From: Fistulifera solaris
Lineage: Eukaryota > Bacillariophyta > Bacillariophyceae > Naviculales > Stauroneidaceae
Length of the DNA stretch: 64,000 nucleotides
Direction: 5' to 3'
Assembly (NCBI GenBank): GCA_030295235.1
Contig: AP026124.1
Span: 1,612,001-1,676,000 of the forward strand
Below the pieces are notes generated by a model. The model did not search any database and was not told where the DNA came from. It saw only the letters and a list, made by a program, of their open reading frames with translations. This document shows, piece after piece, positions 1 through 64,000 of this stretch (the stretch's first letter is position 1; each line of letters opens with the position of its first letter). A program made the translations under genes and the position numbers.

Positions 1-143
1 AGTAACACCGAATGATAATAAAAGATCTGCTGGCTTCGTTGCGCATCCGCAGCAGCACCATGATTTCAACCTCCCAAATAACCGCGCCTTTTGTAAAGAA
101 GCAAAAGAGTATACTTTCAATTTACACTTTTTTTAAATTGACA

Positions 144-539
144 ATGGACTCCAATCCGTCTATTCCTGTACTAGAGAAACCCATCTCCATGATGGAAGTG
201 GGTCCGAACGGCAACAATTTGGCCTCGCAAGCAATGGCTCGTCATCCCGTCGAAGACTTGCAAAAGAATATTGGAATCGCAAAGTTCAATGATTTATCCT
301 TTGTTCGAAATGTATACGGTTCCGGGTTAGCCATGCGTTTGGCGACGGAGCAGAAATTTGCCGCACAAGAACGGAGCCGCAACCCATTTCGTTCACAAGG
401 ACTTTTGTATGGAGAAATTGTCACGGGGCATGATACCAAGTTTGAAATGGCAGATTTCCTTCCACGAGCGGAATTGCGAGCCGATTTGAAACAAGATGTC
501 AATTTGCATGTTGCTATGGAGCGTCAATTGGGATTGTAA
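144..539 (+). CDS. UMP1: Proteasome maturation factor UMP1 (POMP)
   Basis: This 131-residue protein matches the UMP1/POMP family, the chaperone that helps half-proteasomes dimerise into the 20S core and is then degraded as its first substrate. Visible family features are HPVEDLQKN near residue 35, LSFVRNVYG, an Arg/Gln-rich middle helix, a GxD turn (VTGHDTKFEMADFL) and the C-terminal end MERQLGL. Length fits the usual 130-145 residues. The frame is open upstream to position 12, but I chose the ATG at 144 because the family begins with a short polar N-terminus. The gene is intronless and converges with the aminotransferase at 841-2427. Confidence is good from the overall motif order. Confidence 0.85.
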   Translation: MDSNPSIPVLEKPISMMEVGPNGNNLASQAMARHPVEDLQKNIGIAKFNDLSFVRNVYGSGLAMRLATEQKFAAQERSRNPFRSQGLLYGEIVTGHDTKFEMADFLPRAELRADLKQDVNLHVAMERQLGL

Positions 540-840
540 TTACCGACTAGAGCGTTTCTTCGCTGTTTCTGAAAGAAATAATTAAAACGGCTTGCCAATG
601 CAGAGACTCTTTTGCTATTTCTTGCCTTTCCATTTCCACGAACATTTATCGCCGCCCTCTTTTGTGATCCTATGCACTAAATGGCTCGCTAGTGTTTTTT
701 CATTTTCGTAACAATTTCTAGATCAAACGGCGTCGCTCGTTGATGTGCTCTGTTTGGGCAAGGACATGATGCAGTTCTATGCATGCTTTAACTTGTTGCT
801 AGAGTTTATCGTGCGGACATAGTAAGCTTAGCGCGACAAG
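540..840. other. Intergenic, convergent 3' ends
   Basis: About 300 bases between the ends of two convergent genes. AT-rich, with nothing recognised beyond expected 3' UTR sequence. Confidence 0.6.
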
Positions 841-2427
841 TCATCTTGAATTTCTTTCTTGATCTGGTACAACCGATGCTATTTTTAACGATGAAAGAGC
901 TTCAGCAGCGGCTTCAATAGTTTCGTCCGTCTTGCAAAAAGCGATTCGTATAAATTCATCCGATTTACCGGCTTCGGAGCTTTCTAGTGAAAAGAAGGGA
1001 CTCGCTGGAATGCACAACAACCCTCTTTCTTCCGCTAACCACTGACAGAGCGCCCAGTCTTGTCTCGCAACTCCACCCGGTGCGGCATCGTTCTTCACTG
1101 AAATGCGGGATACGGGAATTTGATCGCGAATTTCTTTGCCGATCCGAGCAAAGATAAAGAAACCGCCACCGGGAGTTCGATCATAGTCCGGGACCGCAAA
1201 ACCGGCAGCCTTTAATGCCGTAGCTAGTTTGTCGCGTTTCTTGGTGTACTTGACGCGAAGATAATCGTAGTATGACTCATGGCCCAAATAGGGTTCATCG
1301 GCTCGAGGAAGAGCGCGCGCCAGCGCTTCCTGCACCACAGTGGACGCACAGAATTGCACGTAGGGTAACAGCTGGTGAATGGGCGCCATGAGCCTTTGCG
1401 GTCCGATGCACCAGCCAATCTGCCACCCCGTCGCCGAGAACGTCTTTCCCGCCGACGATATTGTGATCGTTCGATCCCACATTCCCGGTAACGAAGCAAA
1501 ATGAACATGGCCCCGACAAAACAGTGACTCTTCAGCAGCGCGTTCTTTCGGCGGTGAGTGAACAATGTACTTGTACACTTCATCGGAAAGAACGACACAG
1601 TCCGGATTGGCCAACTCGAGTGCTTCGGCGATGTATTCCATCTCGTCGCGGGTAAAGATTTTTCCGGTGGGGTTGTGAGGTGAATTCAAGATGATGGCTC
1701 TTGTTTTGGTGCTTATGTACTGCTTCAAAGTATGGGGTTCGAGCACCCACTCTCCACCCGAGATGACATTTTCATCTTCATTGTACGGCACAAATCGCAG
1801 CGGAACAAAAACTGGGTTACCTCCCGCCAACTTGATCTGATTCACATATAAATCAAAGAACGGCTCAAACACAATAACATCATCTCCCGGTTTGACCAAT
1901 GTCTGAAGACAGAGATACAGCGCTTGGCTAGCACCCACCGTGACCGAAATTTCCGTCATCGGATCAATGTCTCGACCCAGATGAGTTCGATAACGTCGAG
2001 CCAACTGCTGGACAAGATTCGGATGACCGGCCGTTCGTGTATACTGATGAGGATACGACGCCGAGTCCAACGCGGCCTCTACTAAACTGTCTACCGCAAA
2101 TTTGGGCGGCAGCCAGTCCGGAAAGCCTTGGCCCAAATTTACCACTTCATTTTGTTGTGATAGCCGAGAGAACTCGGTCCATACCGTTGGCTTTGCCGCT
2201 GTTCCTAATCGAAGAATAGCTTCTCCATGTCCTCCGCTTAGTAAATTCCCGGAGCTATCGAACGGGCTTTGTGGCGTTTGCGAGCCTTGATCAGAAACGC
2301 GTTCGCGGAGAACAGTTTGAGTTCTTTCTATTCGAATTTGAGTATTTGAAGGAAAGCCCCACGTTAATACAGAGAATATCGTTGCGATCGATAGAGCAGC
2401 TGATAGGATGTGGGAAACGAACTTCAT
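841..2427 (-). CDS. Kynurenine-type aminotransferase (PLP fold type I)
   Basis: A 528-residue class I/II aminotransferase, closest in motif content to kynurenine--oxoglutarate transaminase / glutamine transaminase K. Seen in order: VVNLGQGFPDW (substrate-side segment typical of KAT), YTRTAGHPNL, the cofactor segment SVTVGASQALYL, NSPHNPTGK, the Asp of LSDEVYKYI and the PLP lysine in SAGKTFSATGWQIGW (about residue 325). All key residues appear present. The first 25 residues form a hydrophobic signal-like segment ending in TWGFPS, a possible but imperfect plastid or ER presequence. It is a single exon. Expected chemistry is transamination of kynurenine or Gln/Met with a 2-oxo acid. The exact substrate cannot be read from sequence. 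Confidence 0.85.
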   Translation of the reverse strand: MKFVSHILSAALSIATIFSVLTWGFPSNTQIRIERTQTVLRERVSDQGSQTPQSPFDSSGNLLSGGHGEAILRLGTAAKPTVWTEFSRLSQQNEVVNLGQGFPDWLPPKFAVDSLVEAALDSASYPHQYTRTAGHPNLVQQLARRYRTHLGRDIDPMTEISVTVGASQALYLCLQTLVKPGDDVIVFEPFFDLYVNQIKLAGGNPVFVPLRFVPYNEDENVISGGEWVLEPHTLKQYISTKTRAIILNSPHNPTGKIFTRDEMEYIAEALELANPDCVVLSDEVYKYIVHSPPKERAAEESLFCRGHVHFASLPGMWDRTITISSAGKTFSATGWQIGWCIGPQRLMAPIHQLLPYVQFCASTVVQEALARALPRADEPYLGHESYYDYLRVKYTKKRDKLATALKAAGFAVPDYDRTPGGGFFIFARIGKEIRDQIPVSRISVKNDAAPGGVARQDWALCQWLAEERGLLCIPASPFFSLESSEAGKSDEFIRIAFCKTDETIEAAAEALSSLKIASVVPDQERNSR

Positions 2428-2850
2428 TTTTACAGTCTATGAGGGAGATGGTCAATTTTTGCCTCGTGTGTGTTGTAGGTAGAAGAACAGAGAATGGGTG
2501 TTGCTTTCTTTTTGATAAATACATACGCGATCCTGCACGGTTTTGAGCATACCGAAGCACTTAATGTTGCAGCTAGTCGATTGAGAAGCTTCTTGTGTTG
2601 TTCGCAAGAGAGAAAAGGAAGATTATCAGAAAGGATTTGACAGTTGATGATGATGAAAGAAGAAAGGAAACGAATAAGTGTCGTGTTTTTCTCGCGACTG
2701 AGTCGGACGAAAGACGAGAGTGAACACGTGGTCGACCGGACTTCAATCCCGATACTGAATCCCGGTCCCTATCCCTCGTAATGAACAACCTGGTTTCATT
2801 TCAAATACGATTTCAATAAATAAGATATATAACCAGTTATTTCGTGAGGT
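2428..2850. other. Intergenic
   Basis: Roughly 420 bases upstream of the aminotransferase and downstream of the protease gene. Short open frames here lack any recognisable protein and I see no structured element. Confidence 0.5.
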
Positions 2851-4258
2851 TTACTCCACAATGGGAAAGGATGCCAACTTGAGAATAGAGCAAATTCCAT
2901 ATTGGTTTGTCGTCTTTCTTCCAATCTTGACAAATCCTTCGGATCCCCAAGAAGGCCCCCAAGAGTTCTTGACGAGGAAATAGGGTTCCTGTGTAAAACA
3001 AGTAGCAGCATTATTTTTTTGTTTATAACGCAGCATAACAATCGCCTTACAACGTACCTGAGTTTCAACATCGGTACCGTAGCCGACGGCAAGGACACCG
3101 TGATCGATCGCACCGCTGCTTCCGCAACTATTGTCCGTGATCACTCCTTCCTTGTAAAACTGGAAAACAAACTGACTCGCCTGGATAGCAATCGACACTG
3201 GCTGCAAACTCACTACAACAAAAATGAGTGAATATAATAATCGTCGAGGAACTCTTTCAATTGCAAATACTTACAGGCAGAAACCAAAGCCATCTCACTG
3301 CCCTGCGGCACATCAATGAAGGTTTTGACTATAGTTCCTGGTACTTCCGTGCAGTTGGTGAAGCAAGTCGAATGCTGCTCGGCAGCATACGGATAATCCT
3401 CCTCCGAACAGAGACCGCCGCTCTTCTGGTCAAACTTGAACGCATTGTCCATCAATCCTCCGCTGCAACCAAGGTCCTCGTGATCACAATCCAAAAGATT
3501 CTGCTCCGAAAGTGCCACCAACTCACCTGTTTGGACAAACTTGGCTCCTTCTAGAGCACCCGTCGTCGAAAACGCCCAACAAGATCCACAAGCTCCTTGA
3601 TTCTTGACGGGCGTCACAGCACCGAGTTCCACCCAGTTGACATAATCCGGCAATTGCAAAGGATCCATCTCCAACAAGGCACGACGCTGCTCGGCGACAA
3701 GCGAATCTTCCTCCCTCGATCTGGGGAAGACTGGGGTGGATTTGTGCATGCGGGCCGAGTTTGAAATACTCCTGAAATTCGTTCAACGTCATGTCCGAGT
3801 ATTCGTTATGCCCCAAAGTAAAGGTCGGGGCGGGCTTTTGGTTGTTGTGCTCATCGATGCGTTCTGTTATGTAAAACTAGTTGAGAAGGTGACATTAACG
3901 CATGAAAGCAATTCGAAACATATGACATGGATACGACTGGTTCATGCAACTTCGATGCTGCAGACGAAGATCGTTTCAATCGTACGACAGAAAATTCGAC
4001 GATTTGACCGAAAAACACAAGCCAACGTCTCTCTGTTGAACAATCTTGTACTCCAATTCGTACTCAATGTCATCACTTACGATCGTTCGCTAGCCAGATG
4101 TGCAAACGCGCCATCTTTTGCAGATCTGACGCGTATTGTTTCGCGTGCGCTTCAACCCATTTTTCGAATTTGTTAAGACCCTCCAACGAAACCGGTTTCA
4201 CTTCCGATGCCTTGCAAACGGCGGAAATGAGCAACAAAATAGCCGACGTGTATCTCAT
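2851..4258 (-). CDS. Papain-family cysteine protease (cathepsin L-like), 4 exons
   Basis: Secreted or vacuolar C1A protease. Exons on the minus strand: 4258-4081, 3863-3275, 3212-3058 and 2988-2851, all with GT-AG introns of 217, 62 and 69 bp. The N-terminus is a signal peptide ([17 protein letters not shown]) followed by an I29 inhibitor prodomain ([24 protein letters not shown]). The mature domain has the oxyanion Gln and catalytic Cys ([11 protein letters not shown]), the His ([10 protein letters not shown]) and the Asn ([10 protein letters not shown]). The summed exons are one base too long. The frame changes between prodomain and mature domain near 3723-3750. Dropping one base from a C run restores it (352 residues). 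Alternatively a 49-bp GT-AG intron at about 3715-3763 would also restore it, but would cost the end of the prodomain. Confidence 0.85.
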
Positions 4259-4379
4259 GTTTGTTCTTTGTTTAGTTATATAACACGATGGCTACTATTA
4301 TCGATTGAAATATGAAGCCGCAGCGGAAGGAATTGTGTGTCTAAAAAGAATTTCAAGGTGCGTTCGCTGCGAAAAGACG

Positions 4380-4398
4380 ATGACTGGATTCCAGTCAT
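4380..4398. repeat. Perfect palindrome of the GACTG..CAGTC type
   Basis: Arms ATGACTGG and CCAGTCAT flank a 3-base loop. It belongs to a motif scattered through intergenic DNA in this window (see also 4600-4614, 36417, 36635, 39427, 39646, 51967). The function is unknown. Confidence 0.6.
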
Positions 4399-4952
4399 GA
4401 ACAGATATTTTCCGAGCCACATTGCTTCTTAACCTTTATCCATCCTGTAAGTTTGTCGAGACTATTTTATTTTTATTACACTCCAATGAATTGAGGCATT
4501 TATTTTCATTGGAAGTTACGATGCGTAATGTCAACAAAATTTGTGCCTAGTTGTCTTCCGTAAGTACTCTAGATTAGAGTGTACACGACTTTTCTCCGCG
4601 ACTGCTTTTCAGTCATGAGTCGTCATGTTCGTTTTTCAAGCCAGCCTGCTACCTAACACCTAACCTTCCTCATGGTTCTAAAAAAACAACTAAGTTTGAG
4701 ATCCCATTCGTCTTGTGACTTGTGAGCGGTGTGCCATTCGGATCAAATGAGTTTCTGAGTACCATAAAATTATATAGGACACGTTAACTATATACTTTGT
4801 ACTTTAGTGTTTTCTACGACACAAATTGTATACCGTGTCAAAATCGACCGATTTTTTCCTCCTGTGCACCACGATGGACCGATGAACATAAAAATATCTT
4901 GACAAAAATATCCACATCAACCACTTATACTTAGATTCTGACGATTAAAAAA

Positions 4953-4987
4953 ATTAGGAATAATTTATGCTGATATTTATTCCTAAT
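4953..4987. repeat. AT-rich inverted repeat
   Basis: ATTAGGAATAA at 4953-4963 is the exact reverse complement of 4977-4987, with 13 bases between. It lies just upstream of the Harbinger-like remnant and could be part of a decayed element end or a simple hairpin. Confidence 0.5.
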
Positions 4988-5277
4988 TCCTAATTTCCTC
5001 AAGTCAGAATGCAAATTTGACGTTCATTTGCATTTTTCTTCGGCTTCCAGTTCTCTTAGAGCAGTCACTACATCCGGAAATGGCAACAACTGAATCTGTC
5101 TGCCAGTTGCCAATTTTTGTACTCATAACCAGTCTTGCTACCAATGTAGTAGTGAATGCCGTGTGGCAGATAATTCCGATTCAGTCTTGTTCGATCGAGT
5201 CCCCTCGACATTTTCGTTTTTGCGTAATTTCTCGTTCAACTCAAATCACATTCCTGTTCATCATTTCATCCTTTATC

Positions 5278-5946
5278 ATGGAGGCTTCAGCTGCCGAAGC
5301 TGAAATACTGCAGCGCATCACTCGCAGCAAGCAGCGGCAAAGGCTGCTGCTGCTGCGCACTATTTTCTGGAAGCATCGTCAAAAATTTTATCCGATGAAA
5401 TGGAGGACACTTTGCCCGAAACCGACCCTGTCGCCCGCAAGCATCGTCACAAGAAACACCCAAGGCCCAAGCGCCAACTCTTACAATCACGCTGCTGCTT
5501 TGCAGCGCATCCTTACTGATTACTTTGGTCCCCAGCCAAGGTTCAACGACAAACAGTTTTATAACATGTTCCGCATTTCTCCCGGCCCGATTCCAACGCA
5601 TAATGGAAGACTTTATGAATTCTGGAGTCGTTTAGGTGAAAGGCATAAAGGAACCGACAAACGATTTAGAAAAACGATACACCTCTTGACAGGAAGGCGG
5701 TAAAGACATTGAGCGAAGCGTTCGGTGTTCTTCAGCGCAGCTTTCAATTCATTAAAAAACCAATTGAGCTTCATAACCTGGATGCAATTGGTGCAAGATG
5801 CGCAATTGAATGCAGCAGAAGATCCCGTCGTAGGTTTGGAATCTGAAGCTTCTCTACCAGCAATTAGTGGGAGATGGCATGAGTTGGTAAATCTTGAAGA
5901 GCATATGCGCCTATACAGAGCAATTATGTCAAAGTTCAAAAAGTAG
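5278..5946 (+). pseudogene. Degenerate PIF/Harbinger-like transposase
   Basis: A broken transposase. The N-terminal part (ATG 5278 to stop at 5703) contains ILTDYFGPQPRFNDKQFYNM followed by FRIS, the signature at the start of Harbinger/plant transposon protein domains. After a stop, another frame from about 5700 reads VKTLSEAFGVLQRSFQFIKK, matching the AFGVLQ..F block at the end of the DDE nuclease. A third frame to 5946 gives the usual tail (LEEHMRLYRAIMSKF). The catalytic core between these blocks is missing, so this is an internally deleted and frame-broken copy that cannot encode an active enzyme. No clean terminal inverted repeats or target duplication were found. Confidence 0.6.
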
Positions 5947-6105
5947 ATGATAACATGAAATATTAATAATTAAAACCTACTAAATTTATCCTAAAATCTA
6001 AGTGTACGACCTAATGCTGGAGCCTCTTCACTCATTACTCTTGTCGGTGTCGTTGTTGTCGTTTTTGTTGTTGTTGTCGTTGGTGCGTCCTACGACTTGA
6101 GAAGA

Positions 6106-6551
6106 TCAAGTCGGATTCATCGCGAGTAATGGATTTTCGCAGGAGCGGCGAATCTCAATGTTCTGTGGGACTGCAAGTGAAGGATCATTCTCTTTTCCGT
6201 CACCGCCGTGGTCTTTCTCGGTCGCATTAGGAGAATTCTCGTTGTCGGACGACACCAAGGGAACAGACATGTCGGTACCAGGAACTCCATTTGCAAGAGC
6301 GACAGCCTTCTTAAGAAAAGCCTGAGCCTGGCTTTTTCTCACCGCGTTGCTCGAAAACAGCAGCCAGGTTGGTAAATGTCTCGCTCTGAAATGCAAAGGC
6401 AAGAATATCGACCAGAATCAGCAAGACTCTCAAGAACTTTGAGCTTCTTTGCTGCCATTGCCTCGGCTTTCATGCTTTCCTCCTTTTCTCGCTTAGCAAC
6501 CTTTGATCCCATAGGGCTGAAGAGTTTTAACCGACGAATAAGCCCTTCCAT
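6106..6551 (-). pseudogene. Fragment like the Harbinger-associated second ORF
   Basis: On the minus strand, FSPMGSKVAKREKEESMKAE (near 6515-6455) resembles the charged RPxGxKxAK helix at the C-terminus of the Myb/SANT-like partner protein carried by PIF/Harbinger elements and of NAM-associated domains. The frame is broken soon after. Its position facing the transposase remnant at 5278-5946 fits the two-gene layout of such elements. The match is short, so this is tentative. Confidence 0.35.
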
Positions 6552-8325
6552 TTACCAACGAATGATCAATATCACTCTGTACTTTGGGCGGCGAACTGAG
6601 GCAACTGTTCGAGAATATCCAAACAATTCGAGAAGGCAACAGAAGTCACGAGAAATAAGAATAGTAAAACATCACAAACGAGAAAAGTATTTCAAACAGA
6701 TGTGTTTAGGAAACTCGGAAGGAGGGAAGCACAATGTTTACGAGGTGAAATTCTTTCAACGGAGAGTTTTGATAGTTTTGATTTTCAAACGTTGGAGGGA
6801 AACTGAATCAGTACAAAAACGACGTAGAAATTGCGTAGAGCAAGTGAGTCGGGCGTTTGTTTCCTAAATCCGAAAGCGGGCAACAACTCTATTTTTTTGG
6901 GAGGTGGGCGCGAGTCTTGCTGCCAATTTCCAAAAAAGCAAAAAGTTCTTACCACCCCTATCTGCCAAATCCGAATATAGTGACGGCATTTTGAGTACCG
7001 GTGGGGTAAGTACTTCATTCACGAGTTCTTCTTTCTACTTATAGTGAATGCTCTTAGGTGTGATGAAAAAATGAATCCTATTTTTTGGGGGGTAAAAAAT
7101 GACAAAAACCTGACGTGGGATATTTTCATCCGGTACCCATTTTTTGTGCTCCGGTTAGGAACGGCCTCAGAAGCTCCGTTTCCTGAATCACTGTACCACA
7201 GTTAGTAGTAGAGTGACAAACCTGCACCGGATTCCCAGTGCGGTGGATTGCGCTGTGGCGCGCCATCTCTCGGATTTCGCAAAAGCATGCTTACCGATCG
7301 AACCAACGAGAGGCTCAGACGAGATCTGATGAAGCCACAAATTTCAGACCGTTTTCTGGGAGATTTTAACTGTAGAGATTAACAATTAATCTTCTGTTGC
7401 TTTATAGAACAGGTATTAGATATAGGTATTTGTCTGCTTTGGTCGCCTATTTTTCATGTGTGTTCGTTTCATCTATTTTAATGTATGGTTAATAGTACGA
7501 TATAGATCTAGACCAAGGACCTATAACAGAAAATGTGGGCGAGTGTAGTTTTCACGAATGCGTGCGATTGTTTTTTCACGTGTCCAGAAAATGTGGGCGT
7601 GTGATGTTTTACGTCTCGAAAAAATTGAAAAAGTGGTTCTATTTAGTGCCAAAAAGAACCATTTCTTCTATCAAAATTTAAGTGGTTGTAGGCCAGATTT
7701 AATTGAAAGTTTATGCGTCTGTTTGACGAGATAAGTATGTTTATCATGAGAGGTTTACTTCGAGAGGTATTATTTAATGTGGAGAAAATGATGTCAAGCA
7801 AGCTTTCCCGTTGAGGTGGTCGATAAATCTTGTTTAATAAGGTGAAACTTCTTTCTGCTTCCAAACCTAGTGATCATAAGCGTCGAATTTAGCCTTAGAA
7901 TATGCAACATTGCCTCCACGTGGAACGTTTAGGACAATTGCCTTGTCAGATTATGAGCACCCGTTCAGACCCGTCCACCACGATGGACCCGGATCCATCC
8001 ACCCGTCCATCTGCTCAGGACGGGTGGACGGGTCGGACGGGTAAAACCCGTTCGGAACCCAGGTGTGGGTCGTGGCTCGTGGGTCGTGGATTTGCAAGAA
8101 CAGGAAACACTGATCTCTTCTTTGATCCATGATACGCGTCTCGTAGTCTCATACCTCAAGCGGTCGATTATCTCTTCATCCGAGTATCAAAGTGTTTTGC
8201 CTTGAAGGAAGAAACACAAAAACTGAACCTTTTCCTGTCAACTGTATCAATCCAACACCATCAAGAAACAAGTGTTCATTTCTTCTCTAGTGGCAAAGCA
8301 CGACGATACAATAGATCATTTCAGA
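6552..8325. other. Gene-poor, repeat-like region
   Basis: No convincing gene in about 1.8 kb. It holds a twice-occurring GAAAATGTGGGCG segment (about 7531 and 7588), a GC-rich minisatellite-like patch at 7969-8042, and at 7864-7643 on the minus strand a short frame with EAERSFTLLNKI, vaguely like the hAT transposase dimerisation helix. It is probably old transposon debris next to the Harbinger remnant. Confidence 0.4.
7969..8042. repeat. GC-rich inverted and tandem GGACGGGT repeat
   Basis: ACCCGTCCACC (7969-7979) is the exact reverse complement of 8023-8033, and the right arm is a run of GGACGGGT-type units. The patch could form a hairpin and differs sharply in composition from its AT-rich surroundings. 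Confidence 0.6.
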
Positions 8326-10119
8326 ATGGCACCGTATTTGAAATTTTTAATGTTGGTGGCCGTGTCTTATGCCCACTATGGTCAAGCGCAACTTTGCGAT
8401 TATGACCAAGACAGAGCCAACCGAAGCTGGCAAAGTTCCTGCTCCCTGAGGGACTATTGCGATGGAATACAAGACAAGTACGGGTCTCAAGTGATCAGTT
8501 GTAGCGGAAACTTGTATTCCACCCATTACGTGACGGAGTTCTTCAAGGACATGTTTTATGAAGATTATCCTACGGCCGGTTTTGATTGGACACACTATCA
8601 CACCTACGATGGCTATAAGTATGTTACGAACAGCTTCCGGTATGATCTTACAAGTGGATCGAGACTGTTCTTGTATCTAGATGAATTGTTCGACGATGAT
8701 GGAGATATTCCTTCTTCGTGCGAAGTATCTATATCAGGAAATATCTGTCGCAAATGCAGTATTTGTGTGGTAAATGTGGGGATCTATTCTTACAGTTATA
8801 CAGCGGATTGTTCCAATGTCGCAGATGGACTTTATCTTGATTGTACAGAAACAGTTGGCCAGCTCCTGAATACCTTGAGATTGAGCTACTCTATCAAACC
8901 AAACTCAGACACAACAAAAAAACGTAATGGAGCCGGAATAGCCGCCGGAGTTCTTGGTGGGATATTTGTCTTCTGTGGCTTGCTTTATTGTTATCGGAAA
9001 CCAAAAACACCAGAGCAACCTCCAGTGGCTGGTGTCGTCAAAACTTCAATCGGCTGGTGGGAAGGATGGCAAAGAGATGGCCATAAACAGCACACAATTC
9101 TCTACGTTCTCTTGATCTGCACCACATTAACTTGGACCATTCTATCTTCCACTTTCTCCTGTAATGCAGAAGAAGATGACAATAGTGATTCATATTCTTA
9201 TTCCCGTGAAGACAACAAAGTCAGCTGCGATGTTGTTGTTGCGATATGTTTTCCGTGCTGGATTATATTTTACCTCATGTTCCTCTGTGAGTATTTCCAA
9301 AGTTCCTCACGTCGCTACCTACAAAACATCAACACGGCACAAACAACGTTTGAATATCTCGAAGCGCTCCACCTTGCTGCCCCGACCATTGCACTTCACA
9401 TCGAGTGTTATCACAATCAAACAAGTACCTACACAACAACGGACTCAAGAGGCAATTCAACGATCCATACACAAACTTATCCTGTGGTGACGTATTCAGA
9501 AACTGAAGTTGTTCCTATTGTGGAATGGGGCAACGGATCCTCTCCTCCAACCTCGACTGAGATCCGAGAGTATCAACTTACTAAGGTCAAAGTCTCGAAG
9601 ACATTTGATGCCGATGATGGATATTTCCGCCAAAGAAATGCCTTTATCAATCGGAATCGCTATCGCGATGTTCATTATAGGTTTGATGTCATCTATATGA
9701 TCCCGGGATTCACGGATCGTGTCCTGTGTTACGTGGATCTAGCTCACAAACCGGTTATGCTGAACTCACTTTGTCTCATGATGTCCCACTTGTTCATCCT
9801 ACCCTCTCTACCATATCGGATTTGGATGAGCGCTATTACTGGTAAGATTGAAGCAAATGTTCACAAATGGATCAGAACACAAGAAAGCACTAGCGTCCTC
9901 AGGACGGCTCTACAGGAAATCAGCTCAGAAGGGGTGGATGGTAATCTTCACAACGGCGACGATAACGACAACAGCAGCAGGGAGAATGACAATCCCCTAC
10001 CTTCCGAGCCGGAGGCGGTTCTGAAGGAGGACAAGTTGGATAAAGAAGTAACGGATGAGACCAAAAGTTCGCTTTCTCAATCCTGCGAGGGTGGCACAGA
10101 AGACAATGGAACTGCCTAA
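8326..10119 (+). CDS. TMEM151-like multi-pass membrane protein
   Basis: A 597-residue intronless membrane protein. A signal peptide (MAPYLKFLMLVAVSYA..) leads into a Cys-rich, Tyr/Asp-rich luminal region. Hydrophobic segments follow at AAGVLGGIFVFCGLLYC, ILYVLLICTTLTWTILSS and VVVAICFPCWIIFYLMFLC, with a late one at LNSLCLMMSHLFILPSLPY. Between the third and fourth lies the segment most like TMEM151: IALHIECYHNQT, a polar stretch with TYPVVTY, then FINRNRYRDVHYRFDV. TMEM151 proteins have no assigned biochemical function. The C-terminal 80 residues are acidic and low-complexity. The frame is open upstream to 8272. I used the ATG at 8326 because it begins the signal peptide directly. Confidence 0.6.
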   Translation: MAPYLKFLMLVAVSYAHYGQAQLCDYDQDRANRSWQSSCSLRDYCDGIQDKYGSQVISCSGNLYSTHYVTEFFKDMFYEDYPTAGFDWTHYHTYDGYKYVTNSFRYDLTSGSRLFLYLDELFDDDGDIPSSCEVSISGNICRKCSICVVNVGIYSYSYTADCSNVADGLYLDCTETVGQLLNTLRLSYSIKPNSDTTKKRNGAGIAAGVLGGIFVFCGLLYCYRKPKTPEQPPVAGVVKTSIGWWEGWQRDGHKQHTILYVLLICTTLTWTILSSTFSCNAEEDDNSDSYSYSREDNKVSCDVVVAICFPCWIIFYLMFLCEYFQSSSRRYLQNINTAQTTFEYLEALHLAAPTIALHIECYHNQTSTYTTTDSRGNSTIHTQTYPVVTYSETEVVPIVEWGNGSSPPTSTEIREYQLTKVKVSKTFDADDGYFRQRNAFINRNRYRDVHYRFDVIYMIPGFTDRVLCYVDLAHKPVMLNSLCLMMSHLFILPSLPYRIWMSAITGKIEANVHKWIRTQESTSVLRTALQEISSEGVDGNLHNGDDNDNSSRENDNPLPSEPEAVLKEDKLDKEVTDETKSSLSQSCEGGTEDNGTA

Positions 10120-11196
10120 GTTTCAAGGGACGAAAGTCACGTTTTGGTATTCGTGTCTGACAGACGTAAGGGACGTTAAAGCCAAAGCAATCCGGATGCC
10201 ATGTTTGTCATTGTGATGATGTTTACAAAGAAATAATATCACGGTGACGCCAGATGAAGATAACAGATTATTTTTTAAAAAAATTAGTGTTTGTGTTGAT
10301 TGCTCATTGCTATCAAGAGTATTGCTACAAATTTTGTTTGGATAGTATTGACTACTAATACCTGATACCATACACCACCCATCGCAGCCCCGTCGCCAAA
10401 GGGTGCCGACAGCAACAATGGAGATGACATCGAATCACACACATCTCAACCAATATGGATCCGTCTGTTGATTCAAAACGCCACAGTGATAAAACGCTTT
10501 TTTTATTTGCCGCTGCGTTTGGCAGTCGATCGGATGTGAAATCAAGTTTTCAAACAGCACGGTACCGACGACAACGCCAGAGGCAACATTCAAACACACA
10601 CACACATCTCGACCAATACAAGTCCTCCATTGGATTCGATAAGCCACAGTGACAGCACGCGTTATGCCTTCGTGCTCGATGCCAATCCGAAACAAACATA
10701 TCCGGAGCCACGTTGTTGTTGTGAGGATAGAGCCATATATTTTATGAACTGTAGTCGATACATTTGCGGTAAAACGTCGGCAATATCTTCTTACTTCACT
10801 TCATTCGTCGGACCAAGAACTCCAGCAACATAGCATAGACTGTCAGTGACCATGCTCCTTCCGTCTCGTCGCAGCACCATATGGGAAACTATTTCTGTTT
10901 AGTAGTGTTTCCATAAAGATTATATACCTCTTTTCAAATCGATCGCAAATCGCGGATTTCCCTCGTCAGTTTTGAGCTACTTTACGTTTTGCGTTTTGAT
11001 TTGGGTTTGCGGGAGGATTTTAGCAAAGTATGACACGACTGGATTAAGCAATCACGCATTCCGCATTTTTCTGCATTTTTTTATTTGGCTCATTATGAAT
11101 GTTTTATTGCTGGCGGAACACGACGCTATAAGGCTGGTGATGTTAGTCTGTTGATTCGTTCCTTCATTTCTTCACAACAACGTTCACTATTTTGGA
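10120..11196. other. Intergenic with an imperfect duplication
   Basis: About 1.1 kb between two plus-strand genes. It contains a duplicated segment of 94-99 bp (10403-10496 and 10562-10660) and otherwise only short unsupported frames. The last few hundred bases are AT-rich and probably hold the promoter of the isomerase-like gene. Confidence 0.5.
10403..10660. repeat. Imperfect direct repeat, two copies
   Basis: Copy 1 at 10403-10496 and copy 2 at 10562-10660 share GT(A/G)CCGAC..CAAC, CACACACATCTC(A/G)ACCAATA, a GATTC block and GCCACAGTGA. They lie 159 bp apart. This looks like an old local duplication in noncoding DNA. Confidence 0.6.
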
Positions 11197-13306
11197 ATGA
11201 CAATGATGGGAACGACCACAACAGCATCACAAGCATGGGCTATATTATCACGACATGCGCGTGAGGAAATCAGTTTGCTTCGTCTGCAAGAACTCTGTCG
11301 CGACAATGATCGCGTCTCTTCCTTGGTCTCTGTTTACAATACGACATTTACATCCAACTGTCGATTGGAGAAAAATGTTGAAATTATAGAAAATAGAATA
11401 TTGATTGCCGATTTGTCGCGGCAGCGCATGACTTTGGATACACTCAATCATTTGTTCCGATTGGCTGCTTCCACCAATTTACGAACCTTCATCACACGTC
11501 TCGCGTGGGGACAAAACAATCCATCTCATCCCATTCTTCCCGTCCGTGTTCAAGCGAAACGTCCGGCAATGACACAAAACAAAGATGACACTACGGCTAC
11601 GATCCCATCGATGCATTTCGCTATGCGGGCACCGGCCGGTAAGTCCTACGAAATGCTCACGAAAGATGGCACCAACGCGTTGACGGGGATACATCAAGAA
11701 TGGGAACGTATCGAACGATACTCCAATTCCATTCGTAGAGGACATTCGCGGGGAATTTCGGGTCACATGATACGTGATGTGGTCGTGGTAGGCCAGGGAG
11801 TGCCGATGGCCGCATTGCAATTCATCTACTCGGCCTTGATTCGCGATGAACGGGCGTGTGTCTTTCGTCGAGTGGGACTCTCGGATAGCTCTACCACCGC
11901 GGAGCGGATACGGAGGAATTTGGCGGGTGTGACTGCAGGGGGCGGTGCTAGGCAAATGCACTTTTTGACGCGCGTGGATCCGGTGACAGCGGCGGCCGTC
12001 GTAGCTGATCTCGATCCTGCTTCGACATTGGTGATTAGTATTGCTTTGAACGGGAACGAAGAGACGGGATTGGCTACTAAAACTCTCAAAACCTGGTTGC
12101 TCAACGCTTTAGCTAAAAGTGGACGACCCGACCATATTTTGTCGAAGCACATGATGTTGGTGACCGGCAATGACGACATTGCCAATGTGATCAATAAGCC
12201 CGAAAGCGTACACATTATTCCACAACATTCAAGATGTGAAGCTTTTTCATCGACCTCTGCTGCATGTTTATTGGTAAGTTTTCATTCCTTCAACGTTGAT
12301 TGAGAAAACTGCAATATCTCAAAGTCAAAATCGCATTGTGCTCGTTAAGCCACTCGCTGTAGTATTCGGGTGGTCTGTTGTTGCTGATTTTTTAGCGGGA
12401 GCTCATGATATGGATAGACATTTTGTTGATACAAATATGAGACACAATCTACCTGTTTTAATGGCCCTCGCAGACATATGGAATGAGTGTCTGTTGGGCT
12501 TACCTACAAGGATATGCACGCCTTTCTCCCCAGGAATGGTTGGCTATCCTGCTTTTGTAGCGTCTTTGGAAGCGCAAACATGTAGCAGGGAACAAACCAG
12601 CTCAAATCAGTTCATTCCAACAGGCGAGCTCGCATTCGAAGCGCGACCCAAGGACAAACATCACTCTGGTTGCTCTGCCTTGGTTGTTGATGGTGGAGTT
12701 CATGGTATCTATGATAGGACAGTGTATCAATCGTCAACTGTACTCAACAATGAACTATCAGTTGTCATGGACAATCAACTGGAGTTCAATGTATCGCGCT
12801 CGATCGGTGCCACGATTATGGATGATATGAAAGCAGCCGATGACGCAACCATCTGTTCTATTTTTGCTCACGCTGACGAAATGGCGTTCGGAACCGGAAG
12901 ATCTGAATCAGAAATTTTCAATCAATCTCCTGTATCGACACCGCACGGCATAGCGCAATCAATTGGACTAGGCGCGGATAGAACAAAAGGCAATAGACCC
13001 AGTATGCTAGTTATAACAGGGAAGCTTGATGCGTTTGCTTGTGGCCAAATGGTGGCCCTCGCGGAGCATCGAGCTGTAGTTAAAGCACACATTTGTGGTT
13101 TAGACCCCTTTGTGCGTGATGTTGGTTCGTCGTTGCGAAAGAATCGCTCGGAAATGTTAAAAGATGAGCTCGCTAATATCCGTACCAGAAGCGCTTCCGG
13201 AATCACAACAGAGGAAGAAACAAACGGTGGAAATAATAACGCTTTGATCCTTTCTACGCGTACTATCTTAGAGCACTATGCCAGTTTGAGTTTTTCGACT
13301 GGATGA
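11197..13306 (+). CDS. Diverged glucose-6-phosphate isomerase homologue, probable pseudoenzyme
   Basis: Exons 11197-12273 and 12350-13306 (76-bp phase-0 intron) give 677 residues with the phosphoglucose isomerase fold order. Recognisable blocks are HFAMRAPAGKSY, the first SIS-domain strand VVVVGQGVPMAALQF, FLTRVDPVTAAAVVADLDP, LAGAHDMDRHFVDTN, LPVLMALADIWN and, near the end, ACGQMVALAEHRAVVKAHI. The family's catalytic signatures are eroded. VGIGGS reads GQGVP, the phosphate-binding SKTFTT reads SIALNG, the GEPGTNGQH segment reads FEARPKDKHH, and the LIHQG histidine site reads VVDGG. A C-terminal Lys (SSLRK) may survive. It is therefore likely non-catalytic or of changed function. The two exons are intact and long, so it appears selected. 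No transit peptide is evident. Confidence 0.7.
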
Positions 13307-15098
13307 TCAATCAAGACGACGCGAGAGAAGAAACGGAAGAGACAGGTTCCATGGAACAGTAGAACCCAAAGGAACGGAATGTAGGTGCCCGAGTTGTTCA
13401 GAATGGGATCCCGACGGGAACGTTACCAACATGTTGGATGACGTAATGCATGCCTTGATTCAACATTTGATATCGACGTGTGCTCTGTTCCTCGGCACTT
13501 TGTCGGTAACTGGGAAAAAATGGCGTGAATTTCTAGGCACAAAGCGCAACAGAACGAGTGGAGCAGAAACAAGAGCAAATAACAACGACTTACAAGCAAC
13601 ATACATGAGTTCGTGTGTCATGACAAACAATTGCTTAAGACAAGTGAGTATCAACCCGCACGACCACAAACCCGCTGGAGCACACGAAATCAGACAGTGT
13701 CAGATGGAGGAGCTTCTTCCGTTGTCCTTACCCTCCCCGCGCGCATCCTTCAGTTGTATTTATATAGTAATTACAATTATTTGGTTTTGAAATGAACAAG
13801 TGTTAGCATGTAGGAGTTGTGGTATACATTTTTCATTGTGCTGGGACATATGAGGGACCCTTGCGAGTGCCCGTAACCGCTAACCTATTTCTAGGATAAC
13901 TCATAAGCACCGCAAGAGCTCCGAAGACGTTAAGCAGATGTCAACAAGCGATCACAGACGCCCATGTATCCGGTTGGGAGCGGAAAGGCGAATGTGGCTT
14001 TCATAAGCTGCTCAGCGGGTGAACCCCAAACCCCGCTCAACCGTTACCATTGCTTCACCAATCATCGGCGCACACAGTTCTTCGGCACGCCTCATGGATC
14101 CCACAACTCAGGTGAAGAACTTTTCCCACCACAATGCTCCAACTGCGTGTTTTCCGGTGAGGCAGGAAGCCTCGCAAACAGGCAAGCGAATCGTCGAGAC
14201 GACACGAGATTGCCCTTTCGCGAGACGACTCCTCCTTCCTCGGGACATACGCACCACAACCCTTCATGCGCTCCTACTTTGTATTCAACCATACGGTCCC
14301 AAGCTGTGATCGCAGGCCACAGCTTTGGCAACAACTGAATACGGGGAGGACATCAAACCTCTCCCAGTCGCCTTCGAGAGGAGATGTGAGAAGAAGAAGA
14401 ATGCAGCGAAAAACAGAGAGGAACATAAATTCAGCGATGCTTCTCCTATCGTAAAATCAAAATCAGTTTGTGTTCACAAACTTAATTTAAAATTATTTAG
14501 AAGAAGCTTTCTAAGTACTCGGAGTATTTCTGTCTCGAGCAACGGTTTTCTCCAAATGTTGGGATCCCACGACCCAGGAATGAATGTCACGGTATACGCC
14601 TCTGGATATTTTTCAATAAGGATGAATGCAGCTGCGAGCCCGGCCTGCTCGTATCTCACAGGCGAAATACGCGTTTGAAATTTAATTGGAACAAGGGGGA
14701 AATATTGGTACCAGGTAATGGATGTCAAGTCGTCCATTGGAGGCACTTTACGTGCCTCGACGATGATGCTGCGTGAGAGCAGACGATGGATGTTTCGTTT
14801 TTGTTTCAATCTTGTTCTTTCAACCGCAATGCTTTGATGTGTTAATTGTGTGTGTGTCTGTGTCTGCTTATTGTCGGCGGACGACCTCCATGATCTCAGA
14901 ACTCGAAATTCACTCGACTACGGTATACTGGTACTCTCGTAAAGGTGTGTTCGATGAATAGATGCTTGCAAAGATCGCCCCTGATGCGTTCGTCGAAAAA
15001 CAAATGTCGTGGCATCACAGGAGAAAACGGAGAATTTAAACGGACGTAATGTTCTTGCTATAAGCGTGTGTGTGCTGCAGCAAATCAAGCGAGAATTT
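13307..15098. other. Long intergenic region, possible gene fragment
   Basis: About 1.8 kb with no supported gene. On the minus strand at 14809-14474 a 111-codon frame contains GLAAAFILIEKYPEAYTVTF followed by WDPNIW, which weakly recalls the FAD-binding N-terminus of D-amino-acid-oxidase-like proteins. It lacks the GxGxxG start and stops early, so it may be a relic. The remainder shows only short overlapping frames. Confidence 0.4.
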
Positions 15099-17445
15099 TT
15101 ACAATCGAACTTCTTCTCGTCCATGGTCGTCACTTGTTCCTTTCATCTGCCAGAAAGGATCAAAAAGCCCCCAACTCCTACTCGAAAATCTATCGATACT
15201 CTTGTAAAGGGAGTGGCATTTGAATTCACAAAATGTTTACATGATGAGCCATGAAAGGGAAATGATCTGACCCGGTAGAGCAGCAACAGGATGAAAATCT
15301 TCTGCACCGGGTTGGGTTTCACAGTATAGATCGACTTTTGTAAGAGTCCTGTCCGTGACAGGAAGCCAAAGTTAAGCTCACCATTCTGGTGACCATATTG
15401 TGCATCGTCGTGTGCTTTGACTTGCGTCCAAGCAGGCCCAGGTTGAAGACGTAATGTTGGAGGCCGTTGGTAGTAAAGGTGACGTCCTGCTGGTTTTCCA
15501 CAACACCAGCGGATACTAGGCGTCTCTTCAGATAGGGCAATACAACCTCCAAAAGAAGTTTATCGAAGAGATCCAGAAACTCGGTGTCTTCCGCAATGAA
15601 ATCTGAAAGATATTTTTGAGCACTTTCGCACTGCCCCCATTCACCTCACGCCACGTCGATGGTAGAGCTACAGCGAAATCTTCCAAACGAAGTTCTGTAC
15701 TTTCCGTCGAACGAAAGTCTCCTACAATGTTTGAGTCGCATTTTGAGAGCAATCGAATCAGCGCTCCCTTCAGATCATACTTTTCCAAGTCGTAATCGAA
15801 CACATCTTCTTTTCGGACGTCATCCGGAAGCCAGGTTGTACCGGTTTCTTTCCCATCGCTGTTTTTGGGATTTGGATTATGTTTTCGTTTGAACGGTGCA
15901 AACTTCACGCGATGCGCGGACGATCGAAGCGTGGGTATGCCAGATTTGTAAACGAACGCCGATAATCCCTCTTCGTCTTGTGGCTTGTTTTTCGCGTACG
16001 GGTCTACATCTACGGATGATGCTTCTATCCTTAACACCGCCTTGAAATTGTTGGGCACACAATAAATGACGCCGTTGTTGGCCACCACTCCGCCTTCCCA
16101 CTTGGCTAACCCTTGCACAGGGGACGGCAATAGCCACGTCGTGACATGTTCGGACCTGCAATCAATCTGGAGAACAGTTTCAGCTCCCAGCGGTATAGCA
16201 AACACCATTCGCTTATGCTTGAGTGTCAATCCATTTTGCCACTTGTTTTGACAGATGCGCTCCATCTGTTGATCAAAAATATTCGGGCCGATATTGCGAG
16301 CGGTCCGCGTTGCCGTGTCTACTTGGAGTACATATTCGCTCCCGCTGGGAAAGCAGTAGACTTTGCCATCCGTCCCCGTCATGGCACCCAGATACTTGTA
16401 CTTTCCATCCGTTCGATGGCGTCCGGTTTGAATCGCATCATTCGTTACTTCCGATAATATCGGTTCCGGATCGGCTGGTTCAACGAAAAGAACTGAATCA
16501 GCATTCGCTGGAACTGCAACGATCGTACCATCGGGTGCGGCCGACGCTCCGTGCCATTTGTGACCTCCATTGCCATAATCTCCGTGCAATGTAATTTTAT
16601 CAGGTGCCATGATGCGTAAAACATGAGGGGGAATTGTGAGGTATACCATAAATGGCTCCATCTTGTTTCCCAACCACTCCTCCGTACCATTTGTAGCGCC
16701 CCGGCAGCGGTGGACCGATCAGAGTCGTAGCATCTGTCTTGGGATCGATTTTCAGAACGTGCAATGCCGATTGAGGGATACAATAGATACACCCATCCAC
16801 TGGAGATATAGTTCCACCATGATATTTCCATTCTTGTTGACGCTGAGCGGCCGCTAATTCTACATCATCCGCATAGAACGGTTCGTACGGAATATCTATT
16901 TTTCGCACTTGTCCTGTAGGCACGTGTATCTTCAAAACTCCATCGGCGTGACACGGCAAACCGTAAATAACTTCGCCGCATCTAATTCCTCGTAACCATT
17001 TGAATTTTCCCGGCATCTTGGGACCCATGAGTGTCACTCGATCCGCCTTGGTATCAATCACCAAGACTTGCGGCGCATGTCCCGGAATGCAATAAATCTT
17101 TTCATCACATCCAACTTCCGCCCCAAGATACAATGACTGCCCCGATAATTCTTCGTCACACCACAAATACGTGAGACGCGGTCCTCCTTGCGCACGATAA
17201 TCGACATTATCCTCCGGAATTGTTTTCGGTGTTTGGGTTTGAGGATACGACCATCCCTCCGGTTGGGCGACTCCCAAAGTCATGGAAACATCCAGCGCCG
17301 CGGAAAAGATCGGCGACGCCACCACCACCACCAATAAGAAGCGAGAAAGTGACAGCGTAATAGCTTCGCTGTAATTGATACTAATCTACTGATATCAGTT
17401 AAGTTAGGTTACCTGGTACCTTGCTCTTTCACGCGTTACTCTCAT
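15099..17445 (-). CDS. Secreted repeat (propeller-like) protein with StrG-like Fe/2OG dioxygenase domain
   Basis: Exon 1 is 17445-17420. After a 51-bp GT-AG intron, exon 2 runs 17368-15099. The signal peptide crosses the junction (SRFLLVVVVASPIFSA). Residues 60-480 hold many repeats of about 45 residues built around (K/R)Y.GG..G.DG.IY(G/C)(I/V)P....VL(K/R)ID, suggesting a beta-propeller. The C-terminal 200 residues read YYQRPPTLRLQPGP, then KAHDDAQYGHQNGELNF, LPGQIISF, HGSSCKHFVN and FTRVSIDFRVG. This is the jelly-roll core of StrG/phytanoyl-like dioxygenases with HxD, distal His and 2-oxoglutarate Arg. Six single-base run errors break the frame, at 16627-16631 (G5 for 4), 15613-15617, 15475-15477, 15368-15370, 15257-15259 and 15162-15166. 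After correction the length is exactly 766 codons. The substrate is unknown. Confidence 0.65.
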
Positions 17446-17832
17446 AGTTTTCTTTCTGTTGTGCAGTGGTGGTTGGAGGACTAAACGTACGGAGGACGGA
17501 CAAGTTTGCTAGCTGCTCTGCTCTATCAGCTCCTCGATGCAGCTAATTACTTTATCTGGTAGCTTTCTTCTGACGCAGGATAGCTCTTGCTTTCGAAAGA
17601 GAGACAGCTTGTTCATCCAGTATGCACGACGACTTAGCAGTACCATAAATAGTTTTGATATTCTGTGTTGAATTAACGCCTGTCAATTTAGGAGCTTATT
17701 CTTTTCTAACGTTAGTCAGAGGGACCCCTACAGTCTGACGCACAATGTTGCATGATTCTTGATCAAGAGCGAGAAGGCTAACACCGGCGCCTTCTTGATA
17801 AGCATAAGACGTTGCTATCGATTCTTCAAAGC
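17446..17832. other. Intergenic
   Basis: About 390 bases upstream of the propeller-dioxygenase gene and downstream of the DUF1499 gene. Likely promoter and 3' UTR sequence. No specific element recognised. Confidence 0.5.
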
Positions 17833-18560
17833 TCACAATCGATTTTCTTCTGTATACAACAGATGGGTCTTGTAGTCAACACCCTCCGCATCCCAGCCTT
17901 CGGCACGTAGTGCGTTCGCAATAAAGTTGATGCGCTTTCCATTGACTCCAAAATCAAGGTAGCCAATACGACTGCTGGATCGCACTTGCACCGAGCGTTC
18001 GGGAGTACCCGGAATCACGGCAAATTCAACATCGTCAATGTATCCATTCTTCAAAGCTTCGTATTGCACATAAATGTAGCCTTTCTTAGCATCGACTGTC
18101 TTGATTTCAAATCCACCTCCATCGACCCCGTTCTGACCCGGCGTGTACTTCTTCAAGACTTGTTCGAGTTGCAAAAGGCCGTCTCTTGATCCTTGTCTTT
18201 CGGCCAAACGAATGCAGGTATTGAGTGATCCGGATCGTCGGGAATAGTGGAAGAGAAGCAGTTTGGCGCCGGTCCGCATCCTTTCAATCCAACATACTCT
18301 TCTTGGTCGAGACTTTGTCGAGTTGCCACCCCGAGATCGTTCGGCTGGGGGCCCCGTCGTTTCGGCCGATCTTCGTACTTGTTGGAGATTTTGTTTTCAA
18401 ATGCTTTGGCGGGCTGCGCAGTTGATACAAGTCCTCCCGTGATCCACAGCAATGCCTGTCGCCGCGGCAAAGTTGATTTCGGGTCGGAAGGCGGCATCGA
18501 CCAACTGACGCAGTGAACTATGAGCAAGTATAGCGAAGAAATCTGTAAAGCAGTCTTCAT
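17833..18560 (-). CDS. DUF1499 protein, probable thylakoid lumen (Tat) protein
   Basis: The corrected protein is 242 residues. The N-terminus is a signal peptide ([17 protein letters not shown]) and transit region. A twin-arginine lumen signal then follows: [21 protein letters not shown]. The mature part shows the DUF1499 pattern: [49 protein letters not shown] and [20 protein letters not shown]. Plant and algal members are plastid or lumen proteins of unknown role. The frame breaks at the T run 18173-18176 (four bases where five fit), between [13 protein letters not shown] and [10 protein letters not shown]. With one more base the whole span is exactly 243 codons. Location in the lumen is inferred from the signal, not shown. 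Confidence 0.75.
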
Positions 18561-18919
18561 ATTGGATGTGATCTCTTTTCTTCTTTTGAAGTAAAATCTG
18601 TCTTAGCTTGCTCTATCACGAGCAGGAAGCAATGATTATGTATGACCTTAGCACTATTATCCATCCATTCATTGCATTCATCCGATTCTCGTCATCAAAG
18701 AAGAAGGACTGAAGCATCATCATCATCATCATTACAATTACGTGGTAGCTATCGTTAACCTTAACGGGGACTACCGACAGCGAAGGATAGAGTTACGGTA
18801 CTTGTACAAGGTACGACGAGGATACTTGGGGTACCAGGAAGATCAATTGAAAATTGAAAGAATGCCCCCAACACGAGCGACTACCAGGTACCTGCGATTA
18901 GAAACAGAACACCAGCATT
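18561..18919. other. Intergenic, CAT repeat and GTACC-rich patch
   Basis: Upstream of the DUF1499 gene and downstream of the methyltransferase. It holds a (CAT)6 run at 18715-18732 and a cluster of GGTAC/GTACC words at 18796-18892 of the kind common in noncoding parts of this window. Confidence 0.5.
18715..18732. repeat. (CAT)6 microsatellite
   Basis: Six perfect CAT units in noncoding DNA upstream of the DUF1499 gene. Confidence 0.8.
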
Positions 18920-20331
18920 CTATTCAGTTTCACAATATCTACAACTTAGCGATCTTTGCCAAAAGAAGCCGCTATCGCTCAGCATTTGCAATGATTCCAT
19001 ATTGTTGCTGCGAGATAATTTGGGTACGAAGCGCACTGTCCCCGGTATGCTACCTTCTTTCACGATTTCGTCCCATCCCTGTTTCTCACATTCATTCACT
19101 CCAGCACAATCGAAGGAAAGTTCGATGACCGATGCTTGGGAAGGATACGTATCAAGAAGCCATTTCACTACTCCTTCATTCTGATCCTCAGAAAGTGAAC
19201 ACGTCGAATACACCAAATGCCCTCCTTTCTTTAACAACCGAAAGCCGTTCGACAAGAGAGATCGCTGTAAGTCAACAAGTCTACGAAGTTCTTCTTCATC
19301 TGTCAACACAGGAATAGAGAGTGACTCGGATGTCTCTGGTATTGTCGTACCGACAAAAACACCGGCTTGCTTTGCCAGCTGTCTCCGAACATGCTTGAGC
19401 GAACCGTCGGTACTACATTCAACGTCAACAAGAACACGGTCAAAAAGCTGAATAGGTATGTGACTCAGCGAACGCTTTCCATCTTGATGCGTATGACGAT
19501 CAACGTCGGCTAGTTCCTTGAGTCGCTTTCGTTCCCGCCCTTTCGCACTCTTGTTTCGACGCTTTCGCCCTTCGTCATGAACGCATTGTTCCATGCTTAC
19601 AGAGGAATCAAATATCAAGTGGGTTGCCCCGGATCCAAATGTAGTGCCATCATTGTGGTATAGTCGAATTCGTACGTTCTTTCCTTCATTGCTGCCAATG
19701 TAGGGAACTACTTGATGCTTTTCGATAATTTTCCGGCAAGTCGACAAACGAGCTTCCGAACAGTCAACACCAATCACCGTAGCTTCCTCGGAAATATCCA
19801 AAAGAACATTTTTCCGTAAGTAATCCGAAATGGCACATAATTTCAAACCAGGGGCACAGCACAGGTCAAGTATCCTTAAAGGTACCTGGGGTGTTTTGTT
19901 GTCCTTAATACGATCGCAGTACGTAGACAATAACGCAGCAACGGCTGCTCCGGAACTAACCTCCTGTCCATAGATTCTCCCTTCTTTGTAGCAAGGTGAT
20001 TGTGACAGTCTAAAATCCCCCTGGTAGTGAATAGAAACCGAAACTCTTGTGCAGCCACGAAATCGGATGGGGATATTTAGAATCTTGCGGCAGTTTTGTC
20101 TTTCGAGAAAGGAAAGAGTGAATGAGATTTTTGCAGATCTATCGTATATCTTATCAAATGACTCACCTTGAGAAGTTTGAGCGTATCGTCACCATCAAAG
20201 GCAGGATTTAGTCGGATATGCCGGTCGGAAGGGACGAGTTTTTCCTTTAAAAGATCGTTCACATCAATGCCAAATTGCGCATAGTAAGCTTTTAGCTTTT
20301 CCGCGTGATCCGCCGCATGTGTCTCGGACAT
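18920..20331 (-). CDS. NSUN/RsmB-type RNA (cytosine-5) methyltransferase
   Basis: Exon 1 is 20331-20167 and exon 2 is 20083-18920, split by an 83-bp GT-AG intron, for 442 residues. The Rossmann SAM-binding motif is LRILDLCCAPGLKLCAI, followed by VIGVDCSEARLSTCRK (acidic ribose ligand). The catalytic-loop region reads RVLVDVECSTDGSLKH, and the second Cys motif is HLVYSTCSLSEDQNEGVV. In most NSUN proteins the first motif is D-x-P-C. Here Pro is Glu, as I recall in some plant and protist subfamilies, while both Cys remain. The PUA-free short N-terminus (YYAQFGIDVNDLL) suggests an organellar or tRNA-directed member. The frame is open upstream of 20331, so the exact start is uncertain. Confidence 0.75.
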
Positions 20332-20757
20332 GAAATAAACCAGAGTAGCGACTGTATTCGATGCTCGGAAATGAAAATAGACTATACTTGGCTGTTTATT
20401 GTTTCTCTTGATATGTACAAGGTAGAATGGAATTTTGTTCATTCTGCGCTTCGTCCTCCGCCCAGGCTATTTGTCGTTCCGTGTTTCATTTCACGTAGCA
20501 ACGTCTTGCTACGACATAGCGTAGACCTCTACGTCCTTTTACTACCAGACGAAAGGCTTGGTCCCGGACCTCGTTCTCGCTGTTCTGCGACGGATGCATT
20601 TCGTTTTCAACGTCAACCAAGATGCTCATTTCGCATGCACATGCCTCTTCCTTGCGTGAACTCTTTGATCTCTTCATTCTGGTCAAAGCTATCGCATTTT
20701 TATTCATATTAGTGTATCGAATTGCTTCTTTTGTCGCTTGAAGAAGACTACACCATC

Positions 20758-23260
20758 ATGGCTCGACTGAGCGAAAAGAATCGCAAAACGAAAAACCCAA
20801 AGGTCAGTTCCTCGCAAAATGACAACGACGAGGTAACAAATGACGAACCCGAAGTATGGGATGTCATCAAGGTCATAAATCCTAAAGATGATGACAAACC
20901 GACTTGTCGTTCGAAACGATGCAAGAAAACTGCCGTGGCGGTCTGGGCCGCGAGTCGCCAGCCGGAGGACACCTGGCCCGTTTGTGAGAAGTGTCAACTA
21001 GCCGAATTCGGTGGATGGCCCGAGGGCGTCGAACCCCCGGAAGATGACGACAATGAGCCAGCCGGAACGGAGAAAGAAGACGCAAACAAAAAAAACGACC
21101 AAACGCTCCGTGAGTCCCGAGAAAGCCGCTGACAGCGGTAAACCTAACAGCAATGACGAAACAACTACTCCTACAGACGAGCAATCGAAAGGCGCTGACG
21201 AAGAAAAGTGGAAATTGTCCGAGATTTTGTCCAAAGAGGATTTGACTGGACGCGGTCACCGCAAGTGTATGAGAGATGATTGCAAAAATCGGGCAGCGTG
21301 CGTTTATGTTTCGACGAAAACTCCAAAAGAAAAGTGGTATACGTGTCTTGATTGTCAGGTAAGGAAGCAGCCCCACATTGCAAATTGTTAAGTTTTGACT
21401 TTAAAGAAACTTTTACGCACGTAACTCCCAGGAATCAGATTTTGGTGGATGGCCCGATGCTAACGAACTACCGGTCAGTGTTATGACAGATGAACATAAA
21501 GACGCGCTGCTCAAGCATTGTGCGAGGAAATCCAATGTTGAAATGCCTTTTTTTGGATCGAAAACTCCGAGAAACACCGGCAAGATCCGGGCTATCAGTC
21601 CCGACATGGCTGACGAAAACGGCGCCAATGATCCAGACACGCCAGAGCACGATGGAGACGACGAATCGGAGGCCGAAGAAGTTTGGGACCTCGTGAAAAT
21701 CATCGGTATCGACGCTCTATCAATTGATAGTCCGATCAAGTGTTCAACTGAAACATGTCTACTCCCAGCTGCCTGTGTCTATGTTTCATCGCAAGCTCCG
21801 ATGGAAAAGTGGTACACGTGCCTCGACTGCCAGGTAAGTCTTTCTCACTGCAAACAAAAACTACTGCGATGTTGAAACACAAATTGACAGTAATTATGCC
21901 ATCGTTCGCAATCCAGGAAAAAGATTACGGTGGATGGCCGGATGTCGACGATCTCCCGGTCAAGTCCCTTTCCGATGAGCATCAAAAAGTCTTAAAAGAA
22001 AAGTGTTCGAACAAGCCAAACATCAAAATGCCCGTATTCGACCCGAAGACGCCGAGCGACAAAAGCCAGCAGCAGATTACTAACAATTTTTTCTCTTTTG
22101 ATGATGCATCGGACGGTACACAGTGCGGAACTGGTGATGATATCAACCTCGTTTCACCCGTTCCGACGGTCCCTGACAAAGCAAAGAAGCAACCCAGCAA
22201 GGAGGCCTTGGCATTGCACAAGAAATGGCTTGAGGAGGCGGAAGCGCTGGGAGGACCTGGTGCTCGAATCATTGTCAGCAAACCAGCCGCGAAGGACAAG
22301 ATATTTGAAACGATGTTTGATGCTTTCCGTCCCATGAATATCACTGAAATCTTCCTGGTAAGTCGGCAGTCTTCTATTTTGAAAGTGTCCTCTGAACACA
22401 CTGCTCATACAAAAACTGCCAATGAAATTTACAGGTTCATAAAGGGGCTATTCCGAAGCCCGTTTTGAAATCGTGTTTGGACGACATGGTCAAGGGCAAG
22501 ACCAATCCTTTCGACGATAGTGATTCAGAAGAGGCCAATCGTGATCATTCCGATGACCAACCCACAGCCTCGGATCACTTCGCAGGTTCTCTGTTTCTTA
22601 AAGCCGGGAAGAGTTCGAACGCGTCTGTTTACTATGTCGATTACAGCAAGGCAAAGAACGGCAACGGACTTGATGCCGATGAGCGCAATGACCTTTACGC
22701 TGATAGTACCCAAGCTGTGCTGGAGGAAGAAGACCTCCAAAACAAGATCCGATCTACGAAAGATCGCACTAAGGAACTCTTGTCCCAACCGACAAACGAA
22801 GAGCTTGTTGTCCGTCTTGACGACGCTGAAGCCAATCTCCTATCGATCACCAAGAAGGTGGAAGAGGCACGGCAGCTGAAAGTGAACGAGAAACATAAAG
22901 AGCAGACAAAACGCCGGATTGAGCATTTTGCTTCTGAATGGCGCAAGCGTCTTCGTTTGACGATGGATTTCCTTCACACGATGGAAGAAGTATCCGATGG
23001 CATGGTCAGTGCAAAGAAGTGTCTTTCTGGTGACGGACAGATCGAGATGGATTCAGATGAAGTAGCTGTGAAACAGGCTGTCGCGCTTGCAAAGAAAAAA
23101 GCATTCCGGTCCTCCGCGGCCATTGAAAAGACGCAAGACCAAGGAAACGGAAACCAGTGATGGTATTGCCCCGAGTAAAAACTTTGTGGCGGTTCGTCTA
23201 AACAGCCAAGGTCGAGTTGAGCGAGTTCTCCTTGACGATGGAAATGATGCCGATTCTTAA
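20758..23260 (+). CDS. HOP2: HOP2-like meiotic recombination protein with three N-terminal zinc modules
   Basis: Exons 20758-21358, 21432-21833, 21917-22357 and 22435-23260. The N-terminal half carries three copies of a module, C-x4-C-x3-A...W-x2-C-x2-C-Q-x3-(F/Y)GGWP (about residues 48-90, 167-212 and 302-345), each followed by an acidic linker. The module ends in exons 1 and 2 coincide with introns. The C-terminal half matches HOP2/PSMC3IP: a winged helix (KDKIFETMFDAFRPMNITEI..), a coiled coil (LEEEDLQNKIRSTKDR) and WRKRLRLTMDFLH. HOP2 normally pairs with MND1 to stimulate DMC1/RAD51 strand exchange. The frame breaks at an A8 run, 21088-21095 (seven fit). A second probable break at A6 (23095-23100) would add a basic tail (PLKRRKTKE) ending at 23260. 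As given, the stop is at 23160. Confidence 0.75.
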
Positions 23261-23329
23261 CTCAAAACTTCAAGGTACATTGATCTCCATAGCCCATGGA
23301 TATAGGTGACTTTTTCCATACGACATTAC

Positions 23330-24628
23330 CTAGAACCACCCGTCAAACGAAAAGTCTTCACTTCTCTTTTTCCATTTGTATGAATTAAGTAGGCTGGGGA
23401 TGATGATAAAGGACAAACTCAATAACAGGTTAGATTCGTAGGGAAAGTCGAAAAACGTTTCGCCGTACTTGATTGCGTACGATGCGACAGCACATCCCGC
23501 AAACAGCTTGAATAGAAAATTGTAGTCGTCATCTTTCTCCAGAACTTGGCCAAGATCTTCAAAACCGACCAATGATTGATTTTCAAGAAACTCTTCATTC
23601 TTTGACATTTCACACTTCTTTGTGTAGGTCACAAAGGTCGTCAGCAACGGCACGTCTGTAGTATATCCATTCGAAACAGCGATGCGGAAAGCCGCATAGG
23701 CAGCTGTTGTGTTGCCCACACAGGTGAGAAGTGCTTGCAAAGGAACAAGAAATGGAATTTGGTTGTAAAACAGATGGTATGTGCAAGCCGTAATGCCTGA
23801 CGAATGCAACGGCAAGAGACCCCACGTAAGACCCTTCCATCGTGGATTCTTCACAATCGAACTCCATTTCCAACAAAATCCCATGGCCACGAGAAACTCA
23901 ACCAGTGACGAAATATGAATGATCCAGCAACCAATGGATAGAGCATTTTCTGGCTCCGACTTTAAGCCAAGTGTCGTTCCTATCGAAGTAGGAATGTCCA
24001 TGAACCCACCGAGGTAAGGAGTATGCACGGTAGCTCCAGCGCAAGCTGGCACCGCGGCTGTGATACTTGCGAGTGCCGTCAAAGCGACGACGAGCCATGT
24101 CATGGGCGCGTAGCTAGTGGCGGACTGTGGCGGCGGCAACCGTTGTTCTTTGGCCCGCAACGCCTGTCGAAAGGCGACGACCGTGACTAGATTGGTCATA
24201 GTCAGCAAGGATTCGGCTGACCCATGCAGCCAATCGGAATCGGCCAAAGAAACGCCGTACAAGACTTTTGCTGCAATCGCGGCAGGTATGGTGAGGAACA
24301 CAAAGAGTAGGCATGTCGCAAAGCCCACAGTCACACCTTTGGGTGTTTTCGTTCTCGGGGCGATCGATAAAGTAAATGAACGCCAGATAGGGAAAGAGCG
24401 ATGCGCCAAAAATGGTCCGGCGAGTGCTTCGGCTGTATCAGCGTCCATATTCGTTAGCGAGGCAGTCCATTGGCCAGCATCCGCCAGTTCCGGCAACGCA
24501 TGTTGTTGACTGTTGGCATGCAGCAACGCTCTGGAAAACGCGATAGGAGTGATAAAACACGTCGCCCTTTGAAAGCCAAAAAACAAAAGAAACAGAAAAC
24601 TAAAGTAGGCAATGCCTTTCGTGCTCAT
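23330..24628 (-). CDS. Plastid Ycf49-like (DUF2499/DUF3593) membrane protein
   Basis: A 432-residue intronless membrane protein. The signal peptide ends ATC with Phe next (CFITPIAFSR), the diatom plastid-import signature. Hydrophobic segments include LLFVFLTIPAAIAAKVLYG and WLVVALTALASITAAVPAC. The diagnostic block is WIIHISSLVEFLVAMGFCWK, then NPRWKGLTWGLLPLHSSGIT and CTYHLFYN, matching the Ycf49/DUF2499 family, followed by a DUF3593-like C-terminus (FKLFAGCAVASYAIKYGE). Family members are cyanobacterial and plastid membrane proteins of unknown function. It is divergent from the plastid PspA-like gene at 25056 with a 427-bp shared upstream region. Confidence 0.75.
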   Translation of the reverse strand: MSTKGIAYFSFLFLLFFGFQRATCFITPIAFSRALLHANSQQHALPELADAGQWTASLTNMDADTAEALAGPFLAHRSFPIWRSFTLSIAPRTKTPKGVTVGFATCLLFVFLTIPAAIAAKVLYGVSLADSDWLHGSAESLLTMTNLVTVVAFRQALRAKEQRLPPPQSATSYAPMTWLVVALTALASITAAVPACAGATVHTPYLGGFMDIPTSIGTTLGLKSEPENALSIGCWIIHISSLVEFLVAMGFCWKWSSIVKNPRWKGLTWGLLPLHSSGITACTYHLFYNQIPFLVPLQALLTCVGNTTAAYAAFRIAVSNGYTTDVPLLTTFVTYTKKCEMSKNEEFLENQSLVGFEDLGQVLEKDDDYNFLFKLFAGCAVASYAIKYGETFFDFPYESNLLLSLSFIIIPSLLNSYKWKKRSEDFSFDGWF

Positions 24629-25055
24629 GGTAGTCCTTGTCGTTTATCAACAATATAATAAAGGAGAAATAATATATTTCGTCGATCGCAACAAGAAACG
24701 CCAACGCAGGCCAAAAAATTGCAACATGGTCGGCTCATGACTCGACTCTTTTCCAGTCGTATGAAAAGGGAACCTCCATTGGCCGTTGGCGGACGAATGC
24801 GGTGTACCAGTACCGGTGTGCCATGGTATGTCGTAACCATACTAGGGTACAACGTACAAGTACATGGTACAGTACCAGGTATGAGAACAGAAAGAATGAA
24901 AAAAAAAACTGCAGCCGTGACGCCGTTCAGGGTCAAGTCCGTAAACGAATGAAAATATATAATACATAGTCCTTCCATTGCCGCCATTGCAACTGCAACC
25001 AGGCAACACTCTCGAGTGCGGGATCTGTATCCAGAGTGGCGTAACAACGTAAAAA
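24629..25055. promoter_or_regulatory. Shared upstream region of two divergent plastid-targeted genes
   Basis: Lies between the ATG of the Ycf49-like gene (minus) and that of the PspA-like gene (plus). It is rich in overlapping GTACC/GGTAC words (24797-24882), including GTACCAGTACCGGTG and GGTACAGTACC, and a TATA-like AAAATATATAATAC at 24950-24963 facing the plus-strand gene. Promoter assignment is by position. The GTACC words are seen but their role is unknown. Confidence 0.4.
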
Positions 25056-25883
25056 ATGAGATTTCGTGCGTTACTTGTCCCCCTTTTGTTCGGACAAGTG
25101 TCGTCGGCGTTTATTCTGCGACAGAAACAAACCAGCTACCCATCCTCATTGCACGTAAAAGACTTGGAAAGAGATATTGAAGAAAGAAGCCGAAGGAATG
25201 CGAAAGGAGGAGCAGGAGAGGTAGCCGCAGGTGCCGTCTTGGGGGGACTCATCGGAGGTCCTTTCGGTAGGTGTCTTCAATATTACGAATCGGGTCTCGA
25301 TCATGAAATGTTTCTCACGTCAGGATTTTGTTTCTCATCTTTCTATAAAGGAGCTTTATTTGGGGCGTCGATTGGATCTAATTTGGGGGCTAAAGGTGCA
25401 CTGGAAAGAGCCCGCAAAGAAGAAATGGAGCGACTGGGCGTAACCGAAGAGATGCTACAATCGGCGAGGGATGTCGGGGTGGCTTTGGAACGCAGCTTGG
25501 AGGGTCTGAAAGCAACGCGTGAAAGTCTGGAAACGCAGCAATCAAATGCAAGGAGGCTGGACGCCAAAATTGAGGAATTGTACGACAAAGCAAAGAGCGC
25601 GCTTTCCAGTGGCGACGAAGACGCTGCGAAACGATTCCTTTTGGAACGCACTTCTGTACAAGACAAATTGAAGCGTGTTCTGACGCAATGTGCCGAAGAG
25701 AAACGACGCTACGAGCAAATGGAAAGTAACGTATCGATACTAGAAGAGAAGGCAATGGAAGTGAATACTCTTTTGCAAAGAACCATTGGGGCAAAAGCAA
25801 TCGTTGATACGGGGAATCTGGGCCTTTCATTGTCGAAGGAAGATCCTCTTCTTCAAAAGTTTCGCGATCTAGGTCTTGATTAA
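25056..25883 (+). CDS. Plastid-targeted PspA/IM30-like coiled-coil protein
   Basis: The signal peptide MRFRALLVPLLFGQVSSA is followed at once by FILRQ, the diatom plastid-import signature. A glycine-zipper segment (AAGAVLGGLIGGPFG) continues as GALFGASIGSNLGAKGAL once an 84-bp GT-AG intron (25267-25350) is removed. That intron keeps the frame open, so it could be missed. The spliced length is 247 residues. The rest is a long coiled coil with AKSALSSGDEDAAKRFLLER, a pattern typical of PspA/Vipp1 family helices. A role at plastid membranes is inference. The glycine-zipper N-terminus is not typical of Vipp1, so it could be a separate family. Confidence 0.55.
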   Translation: MRFRALLVPLLFGQVSSAFILRQKQTSYPSSLHVKDLERDIEERSRRNAKGGAGEVAAGAVLGGLIGGPFGRCLQYYESGLDHEMFLTSGFCFSSFYKGALFGASIGSNLGAKGALERARKEEMERLGVTEEMLQSARDVGVALERSLEGLKATRESLETQQSNARRLDAKIEELYDKAKSALSSGDEDAAKRFLLERTSVQDKLKRVLTQCAEEKRRYEQMESNVSILEEKAMEVNTLLQRTIGAKAIVDTGNLGLSLSKEDPLLQKFRDLGLD

Positions 25884-26250
25884 AGGCTTCGAAAACATGG
25901 CATTATTAGATAGCGTTCGAAGCTCCAGGAGGTCTCTTGACAAAGTCTGTAAACAAATAACGAGCATTGCTTTAGTGCAGCATCAGAGAATTGGGTCAGT
26001 AATTGAGTCATAAACCTATCTAGTGTATATTAAATCTCTTGCAACGGGCTACGAATAACTAATAATGCGATTTGCGTTGTCTTGGTAAAAGACGACTTTG
26101 GTTTCAGGGCTTTCAACTCAACCTGAACCATACTGTACACGCAGACATTGTTTTCGCCGCCGCGTCTATTTCTTACTCCATACCTGGTACTTATTTCACT
26201 TTCGAAGACAACACTTTTGTAACATTGCGGCCGAAAAGGCGAGTGCGTTT
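25884..26250. other. Intergenic
   Basis: About 370 bases between two plus-strand genes. Nothing specific recognised. The second half is presumably promoter and 5' UTR of the NECAP gene. Confidence 0.5.
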
Positions 26251-26964
26251 ATGGAAGAGAATTCAACCGAGATCACAATAAACATGGAGGACGAATCCGC
26301 AGCGCGTCAGAAACTCATGGCCGCAGATGAGGTTTATGTATACAAGATTCCTCCGATGAAAGGGGCCGGAGGCCACCGGTGGGTAGCTCATATCGTTGAT
26401 GGTTGCTAACGTCGCCGAACCTACTCACATTTTAGGTTACTTTCCATCGAAAGGGCTGACGACTGGGACCTGGCCAACCCATTGCAGACTTGTAATCTCG
26501 TTGTTGAAATGAGTGGCAACACTCTTTATTTGGAGTTTATGCACGAAGGGACGCTCTTTGCACAAAGTAAGATGGTGCTTGACAAGGAAAAACACCTCAG
26601 TATAAGTCATTTTATTCAAGACGTTGTTGACTCGTCCCGTTATTTTGCTATCAAAATACAGGGAGTAGGCGGAAAGGAAGCCACCATTGGCTTTGGCTTT
26701 CGCGATCGAGAAAAGGCCACAGACTTACGCGAGAGTCTACAATACTTTCAAAAATCGGTCAACCGGGAAAGCGAAGCTCAGACGATCCTGCCTCCTGTAA
26801 GCATTCCTGTGCTTGAGCAAGGAGAGAAAATTCACGTCAATTTACACGGGAAATCCACTATTTCGAAAACGAAAACGCAGCCAGAAAAAACTGGTAAGGT
26901 TTCGGTTCCCCTGCTTTTAAAGAAACCCCTCCACCAGCTGGTGATGAATAGAAAATACTGCTGA
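26251..26964 (+). CDS. NECAP: NECAP-like endocytosis adaptor (PHear domain)
   Basis: Exons 26251-26378 and from 26436 on, with a 57-bp intron. NECAP proteins bind the adaptin ear and help recruit clathrin-coat accessory proteins. Family features: EVYVYKIPPMKG, a DDWDLANPLQTCNL strand, LYLEFMHEGTLFAQSKM, VVDSSRYFAIKIQ and TIGFGFRDREKATDLRESLQ. The C-terminus as read (PLHQLVMNRKYC, stop 26964) departs from the family. Adding one C to the run at 26926-26929 gives KKPPPPAGDE and a stop at 26951 (214 residues), close to the usual NECAP PPPAG ending. Start could also be the ATG at 26284. Confidence 0.85.
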
Positions 26965-27018
26965 TGCTATTTAAAGTGCCATCTCATTCATTTACTATTC
27001 ATTGCACATTCCGATCCA

Positions 27019-28194
27019 TTACTTCCGTCGAAACAAAGTGCGTACCGGTCGCCATAGTCCCTTCTTTTCAGCAGTATCATTTCTCTCCATTACAGCTTTT
27101 CGGTACTGTTGCACTTGCTTGTAGTGCTCATCTCTCATCCTTGCAAGTTGCGTTTCAGTTTCCCGTTGCTGCTTCATCAACTGAAAGTTGTGCTGAATTC
27201 TTAGTTCAACGATGGTTCCTCTAAGCATCTCGATCTCCTCTTGAAGTCCAGCTTCAATGACTTTCGGAGCGTACTGCACTTTGTCTTCAAGAAGGCGGTT
27301 CCTCCCTTCAATAGCAGCAATTTCTTGTCGAAGCTTTTGAATCTTTTGTTGTGAATCGTCACGTTTCACAAGGAGCGTCGTATATTTGCCCTGTATGATC
27401 GATACCTTTTCCTCCGACGCTGCTAAAGAACGTTGAGCTCTCTCAATCGCCTCTTTGTCGACCCTCCTACTTTGCCGTATTTCTTCTAGCTTTACTATAA
27501 GTTCGTCACGTTCAGCGTAAACGTCACCAAGCTCGGCTAACAGCTCCTCCTCCTTTCGGCGTTGGTTATCAAGTATAGTCTTGTGCCGAAATAGTTCGTT
27601 CTTCCAATCTGCTTCCATCTTTCTCCTATCTTCAGCCATATTCGCGATTTTCTCCTCCATCTGGATGATTTTTATTTCGTAAGCTTTCAGATCTCCCTGG
27701 TAGGATACTTCACGTTTTGTGAGATCAGATATTTTCTTTGCCGATTTGCTCAGTGATGTTTCGTAATCAGACGTAAGTGTTTCCATCTGTTTTTCGTGTC
27801 GTTTCTTTTCGTTAGTCAGTGCAGACTCGGCATTTGCAAGCTTTTTCTGTGCAGATTCCAAGTCTCCCAAAGTCTTCGTTTGTCGTTCTTTCTCTTGAGC
27901 CATACGCTTTTCCCAGTGGGCTGACAATACTGTGGACTTTTTCTTCATTTTCTTCACCACGAGCTGAAGCACTTTGAGCTTAGATTTTGTCAATTTGAGC
28001 TCGTCCTCAGAATCCATTACAGCGTGGCTTTCATCTGAGTCCATTGTTTGTGTTGTCATTCCCATTGCAACCAATGAAGGCTCCAGTTTTCGATGTTTTG
28101 GTCCATTTTGCAACTGTGAACGACAGAACTGAAATGGCGTGGAGACAGAAGCGTTGACCAGAAGAACGGCGAGCTGCAATGGCGTTATTTTCAT
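27019..28194 (-). CDS. Coiled-coil protein with signal peptide
   Basis: A 391-residue intronless protein. A hydrophobic N-terminus (MKITPLQLAVLLVNASVS) precedes TPFQF, possibly a plastid or secretory presequence. From about residue 70 to 360 it is continuous heptad-rich coiled coil, with highly charged helices such as EKRMAQEKERQTKTLGDLE. The end is short and basic (WRPVRTLFRRK). I do not recognise a family. Similar charged coiled coils occur in many unrelated structural proteins. The frame is open 18 codons further upstream, but the ATG at 28194 starts the signal peptide. It converges with NECAP, only about 55 bp apart. Confidence 0.6.
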   Translation of the reverse strand: MKITPLQLAVLLVNASVSTPFQFCRSQLQNGPKHRKLEPSLVAMGMTTQTMDSDESHAVMDSEDELKLTKSKLKVLQLVVKKMKKKSTVLSAHWEKRMAQEKERQTKTLGDLESAQKKLANAESALTNEKKRHEKQMETLTSDYETSLSKSAKKISDLTKREVSYQGDLKAYEIKIIQMEEKIANMAEDRRKMEADWKNELFRHKTILDNQRRKEEELLAELGDVYAERDELIVKLEEIRQSRRVDKEAIERAQRSLAASEEKVSIIQGKYTTLLVKRDDSQQKIQKLRQEIAAIEGRNRLLEDKVQYAPKVIEAGLQEEIEMLRGTIVELRIQHNFQLMKQQRETETQLARMRDEHYKQVQQYRKAVMERNDTAEKKGLWRPVRTLFRRK

Positions 28195-28248
28195 AGCGAC
28201 TATATGATTGATACCTGAAGCTGACGAGGAGTGTTTGTACCTTCGCAA

Positions 28249-28703
28249 ATAATCTCAATGATGCAATGATGTTTTTTGCCGATGGCATTAATAATGATGG
28301 CTTGATGGCTTGATGTAAAGCGTAAAGAGTAAAGAGTGTCGTTGATGATGTGGGCCGGTCGCAGGCCAGGCTACCTTTCCCTTTGGCATGGCAAAGTGGT
28401 GAGCCTTTTAGAGCAATAGAATGGTGAGGTCGTCAAATGCAAAACTTGTGTGCACTTGCACTTAAGGCAATTCTTGCCTTTACTAGTAAAGAAACTAGAT
28501 AAAGGTAGCACAAAGCTTAAGGGTCAAATTGATGCAATAAATTATGATATCTGGTAACCAAGGCTGCAAGGACAGACCTTCATCAAAAGCAAACACGAAC
28601 GTAGATAGCGCTCCTAGCAAACAGCCCGATTTCATACTGGTCTTACTGTTTGTACCTGCATTCTATTGTAAAATGCAAAAACATTTACCCCTTTCTTGTC
28701 GAA
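28249..28703. other. Intergenic
   Basis: About 450 bases between the coiled-coil gene start and the SRP19 gene end. No structure recognised. Short open frames here are antisense to or overlap the SRP19 3' end. Confidence 0.5.
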
Positions 28704-29307
28704 TTACTTCTTGTTCCCCTTCTTGCCCTTCTTTTCGACGTCACATTACTTTTGACAACGGCTTCCTTCTCCGCCATGGCCTCAGCGCGTTCCTTTTCTT
28801 CTTTTTGCTGTTCAAGTTTTAGCCTCTCAATGCGAGCGATCCGATCGGGCAATTTTGGCAGTTGTTCGGCTAACTTCATCATCAACTCTTTCTTTCTATA
28901 ATTCGAAACATCCACTAAAACACGCCCTGGATTGTCCCACTGACACGTAATGTCACGACTATATCCTTTGTATGGTTGTAAAACATGTCGAATATGTAGA
29001 CTTTGGAGAGCCTGAGACAAATCCATCACTGACGGATTCTCCACCGCTTGTTCCGTGCCGATCCGCCGTCCTTGCTTAATTGTTTTTGTCGAATCTAAGT
29101 AAGATGGATATATCACTTGGAACCCAGTGGTATCCATGGTGAATGTTTCTTGAAGAGGCCAAAAGATCCTGTACGAGCGATCGGGAGCGGGAGGAAGTTG
29201 GACCATCTCGTCCTCGGGTATTTGCAGGGCATCCATCGGGTTTATAGGCACAGCGGGGGCTTTAGGGCCTATTTGCTTGATGCGCACGCCTCCTTTCTTT
29301 TCCCCAT
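28704..29307 (-). CDS. SRP19: Signal recognition particle 19 kDa protein
   Basis: The intronless frame-corrected protein is 201 residues. SRP19 binds SRP RNA in the nucleolus and allows SRP54 to join. Family motifs: FQVIYPSYLDSTKTIKQGRR, then IGTEQAVENPSV, LQPYKGYSRD and NPGRVLVDV. Two frame breaks occur at A runs. At 29298-29301, one more base links ATG 29307 (MGKKKGGVRIKQIG) to the body. At 28732-28735, one more base gives a Lys-rich end KKKGKKGNKK and a stop at 28704, a typical SRP19 tail. Without these changes the body is open from 29287 to 28685 with a GTG at its head. The basic tail and the start both make sense only after correction. Confidence 0.85.
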
Positions 29308-30256
29308 TCTTGATTGTTGATTATCAAATAAAAACAGAGCTTTAATGATCAAATTTCCTCATGTGACGTTCAATAAAATTCGGAGTAACAAAACACAAAA
29401 CGGAGTACCGGGTACCGGTACTCCGTAAAATCAGGTTAGTCCATTCCAATCTAAGGAAATTAGGATTAAATATTTTAGTGTTTGTGTTAATTTGGGAACA
29501 TCTATGCTTTGTACACAAAGATAACTAATACCTGTAAGGTCACTAGTGCGACTTGAAGAAGTTTAATTGTATTATTACTTACAGTAGTACCAGGGAAGGA
29601 CGTTAATATTCAAAATTCTGCCTCCCAGTACAAGAGTCTACGTAGTTTCCACGACGGGGCAGGATTTTAACTTTTAACGCCGTTCCCAGTACTTGTCCTT
29701 ACTCGCACGTACAAACAGGTCTTTTGCCTTTTGTTCTTTTCGTTTCTTTCCTCTGAGTAGCTAGAGTAGCTAGGTCCTTTGTTTCAAACTTCAAAATACA
29801 TAGTATGATGTAGAGTGCAGTATGGTGACAGTAGCGCGTTACTCCTGACTCCTGTCTCCGTGCCAGTGCCAGACCCGTTTTCCTTTTTCTTTATTCCTCT
29901 CTCCTCTCTCCCGCCCTCGTCCTGCTGTTAGGTTATCCATTCTCCGTTCTCCGCACGGAGCGCATCTCTGCTTGGTACGTTTCTCTACGGGGGCCTACGT
30001 GCAAGTACACAATATTTCCCGCATCTCGTGTGCCGCGCCAGCGCAACGACCGTCGACCGTACACCGCTCACTCACACACAAAAAAAAATCATCTGTGCGA
30101 AGGTCGACGATGACTACCGGTAGTCTCATTTCACTTCTCTCCGAGCGACTTCATACCCTTCTGCCAGAATCTAAAAGCCATCTCGTTGCACAAAACGTCT
30201 CAAAATCAAAGAGAGGTCCAGCGCATATTTTTGTACTCTGTAATAATATTTGAAAA
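29308..30256. other. Intergenic, contains a perfect hairpin
   Basis: About 950 bases between divergent genes. It contains the GTACC-type palindrome at 29400-29426, AT-rich sequence, and pyrimidine-rich sequence near 29880-29930. A 93-codon frame at 29972-30253 is probably 5' UTR of the next gene. Confidence 0.5.
29400..29426. repeat. Perfect 12-bp-arm palindrome
   Basis: ACGGAGTACCGG at 29400-29411 is the exact reverse complement of 29415-29426 with a 3-base loop (GTA). It lies about 90 bp upstream of the SRP19 start, in its likely promoter. It could be a protein-binding dyad or a hairpin. Confidence 0.75.
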
Positions 30257-32040
30257 ATGGATCCACCGCACGTCGCCGATGACGTGAACAAGCCGACGCA
30301 AGGTGTTACCCCGGAAGTTCCTGTAATGAGGTAAGGCAGAGTCTTCGCCGGATCAAGCGTGATCTCGTACTTGGATGATCACCTTCTATGCCGTTCGTAG
30401 CATTTATTTGATGCAACAGCATGTTCGATCCGAATCCCTTGCGGAAGCGAGTTGCCGCTTGCCGGCCGCCCGCAAGCATGGTCGCGTTGTTGCGTTGCTT
30501 GCTCTAAAGCGGACTGTAAATTATTGTTCCTGAGAGTTCTTCCAGACATCGAACATGTACTGATGACTGGAATGGCAAGTTGCAGTTCTGGGCCCCTTTG
30601 CCCTGGTTTCATATGATTGTTAGAGTACCTTGCTACTTTTGGGATCCGAACGTAATTTGAATTTCTATATGTCCTGTTTGACACTTGGTACTGTTTCTGT
30701 TCGATCTTATGACTTCCTGATTCCTGACGACTGACGACTCTTCTCTCTTTCGCGAACCCAAACTTGCCACAAAATTATTTTCAGATCGATGCCTGTATTG
30801 ACGAGTCGTCGTCTACCAAAGATCCAAAGAGGGCAAGATTATTTTCTTGGTAGTGCAAAACAACCTTTTTCTGCTTCTCTCCCTCCTTTGAAACAAAGCT
30901 TTGGAGCCGCCGCAAGCTGTAGACTGCCTCATTCTCCTGGCCGCCACTCTAATGATGACAAGTTTGGTTTAAAGCATGAGTGGGACGACGTGTCTACCGA
31001 GAGTTTGTGGGAGGTCAAGGGCGAGGATCTTGAGATGGTTCCATGGGGATTTCCTCTCGAAAGGACTCATCGTGAAATCAGAATGGATGTTGGTGAAGTG
31101 GCAAGTCGCATTTCAGAGCGTCTTCGTCTGATGTCAGTGGAAGCAAATTACTGCTCTAAGCAAGCCAAAGCAAAATGCAAAACGACCGATGCTGTTTCCT
31201 TTCGCATCCGTCTTTTCGCAGGGGGGAGAAGATGGACAACCGGTTGTAGTGGAGCTTCAAAGGAGAAGCGGATCGGCGTACACTTTCATGCGAACTTGCC
31301 GCGCAGTTCTCGATGCCGCGGAGGGCAAAGATTCCAACGAAAAGTTTTCAAGTCCATCTAATGGCTTACCACCGGCACTTAAACTTCCCGTGAGTTCGAT
31401 GAGTTGTCTGTCCCATGTGGCAACTGCTAATGTTGGACTAGAATCAGATGCAAAAGAGGCGTTACGAGGCGCGCTTAATTTGTTCAGATCGGACCAGCGC
31501 GACACAAGTCTTCTTGGGCTTGAGAATTTATGTTGTCTATCCGACCTAGTAAAAACGTCTGCTGATGTAGCGACGTTTGCTTGCAAATCGCTTATAGCCC
31601 CCGGTGACGTCCGAGAAGAGCTTCGCGTTTTAATCGAGCATGATGTCTTCTCCGCGGAAGAAAACGATTCAGAAGGTTTATTGAAGTTCCGAGAGCATCA
31701 ACGCTTTCTCTGTTTACGAGTCTTCGCAAATGCAATTTCCGTGTGCCTCAAGGATGGTTCATTGAACAACCTTGTTTCCGACTCCTGGTTTGCTGAAATC
31801 TTTGTTCCTTTGTTGCTTGACGAACTGAACAGAGCCGAGTCCGGACTCCACAACGCTTTTCAAGCTGCCACTTGTTTGCACGGTCTTTTGTCTTCCTCGC
31901 CCACTACTTTTCACCAACTACTTGTTGATAATGGGGCCAATACAGCTTTGGAAAAGGCCTTTAAAATTGGGCAGTCACGTCACGGACTACTTGCGCGCGA
32001 AACTCGGCGCTGTTTGGACGTTTTGGACGCAAGCTCTTAA
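30257..32040 (+). CDS. Conserved-looking protein of unknown function
   Basis: Exon 1 is 30257-30330 (MDPPHVADDVNKPTQG..). Exon 2 starts at 30785 after a long 454-bp GT-AG intron. The frame-corrected protein is 442 residues. The N-terminal third is polar with a WEVKGEDLEMVPWGFPLERT segment. The middle has FRIRLFAGG then EDGQPVVVELQRRSGSAYTF. The C-terminal 200 residues are helical and Leu-rich (LLGLENLCCLSDLVKTSADV), possibly an armadillo-like repeat fold. The frame breaks at a G6 run (31221-31226) where five G fit. The corrected sum is exactly 443 codons. No function is assigned. Confidence 0.65.
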
Positions 32041-32159
32041 ACGACTCGGGTAACCGTCGTATGTCTTCAATATATTATATAGAACTGCGTTATTTAGTTA
32101 TGTAAATGATTGTACGAAGAACGAAGAACTCTATTCTGGGCGGCATTGTCGGCCGTGGA

Positions 32160-33089
32160 TCATGCGTAGGAACAATCAAAACCTATCCGTTCCCCTAGCT
32201 GGTTCTGCTCAAAGCTTTCTGAAAGGCCTTTTACTGCAGATCGAGAAATTGGAGGTTCCCCCGTTCCAGTCCAACACAGCAATTGACTACGTTCAAACTC
32301 GCTGAGAAACGAGTCAAATATCCGGGGTGAAAGACAAAGCACGCGAGCATTCAATGCTAAAACGATACCTGGAAAAGAAAAGGACCAAGGGCCATTGTTC
32401 AGATGAGAAAGCCCATCATATCAGGCGACCCACGGGTACGTACCGAATTTATCATTCAAGTGAAATTGGCGGATAAGAGAGGTCACTTTTTCGCAATCCT
32501 CTTTTGTATATCCCACTTTCGATTGGTAATCAACCTTGAATCCTAATGAAAGGGCAAAAGCGAACGGTGATACATTTTCTAGACTCTCGACACGTCTTCG
32601 AAACGATATGCAAGCCTCAATGAAAGGAGTGGCTTCTACACAACTCAAAGAGTCGCGGCAGCCTGGCCCGGGAAAGATGTCAGCATTAAGGAAGATGGTG
32701 GTATGTAGGCTTGCTTCGCTCTCTTGCTGAAAGTTCTTGATCTGATCTAGCAGGCAACTGAGTGTGGCTGGAACAACTTGTAACTCCTTCATGTCGAGTT
32801 TGATGTGCATGAAAGGCGGTCGGAGAGCGAGGCTCAGAAAGGAGTGAAGCGAAAACTGACTAGTGCGATTTGGAGGGTGCGCCATTATAGGAACGCCATC
32901 CGACGAAATATCGCTTATTGAAAGCGCTTGGCTTTCTTCAAATTGTTTTGTGCTGTCGTCAAACGAGGATCCTAGTAAAATATCCGCCTCAATCGCATTG
33001 ACACTCTCTTCGCTTAAGGCATTTTCCAAGCATTGTCGAGAGTTGGTCGCATGAGCCCATTTCAGTGAACTTGGGCAAGGCAGATTCAT
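32160..33089 (-). CDS. FAM151/menorin family protein
   Basis: Exons 33089-32444 and 32368-32160, with a 75-bp intron, give 284 residues. The N-terminus matches FAM151 (DUF2181), a TIM-barrel family distantly related to glycerophosphodiester phosphodiesterases: LKWAHATNSRQCLENAL, VNAIEADILLG (metal-type Glu/Asp), VPIMAHPPNRTS, HIKLDMKELQVVP and TTIFLNADIFPGPG. The barrel closes with LGFKVDYQ and, in exon 2, IVLALNARVLCLSP. Animal menorin acts in dendrite patterning and FAM151 in axon maintenance; the enzymatic role is not established. No signal peptide is seen, so it is likely cytosolic here. Confidence 0.75.
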
Positions 33090-33294
33090 GTTCTTTTGCG
33101 GTTGATAAGATAATAGTCAGTTAGAATTGCTAGCAGAAAAATTAGGAGGGCGTCTATATTGAAGTGTTTTACATGCCGCGATTGCAATGAGGTTGGATGT
33201 CGATGAACAAGTTGGTTCAGCTTCAATGAAGGGAAAGGAAAGGAAGGTCGTCATGCACGAGTTTTTTTGCATGTTGCCAATAAATTCAAGCACG

Positions 33295-34117
33295 TTAGGG
33301 ATTGGGCTCAATATCGTCTAGGATTATTTGCTCTTCATCCCCATCCTCGGTTATAACCCGCTGTAATGGGTTCTCGTCGAGCCATTGCTTGTAGCTCTCC
33401 GTTCGTTGGACTGTGATAACTATTCTAGCTCGTCTTAGCTCTCGTCCGCCTGTTGATCGCCCCATCCCGTGTAAGGACGCAACAGAGTGAGAGTCTCCGG
33501 GCTGAACTGATGAGATTCCTCCTTCGTGTGATAAAATTGGCTGGAGCGGTGGGGTCCCGGGAGTTGTCTTTTTACGCTTTGGCTCTACTGTCACGTAAGA
33601 GGTTTGGACTCTAAAAGGTTATCAAAGTACGTGAGCTAGGAGCGAACGAGGAGTCGAATTCGAGCAACACATCAACTTACCTCACTATTTTAGCAAGTCT
33701 CGAACGCTCCAAGAGGTGGGCCGCGTCTACTGCAGAAACGATCGCTCCCTCCAAAGCTGATAGGTCGCACATTTCATCCGACACCAAGAATTTACGAGCC
33801 AAATTGAAGAAAGCAGTAGGACCTTTCGAGGCCGAAACAGCAATAACCTGTCGTGGTTCTAAGGGAACCTCTTGAGTAGATGGTGATGTGCTCACTGTCG
33901 GAGCTGTAACAAGCTTCGCATCAATATCGCTCTTTCCGCCTTTAACATCGCTTGCCTTTGTTGGGGTTGTTAAATTGGCCGAACTGGCAGTATTTTTGAT
34001 GTTGTCCGATTTTTCCTTTATTTGCTGAAGGTTCCGTGATTCCGTCGCTACTTGTGGCGACGGATTCCGTAGATCAGTATTCTTCGTTGATGCAGTTCCG
34101 ACTCTTTTTGTTGACAT
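33295..34117 (-). CDS. Alba-like nucleic-acid-binding protein
   Basis: Exons 34117-33681 and 33610-33295, with a 70-bp intron, give 250 residues. The first 100 residues are Ser/Thr/Lys-rich and disordered. The folded part reads ISVSASK-like strand VIAVSASKGPTAFFNLARKF, then LSALEGAIVSAVDAAHLLER and an exon junction at SRLAKIVRVQTSYVTVEP. RRARIVITVQRTESY follows after a polar loop. This order of a strand, two helices and two strands resembles the Alba fold used in DNA/RNA-binding proteins and RNase P/MRP subunits. The match is by pattern, so moderate confidence only. Confidence 0.55.
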
Positions 34118-34990
34118 GCTATGCTGAGAATTGTTACGTTGCAGCAACTACTATTTTACTTCGATCGGGCACAGAACTTTAGCGGCTGAGCACAACTTCG
34201 AAAGGCATTGACGCTACAATCTGCAGTTTACTGCGAAACCTTATTATCTCCTTGTAATCTACTCTTAGTTACCCTTTCGATTGAAAACGGCACAAATAAT
34301 GCTCCTTGTCGCGCAAAGGCTGGCAATGGCGACTTGGCAGAAAAAAGAAAAACTTCAAAAGAAGTGAATTTTGCCATCGGAAATATCGGATATCCTTCAA
34401 GATCCCGTGCAAAGTGTTGACGTCAAATTCTCGCACAAAGATCGGACTGCAACTTCTCGATGAAGGGATTGAAATCTGTCTCGTGACTGAAAGACTCGAA
34501 ACCCGGAGGTAATTCTTCTACACTTCAGTGCACTGCTAGTTTATCTTGTCGTTTTTTACAACCACTAAGATCTCGGTCGGACAGGGTTAGCTAGGGGGAG
34601 GGGAAGGAAATGGTAAAAATTTCCATCTAATAATATTATTCCAAACTGCACATGCCAAATTTTGTTCCAAGAACGATTAGTAGTACTTAGTACTTTCAAA
34701 TCAATACTCAATTTATTTGCTAAAGAAGCCAGTAGCGCAAGGAAGAAGATATAGGCTTTTGAGTACCGATGAAGTTTGTGACTTAAGGATGAAGTTCAGA
34801 ATTGGCTTTTTGCTTTTTGACAAGGCCAACAACCGGAGACCCTTGCTGGTGATGAGAAATGGAGACTTGGGGACATGGAAATTGAGACTGAGGATATCAC
34901 TTAATCACCGTCGTTCGCGTGCTGATTATGCCAATTGAATGAGTTTACACAGACAAAGAGAATTTAAATCCGAATCACTTCAATGATACA
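34118..34990. other. Intergenic between divergent genes
   Basis: About 870 bases between the Alba-like gene (minus) and kinase 1 (plus). Several unsupported short frames. No recognisable repeat or RNA gene. It probably holds both promoters. Confidence 0.5.
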
Positions 34991-36235
34991 ATGGAAGAAT
35001 TAGCTTTCCTTGAGAATGCTTCGGCGTCTTTCGTTGATCTGGAGATGAGCGGACCTCCGGCAAATCCTCTTCCGTTTGGACGAGCCACAACAGGAAGAGC
35101 GGAACGCGTAGATGCCATGGTTTTAAATCCTGTAACAGGAGAGCACCTTGAAGTTTCGAATATTATTTACGAAAGGCATCCAGATCGACGTCCTCCAGAC
35201 CGAGCGTATTGGGTTGGTCGGAAACTGAAGAAATGCATCTTTGGCGTCGTCAAAGAGTGCACTTTACTACGTTTTCGCAACGACGCTCTCGTTCCGTGGG
35301 AAGTCACGTCTGGTAAAGCGGCTGTTAAAATAATGTCTTGGCAAAAGATACGAGAACTGCAACACATTGAAGATCCAATTAAAGAAGTTTCGGCTATGCA
35401 GTATATTAGTGAAGGAGGTCAACACCCGCATGTTATGGGTGTTTTGGATGTACTCAAAGACGAGGAGTATCTGTTATTATTTATGCCATTCTGTTCATCA
35501 GGCGATCTATTTGGTTTTGTTCAGCAAGCAGGTCGTTTTCCTGAGCCAATGGCTAGATACTGGTTTATGCAAATACTTGCGGTGCGTGAACGGGTTATAA
35601 TTTTCGATTTTTCGTCACTTTTTCTTACCACTAGCGCCGTCGCTTACATAAACTATTTGTCATGATCAACAGGGCCTCACACATTTACAGAAAAAGGGTG
35701 TTTGTCATCGTGACATGTCTCTAGAAAATATTTTGGTTGATGAATACAGAACAGCTGTCGTTATCGATCTTGGAATGTGTTTAAGAGTGCCTTATGATGA
35801 CGGCGAAACTGGGGGTGTTGCAGACGTTACAGCAGGGACTCTTCGTCGTCTAATCAATCCTCTGATACCATGCGGCAAACCGAACTACATATCACCGGAA
35901 GTTTTGAAGAGCGAGGTACCCTTCGATGGATTTGCAATAGATTTGTGGGCAACGGCTGTGATGTTATTTATAATGCTGGTAGGCCTTCCACCATGGGAAT
36001 TTGCACGCGAGGAAGATCCCCGTTTTCGAATGGTGGCAAGGGGTGGACTGGAACGCATGCTTCGCTCTTGGAATCGTGAAATTAGTCCATTGGCGGCTGA
36101 TTTACTTCAAAAATGCTGCGGGAAGACCCTAGGCAGCGGTTATCATTAGAAGAGGTAAAAGTACACCCGTGGGTTCTTTACGAGGGAGGCGGTACAGTTC
36201 CGCAAGCTCCTGGTCATGAAGAATGGCGTGGATAG
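34991..36235 (+). CDS. Ser/Thr protein kinase, tandem paralogue 1
   Basis: Exons 34991-35581 and 35673-36235, with a 91-bp intron. The kinase domain shows the ATP-anchoring Lys in GKAAVKIMSW, catalytic loop VCHRDMSLENILVDE, magnesium motif IDLGMC (DLG for DFG), activation-segment end YISPEVL and DLWATAVMLFIMLVGLPPW. The glycine loop is atypical (VGRKLKKCIFGVV). HRDxS replaces the usual HRDxK. A Ser at this place is, as I recall, common in stramenopile kinases, so activity is still likely. The frame breaks at 36109-36113 (A5, six fit). With one more A, LLQKMLREDPRQRLSLEEV restores the family ending and 384 residues, stop at 36233-36235. The next paralogue lies 1.2 kb downstream in the same orientation. 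Confidence 0.85.
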
Positions 36236-36309
36236 TAATGTGAGGATCGAATTGTAACTTGCAGCGTTACTTTGCTTTATTTTGCAGAATCAGATGTAGG
36301 CTATTGCAC

Positions 36310-36671
36310 CAGATGTAGGCTATTGCATTGGTAGGAAGACAAGCAGAACTCATCAACACTGCAGAATGAAGCAAGGTTAGATGATGGCAGTCCGTGTCAA
36401 AAGAACATTGATTCATGACTGAAAAGGTGTCGGGGTCACGTCAAGATAACACTTCGGGTTTATAGTAAATGCGGAAGAGAACAATCTAAGATCTAAGAGG
36501 CTTTTCGGCATCAGGAACGCATTGAAAAATCAGATGTTAGCTATTCTTTTGGTAGAAGGACAAACAGAGCTTATCGACCTTGGAGAATGAACGTAGGTTA
36601 GACGGCAGTCCGACTCAAAAGAATATTGATTCGTGACTGAAAAGCTGTCGGGGTCACGTCAAGACAACACT
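36310..36671. repeat. Direct repeat A, two copies of about 141-144 bp
   Basis: Copies at 36310-36453 and 36531-36671 share CAGATGT(A/T)(G/A)GCTATT, GGCAGTCCG, TCAAAAGAA, ATTGATTC(A/G)TGACTGAAAA and TGTCGGGGTCACGTCAAGA in the same order. They are about 221 bp apart. Confidence 0.8.
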
Positions 36672-36806
36672 CCATGTCTATGGTCAACACTACTATGTTC
36701 CCTAAATAATACGTACAATTTAAAGAGAAAAAGAGCTCTAGTTCTACCTTAAAGGAACGACAAGTCTCGCTATTTTTCAAGGATGATTTGTCGCGAAATC
36801 GACCTG

Positions 36807-37289
36807 AAAACGGATGATGCCGAATGTCTTTATATCCGGGGTCTCATCTGTCGATGAATTTCCCTATAGGGGTGTACGCTAAGTGCACGTAGACGTTCGC
36901 AGCAACTGTTGTCTTTTTCATTGTTTTGGGTACCTGGTACTCCAATCAATGTCGAAACTTGCCCATGGTCTGTATGTACGAATGTTGAGGAATGACACGA
37001 TAAAATTTGACGGTCTGTTTGAGAATTGATGAGTTCAAATTCGATAAATTCCTGTTGCTACCTCCATCAATAAAATTCCTACGGAGCCTACGAAAATTTC
37101 ATGTAGACATTGGAAGCGTTGTATCTTCGCCCATTATAATGCTTTGATCTGGAATTAGTTGTGAAGGTCAAATAGTGCGAAGTATCGATGTTGGTTCATG
37201 GTTTTATGGCATTGCAGTCAAACATCCCGAAAAACGGATGATGTCGAGTCGAAATGTAGAATATCCGGGTACCCCCGATGTCGATGAAA
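36807..37289. repeat. Direct repeat B, two short copies
   Basis: AAACGGATGATG(C/T)CGA, ATATCCGGG and TGTCGATGAA recur in order at 36807-36861 and 37230-37289. The second copy lies about 110 bp upstream of kinase 2. Confidence 0.6.
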
Positions 37290-37396
37290 CTGTTGCTAGT
37301 TTTGTCCCCCAATAATACTTTTGCAAAGCGCCTCTGCCCCTTGGGGACGAGACAATCTGGTGGTTTCCTTCATGTATTACAGAAACAACAATCATC

Positions 37397-38692
37397 ATGG
37401 ACTTGTACTATAACAATGTCCGCAAACTGAGTGAGGAAGAGCTCCAGCAAGCGTTTCTCCGTAATGCATCGGTCTCGTATTCCATCCTTGAAATGCATCC
37501 GCCCAGCAAGCCAATGAAGTTCGAACCAGCTCGCGTAGGAGAGGCAGAAAGGGTAGATGCCCAAGTGCTGAATCCACACACGGGAGAAATATTACACGTA
37601 TCGAATATTGTTTACGAAAAACGCCACGATGGATTTCCCCCTCAACGCGCCTACGGTGTGGGCAGAAAATTGATGGAAGCAATTTATGGATGTATTCGCA
37701 TCTGCACCATTTTCGAAATCCGCAATGACATGCAAGCACCTTTTTCCGTCACTGAAATGAAAGCTGCCGTGAAAGTTCTTTCTTGGGAAAAGATCCGTTC
37801 GTTGAATCATGCCGAAAATCCTATCAATGAAGTGGCTGCCTTACAACATGTCAGTCAGAATCCACATGAGAATGTAATGAGCGCCCTGGACGTATTACAA
37901 GACGAGGAATACCTTTTAATTTTCATGCCCTACTATTCTTCTGGAAGTTTATATGATTTTGTTTCGCGTGCTGGGTATTTTCCCGAGCGTGTGGCGAGAT
38001 ATTGGTTCACCCAAATTTTGGAGGTACGAGCACCGCGTTGGTAGAATGTGTGTCATGTCGAGAACTGCTTCTCAATAGTACAATCATTTTTTCGCTTGCA
38101 GGGTATATCGCATTTGCAGAGACTTGGGATATGTCACCGCGACGTATCTTTGGAGAACATTTGCATCGATGACTATACGAATTCGGCGATTATCGACCTG
38201 GGCATGTGTTTGCGCATTCCTTATATAAATGAGAGCTCGGGAGGTGATGTGGATGTCACTAGCGGAGCATTACGGAGACTCATGACAGCTGCTGGAACGT
38301 GCGGGAAAATTTGGTACATGTCTCCTGAAATTATCCGCAACGATGACATGTTCGATGGGTTTGCGGTAGATCTTTGGGGCGCCGCTATTATTTTGTTTAT
38401 TATGTTGACCGGTCGGCCACCCTGGCCGTTTGCTAGTCGACAGGCTGCTGAATTCCGCGTTGTTGCAATTGATCCAATTCCTGATTATCCCAATGCAAAC
38501 TATGGCATTGGTCGGCTTTTACGAGAAATGGGTAAAGACATTTCACCGCAGGCATCTGATCTACTGCAAAGAATGCTAAGAAACAATCCACGCGAGCGGC
38601 TTTCTCTTCTTGAAGTTTTACAACACCCTTGGCTTCAAGAGGAGTCGGAGCATGAACCAATGGCAGACCCAGACGATGAATGGAGAAGATGA
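37397..38692 (+). CDS. Ser/Thr protein kinase, tandem paralogue 2
   Basis: Exons 37397-38023 and 38102-38692 (78-bp intron, same place as in paralogue 1) give an intact 405-residue protein. Motifs: VGRKLMEAIYGCI (atypical glycine loop), MKAAVKVLSWEK (ATP Lys), GICHRDVSLENICIDD (catalytic Asp, Ser for Lys), IDLGMC (DLG), WYMSPEII and DLWGAAIILFIMLTGRPPW, ending NNPRERLSLLEVLQHPWL. The N-terminal 80 residues, shared with paralogue 1 (RVDA.VLNP.TGE.L.VSNI.YE), are not a known domain. The fold resembles the CAMK/AMPK-like group by its C-lobe, without a clear subfamily. The conserved intron and 5' region show a tandem gene duplication. Confidence 0.85.
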
Positions 38693-38750
38693 GAGCACCC
38701 GGTAGATCATAGCAAATATGATTTGTAGTTAAGTAATCATGTGTTTTATT

Positions 38751-39299
38751 TTACGGCCCGAACAAACTCCAGTTTCGTATGCAAAAGCTCGCTAAGATTT
38801 CTAGGAACTGCAGTGATGGTTTCGTCCCATTTCCGTCTCCTTGAGGATTACTTGCCGCCGGTGATGTCAAAGTGATAAGGATGTCGGTAGAAACGGTGGG
38901 CAATCGGATCGCACACAGATCAACGTTGATCCAAATCGGATTTGAAGGCTGTGAAATACGTTCGCGGCCTTGAATAATGCGTTGCGATCCGCTACCAGTG
39001 CAGAGAACTGCCGTCGGCGGCAACGAAGCAATGACTGGAGAAGGGTCGCTCGGTGCGAACGAAACATCTTGCGGATTGATTACACCATTCGATTCTGCCA
39101 AATCTTGAAAAAAGTAATGGGCTGCTTGATCATCATTTATGTCGGCCTGATAGTCAAGAATTTCAATGACCAGTAATTTTCCTTGATCATCTTGCCAACA
39201 TTCTTGATGATCGGGCACCTGTCGAATATCCGAAACGTCTCGCCATCCCTCGGGAATTCTGCACTCGATACTTCCACCGAAGAGCTGTCGAAGGACCAT
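38751..39299 (-). CDS. MOG1: MOG1/RANGRF, Ran-binding nuclear import factor
   Basis: A 182-residue intronless protein, the usual length for MOG1. The N-terminus is diagnostic: LRQLFGGSIECRIPEGWRDV, followed by SDIRQVPDHQECWQD and LLVIEILDYQ, then DDQAAHYFFQDLAE. MOG1 binds Ran and promotes nucleotide release, supporting nuclear protein import. The C-terminal half has the strand-rich pattern IWINVDLCAIRLPTVSTDIL. It lies tail-to-tail with kinase 2, with only about 58 bp between the stops. Confidence 0.9.
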   Translation of the reverse strand: MVLRQLFGGSIECRIPEGWRDVSDIRQVPDHQECWQDDQGKLLVIEILDYQADINDDQAAHYFFQDLAESNGVINPQDVSFAPSDPSPVIASLPPTAVLCTGSGSQRIIQGRERISQPSNPIWINVDLCAIRLPTVSTDILITLTSPAASNPQGDGNGTKPSLQFLEILASFCIRNWSLFGP

Positions 39300-39792
39300 T
39301 AGCTTATACTTCTTAATGATCGAAACGAAAGCAGTTAGTAGATGTCAAAGGTGCGGTTGTGCTCACTAGAGACTTACTGTATTATCATCAATCGTCATTG
39401 TCGCGATCGAAAAAATCATGATTCGTGACTGAGATGCAGTCGGGAAAAGAACGCCTACACCTTGCGCTTATAGAAAGAAAAACAAGAATACTTTCCGCAG
39501 AGATTTTCAGCGTAAAGAATGAAGGCGTCCATTTGCAAATGGTGCTGAAGTAATTTGTATCACAATACAGACAAATAGACCTCATCAAGCAAGAAAAACG
39601 AACACGGGTTTGGTTGTAATCTGGGACCTAAAAATCATGATTCATAACTGAAATACAGTCGTGATAAACATTTAGTCGACACACTTGATCCAAGGCAGAT
39701 GCTACACATTCTTGATAAAACAAATATTGTTTTGAACCAAAGACTTTGAAGAATCGCATAGTGGTTCCGCGTTGGTGAATAATGGATTTTTA
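39300..39792. other. Intergenic with a repeated dyad motif
   Basis: About 490 bases between two minus-strand genes. Two copies of AAAATCATGATTC(G/A)T(G/A)ACTG followed by CAGTCG occur at 39415-39443 and 39631-39663. No gene is visible. Confidence 0.6.
39415..39663. repeat. Two copies of the TGATTC-GTGACTG..CAGTC motif
   Basis: About 30 bp shared at 39415-39443 and 39631-39663. Each contains a GACTG/CAGTC (or AACTG/CAGTC) inverted repeat with 5-bp arms. The same motif occurs in repeat A downstream of kinase 1. Confidence 0.65.
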
Positions 39793-40878
39793 TTATGCAA
39801 CCAAAATCCGCTTTAGTTCCTCTGCTCTAGCCTTTGCGATCTGAGCCACAAGAGCCAAGTCCTTTGTTCTCAGCGAACAAATACTGTTATTTTCGCCAAA
39901 TGATGGACAGAAATCCAAAAGAAGAATCTGTTCTGGCGCGTGACCATCGACGACCATGGTTATCATTGTCGACATTAAACATTCTTCGGCTGAGCTGGGA
40001 TCTACTAACCAATTCCGCCTCTTATCATCTACTTCCGAAGTTTCGTTACAATATAATCCGATAGTAACCGGGAGTGGTAGTAACGGAAATCGCATTTTAT
40101 GCTGCGTTTCTCCGCGCTCCGAACATCGACACCACGTGGTAACGCTACCTTCCTTCTTTCGCTCAAAGTCGTAGCCTTTTGGTTGCCACCATATTCTTCC
40201 CGTCTTTTCGTCCAACGAGATTCCATGTTCACGACATGGAATTCTTGTATCCATAAGGGCAGCAATACAAGCCAACAGAGCAGCGTCACCGACATTCCCA
40301 GCATTTTGTAAAATTTTCACCGTCACGACGAGACCAATCGCGGCCTTCGCCGGGACAAGAAGCAATGGATGATAATGATTTTGCTCACCCGTATTTATCA
40401 AATCTTCCTGTGCTTCCTGGACGCAAACATCCAGGGTACGCTGAAGGTAAGACTGCAAAACTGAGATGTTGATCGAATCATCCTCCTTGAAAGAAGAGAC
40501 AGTGACATCAATGTCACCCCTACCAGCCGAAAACGCTGCTGTACACCTTGGTTGGCCAACTTGTAACGTTACTGCTGCGAGAATGGACGTTGATTCGTCT
40601 TGGCTTTCGTCGTTGCGGAATGATATCAAAGCAGAACCAGAGGCATGTTTGGATAGAATTCCCTGCTGGATAGTTGTCTTGCGAAACTGAGCGAGAAGTC
40701 TTCCATCAGTGCGTGAGTGACTTTGTAGCATACTTTTCGCTTTTACCTACAACAATTTGTCAGAAATAGAAAACAAAACCATCCCGTCAGACCAATTTGA
40801 TCAACGAACCTTTGGGTCAAGCAGTGTCTCAGCGCCTAACGCGAGATCTCTCCATGATGAGGTAATATCGTTTGACAT
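39793..40878 (-). CDS. RRP43: Exosome RNase PH-like subunit RRP43 (EXOSC8-like)
   Basis: Exon 1 is 40878-40810 (MSNDITSSWRDLALG..). After a 63-bp intron, exon 2 is 40746-39793, for 340 residues. Core-exosome PH-ring features: SRTDGRLLAQFRKTTIQQG near the N-terminus, ASGSALISF, VVTVKILQNAGNVGDAALLA and CIAALMDTRIP. Later come FPLLPLPVTIGLY and LVDPSSAEECLMSTMITMVV. It lacks the phosphorolytic residues, as is normal for eukaryotic exosome ring subunits, which serve as scaffold for RRP44 and RRP6. RRP43 is favoured over RRP42 by the DGR.L..FR.TT.. start, but the subfamily is not certain. Confidence 0.75.
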
Positions 40879-41669
40879 CTGTGGCGTCCTGATAAGTATT
40901 CTTTCCTTCTTGGTCGGTTCTATCGGCGACGGCGTTCAAAATGGAGTCCCAAGCAACGCATTACTTCCAAGCGATGGGAAAGTCGGTCGAAAGAATGAAA
41001 AACTTGACTGTTCACTATGTTCATCGACGGTCCTTTGATGGTAATTCTGTTACTACGTAGGTTAGACGGAAAGACGGCTTAAGTATTACAACAAGGTTAA
41101 CGGTTAACCTGTTTACAACAAGACGGTTTCATTACTGTTATTTCCTTGTTTCATCATGCTCTCGACGAATAATTATGTAACAGCCAGCTGTCGCCGACAT
41201 TCGTCATGGGTTGTCTTCCTACCGCACTACTGCTAATCGTCACAGTACAAAACCCGCGCTCGGTCAAAGAATTTCAAATCCTTCAAGTCGGAATCTTATT
41301 CGCTGTTTTGTTGTCAGGCGACGCCATCCACCTTGAAGCATGACAAAGAACATTTTCTTGTTACAACAATTGCCTCATCAATACAAAGTTTACTTTTGCC
41401 TAATTGATTAACCAAATTGAAATTTGAGCGAAGACATTTTAACCTACTGGTAAGTCGAAGACGAAAGCAGAGACAGCGGACACTTTTGAAGCTTCAGCGG
41501 TTGCCGCTCTGGCTCTGTGGGGAGAAGGATTCGTTAAGCACAACAGATGTAAGCGGAGGGTCTTGACGAAAGGGAACAGAAATGTTTATTTGTGCAAGGT
41601 ATTTGAATTATTTGTGACAATGCTTCCTTATCAATGTTATTTGTAGGTAATTATTTGAACCGATAAGCC
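40879..41669. other. Intergenic between divergent genes
   Basis: About 790 bases holding the upstream regions of RRP43 (minus) and the Ser/Pro-rich gene (plus). A TTGTAG splice-acceptor-like site at 41641-41646 just before the ATG at 41670 could end a 5' UTR intron. Nothing else recognised. Confidence 0.4.
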
Positions 41670-43190
41670 ATGTCAAACTACTCGAAGAGAAAGTGCCGTG
41701 TGGGTGAAGCAGATGGAGGTAAATCGCCCTATACTGAAAGAAACTTCTCGTCTTCCAGTCGTGAAAGTCAAAGGAAGAGCGATTCTCCTCCGCTTGATGT
41801 CATAGTCATCCGGCGGGAAGAACTGGGTACTCGTGACATGAAAATGAAACCAAAGCTATCTTCTGTAAGCGTGGAAATGTCGACGTCGCCATTTCAGCTC
41901 AAACCAAGGAAAAGTCTGAGAAGCGCGGGTTCGCAAGGAAGAAAACGATCATCTTCCTCTATAAGCCCGGGTATGTTTTCAACCGGGGATTCCATAAATG
42001 ATGTAGACGCTTGTGGGGGAGCGCCTGACACCGCTCGCTCCCTGAAAGCTTTCTCCTTTCAAGACTCCTCTCACTGTTTGGAATCCCCCGGGGGATTCAG
42101 TAACACCCTCTTAAACCTCAATGCTTTGTCGCTTGGGACACCTGAACAGGCCAGGATCTCGTTGTTCAACGTTCGTGCCGCAGGATGTCCCAGTCCCCCG
42201 GCTTTTCTTGACGACGGCTTAGCGCACAAGCGATTATTAGCAAAGACGTCTTTTACCAGGTACAGTGGGTCCCCAGCCGTTGATACGTTGCCTTCTAGCC
42301 CCTTAGATAGCGCAACACGATTACGCCCACCAGTGACAATGGGCTCCCCGGATGGATCGGCGTTTTCGTCTCCGAAGCCCACTTCATGTACTTTGTTGGG
42401 TCATGGTGGTCGTAGCTTCTCGACTCCGACGTCCGTCGAACACAGGATATTTTCACAGTCAAAATCAGTTCCCAGAGTAGTCGACGAGCAAGACAATTTA
42501 TTGTTGTCACAGAGTAACGGGGGAGGAACCAATAGATTAATTGATGGCTCTAGTATGATTGAGGAACATCGTGGCGACAAAGTGATGAGGCCCTCTGGAA
42601 CTCATCACAAGAGCAAAAGGTCACCAGGGCAAATCCTGCCGCAAGTATATTTGACTCCAAGAAGCAGTGGTATCCTCATATCTTCCCTAACTCGGTTCCC
42701 TTCTCCGCCAAAGAATGATGAAATGAGTTTCTCTTTCTTTTCGTCGGCAAGTGAACGTGAGGGCACATCCTACATGAAAGATATAAATGATGAGAAGGAT
42801 TTGCATCAGGAAGCCAAGCCCCATTCGCTTACACAGGACACTGCTTGTTCTACTTTAGGCGAAGAGCACGATCTTATTTACCTGCCTGACATATCACGAG
42901 GAATGAAACACGAGTTTTCCGTGGAATATTCCCTGGGACGCTGCAAAAGTCAATTAAAATCAGGGTCGCGACCACGGTCTCGGTCGCTACTCAATCGATC
43001 TCGGTCAAATAGTCCTATTCTTGCAGAACTATCGTCTGCTGATTACGGCCGCGATGGAAATGAGTCTTTGAGTTGCAGTGACGAAGAGGAAGCGTTCTTT
43101 CTCGTCGCACCTTCGTGTCTAAGATCCAACAAATTTGAGGAGGATCTACCCCATAAGCGAATACGAGATCAGTTTTTGCAAATGAAGTAG
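41670..43190 (+). CDS. Large Ser/Pro-rich disordered protein, unknown function
   Basis: A 506-residue intronless frame starting MSNYSKRKCRVGEADG. It is rich in Ser, Pro, Arg and Gly with many proline-directed SP/TP sites (KSPYTE, SDSPPLD, STSPFQL, SSISPGMF, GSPAVDTLPSSPLD, TMGSPDGS, RFPSPPK, SNSPILAE). An RS-like stretch (SGSRPRSRSLLNRSRSNSP) and an acidic Ser patch (SLSCSDEEEAFF) follow near the C-terminus. This suggests an intrinsically disordered, multiply phosphorylated protein, perhaps nuclear. No domain is recognised. Codon-level length with no stop over 1.5 kb supports a real gene. Confidence 0.6.
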   Translation: MSNYSKRKCRVGEADGGKSPYTERNFSSSSRESQRKSDSPPLDVIVIRREELGTRDMKMKPKLSSVSVEMSTSPFQLKPRKSLRSAGSQGRKRSSSSISPGMFSTGDSINDVDACGGAPDTARSLKAFSFQDSSHCLESPGGFSNTLLNLNALSLGTPEQARISLFNVRAAGCPSPPAFLDDGLAHKRLLAKTSFTRYSGSPAVDTLPSSPLDSATRLRPPVTMGSPDGSAFSSPKPTSCTLLGHGGRSFSTPTSVEHRIFSQSKSVPRVVDEQDNLLLSQSNGGGTNRLIDGSSMIEEHRGDKVMRPSGTHHKSKRSPGQILPQVYLTPRSSGILISSLTRFPSPPKNDEMSFSFFSSASEREGTSYMKDINDEKDLHQEAKPHSLTQDTACSTLGEEHDLIYLPDISRGMKHEFSVEYSLGRCKSQLKSGSRPRSRSLLNRSRSNSPILAELSSADYGRDGNESLSCSDEEEAFFLVAPSCLRSNKFEEDLPHKRIRDQFLQMK

Positions 43191-43777
43191 GAAATTCTTT
43201 TCAACAATCAACGTACGCTGCTCCTGCCAAGGCCTCGTTCGAGGTCAAGCTGGCTCCATCAACCATGTACGATGAAAGCTCAGCTGCAAAGAGAGATTCC
43301 TCAAGTTACGACCAATTATCTCCACCATGCGGGGACACCAATAGTGACCAACTGTCGTACACGTGTGTGTATCAAAAAGCCGAAGCAGGCACATGAACGA
43401 AGGATTCATGACATCCCGTGAACTAATCACGCTTCCCCCAATGAGACCCGAAATTCTACATTTGATTCCGCATTTTTAATTTTGTTATCCATCTTTTATG
43501 CTTGAAATTATAAGTTTTGGTTTTCATGGATCTATTAGTTGTGATGGTCGGATGAGGATGGGAATAGCCAATGGATTGATATTCTGCAAGGGAAGACCGC
43601 AATGAACGATTCATCGCTCTATTAAAGGGCGAAACTATAAGATCTTTGGCATTGAACGTAAAGTTTGAGCTTGTGGTAGAACAAAAAGCAGTTCTAGTTC
43701 CATTTAAAACACTACTATGTTGCAATAAATGGATTCATGCTGACTAATATCGAAACCCACTAAGTTGCACATCATTT
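43191..43777. other. Intergenic, convergent 3' ends
   Basis: About 590 bases between the convergent Ser/Pro-rich and PsbQ' genes. Only short unsupported frames. Confidence 0.5.
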
Positions 43778-44512
43778 TTAGGCAGAGAACGCTAGGAAAT
43801 CGGAAAAGGCTTTCTCTAACTTGGCAAGCTTGCCCTCCATGATCTCGACACGACGAGGACTTCTCGGGATTCCATCCTTCTGAGTATTGGCCTGTTCCAA
43901 CTCGGTAATATCCTGCATAATCACTCGAATCAGACGATCCGTTCCACGTTGCGTATCCTCTTCGAAGGCAGTGTTCACCGTGTTAAGTGTATCACGAAGA
44001 TCAGCGAAATCCAAGTCCTTGATTATGGTCTTTCGGACATTGACCTGCGAATCAGCTTTGAGTGCGGCTTGCATGTCTTGGACAGCCGATCGGTAACCCT
44101 TTACTTTTTTCAGGGCCGACTGGACCGCATCCGACTTTAGGATATCTGCGTCAATTTCGGCTGTTTTGGGGTCCAATACTCCGGGGCTACTTCCTTTTCC
44201 AAACTCACCATATTGAGCGGCAAACGCGTCCGATGGGCCCCCGAAAGCAATACCTCCTGTGACGAAGATGGCAGCTGCTTGAGACAAGAATTCGGATCGC
44301 GATGGTTGCTTTGCAAAGAGCTGCGACGGAGCTGGTGGTGAATTTGGAATTAAGGAAGAGAGTCTAATATGAGAGTTGTTGACATTCAACATCAACGTTG
44401 CTTGAATTGTTTGTCTTTCCACTTACCGACGTCGTTCACTTTTTTTGTGGGGGGCAAAGGCCGATGCTGGTTCCGAAACAAGGAGGGCAAGGCAAAGAGT
44501 AGTAAACTTCAT
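43778..44512 (-). CDS. PsbQ': PsbQ'-like oxygen-evolving enhancer, plastid lumen
   Basis: Exon 1 is 44512-44427 and exon 2 is 44363-43778 (63-bp intron), for 223 residues. Exon 1 encodes the signal peptide MKFTTLCLALLVSEPASA with FAP next, the full diatom ASAFAP import signature. Exon 2 holds the transit stretch, then a lumen signal (FLSQAAAIFVTGGIAFGG..DAFAA). The mature part begins AQYGEFGKGSSPGVLDPKTA and forms a four-helix bundle pattern with KKVKGYRSAVQDMQAALKAD. In red-lineage algae PsbQ' is an extrinsic photosystem II subunit stabilising the manganese cluster on the lumen side. Upstream sequence to 45202 probably includes its promoter. Confidence 0.85.
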
Positions 44513-45202
44513 CTTCTTCACGCTTCAAGGGTAGCAAATGTTAGCTTCGTGGGTCAATGGCGAGTCGATCGCTTGGTGTCTTTGGTCTTCGTTAATAGCA
44601 ACAGCTGTCACCAATACTTTGTCGACAAAATAATAAGATCCGCATCGTCGTCCTTCTGCCTTCTGACTCGTTGACACCCCGTCATAGCTTCGGCTTTTGA
44701 CGACGTGCGTGTTAAACTCGTAAGGCGTGAATGAAAATATCCGGGACTGATCGACCGCCTAGCATAAAGTCCCCGGTACCTGGTGGTCTTATCGGTAATC
44801 GATACCTATTGCCAATAAAGTCACTGTTCCTTATCATGTACCAGGTAGGGATCACTACTTTAATGACTCTCAATGTCAAGCGGATTGTGCTTTTTGTGGC
44901 GTGCTTCGAAACCGTTCCTCTTTCCTTGTTCCGCGTTGCGGCGGTATTTGGCTACAAGTGTTCATAAGAACAATTCATTGTGAAAGGCGGTTGACTCTGC
45001 AATTTGAAATTGAAGAAAAAAGGATTTTGCATCTGCTCATTGTAGATTGCAAGGCCGTTCTTGAACTCATCACTTATCAATCAATAAAAAAGGTCCGTGG
45101 TAAAGTTTCATTAAAATACCTCGGACTTCAATCGTTTACAGCCGGCGCTACCTTTGATGACTCTTCGTTTACCAAGTCTTCTTGCGTTGATCTGAAGCGG
45201 CT
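44513..45202. other. Intergenic between divergent genes
   Basis: About 690 bases between PsbQ' (minus) and the Roco gene (plus). Contains scattered GGTACC/TACCAGG words and no recognisable gene. Confidence 0.5.
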
Positions 45203-48200
45203 ATGTCAAAGCCACGGCCTATTCCTCTTACACGTCCCTTGAGGTCGACACCGGATGAAGCGGAGCCATCCTTTTCGTTCGAAGAAGAGTCCTATTTATC
45301 CAACCGAGCCGTCGACTACGAAGACGATTTTCATCGTCGTCTGACTACTTCGGGCACTCGTCGCGAAGAAAGTGGTGGGAGCAGCTTTTGGAGAGCGTCG
45401 AGTGTGAATAATGTTGCCGCTACTCCTTCTTTCAATAGTGTTCATCTTCGGGGGAAAAGCGACATGAATGTGAAAGAACGCAAACCAAACGTGATACCGG
45501 CCCCAGCAACGCCCCAACCGGTTGCGAGAATGTCGAGTGCCGAAAGTCTAACTTCAAGTAGTAATGTACGTAAATCAATTAAGTCGGTGTTGGTTCTGTG
45601 GATGGCGCTCATTTGACTATTCTTTCTTGCCAATTTCTTTCTCTTTGCAGTGGCCGGATCGACGAGATTCAAGTTTGTCCGCAAATTCATCTACCTCTCA
45701 CAAGCACAAGAAAGATGTCACACGACAAAGAGCTGCGGATCGACGTTTGAAATTGGATGCTCAGGGATCAACGCTAGACGCGGGACACATCGTCGACAAT
45801 GACGCCAGCTTCTCGTTTCAACTTCCGAACTTTGCGCAAATGGTCCATGCAACGAGTCTGGATCGGTCATCGAGTGATCAATCGACTGGGTCGCTGCTTT
45901 ATGGAAAATCTCCAAGTGGCTCTCTTATTGGAAAGTCTTCGTCGCTCATATTTCCAACTGGTCTCAATACGAATGGCGACAACGACAACGAAGCAGCAAA
46001 GGCAAAAAGACGCAGAATTAATTTGGCACTCGATCAATGTGAGGCTGTACGATTTCCATTCAAGAAGAAACTGATCTTGACGAATCTAGATCTCTCGGCT
46101 GCTGACATACCGTTGAAGGACTTGTGCGGAACATCGTTGGGCAATACATTGTATAAGTTATCGCTATCGGGAAATAGGCTCGGAACGGTCCCCGCGCGCT
46201 TGGTACAAAATCTTCCTGTTTTGAAGCATCTTGATCTTTTCGCAATGCGAGTTGAGTCAGCTGCCGGAAAAATGGAATCTCCCTAAGCTGTCGCAACTCA
46301 ATTTGAGCCACAACGGTTTCACTGAGTTTCCCGATGAGGTACGTAGTTGATGAAGTCAAACGTTGTCGGTTGTATTTGGACACAATCTCAATAATCCGCA
46401 TTATTTGTAACAGATGATGCTGGCTGGGCTTCCCGAGCTGCAGGAGCTGAATATGTACGCTAACAAAGTTGCGGAAATTATCATACCTGCAAATCCGAAA
46501 TTACTGTCCAAGCTAGAAAAGCTTGACCTTGGATACAACGATCTTGTAAGCATACCACCAGAGCTTGACCAGCTGAAATCATTGAAAGTCCTTCGCGTCA
46601 TGAACAACTTTTTAGCCAAAGTTCCAATGCGAGTTTGTGAAATGGACTTGAAAAGCATTGATGTTTCTAGTAATCCTATTACAGAACCGCCTGCTGAAAC
46701 ATGCGAACGCGGTATCTGCTCAATGAGACGATATTGGCATTGTATCCGCATGGAAGAACAATCAAAGCAAAAGGCCGTGGAAGAGGCATCTAAGAAGTTA
46801 CAAAGACAATCGAAGAAGCGGGAAACCAAGAAGAAGTACGGCGGGCTTGGTTTAATGTTTCAGGGAAAATCGAAAGCAAAGGTTCCGGAGAGCGATTCTT
46901 CTGTGCATTCGCATACTTCGCCGTCCGTTATCAAACGAAAGCAAATAGAATCTTCTGTGTCCTTTCGATTGGAGGACGAGTTTCAGTCTAAGTCTATGTT
47001 GGGGATGGGTAGTGACGAAAACATTGAAGGCGCAGATAACGATACCTCATCTGAGAGGGCCACAATCTGGTCATCTGATGTTGGTAAAGAGGAGCCTGAA
47101 GAACACGATCGCATTACTGTCAACGACACGCTGAAGGTTATCTTTGTTGGTAAGTAATGAGACTGTGCGATGATTCCTTTTTCGCGTTTTCTCTGCTAAT
47201 CATATGGTTACGATTTTAGGCATGGCCATGGCAGGCAAAACATCGATGATAAAGCGCTTGATTGAGGGGACAGATGCCATTATTCCTACACGGGACGAAC
47301 GCACAATTGGGGTCGATATTTATCAGTGGAATCCAAAGGATGATGCTCGTTTTGAGCACATTGATTCTCGCATCGAATTTCAAGATCAAGAGTTATCCCA
47401 AACATGTGGTGATATTGATGTGAAATTTAGTGTTTGGGATTTCGCAGGTATGTAAAACCATCCGAAAGTTGAATACAATCATTACTTACTTAGGCTGCGT
47501 CGCTGACGGACTTCACTTAAACAAACGTTCACAGGTCAGCACGTATACCATGCAACTCACGAGCTTTTCTTCTCATCAAGAGCTCTATACGTTCTTGTGT
47601 GGGATATGGGTGTGGGCAATCCGGCTACACAGAAAAGCCAGAGAGCTGCCAACGACAGTGGTGCCTTTTCATTGTACGACTCTGACGAAGAGGACGACGA
47701 AGACGATCTCAGAGCAGAAGAAGAAGCTCGTGGTGCTGATAGAGCTTTGGAGCACGATATCGACGAAAAGGTTCAATTTTGGATCGACTCTATACAATCA
47801 TCGGCTCCTGGAGCAGCTATTCTTCCTGTGGCTTCATATGCTGATTATTTTGGAAATGAGTTAGAACACGAGGCGAAGCGTCGTTGTAATATCTTAAAAC
47901 AGCGCCTATTAAAGCACGAAGAGAGAAGAATTAAAGGTCTGAAGGAGCGCTACAAAGATTACATCGACCAGAACCGTGCAGATGATCCGGCTGCGATTCG
48001 CTTGCGCAAGCTACTTTGCCCTTTATCAGGCCGAAACTTATTTTTGGTGACAACGATGACAACAGTGTTGTTCGCGTAAGCGGGACGAAATATACTGGAT
48101 TTGATGTGTTGACTGAGAGAATTATCAGCATTGCAACAGGGCGCTACAAAGTCCAAAAGTTTCCTATTTTTCACGGTCATGTCGGTGCCAGAATTCCTCG

Positions 48201-50646
48201 GATGCGCTTGGAAGTTCGAGAAGAAGTACGAAAAATGCGTGAAAAGTTCAAAGTTGTAGAATGGGGCCATTTCGTCAACACCCTCAAGGACCGCGGTTTG
48301 ACGAATATTGAAGACATAAGTGATGCCTTGCACTTTTTGACGAATACGGGTGAGCTCTCTTACTTTGGCTCTGTGATGACAACTAAAGCATTACCGTGCA
48401 GTACTGGGACAAGTCCACAACGCGATGAAGTTGATCGAAGTGATCAGGACGATGACAATTACGATGAGGATGCTTTACTGTCAATGGACGATACGAGTAT
48501 CACCGCTCCGATTACAGAGGACGGTTCTCTGACCACGATAGAAGATTACATGTCAAATGGTCTATCGCAGTTCGTCTTCTTGAATCCTAGATGGCTTGTT
48601 GCTGCTGTCGCTTGCATTCTTCGTCATGATCTTGATCGTGAAATCAAAGAAACACGACGCCAATTGATGTCAAAAGAGGAAGGTGGGTGGTTAAAGAACC
48701 CAAACTTCTATGAAGCACATCTGAATTGCCCCGTCATTACCGATGAGGACGCTTGTATGTTGTGGAAGGCGAAGCGAATAACCAAATTAGCTGCAAAGAA
48801 AGCAGAAGAATATTCCCATGACATGACAGTCACCCCATTTGAATTTCTCCAGCTTCTTCTGATCCGTTTCGGTGTATTTGTGCCCATCGACTTGACGATT
48901 GACAAGGCTTTGTTGGGCGGCAAGGAGTACTCTAGATGCTTTGATACACTATGTTCAGTTGATCGTGTCCTCGATACGACCCCTTTGGAAATTACAACGA
49001 CGACAGACCATGGCGATAGCCCAAAATCAAAATTCTTCTTCCTGCCGAGTCTACTCGGACCGTGCGAACCAGCAGATGCATGGACGTACAAGACAACCGA
49101 CTCGTGGAAGACCACTTTATGTCATTCTGTTCTTTTCCCCGATGGAATCCCTCCTGGTCTCATGGAACGACTTACTGCTAATGTTCTCAGCTCTATTTAT
49201 GCCGCCACAAGAAATACTGATTCAAGCTCAAAGGCAACGCTGACACAGCAAGGCGTGGCAACGTGCGAAGGACAAATGTCCGTGAAAGAGATTTTGTGCT
49301 GGCGCACGGCTTTCTACATTAAGCTCGGAACACTTATCACAACAAGTGACGGAGCGAAAACAGAAAGTGTTGTAGAAATCTTTACTCATCTTGCTGACAG
49401 GGATTCCCATCTCTGCGTCGGAGCGGATGACATGGCCGTCGGAATGCGTCGTCTAATAACAAGTGGAAGAGGTCAAGTTGGAGACGGTGGTCGAAAGATC
49501 TGGAAGGGAGGTTATTTGCTTGTTTGTAAATGCATTCAGCGGGTCATGGAAGCATATGGCGGTCTAGAATTTGAAAAACAAGGATTCTGTCCAGAATGTT
49601 TGGCGAAAAAGTCTATTGGAGAGGCTAGCTCGTGGGATCATACTGCAATAAGAGCTGCGGTACGTGATTCCGAGTCGACGCTTCGATGTCATCATGGCCA
49701 TCGCGTCGACACACGACTTGTTGCAGGACCTGTTGATTCTTTTCTAAAAACGGATCAGGACCTAATGGTTAAGACGGTCGATGCCGTCGATACAGTTGTC
49801 CCAGTGAAAGAAATATTAACAGCTGTTGTGGTAGTAGGTCTATGGGATGGGAAAACTCGAAAGGTTGTCAGAGTTGGGTCAGGATTCATTGTTGACAAAA
49901 AGCGAGGTTTGATTGTTACCGCTAGTCACACGCTAATAAACATTTGGGGTGATAAGAATTACCCATACGGCGAAAACTATTACGGTCTACCACAAGGTAA
50001 AGTCGTGATCGGTGTCATCCCAGACAAGGAGTCAGAGGGATGGAACGGAAAGGATCTCGCAGTTTTTCGCTACTTTGCCAAAATTGTGGCGAAAGACCCT
50101 CGTTTGGATCACGGTGAATGTCATTTGGATGCTTGTGTTCTTCGCATAACCACCCGCTTGGAGAATGATGTCGACGGCAATGGAGATGGATGTGGTGACC
50201 AACCCGAGATTCTTCTTTTGAATAACGACAAGGCGATGAAGAAGGAGCAGCTTCGATCTCTCAAAGTTACCGAAAAGTGCGAGATAGAAGAGCAAGTTCG
50301 AATCGTGGGGTATAATCAAGGAGGCAATGGTCTTTTGGGACCAGGAGAGAGTTTGAATAGGTGTGTCGACTTTGCTCGGGGTTATATATGCATGAAGTTT
50401 ACACACGACGATCTAGAGTCGGGAACAGTTAGTAATAGCGGGCGTCGAGACCGTTTCAAACCTAAAGAAGAAGTTGTAGTGATTTGCCCAACGATTGGAG
50501 GGCACAGTGGAGGCCCATGTGTGAACCAACAAGGTGAGGTTATTGGAATTCTAAGTAGAGCAGACCCAGCTGAAAGCCAGCGATGCTACATTTCTCCAGC
50601 GCATGAATGGAAGCACCTGGTAAAAGAAGCCAAAAACAAGATGTAA
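45203..50646 (+). CDS. LRR-Roc-COR (Roco) GTPase fused to a trypsin-like protease
   Basis: Five exons: 45203-45565, 45651-46338, 46414-47149, 47220-47447 and 47535-50646, about 1708 residues. After a disordered Ser-rich N-terminus come leucine-rich repeats (residues about 260-435; LEKLDLGYNDLVSIPPELDQ). A Roc GTPase follows with P-loop GMAMAGKTS (about 600), RTIGVDI, and VWDFAGQ split by an intron. The G4 site is degenerate (VASYAD). A COR domain follows (IEDISDALHFLTNTGELSYF, FVFLNPRWLVAAV), then a Cys/His segment (CPECLAKK..CHHGHRVDTRLVAG). The last 250 residues are a chymotrypsin-fold protease with His (LIVTASHTL, about 1469), Asp (LDACVLRI) and Ser (TIGGHSGGPCV, about 1661). Frame breaks at T runs 46237-46240 (one extra) and 48022-48024 (one short). 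Correction gives exactly 1709 codons. Confidence 0.8.
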
Positions 50647-50806
50647 ATCAAGCCTACTTTAGATCATTACTTTTGTTCTAAGTCATTCCGTTGTGGGTCG
50701 TCACCCTCTCCTAGACGTTAGCTCGACACCAAAAAACAAAAATTAAGAGCCTCGTCTCCGTACATTTATACTCCGGTACGCCCTTTCTTGAAATGGCCAT
50801 TGACGA

Positions 50807-51773
50807 CTACTTGTCGTCAGTGTTGGGAAGCCAATTTCCAAACATACTCTCAAAGTCTGATTGTGCCTTGTCGGCTGCAGTATCAAAAAAACCTTTGTCG
50901 CTATTCCAATCGTATCCCGGAATAAATCGATTGGTGGTCCGCGGCGTTTTAGCATAATTCCTCGCCTTTCCATCACCCCATGGCTCGGGCGACACCTCCG
51001 AAAACAAGTCAAGCTTTGAATTCTGAAATTGGTACCGTTCCAGCAGTTCCTCGACTTCTGCTTGATTAGATCCTTCAACTCGCGCCACACGATTTCCTTG
51101 GTAGAACATATCAAATGTCGGCCACACATTGACTGCAGCCTGACCGAGAAGAATACTGGCATTTTCGTACTCCGCGAAGCATCTCAAAAACAGTGTCGCC
51201 GGATTGGCTCTAGCCAGACGCTCATACTCTGCTTCAGTCGCCTTACAATCGCTATTTACGGCGCTCGTAAACTTCACAACGGTTACAATACCATCAGGTC
51301 GCTCTGGAAGGGGCTGGGCTGCTAGTTTAACAATCTGACGAATGGAAATACTTAGTTCGTGACGGCAAGTAGTCGATGATTGATAAGAGACAAATTGTTC
51401 GTACCTCTTCCAGCTGCTCATAGGTACTACCGTGCCGAAAAGCCGACCTTGTGAGAATGGATGATCTATCTAATGATGTCCCCCAGAGAAGCATACTCAC
51501 TTGAATTCTTTCACCATGTATGAACCCGCACTCTCCCCATAATAATCCCCTCGAGCATCACCGATCCACCGTCTGCTTTCTACTCTGAAAGGTCGAAATT
51601 GCGTTTGTGGGCTAAACTCGATAATATTACACGTCACGTTAGAATGAGGCAACAAAAAGGATATCTGATATCGTGTTACTAATCGTGCAGACTTACGGAA
51701 CCGCGAAGCATTCGACAAGGGTCAAAGGAGCAAGCAAAACAATAACGGTGAACGTGATACGTCGACATCCCAT
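50807..51773 (-). CDS. Thioredoxin-like protein with plastid-type presequence
   Basis: Four exons: 51773-51697, 51584-51501, 51447-51405 and 51334-50807, with introns of 112, 53 and 70 bp, for 243 residues. The signal peptide MGCRRITFTVIVLLAPLTLVEC is followed by FAVP, close to the diatom plastid signature. A thioredoxin-like fold follows: GIVTVVKFTSAVNSDCKATE, EYERLARANPATLFLRCFAE, VNVWPTFDMFYQGNRVARVE (cis-Pro region) and EVEELLERYQF. The usual WCxxC is replaced by NSDCK with one Cys, so classical dithiol exchange is unlikely. A Trp/Pro-rich tail ends NWLPNTDDK. It may act as a chaperone-like or monothiol protein. Function is not assigned. Confidence 0.65.
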
Positions 51774-52676
51774 TTTCCAGATTAAGAACTGGAGCCTAGC
51801 ACAAAAAAACAAGTAAGAAATAATGACGGTCGCGCGAAGGATTAGCTATCTTTTACGAGGACAGTCGTCGTTCTTCGTCCATCTGAATGCTTTTCTCGAG
51901 TTGATTACGTACAATTTTTTTGTTTTCCTTCCATGTGTACTATAATGTAAAGTCTTGACGAGTCGTGACTTAGTTTCAGTCCCGTAATATATGTCCACAA
52001 TTATACTCCGTAGCTATGAATAATTTGAAGGGCCACGCTACTCTTGTGACTAACTTCTGACAAGCTATAAAGAGAGTTTAATTTTATTGGACGACTCAAC
52101 TTGAAGGCAGTCCCGACACGTCAAACCAAATATTCGTAATTGAATAATTATTCACCAGCAAGATAAAACTTATTATTCAAAGGGAATAGCTTGCTTTTGA
52201 TAGAGATTAACGATGATTCGAAAGGATAACGATCTAGTTTCTATAGTCTAGAGACTAGAGGCCCATATAGAATACTATCGTCTTCACAAAGCATTCCTGT
52301 ATATTTTTACGAGGGATAAGGATCTTCTTGCAAAAACGACCGTTACTCTTGACAGGAAATTAACGACGCGCCAAATTTGTTGTCCGAGAAAAGTTTTATG
52401 TACACTTCCGCATACGGTAAATGCAAGCCAGCCAGATCTACTATTTACTAAGTAGTGGCCGGAAAAGACCCAATGAGTCGTGACTATGGGTCGTTTACAC
52501 TCATTCTTGTCAAGTGCGACACGAACGGTACGTGTTCGACTAAAGGGATTTAAGTACTGTGGTACCGGCGGGATTCAACGTGCGGTTATCTTTCATTTTT
52601 TATTCAACCTTGTCACAATTTCAAGAAAACAAACATCACAACCACAGTGGAATCAAGTTTCAGGTCAAATCAATCT
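51774..52676. other. Intergenic between divergent genes
   Basis: About 900 bases, AT-rich. Includes AGTCGTGACTTAGTTTCAGTC at 51961-51981, a member of the GACTG-type dyad family, and a GTCGTGACTATGGGTCG word near 52477. It probably holds promoters of the thioredoxin-like gene and the first silaffin-like gene. Confidence 0.5.
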
Positions 52677-54214
52677 ATGATGCCAGGAAATAAGCAATGG
52701 TGGCTTGTTGTTCTTGCGTTGGTAAGCGCAAAATGTTTTGCCAGAACAGTCGAAGTAACTGACCGAAAAGAAGCCACAGACCGAAGTGCAGCCTTGAGAC
52801 GAAGCCTCATGATCCACGACATGTACCATGATTTAAGTATGAGTTTGAGCATGAGTATGAGCATGGAACATGCTAAAGGAAAGAAGTCGAAGAAATCGAA
52901 AGGTAGTCCAACTAAGAGCAGCAAGGGAAAAGGTGCTCCTTCAAAGTCGGTGAAAGGCAAGGGTACAGAACCACCGATGGAGTCTTTGAAAGGCAAAGAA
53001 AAAGAGCCTTCTCCAGAGTCCACGAAAGGAAAGGGAAAAGGAACTCCTACAAAGTCTACAAATGGAAAGGGAAAAGGAAAAGGAAAAGGAAAAGGAACCG
53101 CTACAGAGTCTTCAGAAGGAAAGGGCGCAAGTTCTAAAAAATCAAAAGGAAAAGGAAAAGGAGCAGCTCCCACGCCAGACGGTAAGCAACCTTTTGTGGT
53201 ACGCACTGTCTGCTAGAAATATTCTGATTTTTGTTTATTTCCACAGTCGCTCCATCGCCGACAGCAAGCATTGCGCCCATTGCACCTTCGGCACCTTCGA
53301 CACCTTCAGCACCATCTGCCCCGTCTCCTTCGGTACCCCCGGCAACACCTCCTACTCCACCCACAGCGGGAGATATTGGAATCGTTCTCGAGCCTTACGA
53401 CGTCCTTTATACAATTGAGCAAACAAGAATTCCCAATCAGGCGGATTATCGAGGTGTGACAGAACTGACGCAAGCTTACCTTGATGGATTTTTTGCCGGG
53501 GTTCTTGAGCTTTCGACCGACATTATGTTCTCTTCCAGTACTACAACCAACACAGACAGAACATTCCGCCTTGGTCAACCTGTTAGGGTGGAATACAACA
53601 CTACGATCTTCTTGTCATCCCTATCCTCGGTGGTCCCTGGTGAGAATGAACTAAATGCACTACTTATGAGTGCTTTTCAGCAACAAAATGCCGAATACCT
53701 TGAAGCTGTCCAGGGCTTATCTCGAGTCAACATCTTTTCAACGACAACTACCGCTGAATTTGTCGAGTCAACCCGCACCGATGAAATCGAAAATGAGACC
53801 GATGGTTCCGACAGTTCTGACGGTGACTCATCGTCAGCTCCTGTCGGTATGATTTCCGCAGCGGCAGCTGGTGCAATCGTTCTATTCGCCACAGGATACG
53901 TTGCCTACCGCCGAAGCATTTCAGAGGACAAGCCGGCCGGCAAATTCTTTGACCAAGATGGCCATGTTACAGTGGCAGGTGAGACCTATACTGGAGACAC
54001 GTATACTGGGGCTTCATGCATGGATTCACACTCTGGAGCGGGAAATACACATTCTTATTCTCCCCGCAACTGGGACGAGACATCAGAATATATGCAGGAA
54101 GCCAGCTTACATGTATCGACCTTACAAGAGACTGCTTTTGAAGACATACCTGTTGACGACGATGATGATTACTCCGAAGAGACTTGTGAAAGTTACGACT
54201 ATGTGAACCCGTAG
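52677..54214 (+). CDS. Silaffin-like Lys/Ser-rich single-pass membrane protein 1
   Basis: Exons 52677-53181 and 53247-54214 (65-bp intron) give 490 residues. Signal peptide KQWWLVVLALVSAKCFA; a Ser-Met stretch (SLSMSMSM); then a long Lys/Gly/Ser region of KGKG and KSxKGK units, partly encoded by a GGAAAA microsatellite at 53069-53096. Exon 2 starts with a Pro/Ala/Ser linker, then a luminal domain (PYDVLYTIEQTRIPNQADYR, LTQAYLDGFFAGVLEL). A membrane span (ISAAAAGAIVLFATGYVAY) and an acidic tail follow. The layout resembles silica-deposition-vesicle membrane proteins of diatoms (silaffin-like luminal part, single span, short tail). A wall or silicalemma role is inferred. The luminal and membrane parts are homologous to 56249-58914. 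Confidence 0.65.
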
Positions 54215-54320
54215 AGCACGGCCCGCATCAATAATGTATTTAATATAGTTTATGTTCTACCCACTTAGCACACACACGTTTATTACAATGCTTTAAATTT
54301 TTCAGAATTTACGCTCGGCA

Positions 54321-55897
54321 CTAGAGTAGCGGTGTCGTATCTGTGAGCCTAGCCCTCAATAATTCTGGTGCCTCATCTATTGTCGGCGGCCAAGGCTTTC
54401 CTGCACAGACATGTTCGACTTCCGCGATGGTCCTGGGACAAAGCGTATAGTTGACACAACCGCGATCGGATACACATATTACGTCTTCGAGTCGTATGCC
54501 ACCAAATCCCCGATATTCATCAATTTTATTGGTATTAATATGGCCTTGCACGGGTGATCCGTTAGCTAGCGCTTCATCGAGTAGATGATCAATGAAGTAG
54601 CACCCCGGTTCGACCGTCAACGTCATACCCTCTTCAAGATAACGCGCTGTTCTCAGTGATTTAAGCCCGGGGAGCTGTATACGCTCCAGCTTTCCGGGTA
54701 AATAGCCGCCTACATCGTGAGTATCGATACCAATAAGATGTCCAAGTCCATGAGGCATAAACACTGCCCCCAGCCGCATTTCCACCAGCTCGTCCAGACA
54801 CTTATCATGCAATATTATCAATCCGATATTTGTGAGTGCTTGGATGATTGTTTTTCGGCTGCTCTGTGACAAGAAGCCCATGAAACACCTGGCTTGATCA
54901 TTCGGAATACTTCAATCTGCGCCTGCAAAACTGCTTCATAGATCTGCCGTTGCCTGATAGAAAACTTGCCATCCACTGGGAAGCTGCACGTCACATCACT
55001 ACCGTATCCAAAGTATTCGGCACCCATGTCAAACAAACAGATCTCACCATCTAAACTTTGTCTCGTATTCGGCTCACCGGCATGCCCGTAATGCAAGACA
55101 GCCGAATTAGGGCCGCAGCCGCAAATTGGAGTATATCCTACCAGACGACAGCCGTAATTATAATAGCTGTAGTGACGAAACAGCGACTCTGCTTGATACT
55201 CCATCATTCCGGGTTTCATGTTGCGCATCACGTACGCGTGTGCAAATGACGTGACTTCGGTTACATGTTGAATCAGAGACCGTTCTGCTGAGCTCTTCAC
55301 GACACGACACTCCGCTAGGATAGGAAACAACGTCTCGGTATCCAGAAGGCCTTTCAGCTTTTCACTTTCTTTTATATCTACTGGAAGCTCATACATCTTC
55401 CCCGAATCCGAATTTAAACCGTTCATGAGAAAGATCTTTGGAGTCTCTGTGCCATGAGCGTTATCATTTACCGGTAGTTGTGAACAAGCTTGAAATAGCG
55501 CTTCCTCAACATATTCAGCAAATTTGACATGATCAACACAATAAAGCGATTGCCAATCTTGAGGACTTCGAATACGACCCATGATTGTGGCATAAGAAGG
55601 AGGATACTTTGGGATATACAGGGTCGTTTCCCCAGTACGGATATCGAGCGACATGGAGCAATCTGGCTCCTTCACTCCCGAAAGATACCAGAAATATGAT
55701 TCTTGGCGAAAAATTGGCTCATGATCCGAGTCAAAACGAGTTTCGCTTGGTCCTCCTTTCAAATAAATGATCCCTCCTTGCACATTCGCGGCGCGCATCT
55801 TGTCAATGAGCTTTTTGCGATTCGCGACGAAGACTTCATTCACCGGCACCTGGTAGGTTTCGCGTCCCATGGAAAAGACTGAAAGTAAAGAAGCCAT
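54321..55897 (-). CDS. Xaa-Pro dipeptidase/aminopeptidase (M24B, PEPD-like)
   Basis: Intronless, 525 residues after one correction. The N-terminal domain shows GGIIYLKGGPSETRFDSDHE and FRQESYFWYLSGVKEPDCSM, typical of prolidase. The pita-bread catalytic domain has both metal Asp (CLFDMGAEYFGYGSDVTCSF), the metal His (GHLIGIDTHDVGG), Glu in TVEPGCYF and Glu in IRLEDVICV. It cleaves X-Pro dipeptides with two manganese ions. The frame breaks at the T run 54851-54855 (A5 on the coding strand, six fit), between HRAAEK and TIIQALTNIG. With one more base the span is exactly 526 codons. It lies between the two silaffin-like genes, on the opposite strand, with no evident functional tie. Confidence 0.9.
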
Positions 55898-56248
55898 GAT
55901 GGACTATTTGGCGGAAAGTTGTGTCGTTCTTGTAATCGAGGACAAGGACCATACCCAATGTTATGTTATCAAAATTGACACCTTTCCTTTTCCTGATCGT
56001 CGAAGTTTTAGGCCATTCGTGACTTGTGGGCGCAATGCGTGACCGAAATGTGAGTACCGCTCTCTGTTCAACCGTTGAACGATAAAATTTATTGCTGGTG
56101 CGACATATTTGAATTTGAAAACTTTTCATCGGAAAAAATTTGAAACTCAACGGTGCACCTCGTTCGTTCGCCCCAACAACTGCACGCCTTCTCTTTTGTG
56201 ATTTCCATCAAGCATGGACAAGCTATTAATGAAATAAATCGAATAACC
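55898..56248. other. Intergenic between divergent genes
   Basis: About 350 bases between the prolidase (minus) and second silaffin-like gene (plus). ATTCGTGACTTGTGGGCG near 56014 resembles one half of the dyad motif. No gene. Confidence 0.5.
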
Positions 56249-58914
56249 ATGAATAATACTTGCCGACGGCGGATACTTGAATTACTATGGTGCCTCATCT
56301 TGCTGGTGTCGGCCAACGGTGAAACTCATCGACAACCCAATCGGCATCTGATAAAGTCAAGTGCTAAATCAAAACGTCAAGAATTAAACATTTTTGCGAG
56401 ACATAAAGGAAGCGAAAAGAGCAAGGGGAAAGCTTCTTCCAGTAAAAGTACCAAAGGGAAAAGAAATGGATCTTCTAAGAAAAGCGACAGTGGAAAGGGA
56501 AAAGGAAGCTCCAGTAAAAGTCATGAATCAAAAGGCAAGGGAAAGGGATCAAAGCGGACGGCCACTCCAACAATCCACGATATTGAATTCCCCACACTAT
56601 CTCCAGTCGTTCATTCTTCCTCGTCGAAAAAGTCAAAAGGAAAGAAGTATAGCAAAAAGGGAGCGAGGACCGTACCGTCCGTCCCACACCAAAATTAGAT
56701 GACATGCCAACTGTGGCACCTAGCAAATCACCAACTAGGGTATCAACCAGTAGTCCCACACGCTCTCCCGTTACTGGCTCGATTCTTTTGCCCACCAACT
56801 CGCCATCAATGAATACAGCCGAATCTCCAACGTCTACACCAGCTTTCACTCCTACTTTACCACCTGACGCCGGCCGCACCTCGGCACCGACTCAATCAGC
56901 CAACAACCCAACAGCGGCACCAACAGAATCGAATGGTAACCCCACAGTGGCACCAACAGAAGCAAATAATACCCCAACATTGGCACCAACAGAATCGATC
57001 GACACCCCAACAGTGGCACCAACTTCTTCAGCAACTGAAACGTTAGCTCCAACTGCACCATTGGATGAAACAGCAACTCCAACATTATCAGCGTTTCCAA
57101 CTGGTACAACTTTTCCAACCGGAACTGCTTTTCCGGTGACGTCAACACCAGGTCCATCGTCTTCGTCGACCTCAGAAACGAGTGAACCACTGGTCACGAC
57201 ACCTCCAACTAGTGCATCTACTTCCGAGCCTGTCGTAACTACAGCTCCAACTAGTGCAACTCCTTCCGAGCCTGCCGTCACCACAGCTCCTACTAATGAA
57301 GGTACCTCCGAGCCTGCAACTACAACGGCTCCAACTAGTGAAACTACTTCCGAGCCTGCAATAACAACGGCTCCAACCAGTGCAACAACGTCCGAGCCTG
57401 CCGTCACGACTGCTCCTACTAGCAGTGCTGCTACTGATGAGCCTGTCGAAACAACAGCGCCTACAAGTGCCACTACACCTGATCCTTCCGTCACGACTGC
57501 TCCTACTAGCAGTGCTGCTACTGATGAGCCTGTCGAAACAACAGCGCCTACAAGTGCCACTACACCTGATCCTTCCGTCACGACTGCACCTACTAGCAGT
57601 GCTGCTACTGACGAGCCCGCCGCTACACCAGTCCCTACTAGTGCCAGAACGCCGGATCCTTCCGTCACGACAGCTCCCAGTACTTCAGATACAGATGATC
57701 CTTCTGAAACGACAGTTCCGAGCAGTGCGTCATTAGATCCGTCAGTCACGACAGCACCTAGCAGTTTAGCTACTGGTACAAGTGACCCTGCCGTCACGAC
57801 AGTTCCTACAAGTGCCAATTCTCCGGATCCGGCCGTCACGACTGCTCCGTCTAGTGCGACTACATCTGATCCTGCCGTCACGACAGCTCCGTCTAGTGCG
57901 ACTTCGTCAGAGCCTGCCGTTACAACAGTTCCTACTAGTGCAACTACATCTGAGCCTGCAACTACAACAGCACCCAGTAGTTCAGATACGAGTGAACCTG
58001 TCGTCACAACGGCTCCCAGCAGTCTTGGTACAGACGAACCGGCCGACACAATAGCGCCAACCCCCCAAACCGGATCAGCTGCGCCAGCACCAACTCCTTC
58101 GCTGGCTCCGACACCAGAAAATTCAGTCAACTCGTCTGGTACCGAATTAACACCATTTGCAATAGTATACAATACGAGCAATACGGCACAACCAACCGAG
58201 GAGGACTTCGCAGAAGTAGAAAATCTCACCCTGGCGTACATCGATGAATTCCTGACCCAAGCATACGGTTATGTCGATGGTGTCGAATACTCCGACATTG
58301 AGGGAAGTGCGACAGGTCAAGCGTTTCAGCCAAATCGTATAGGGTTTGAAACCCGCATTATCTTCGATGATACGTCGGAAACCATTCCATCACAAGAGGA
58401 CCTGGACGCGATTCTTGTTGTTGCATTTGAACCACCGCAAGTAGATATGTTCATCTCGATGTTGAACAATGAGCTAAGTCCCACAAATCCCATGTCAACA
58501 ACTACTTCGGTCGTCTACACTGCAGTTCGACCAGAGACTGACGACTCACAAGAAGGCCAACGAATGGTTATCGTCGTGATGTTCACCGGTGTATGCGTCC
58601 TTTCCATAGTTTTGGGAGTGTATGTCACGGAGAAGCAACGCAATAATCACATTCAAAACAAAAAGAAAAGGAAACATCCCCTTGTCGACGAAATTACAGT
58701 GCTCCTGGACGAAAGTTCGCGCGGCTCGTCTTCACGCATTTCTCGTTCACGTGTTGCCTCGCCATACCTTGAAGATGATCGGTTAGTCGAGATCGAATTC
58801 TCCGGGGATGTAGAAGCATTAGACCCTCTTTGTTCAGATCCTTTCTCACTCTCGTGGCTTGACTCTTATTCCCTGTCAACGGCGAAATCAAGAAGACAAG
58901 CCACAGACCAATGA
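56249..58914 (+). CDS. Silaffin-like membrane protein 2 with long Thr/Ser/Pro repeat
   Basis: Intronless, 888 residues after one correction. Signal peptide (RRRILELLWCLILLVSANG); a silaffin-like KSKGK region (SSSKSTKGKRNGSSKKS); then about 450 residues of Thr/Ser/Pro repeats with the core TTAPTSA..(S/D)EP. A folded luminal domain follows (TPFAIVYNTSNTAQPTEEDF, LTLAYIDEFLTQAYGYVDG), homologous to that of 52677-54214. A membrane span (VVMFTGVCVLSIVLGVYV) and a basic-then-acidic tail end the protein. The repeat is likely O-glycosylated and extended. The frame breaks at an A5 run, 56654-56658 (six fit), linking YSKKG to SEDRTVRPTP; without it the first part stops at 56698. It is probably a cell wall or silica-vesicle protein. 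Confidence 0.65.
57403..57576 (+). repeat. Perfect 87-bp tandem duplication
   Basis: 57403-57489 is repeated exactly at 57490-57576 (unit begins GTCACGACTGCTCC, 29 codons), followed by a further diverging copy from 57577. It lies in the Thr/Ser/Pro repeat of the silaffin-like gene 2. It indicates recent expansion and likely length variation between strains. Confidence 0.85.
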
Positions 58915-60024
58915 TCCGAATTTTCAGAAGGAACGTGTAATGATACTGTTTGTTATTTATAGAGCATAATGCATGGTTCATGCTACATCTGTCGAGCGCG
59001 TCAAGCGCTTTGCATGTAAATGATCGTTCTTGGCAGTATATCAAGTAGTGCATGATATGAGGATTGTTGAGGTCTGCGGCGCCAAATTATGTTGTTGTTT
59101 CCTTAATCGATCCCGTTGTTCATAGTACATACGGAGTAGAAAAAATTCAACACTCTCTCGTAGAAGACTGTCTGAATGCATAGGTATAAATAGTTTTCGG
59201 AGCGAAAAGGCCCTCTCTAGTCTTCATACTATACTCGCAATAGACATCAGTCAATTGCCCTAGAATAATGCCTCATATTTAGCAGCAAGCAACCGACAGC
59301 ATGCGTTTTTTACGTCCTTTCCGCGAAGCAATACGTTTTACAATATGGATGATAGTATTCTTCAAAGAGATGACAAGAGTCAAGAGATATCATTTCATAA
59401 AGTCGATTATAGATAGCTATGAATGTGGGTGCAAAAATGCGCCGATTTTTCATGGGCTTTTACGCGGGGTTGAGATAATTATTTGTAGCCATACCAGGTA
59501 AGGACGAAGCGGTACTTGAAGTCGCAGAGGGTTTAACAAATGTCGCAGGTGGAAGCACGGACAGACTGAACCCATGTAATTGATCGTGACTGAATGTTAT
59601 GCACTTTTCCCGGGACACACTTTTATTTGTTTTGCACTATAGGTCGTTATCTAAGATTGTGGTTCCAACGGAAAATAACCCTGTACATAATAGATTAGTC
59701 TAAATTTATGGCTATAAAATTATTTTGTAGTAGTATGAGTACCAGATGCAGTCATTATTCGCTTAAATGACCCAAACGTCAAGAGCGTTGTACTATTTGT
59801 CACCGTCACAGACAAATTTGTGTAGTCGATGTACTCAGGAGATCCGTCCATCCATCCGTTGTACTGAATCTCGTCTCCTCGCTCCTCCATCGTCCATCGT
59901 GAGTTTGGCCTTGGCCTTTGACGAAGTACGAACCGTACGAAGGCGCAAGGCGCAAACAGCAAACCGCAATTACACATCATCGTCATTCACCACAAAGGTC
60001 ACAAAGCCTGTTCGCATAGCTACC
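58915..60024. other. Intergenic
   Basis: About 1.1 kb between two plus-strand genes. TGATCGTGACTGAATG near 59581 is a half-dyad of the dispersed motif. The frame of the next gene is open back to 59767, but upstream sequence looks like 5' UTR. No other feature seen. Confidence 0.5.
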
Positions 60025-61772
60025 ATGTCGGCTGATCCTGAAACCCGAGGCCCTGCGGCTTCTGACGACAAGCAGGACAACAAGAGAAACGGCAAGGACC
60101 GAAAGCGAGACGAAACTCCGATCGAGGAGCTTTATGATCTCAGCAAGCCGATTCCTAAGGTAAGAATTGTCGCCGATGTAATAGTGCCTTGCTACTGTGT
60201 GGTTCTTGGTGTTATAAGCCTTTGTTTGTTATCTCTTTGTTTACGTTTACACGTTGCTGCAACCCGCCGCCGTTCTTTTTGTTAGATCGGTTTACTAACT
60301 CATTTTTCCGTCCATCGTTGCATCTCCACGTTGCATTTACTTTGTCATCCTTTTCGCTGTATAGGTCGATCGCCCCAACAAGGATACCCACGAGAAAGAA
60401 CTTGAGGCACTGAACAACGCGATCAATGCTATCAAGGAGGAGCGTCAACAAATTCAGGACAAGATCGATGCGTTTATGGCGGACCCTGAAGCCAAATCAG
60501 GTGTTCAAGCTATCCGCAACAAGTTTAACGAGATGAAGGCGAAGAAAAATGCGCTCATCGAAGAGAAGAAGTTCATGAGAGACGATATGGATAAAGTTAA
60601 GAACCAAGCTGATAAGCTGATGAAGGATAAGAAGGACACACGAAGCAACATGAAGTTCAACAGCATCGAAGACATCGACAAGGAAATCGCCAAACTGAAG
60701 CGCATTCAGGAGACGACTACCATGTCTCTAACCGATGAGAAGAAGCTAATCAAGGAAATCGATGCTTTGCAAGCCTCGAAGAAGTTTGTTTCGGAATTGA
60801 AGCAAAAGGATAACAGTTTGGAGGATGCGAAGGAGCAGCGAAAGAACATCGCACAGCAGATTGCTGCCAAAGATAAAGAGATCGATGCTTTGAGCAAAGA
60901 AATGGACGAAGTTATGGCCCAGTTAAAGAATTACAACAGTCAGGGAAGATAAGAAGCGTGAAGCTATCCAAGGATTGTTCAAGTCTCGCGATGAGCTCAA
61001 AGTAAAGATGTCCGAAAAGATCAAAGAAAAGGATGCGATTCGTGATTCCTTCCGCGAGAGCAACAACGCATGGTACACTTACCAGAGAGCTGTTAAGGCG
61101 CAGAAGAAGATGCAGTACGAGGAGGAGAAAAAGAAGCGCGACGAAGAACGAGCTGCTTACCTTGCCAAGCTCGAAGAAGAGGAAATGAAGAAAATTCCCT
61201 ACGAAGAAGAGCAGGCGCTTTGTGACTTCCTTGCCGACTACTTGGAGCGAACCTATCTCAAAAAAGATGATGACGAGGAGAAAGCTGAGAAAAAGGACGA
61301 TATCGTCGAAGTGCAAGACGATCCGTTTGCCAAAGTTAAACCCGTCGTTAAGTCCGAGGAAGATTATTTTGGCAAAGGAAAGGGCAAAAGAAGCGCACTC
61401 GACAGACCAAGAAGCCGGGTACAACTGCGGGGCCATTCACCCTTTCTCTAGATTTGATCGAACAGTTTGCGATGATCAGTTTAGTACCTCCTACGTCTGT
61501 TGAACAGGTTGAAGAAAAGGTTAAGGACCTTCGTGAAAGAAGGAATGGTTTAAACAGCAGCCACGCGGAAGCGTTCCTACGGCTCAAGACATTCGTAAGG
61601 CCAACGAAAAGGCCGTTGCTAAGCAAAGGCAAGCAAGCGAAACTGGCGCTGTTAAGAGCCGAAGCAGTGCTGGAGGTTTTTCTTTGTCAAACGATGAGTT
61701 TACCCCCTCGGCGCCGGAACTACTTCCGCTATGAACGCTTCGTGGGGACAGAAAGCTCCACTCTCTGGTTAA
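60025..61772 (+). CDS. BFR1-like coiled-coil RNA-associated protein
   Basis: Exon 1 is 60025-60159 and exon 2 starts at 60365 after a 205-bp intron. The protein is nearly all charged coiled coil (LEALNNAINAIKEERQQIQD), with the BFR1-type patterns NSIEDIDKEIAKLKRIQETT, LTDEKKLIKEIDALQASKKF, SFRESNNAWYTYQRAVKAQK and PYEEEQALCDFLADYL. Yeast BFR1 associates with polysomes and ER mRNPs. Four single-base breaks lie at 60943-60945 (G3, two fit), 61386-61389 (A4, five fit), 61536-61538 (A3, four fit) and probably 61703-61707 (C5, six fit). The last extends the end from 61734 to 61772 (..MNASWGQKAPLSG). The third region then reads KKPGTTAGPFTLSLDLIEQF. Start at 60025 gives MSADPETRG. Confidence 0.7.
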
Positions 61773-62052
61773 ATATATATAGTATTTCAAACTGGTATCC
61801 GGAACTAAAAAAACACTCCCTCTTAACATATCAAGACTATTAATATTGGTTGCTTTTCTCTAAATATAGGACTACAAGTCGGATCCATTTGTTCATGGCT
61901 ATTTCTATCGACGAAAACGTTCGTGCTGTTTATTATCAAGTTTATTGGATGCATGCAGTGTGGTTGTAGTAGATCATTTGCGAAGTGTTCGTTTGCTACG
62001 CGTGTAGTTCCGAAGATAATCGAAGATTTAAATCAGCTTACGATCTGCGAAA
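61773..62052. other. Intergenic, convergent 3' ends
   Basis: About 280 bases between the convergent BFR1-like and GET3 genes. AT-rich, no feature recognised. Confidence 0.5.
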
Positions 62053-63287
62053 CTATTCCTCTAGGTCGACTGGATTCACCAAAAGCTCCGAGAATGGTTT
62101 GAGCTTTTCAACACCGCGGACCTCGTGATCCAATAAAGGCATGAGCGTCACGTGGAAATCATCTCCGTACAGATCGAAGCACTGACCAATGTACTTGTCT
62201 TGCATTCGCTTTCGTGCCAGCATTTTGGAACAAATTTCCTGTGCTTCTTTCGGCAAACCACTTGCGTTCGCTTCGTACCACTCGGACAACTCCTCGGCAT
62301 CTTTCTCGGGGAAGAGTACTTGGTTGACAACAATATTGTGCGAATCAATCCCGTACTTGGACAGCTCTTGAACCAAACGCTCTGTCTCATAAATGGACAA
62401 GAATTCAGGAATGCAAACACAAACGAATGTGGTCTTTGCGGGGTCCTGGAACTGCGCGTTCACCTTGGCGATGACCGCTCTAGTTTCTTCTAATTTTCCG
62501 AGCATCTGTTCTTGAGCCGCGGCCGGGTTGTTTCCCCCCGACATGAGAGCCGTGGCTTGTCCAATGAGACCCCCGAAGCGATCCTTGAGTTCCCAAACCT
62601 TGGCAAAGGCCTTTTCAAGGATGGTAGGGAACGACAAAAGGCGCAAAGTGTGCCCGGTGGGTGCCGTATCAAAGACGACAACATCAAAGTCCAACTGTTG
62701 TACCTGCTTCATGAGTTCCGAGAACGACATGGCTTCGTCAATCCCGGGGATGCTGTTTTGCAAGTCGCTAAACATTTGGTTGAAAATATCATTTTCATCC
62801 TCGGCCGAATCGATTTCTGAGGCGACTTCCTGTGATGCGTCAATCTCCATGGCACACAGATTGTCAAAGCCATTGATGGGTGTGGGTTCTCTGCCGATTT
62901 TCTGGCAAAAAGCATCCGAAAGATTGTGTGCTGGATCTGTCGAAACCAGAAGAACCTGAATGAAAGCAAGACGACGAGTTAGGCAAAAATTCTCAATGTT
63001 TCCATGCGAATTGCTCTGATTTTCCCGTACGTACCTTCTTTCGGGACATGGCGAGCTGCACACCAAGGCAGCACGACGTTGTAGTCTTACCAACTCCACC
63101 TTTTCCACCTTTCAAAATAGCAGACAATGAGTCGATCCGTCATCGTAATACATTTGACATTAAAAAATAAATGAACATGCTCGATGTTTTACTCACCCAC
63201 AAACACCCACTGAAGGGTCGTTTGGTCGATGATGTTTTTGAGGCTGGGATCCGGGAGATCGGCGTCGTCAATTTCGTTGGCTGTCAT
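62053..63287 (-). CDS. GET3: GET3/ASNA1 tail-anchored protein targeting ATPase
   Basis: Exons 63287-63197, 63108-63035 and 62955-62053 (introns 88 and 79 bp) give 355 residues, intact. The deviant Walker A motif spans the first junction: WVFVGGKGGVGKTTTSC. Switch I is VLLVSTDPAHNLSDAF, and switch II is VVVFDTAPTGHTLRLLSFP. A hydrophobic substrate-binding helix region follows (LIGQATALMSGGNNPAAAQE), then VCIPEFLSIYETERLVQEL and NIVVNQVLFP (A-loop). GET3 dimers carry tail-anchored proteins from the pre-targeting complex to the ER receptor. The zinc CxxC of fungal and animal GET3 is not obvious: a Cys occurs in KEAQEICSKM and another in YIGQCFDLYG. Length and motifs fit the cytosolic GET3 rather than the plastid form. 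Confidence 0.92.
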
Positions 63288-63720
63288 GTTTTTACAAGCT
63301 GAAAAGAAGTTACGATTTTGTTTGTTGTTAGCATTCACAACGCCCTGCTTTCGAGTGTTGTTGCTCCTCGCTCACGATGCTGATCGAACGATGAATAAAA
63401 TACAACCGTTAAAAAATACACATGAAAAGCCATAATAGTAGTCATGACCAGGGTCCAGAGTGTAGGATCTGTTTGTGGTCCGAATTGTTCGTGACTCCCC
63501 TGACGACGGAGTTCTCGTGACTGAAAGGCTATCCTCTACTCCACGTGGATCTGCCTCGCGACTCCTCGTGGTCTCGCGGCTTGTCGGCTTTTTTGCTGCC
63601 AATAATCTCGTCTTCGCCAATTGCTGTGTTAAGCAGAGTCAAATTAACCTTGACAGAGCAGTAAGCTCCGTCTTACAATTCACTGACCGCGTTAAAGGTG
63701 CAATTGTCGTACTCCTTTCA
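63288..63720. other. Intergenic between divergent genes
   Basis: About 430 bases holding the upstream regions of GET3 (minus) and the partial gene (plus). TTCTCGTGACTGAAAGGC at 63512-63529 is a half-dyad of the dispersed motif. No gene. Confidence 0.5.
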
Positions 63721-64000
63721 ATGGAGCGACAATCGCCGATCAAGCAATACGAAAACTCGAAAATGAGACGAGGCTCTCTACTGCACGTCTTTTTCAATTA
63801 CATCTTATTTTCGCCCTTGTGGATTTTTGTAAACGCGAAAGCAGATGCACCTCGCCGGACGTTTCAACACAGAATACACATCTCTCGATCATCAGAAGCG
63901 ACGGCAACAAGAGTCTCGTCTCGTCAAAGCGTATCAAAGTCATCGCTGAATATTTTGTTTTCACTACCACGAGGAGGTTCCACAGCCACGAAAGACAACC
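63721..64000 (+). CDS. Start of a secreted or membrane protein, cut by the window edge
   Basis: An open frame from ATG 63721 (MERQSPIKQYENSK) runs to the window end without a stop. A second in-frame ATG at 63763 starts MRRGSLLHVFFNYILFSPLW, followed by IFVNAKADAP. This looks like a signal peptide with cleavage near NAKA, so the second ATG may be the true start. The following 60 residues are Ser/Arg/Thr-rich and could be transit or disordered sequence. Too little is present to name a family. Confidence 0.45.
   Translation, partial: MERQSPIKQYENSKMRRGSLLHVFFNYILFSPLWIFVNAKADAPRRTFQHRIHISRSSEATATRVSSRQSVSKSSLNILFSLPRGGSTATKDN

What the first reader, a model, noticed from the sequence alone, without database searches (positions are those of the whole stretch)
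45203..50646. Roco GTPase carrying a C-terminal trypsin-like protease with an intact triad
One gene joins leucine-rich repeats, a Roc GTPase, a COR domain, a Cys/His segment and a chymotrypsin-fold domain with His, Asp and Ser in canonical contexts (TASH, LDACVLRI, GGHSGGP). Known Roco proteins usually end in kinases, WD40 or death domains, while proteases as effectors are known from bacterial conflict and STAND-type systems. A sensor (LRR), a GTPase switch and a protease effector in one chain suggest a signal-triggered protease, possibly in immunity-like or cell-death responses. That role is inference. The G4 motif of Roc is degenerate, so nucleotide handling may be unusual.
Basis: partly seen in the sequence, partly recalled or inferred. 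Interest (0 to 1): 0.78.

Follow-up and report, generated by a model that had tools for sequence, protein, structure and literature searches.

The report
Diatom Roco GTPase with protease tail
A diatom gene joins a leucine-rich sensor, a Roco GTPase switch and a trypsin-like protease in one protein; the combination is real and strongly conserved, but the same layout has already been reported in brown algae and some of their relatives.

Summary
At 45203-50646 lies a five-exon gene with LRRs, Roc, COR, a Cys/His segment and a C-terminal trypsin-like domain. COR-A and Trypsin_2 share one 886-aa frame, so the protease is not a separate gene. His, Asp and Ser align with five other Trypsin_2 proteins of this genome. 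Against a homoeolog on contig C1, dN/dS is 0.072 overall, 0.045 in the protease. A paralog about 53 kb away keeps COR, Cys/His and triad motifs but shows no LRR and degenerate GTPase motifs. These two genes in two subgenomes are the 4 of 4 COR-A loci found.

Corrections: as assembled this copy has two private single-base frame breaks, probably assembly error. Both structure models came out unusable, so triad geometry is untested. The layout is in print: ROCOs with a C-terminal peptidase in brown algae and other SAR species (PMC11378527). The LRR is the best-kept part, which speaks against a fast-evolving immune receptor. Best reading: a GTPase-gated, cytosolic, HtrA-like protease answering a conserved signal. 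New member of a known, barely described kind.

The parts
45203..45565 (+). exon 1: start codon and N-terminus without Pfam match, no evident signal peptide (by eye)
45651..46338 (+). exon 2: N-terminal linker and first LRRs; holds a single-base frame break near 46237 relative to the homoeolog
   Evidence: (LRR_8 only 0.0011 in the window copy); the homoeologous piece in L022 gives LRR_8 2.9e-10
46414..47149 (+). exon 3: further LRRs (LRR_4 at 46510-46620), variable linker, first base of the Roc G1 motif codon
   Evidence: LRR_4 3.5e-10; linker dN/dS 0.258
47220..47447 (+). exon 4: Roc from G1 (GMAMAGKT, first codon split by the intron) to G3 (WDFAG)
   Evidence: (Roc 1.8e-4)
47535..50646 (+). 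exon 5: rest of Roc, COR-A, COR-B (by eye), Cys/His segment, protease; a single-base frame break near 48018, then open to the stop
48208..48372 (+). COR-A Pfam match (best stretch)
   Evidence: E 1.4e-8, 35.2 bits against cut-off 35.3; 40.7 bits with neighbours in frame
49588..49701 (+). Cys/His segment CPEC...RCHHGH; the two Cys of CPEC, the later Cys and the last His are invariant in 4 of 4 copies; possible zinc site (inference)
49876..50550 (+). Trypsin_2 (trypsin-like) domain
   Evidence: 2.2e-14, profile 1-144; HTRA1 1.6e-5 as best solved relative
49927..49929 (+). presumed catalytic His codon (TASH)
50128..50130 (+). presumed catalytic Asp codon (LDACVLRI)
50506..50508 (+). presumed catalytic Ser codon (GGHSGGP)

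Best explanation
A Roco protein whose output is a trypsin-like (HtrA-type, PDZ-less) serine protease. Shown: the domains lie in one gene, the triad motifs and Cys/His residues are conserved in homoeolog and paralog, and the whole chain is under purifying selection. Inferred: the protein is cytosolic; the LRR binds a conserved partner or stress signal; the Roc-COR module dimerises and switches with nucleotide as in other Rocos; the COR-B/Cys-His hinge passes the change to the protease, which then cuts a limited set of substrates, possibly including the chain itself. The nearby LRR-less paralog, with a degenerate Roc and kept triad motifs, is probably a partner or a constitutive form.
For: COR-A and Trypsin_2 in a single 886-aa frame; triad columns match five other Trypsin_2 proteins of the genome, and HTRA1 in the His and Ser stretches; dN/dS 0.072 over 1702 codons, 0.045 in the protease, 0.042 in the Cys/His segment; paralog Cys/His plus protease dN/dS 0.048; the 4 of 4 COR-A loci found in the genome are these two genes in two subgenomes, each with a Trypsin_2 match; G1 and G3 of Roc canonical in this gene.
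Against: No expression, biochemical or structural evidence. Both AlphaFold2 runs gave mean pLDDT of about 31, so neither triad geometry nor coupling is shown. The copy as assembled is frame-broken twice. [quoted passage not shown] The paralog keeps the protease without canonical GTPase motifs, so nucleotide control may not be essential.
Confidence: 0.55

Rival explanations
1. Self-cutting switch: the protease mainly cleaves its own chain (the acidic or variable linkers are candidate sites), releasing a signalling fragment, rather than cutting other proteins.
For: Protease and a fast-changing linker (dN/dS 0.258) are in one chain; autoproteolytic LRR signalling proteins exist (PIDD1, NLRP1; recalled).
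Against: No cleavage site was identified; the paralog keeps the protease although its N-terminal half differs.
Confidence: 0.17
2. Non-catalytic scaffold: the trypsin fold serves as a peptide-binding or dimerising module and the triad is not used.
For: [quoted passage not shown]
Against: Those were called inactive, whereas His, Asp, Ser and GxSGG are kept in this gene, its homoeolog and the C2 paralog, and in the C1 paralog across two frames.
Confidence: 0.13
3. Fast-evolving immune receptor with a protease effector.
For: Brown algal ROCOs are candidate immune receptors (PMC11378527); trypsins are effectors in bacterial conflict systems (PMC7159879).
Against: LRR is the most conserved part here: 2 nonsynonymous against 27 synonymous differences over 202 codons; only two genes found, no expansion.
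Confidence: 0.1
4. Decaying pseudogene: the frame breaks are real.
For: Two frame breaks in this copy and two in the homoeolog; the paralog copies are also broken. The two best HSP70 matches (C19, C20) are not broken, so intact genes do exist in this assembly.
Against: No break is shared by the two homoeologs; dN/dS is low in all seven parts and no internal stop occurs in 1702 compared codons; some HSP70 loci (C1, C2, C9) consist of overlapping pieces in different frames, as do some silicon transporter loci.
Confidence: 0.05

Closest known systems
Brown algal ROCO 'group 3' and related SAR ROCOs with C-terminal peptidase (Teng et al. 2024, PMC11378527; section 10 read whole)
   Same: N-terminal LRR, ROC, C-terminal peptidase (IPR009003); stramenopile/SAR; few copies per species
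   Different: The section does not say whether those triads are intact, nor name a diatom with a peptidase ROCO; their sequences could not be compared here; the present genome also has an LRR-less, Roc-degenerate paralog
LRR-Roc-COR proteins of bacteria and archaea (CtRoco type)
   Same: LRR then Roc then COR
   Different: [quoted passage not shown] no protease mentioned
HtrA/Deg proteases (HTRA1 best solved relative)
   Same: His and Ser stretches align; aligned with two Deg-like proteins of the genome
   Different: No PDZ match, no signal peptide seen; long insertions between the His, Asp and Ser motifs; weak similarity (best E 1.6e-5)
Trypsin effectors of bacterial NTP-dependent conflict systems (PMC7159879, passages)
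   Same: NTPase switch coupled to a trypsin-like peptidase
   Different: The passages seen describe MoxR-vWA, iSTAND and double-GTPase systems; 'Roco' and 'Roc-COR' occur once each, in the reference list

Membership tests
Roco (Roc-COR) family | Roc GTPase domain with G1 and G3 motifs | tested here: met
   Roc E 1.8e-4 for exon 4 alone (22.2 bits, below cut-off 27; the domain is split over exons); GMAMAGKT and WDFAGQ
Roco (Roc-COR) family | COR domain directly after Roc | tested here: met
   COR-A 1.4e-8 (35.2 bits, cut-off 35.3); 40.7 bits with neighbours in frame, over cut-off
Roco (Roc-COR) family | nucleotide binding and dimerisation | not testable with these tools
   needs protein
Peptidase-bearing SAR ROCO (brown algal group 3 type) | LRR-ROC with C-terminal PA-clan peptidase | tested here: met
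   definition from PMC11378527 section 10; that IPR009003 means the S1/PA-clan superfamily is recalled
Peptidase-bearing SAR ROCO (brown algal group 3 type) | phylogenetic nesting of the Roc domain in that clade | not tested
   no other stramenopile sequences were available in the tools used
Trypsin-like serine peptidase (PA clan) | His-Asp-Ser triad in order, in family context | tested here: met
   alignment; Trypsin_2 profile 1-144
Trypsin-like serine peptidase (PA clan) | triad geometry in a folded model | tested here: inconclusive
   mean pLDDT 31.1 and 30.8
HtrA/Deg family | PDZ domain after the protease | tested here: not met
   coding sequence ends 93 nt after the Trypsin_2 match; no PDZ match
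STAND/NLR-type receptor | STAND NTPase (NB-ARC/NACHT) | tested here: not met
   no such Pfam match at E up to 1 in the six pieces scanned

The most novel reading that the evidence does not exclude
The two neighbouring genes form one unit: an LRR-GTPase-protease sensor and an LRR-less, GTPase-dead Roco protease that pairs with it through COR, so that a nucleotide switch assembles or releases an active trypsin-like dimer in the cytosol of a unicellular alga. It would be a eukaryotic signal-gated protease built on the LRRK2-type switch.
Probability: 0.15. Interest if true: 0.65.

Novelty: new member of a known kind. Interest (0 to 1): 0.42.

Why it matters
Roco switches are studied mostly through kinase-bearing members such as LRRK2 (general knowledge). 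A Roco that ends in a protease offers a different readout for the open question of how Roc-COR controls its output domain, in an alga. The gene pair also shows that the protease and Cys/His segment are kept where LRR and GTPase motifs are lost, which points to the protease as the essential output (inference).

Tried and rejected
Separate protease gene: rejected, one frame holds COR and protease. Prokaryotic or viral relatives: the genome-contig scan gave 1 relative among 262 pattern matches, a stretch matching 37 query residues in a Pelagibacteraceae contig; viral contigs gave 0 of 82; the plasmid collection gave no match. The first two scans rest on two short peptide patterns each, so distant Roc-COR-trypsin fusions in bacteria are not excluded. 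COR part against solved structures: 2 chance-level hits, no Roco. Structure models: both ran but were unusable, so no fold search was made. A search for bacterial COR-A proteins could not be started. Species: silicon transporters point to a diatom; paired contigs and dS 0.251 point to two subgenomes. Fistulifera solaris, an allopolyploid diatom by a title in a reference list, is suspected but untested; searches did not settle it. Literature searches; listings were capped (30 of 6,408; 20 of 141; 15 of 584). The decisive paper is PMC11378527 (section 10 whole; passages). PMC6337361, PMC6320773 and PMC4104024 were only word-searched: protease, peptidase and trypsin occur 0 times in each. PMC7159879, PMC8147415 and PMC11353593: passages only.

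Full report
What is there. The gene starts at an ATG at 45203 and stops at 50646, with four short GT-AG introns. Pfam finds LRRs in exons 2 (weakly, 0.0011) and 3 (3.5e-10), Roc in exon 4 (1.8e-4), and COR-A (1.4e-8) and Trypsin_2 (2.2e-14, profile 1-144) in exon 5. The last two share one open frame of 886 codons, 47986-50646. This excludes the separate-gene reading at the level of the genome sequence; no transcript data were available.

Frame breaks. Compared with the homoeologous copy on contig C1 (L022; 91% DNA identity over 6376 alignment columns) the exons hold four single-base length differences: two private to the window copy (near 46237 and 48018) and two private to C1 (near window positions 48579 and 49284); one 6-base in-frame difference lies in exon 1. 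Neither copy as assembled reads through, but no break is shared. As a control, HSP70: among its 52 matches the loci on C1 (1013459-1015342), C2 (951745-953785) and C9 (322255-324147) include overlapping pieces in different frames, while the two best (C19, C20) are whole. Some silicon transporter loci, e.g. on C23 and C24, are split or have stops inside. The kinase gene beside the paralog is broken in both copies, at different places, by eye. The likeliest cause is indel error in a long-read assembly, an error kind described for nanopore data (PMC8147415 passage); how this assembly was made is not known to me.

Selection. Exons are 92.2, 93.9, 92.7, 96.9 and 94.1% identical, introns 78.0, 71.2, 87.1 and 72.1%. 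Over 1702 of 1709 codons (6 with gaps and the stop left out) there are 244 synonymous and 71 nonsynonymous differences, dN/dS 0.072. By part: N-terminus 0.082, LRR 0.019 (2 nonsynonymous), linker 0.258, Roc 0.103, COR 0.055, Cys/His 0.042, protease 0.045. Part borders were set by hand.

Paralog. A second gene lies on C2 about 53 kb before this gene, on the other strand, with a counterpart on C1. Its C2 copy matches Roc weakly (7e-4), COR-A (1.1e-5) and Trypsin_2 (2.8e-15), with no LRR match at E up to 0.1 in its 1115-aa frame. By eye its G1 is AAPGVDKS and its G3 WDVQSP, so both P-loop glycines and the DxxG glycine are gone, while the Cys/His pattern and the triad motifs stay. In the C1 copy the Ser motif lies in a second frame after a break. 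Between the two copies dN/dS is 0.232 in the N-terminus, 0.11 in the Roc-like part, 0.112 and 0.017 in two COR parts and 0.048 in Cys/His plus protease; dS varies from 0.26 to 0.89 between parts, so these values are rough. The paralog has a GT-AG intron directly before the Cys/His segment, absent from the window gene.

COR-A matches in the 51.7-Mb genome: 4, which are these two genes in two subgenomes (E up to 0.01; a six-frame search, so a COR split by introns could be missed). All four loci also give Trypsin_2 matches (37 matches in the genome in all). So the Rocos found here are all Roco proteases.

Protease. In an alignment with five other Trypsin_2 proteins of the genome (5 chosen by me out of the 37 matches), two Deg-like and three S1-like by eye, His, Asp and Ser fall in the same columns in all. 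HTRA1 is the best solved relative (1.6e-5, profile of four copies); in the alignments shown only the His and Ser stretches match, not the Asp. AlphaFold2 with 4 and 10 rows gave mean pLDDT 31.1 and 30.8, so geometry remains open.

Mechanism. Best reading: LRR as sensor for a conserved partner, Roc-COR as switch and dimer module, Cys/His hinge, protease as output. All of this is inference from domain content. The strong LRR conservation and the low copy number argue against an arms-race receptor; brown algal ROCO LRR exons, by contrast, are reported to shuffle and diversify (PMC11378527 abstract). Immune use is not excluded.

Known or new. Teng et al. 2024 (PMC11378527, section 10 read whole) report that 3 of 111 brown algal ROCO genes form group 3 with a C-terminal peptidase domain (IPR009003), nested in a clade with ROCOs of other SAR organisms, some also with C-terminal peptidases. 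[quoted passage not shown] The section does not name which SAR species carry the peptidase, and its last paragraph calls LRR-ROC-COR the only domain structure of brown algal ROCOs, which sits oddly with group 3. The present gene fits the group 3 description. None of the papers in the (partly capped) listings that I opened treats the function or triad of such proteins. Hence: new member of a known, barely described kind. What I did not see reported is the dN/dS profile, the finding that all Rocos detected in one genome are Roco proteases, and the GTPase-degenerate LRR-less paralog.

Organism. 23 matches to silicon transporters, and an upstream neighbour with a weak PsbQ match and an ASAFAP motif read by eye (a plastid-targeting motif, per an abstract), point to a diatom. 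Paired contigs with dS 0.251 suggest an allodiploid; the species was not tested.

Noticed in passing
L024 455-5454 (C2:1598954-1603953, minus) and L023 (C1 counterpart): LRR-less Roco protease paralog with degenerate G1 and G3 but conserved Cys/His segment and triad motifs; about 600 N-terminal residues without Pfam match.
   Followed up: partly
G000 C11:747342-755143 and C12:708934-709362; C1:144685-165057 and C2:128508-146574: Clusters of Trypsin_2 genes; about five on C11 against one match on C12, while the C1 and C2 clusters are of similar size.
   Followed up: no
window 43781-44480, minus: Divergent neighbour with a weak PsbQ match (4.1e-4, below cut-off); by eye an ASAFAP plastid-targeting motif lies near 44460 on the minus strand.
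   Followed up: partly
window 56653-58914, plus: Ser/Thr/Pro-rich repeat frame (TTAPTS-type repeats) with a hydrophobic stretch near the C-terminus, beside a Lys/Ser/Gly-rich frame; resembles a cell-surface protein (by eye).
   Followed up: no
assembly, e.g. HSP70 loci at C2:951745-953785 and C1:1013459-1015342: Overlapping pieces in different frames in housekeeping genes; gene models from this assembly should be read with care.
   Followed up: partly
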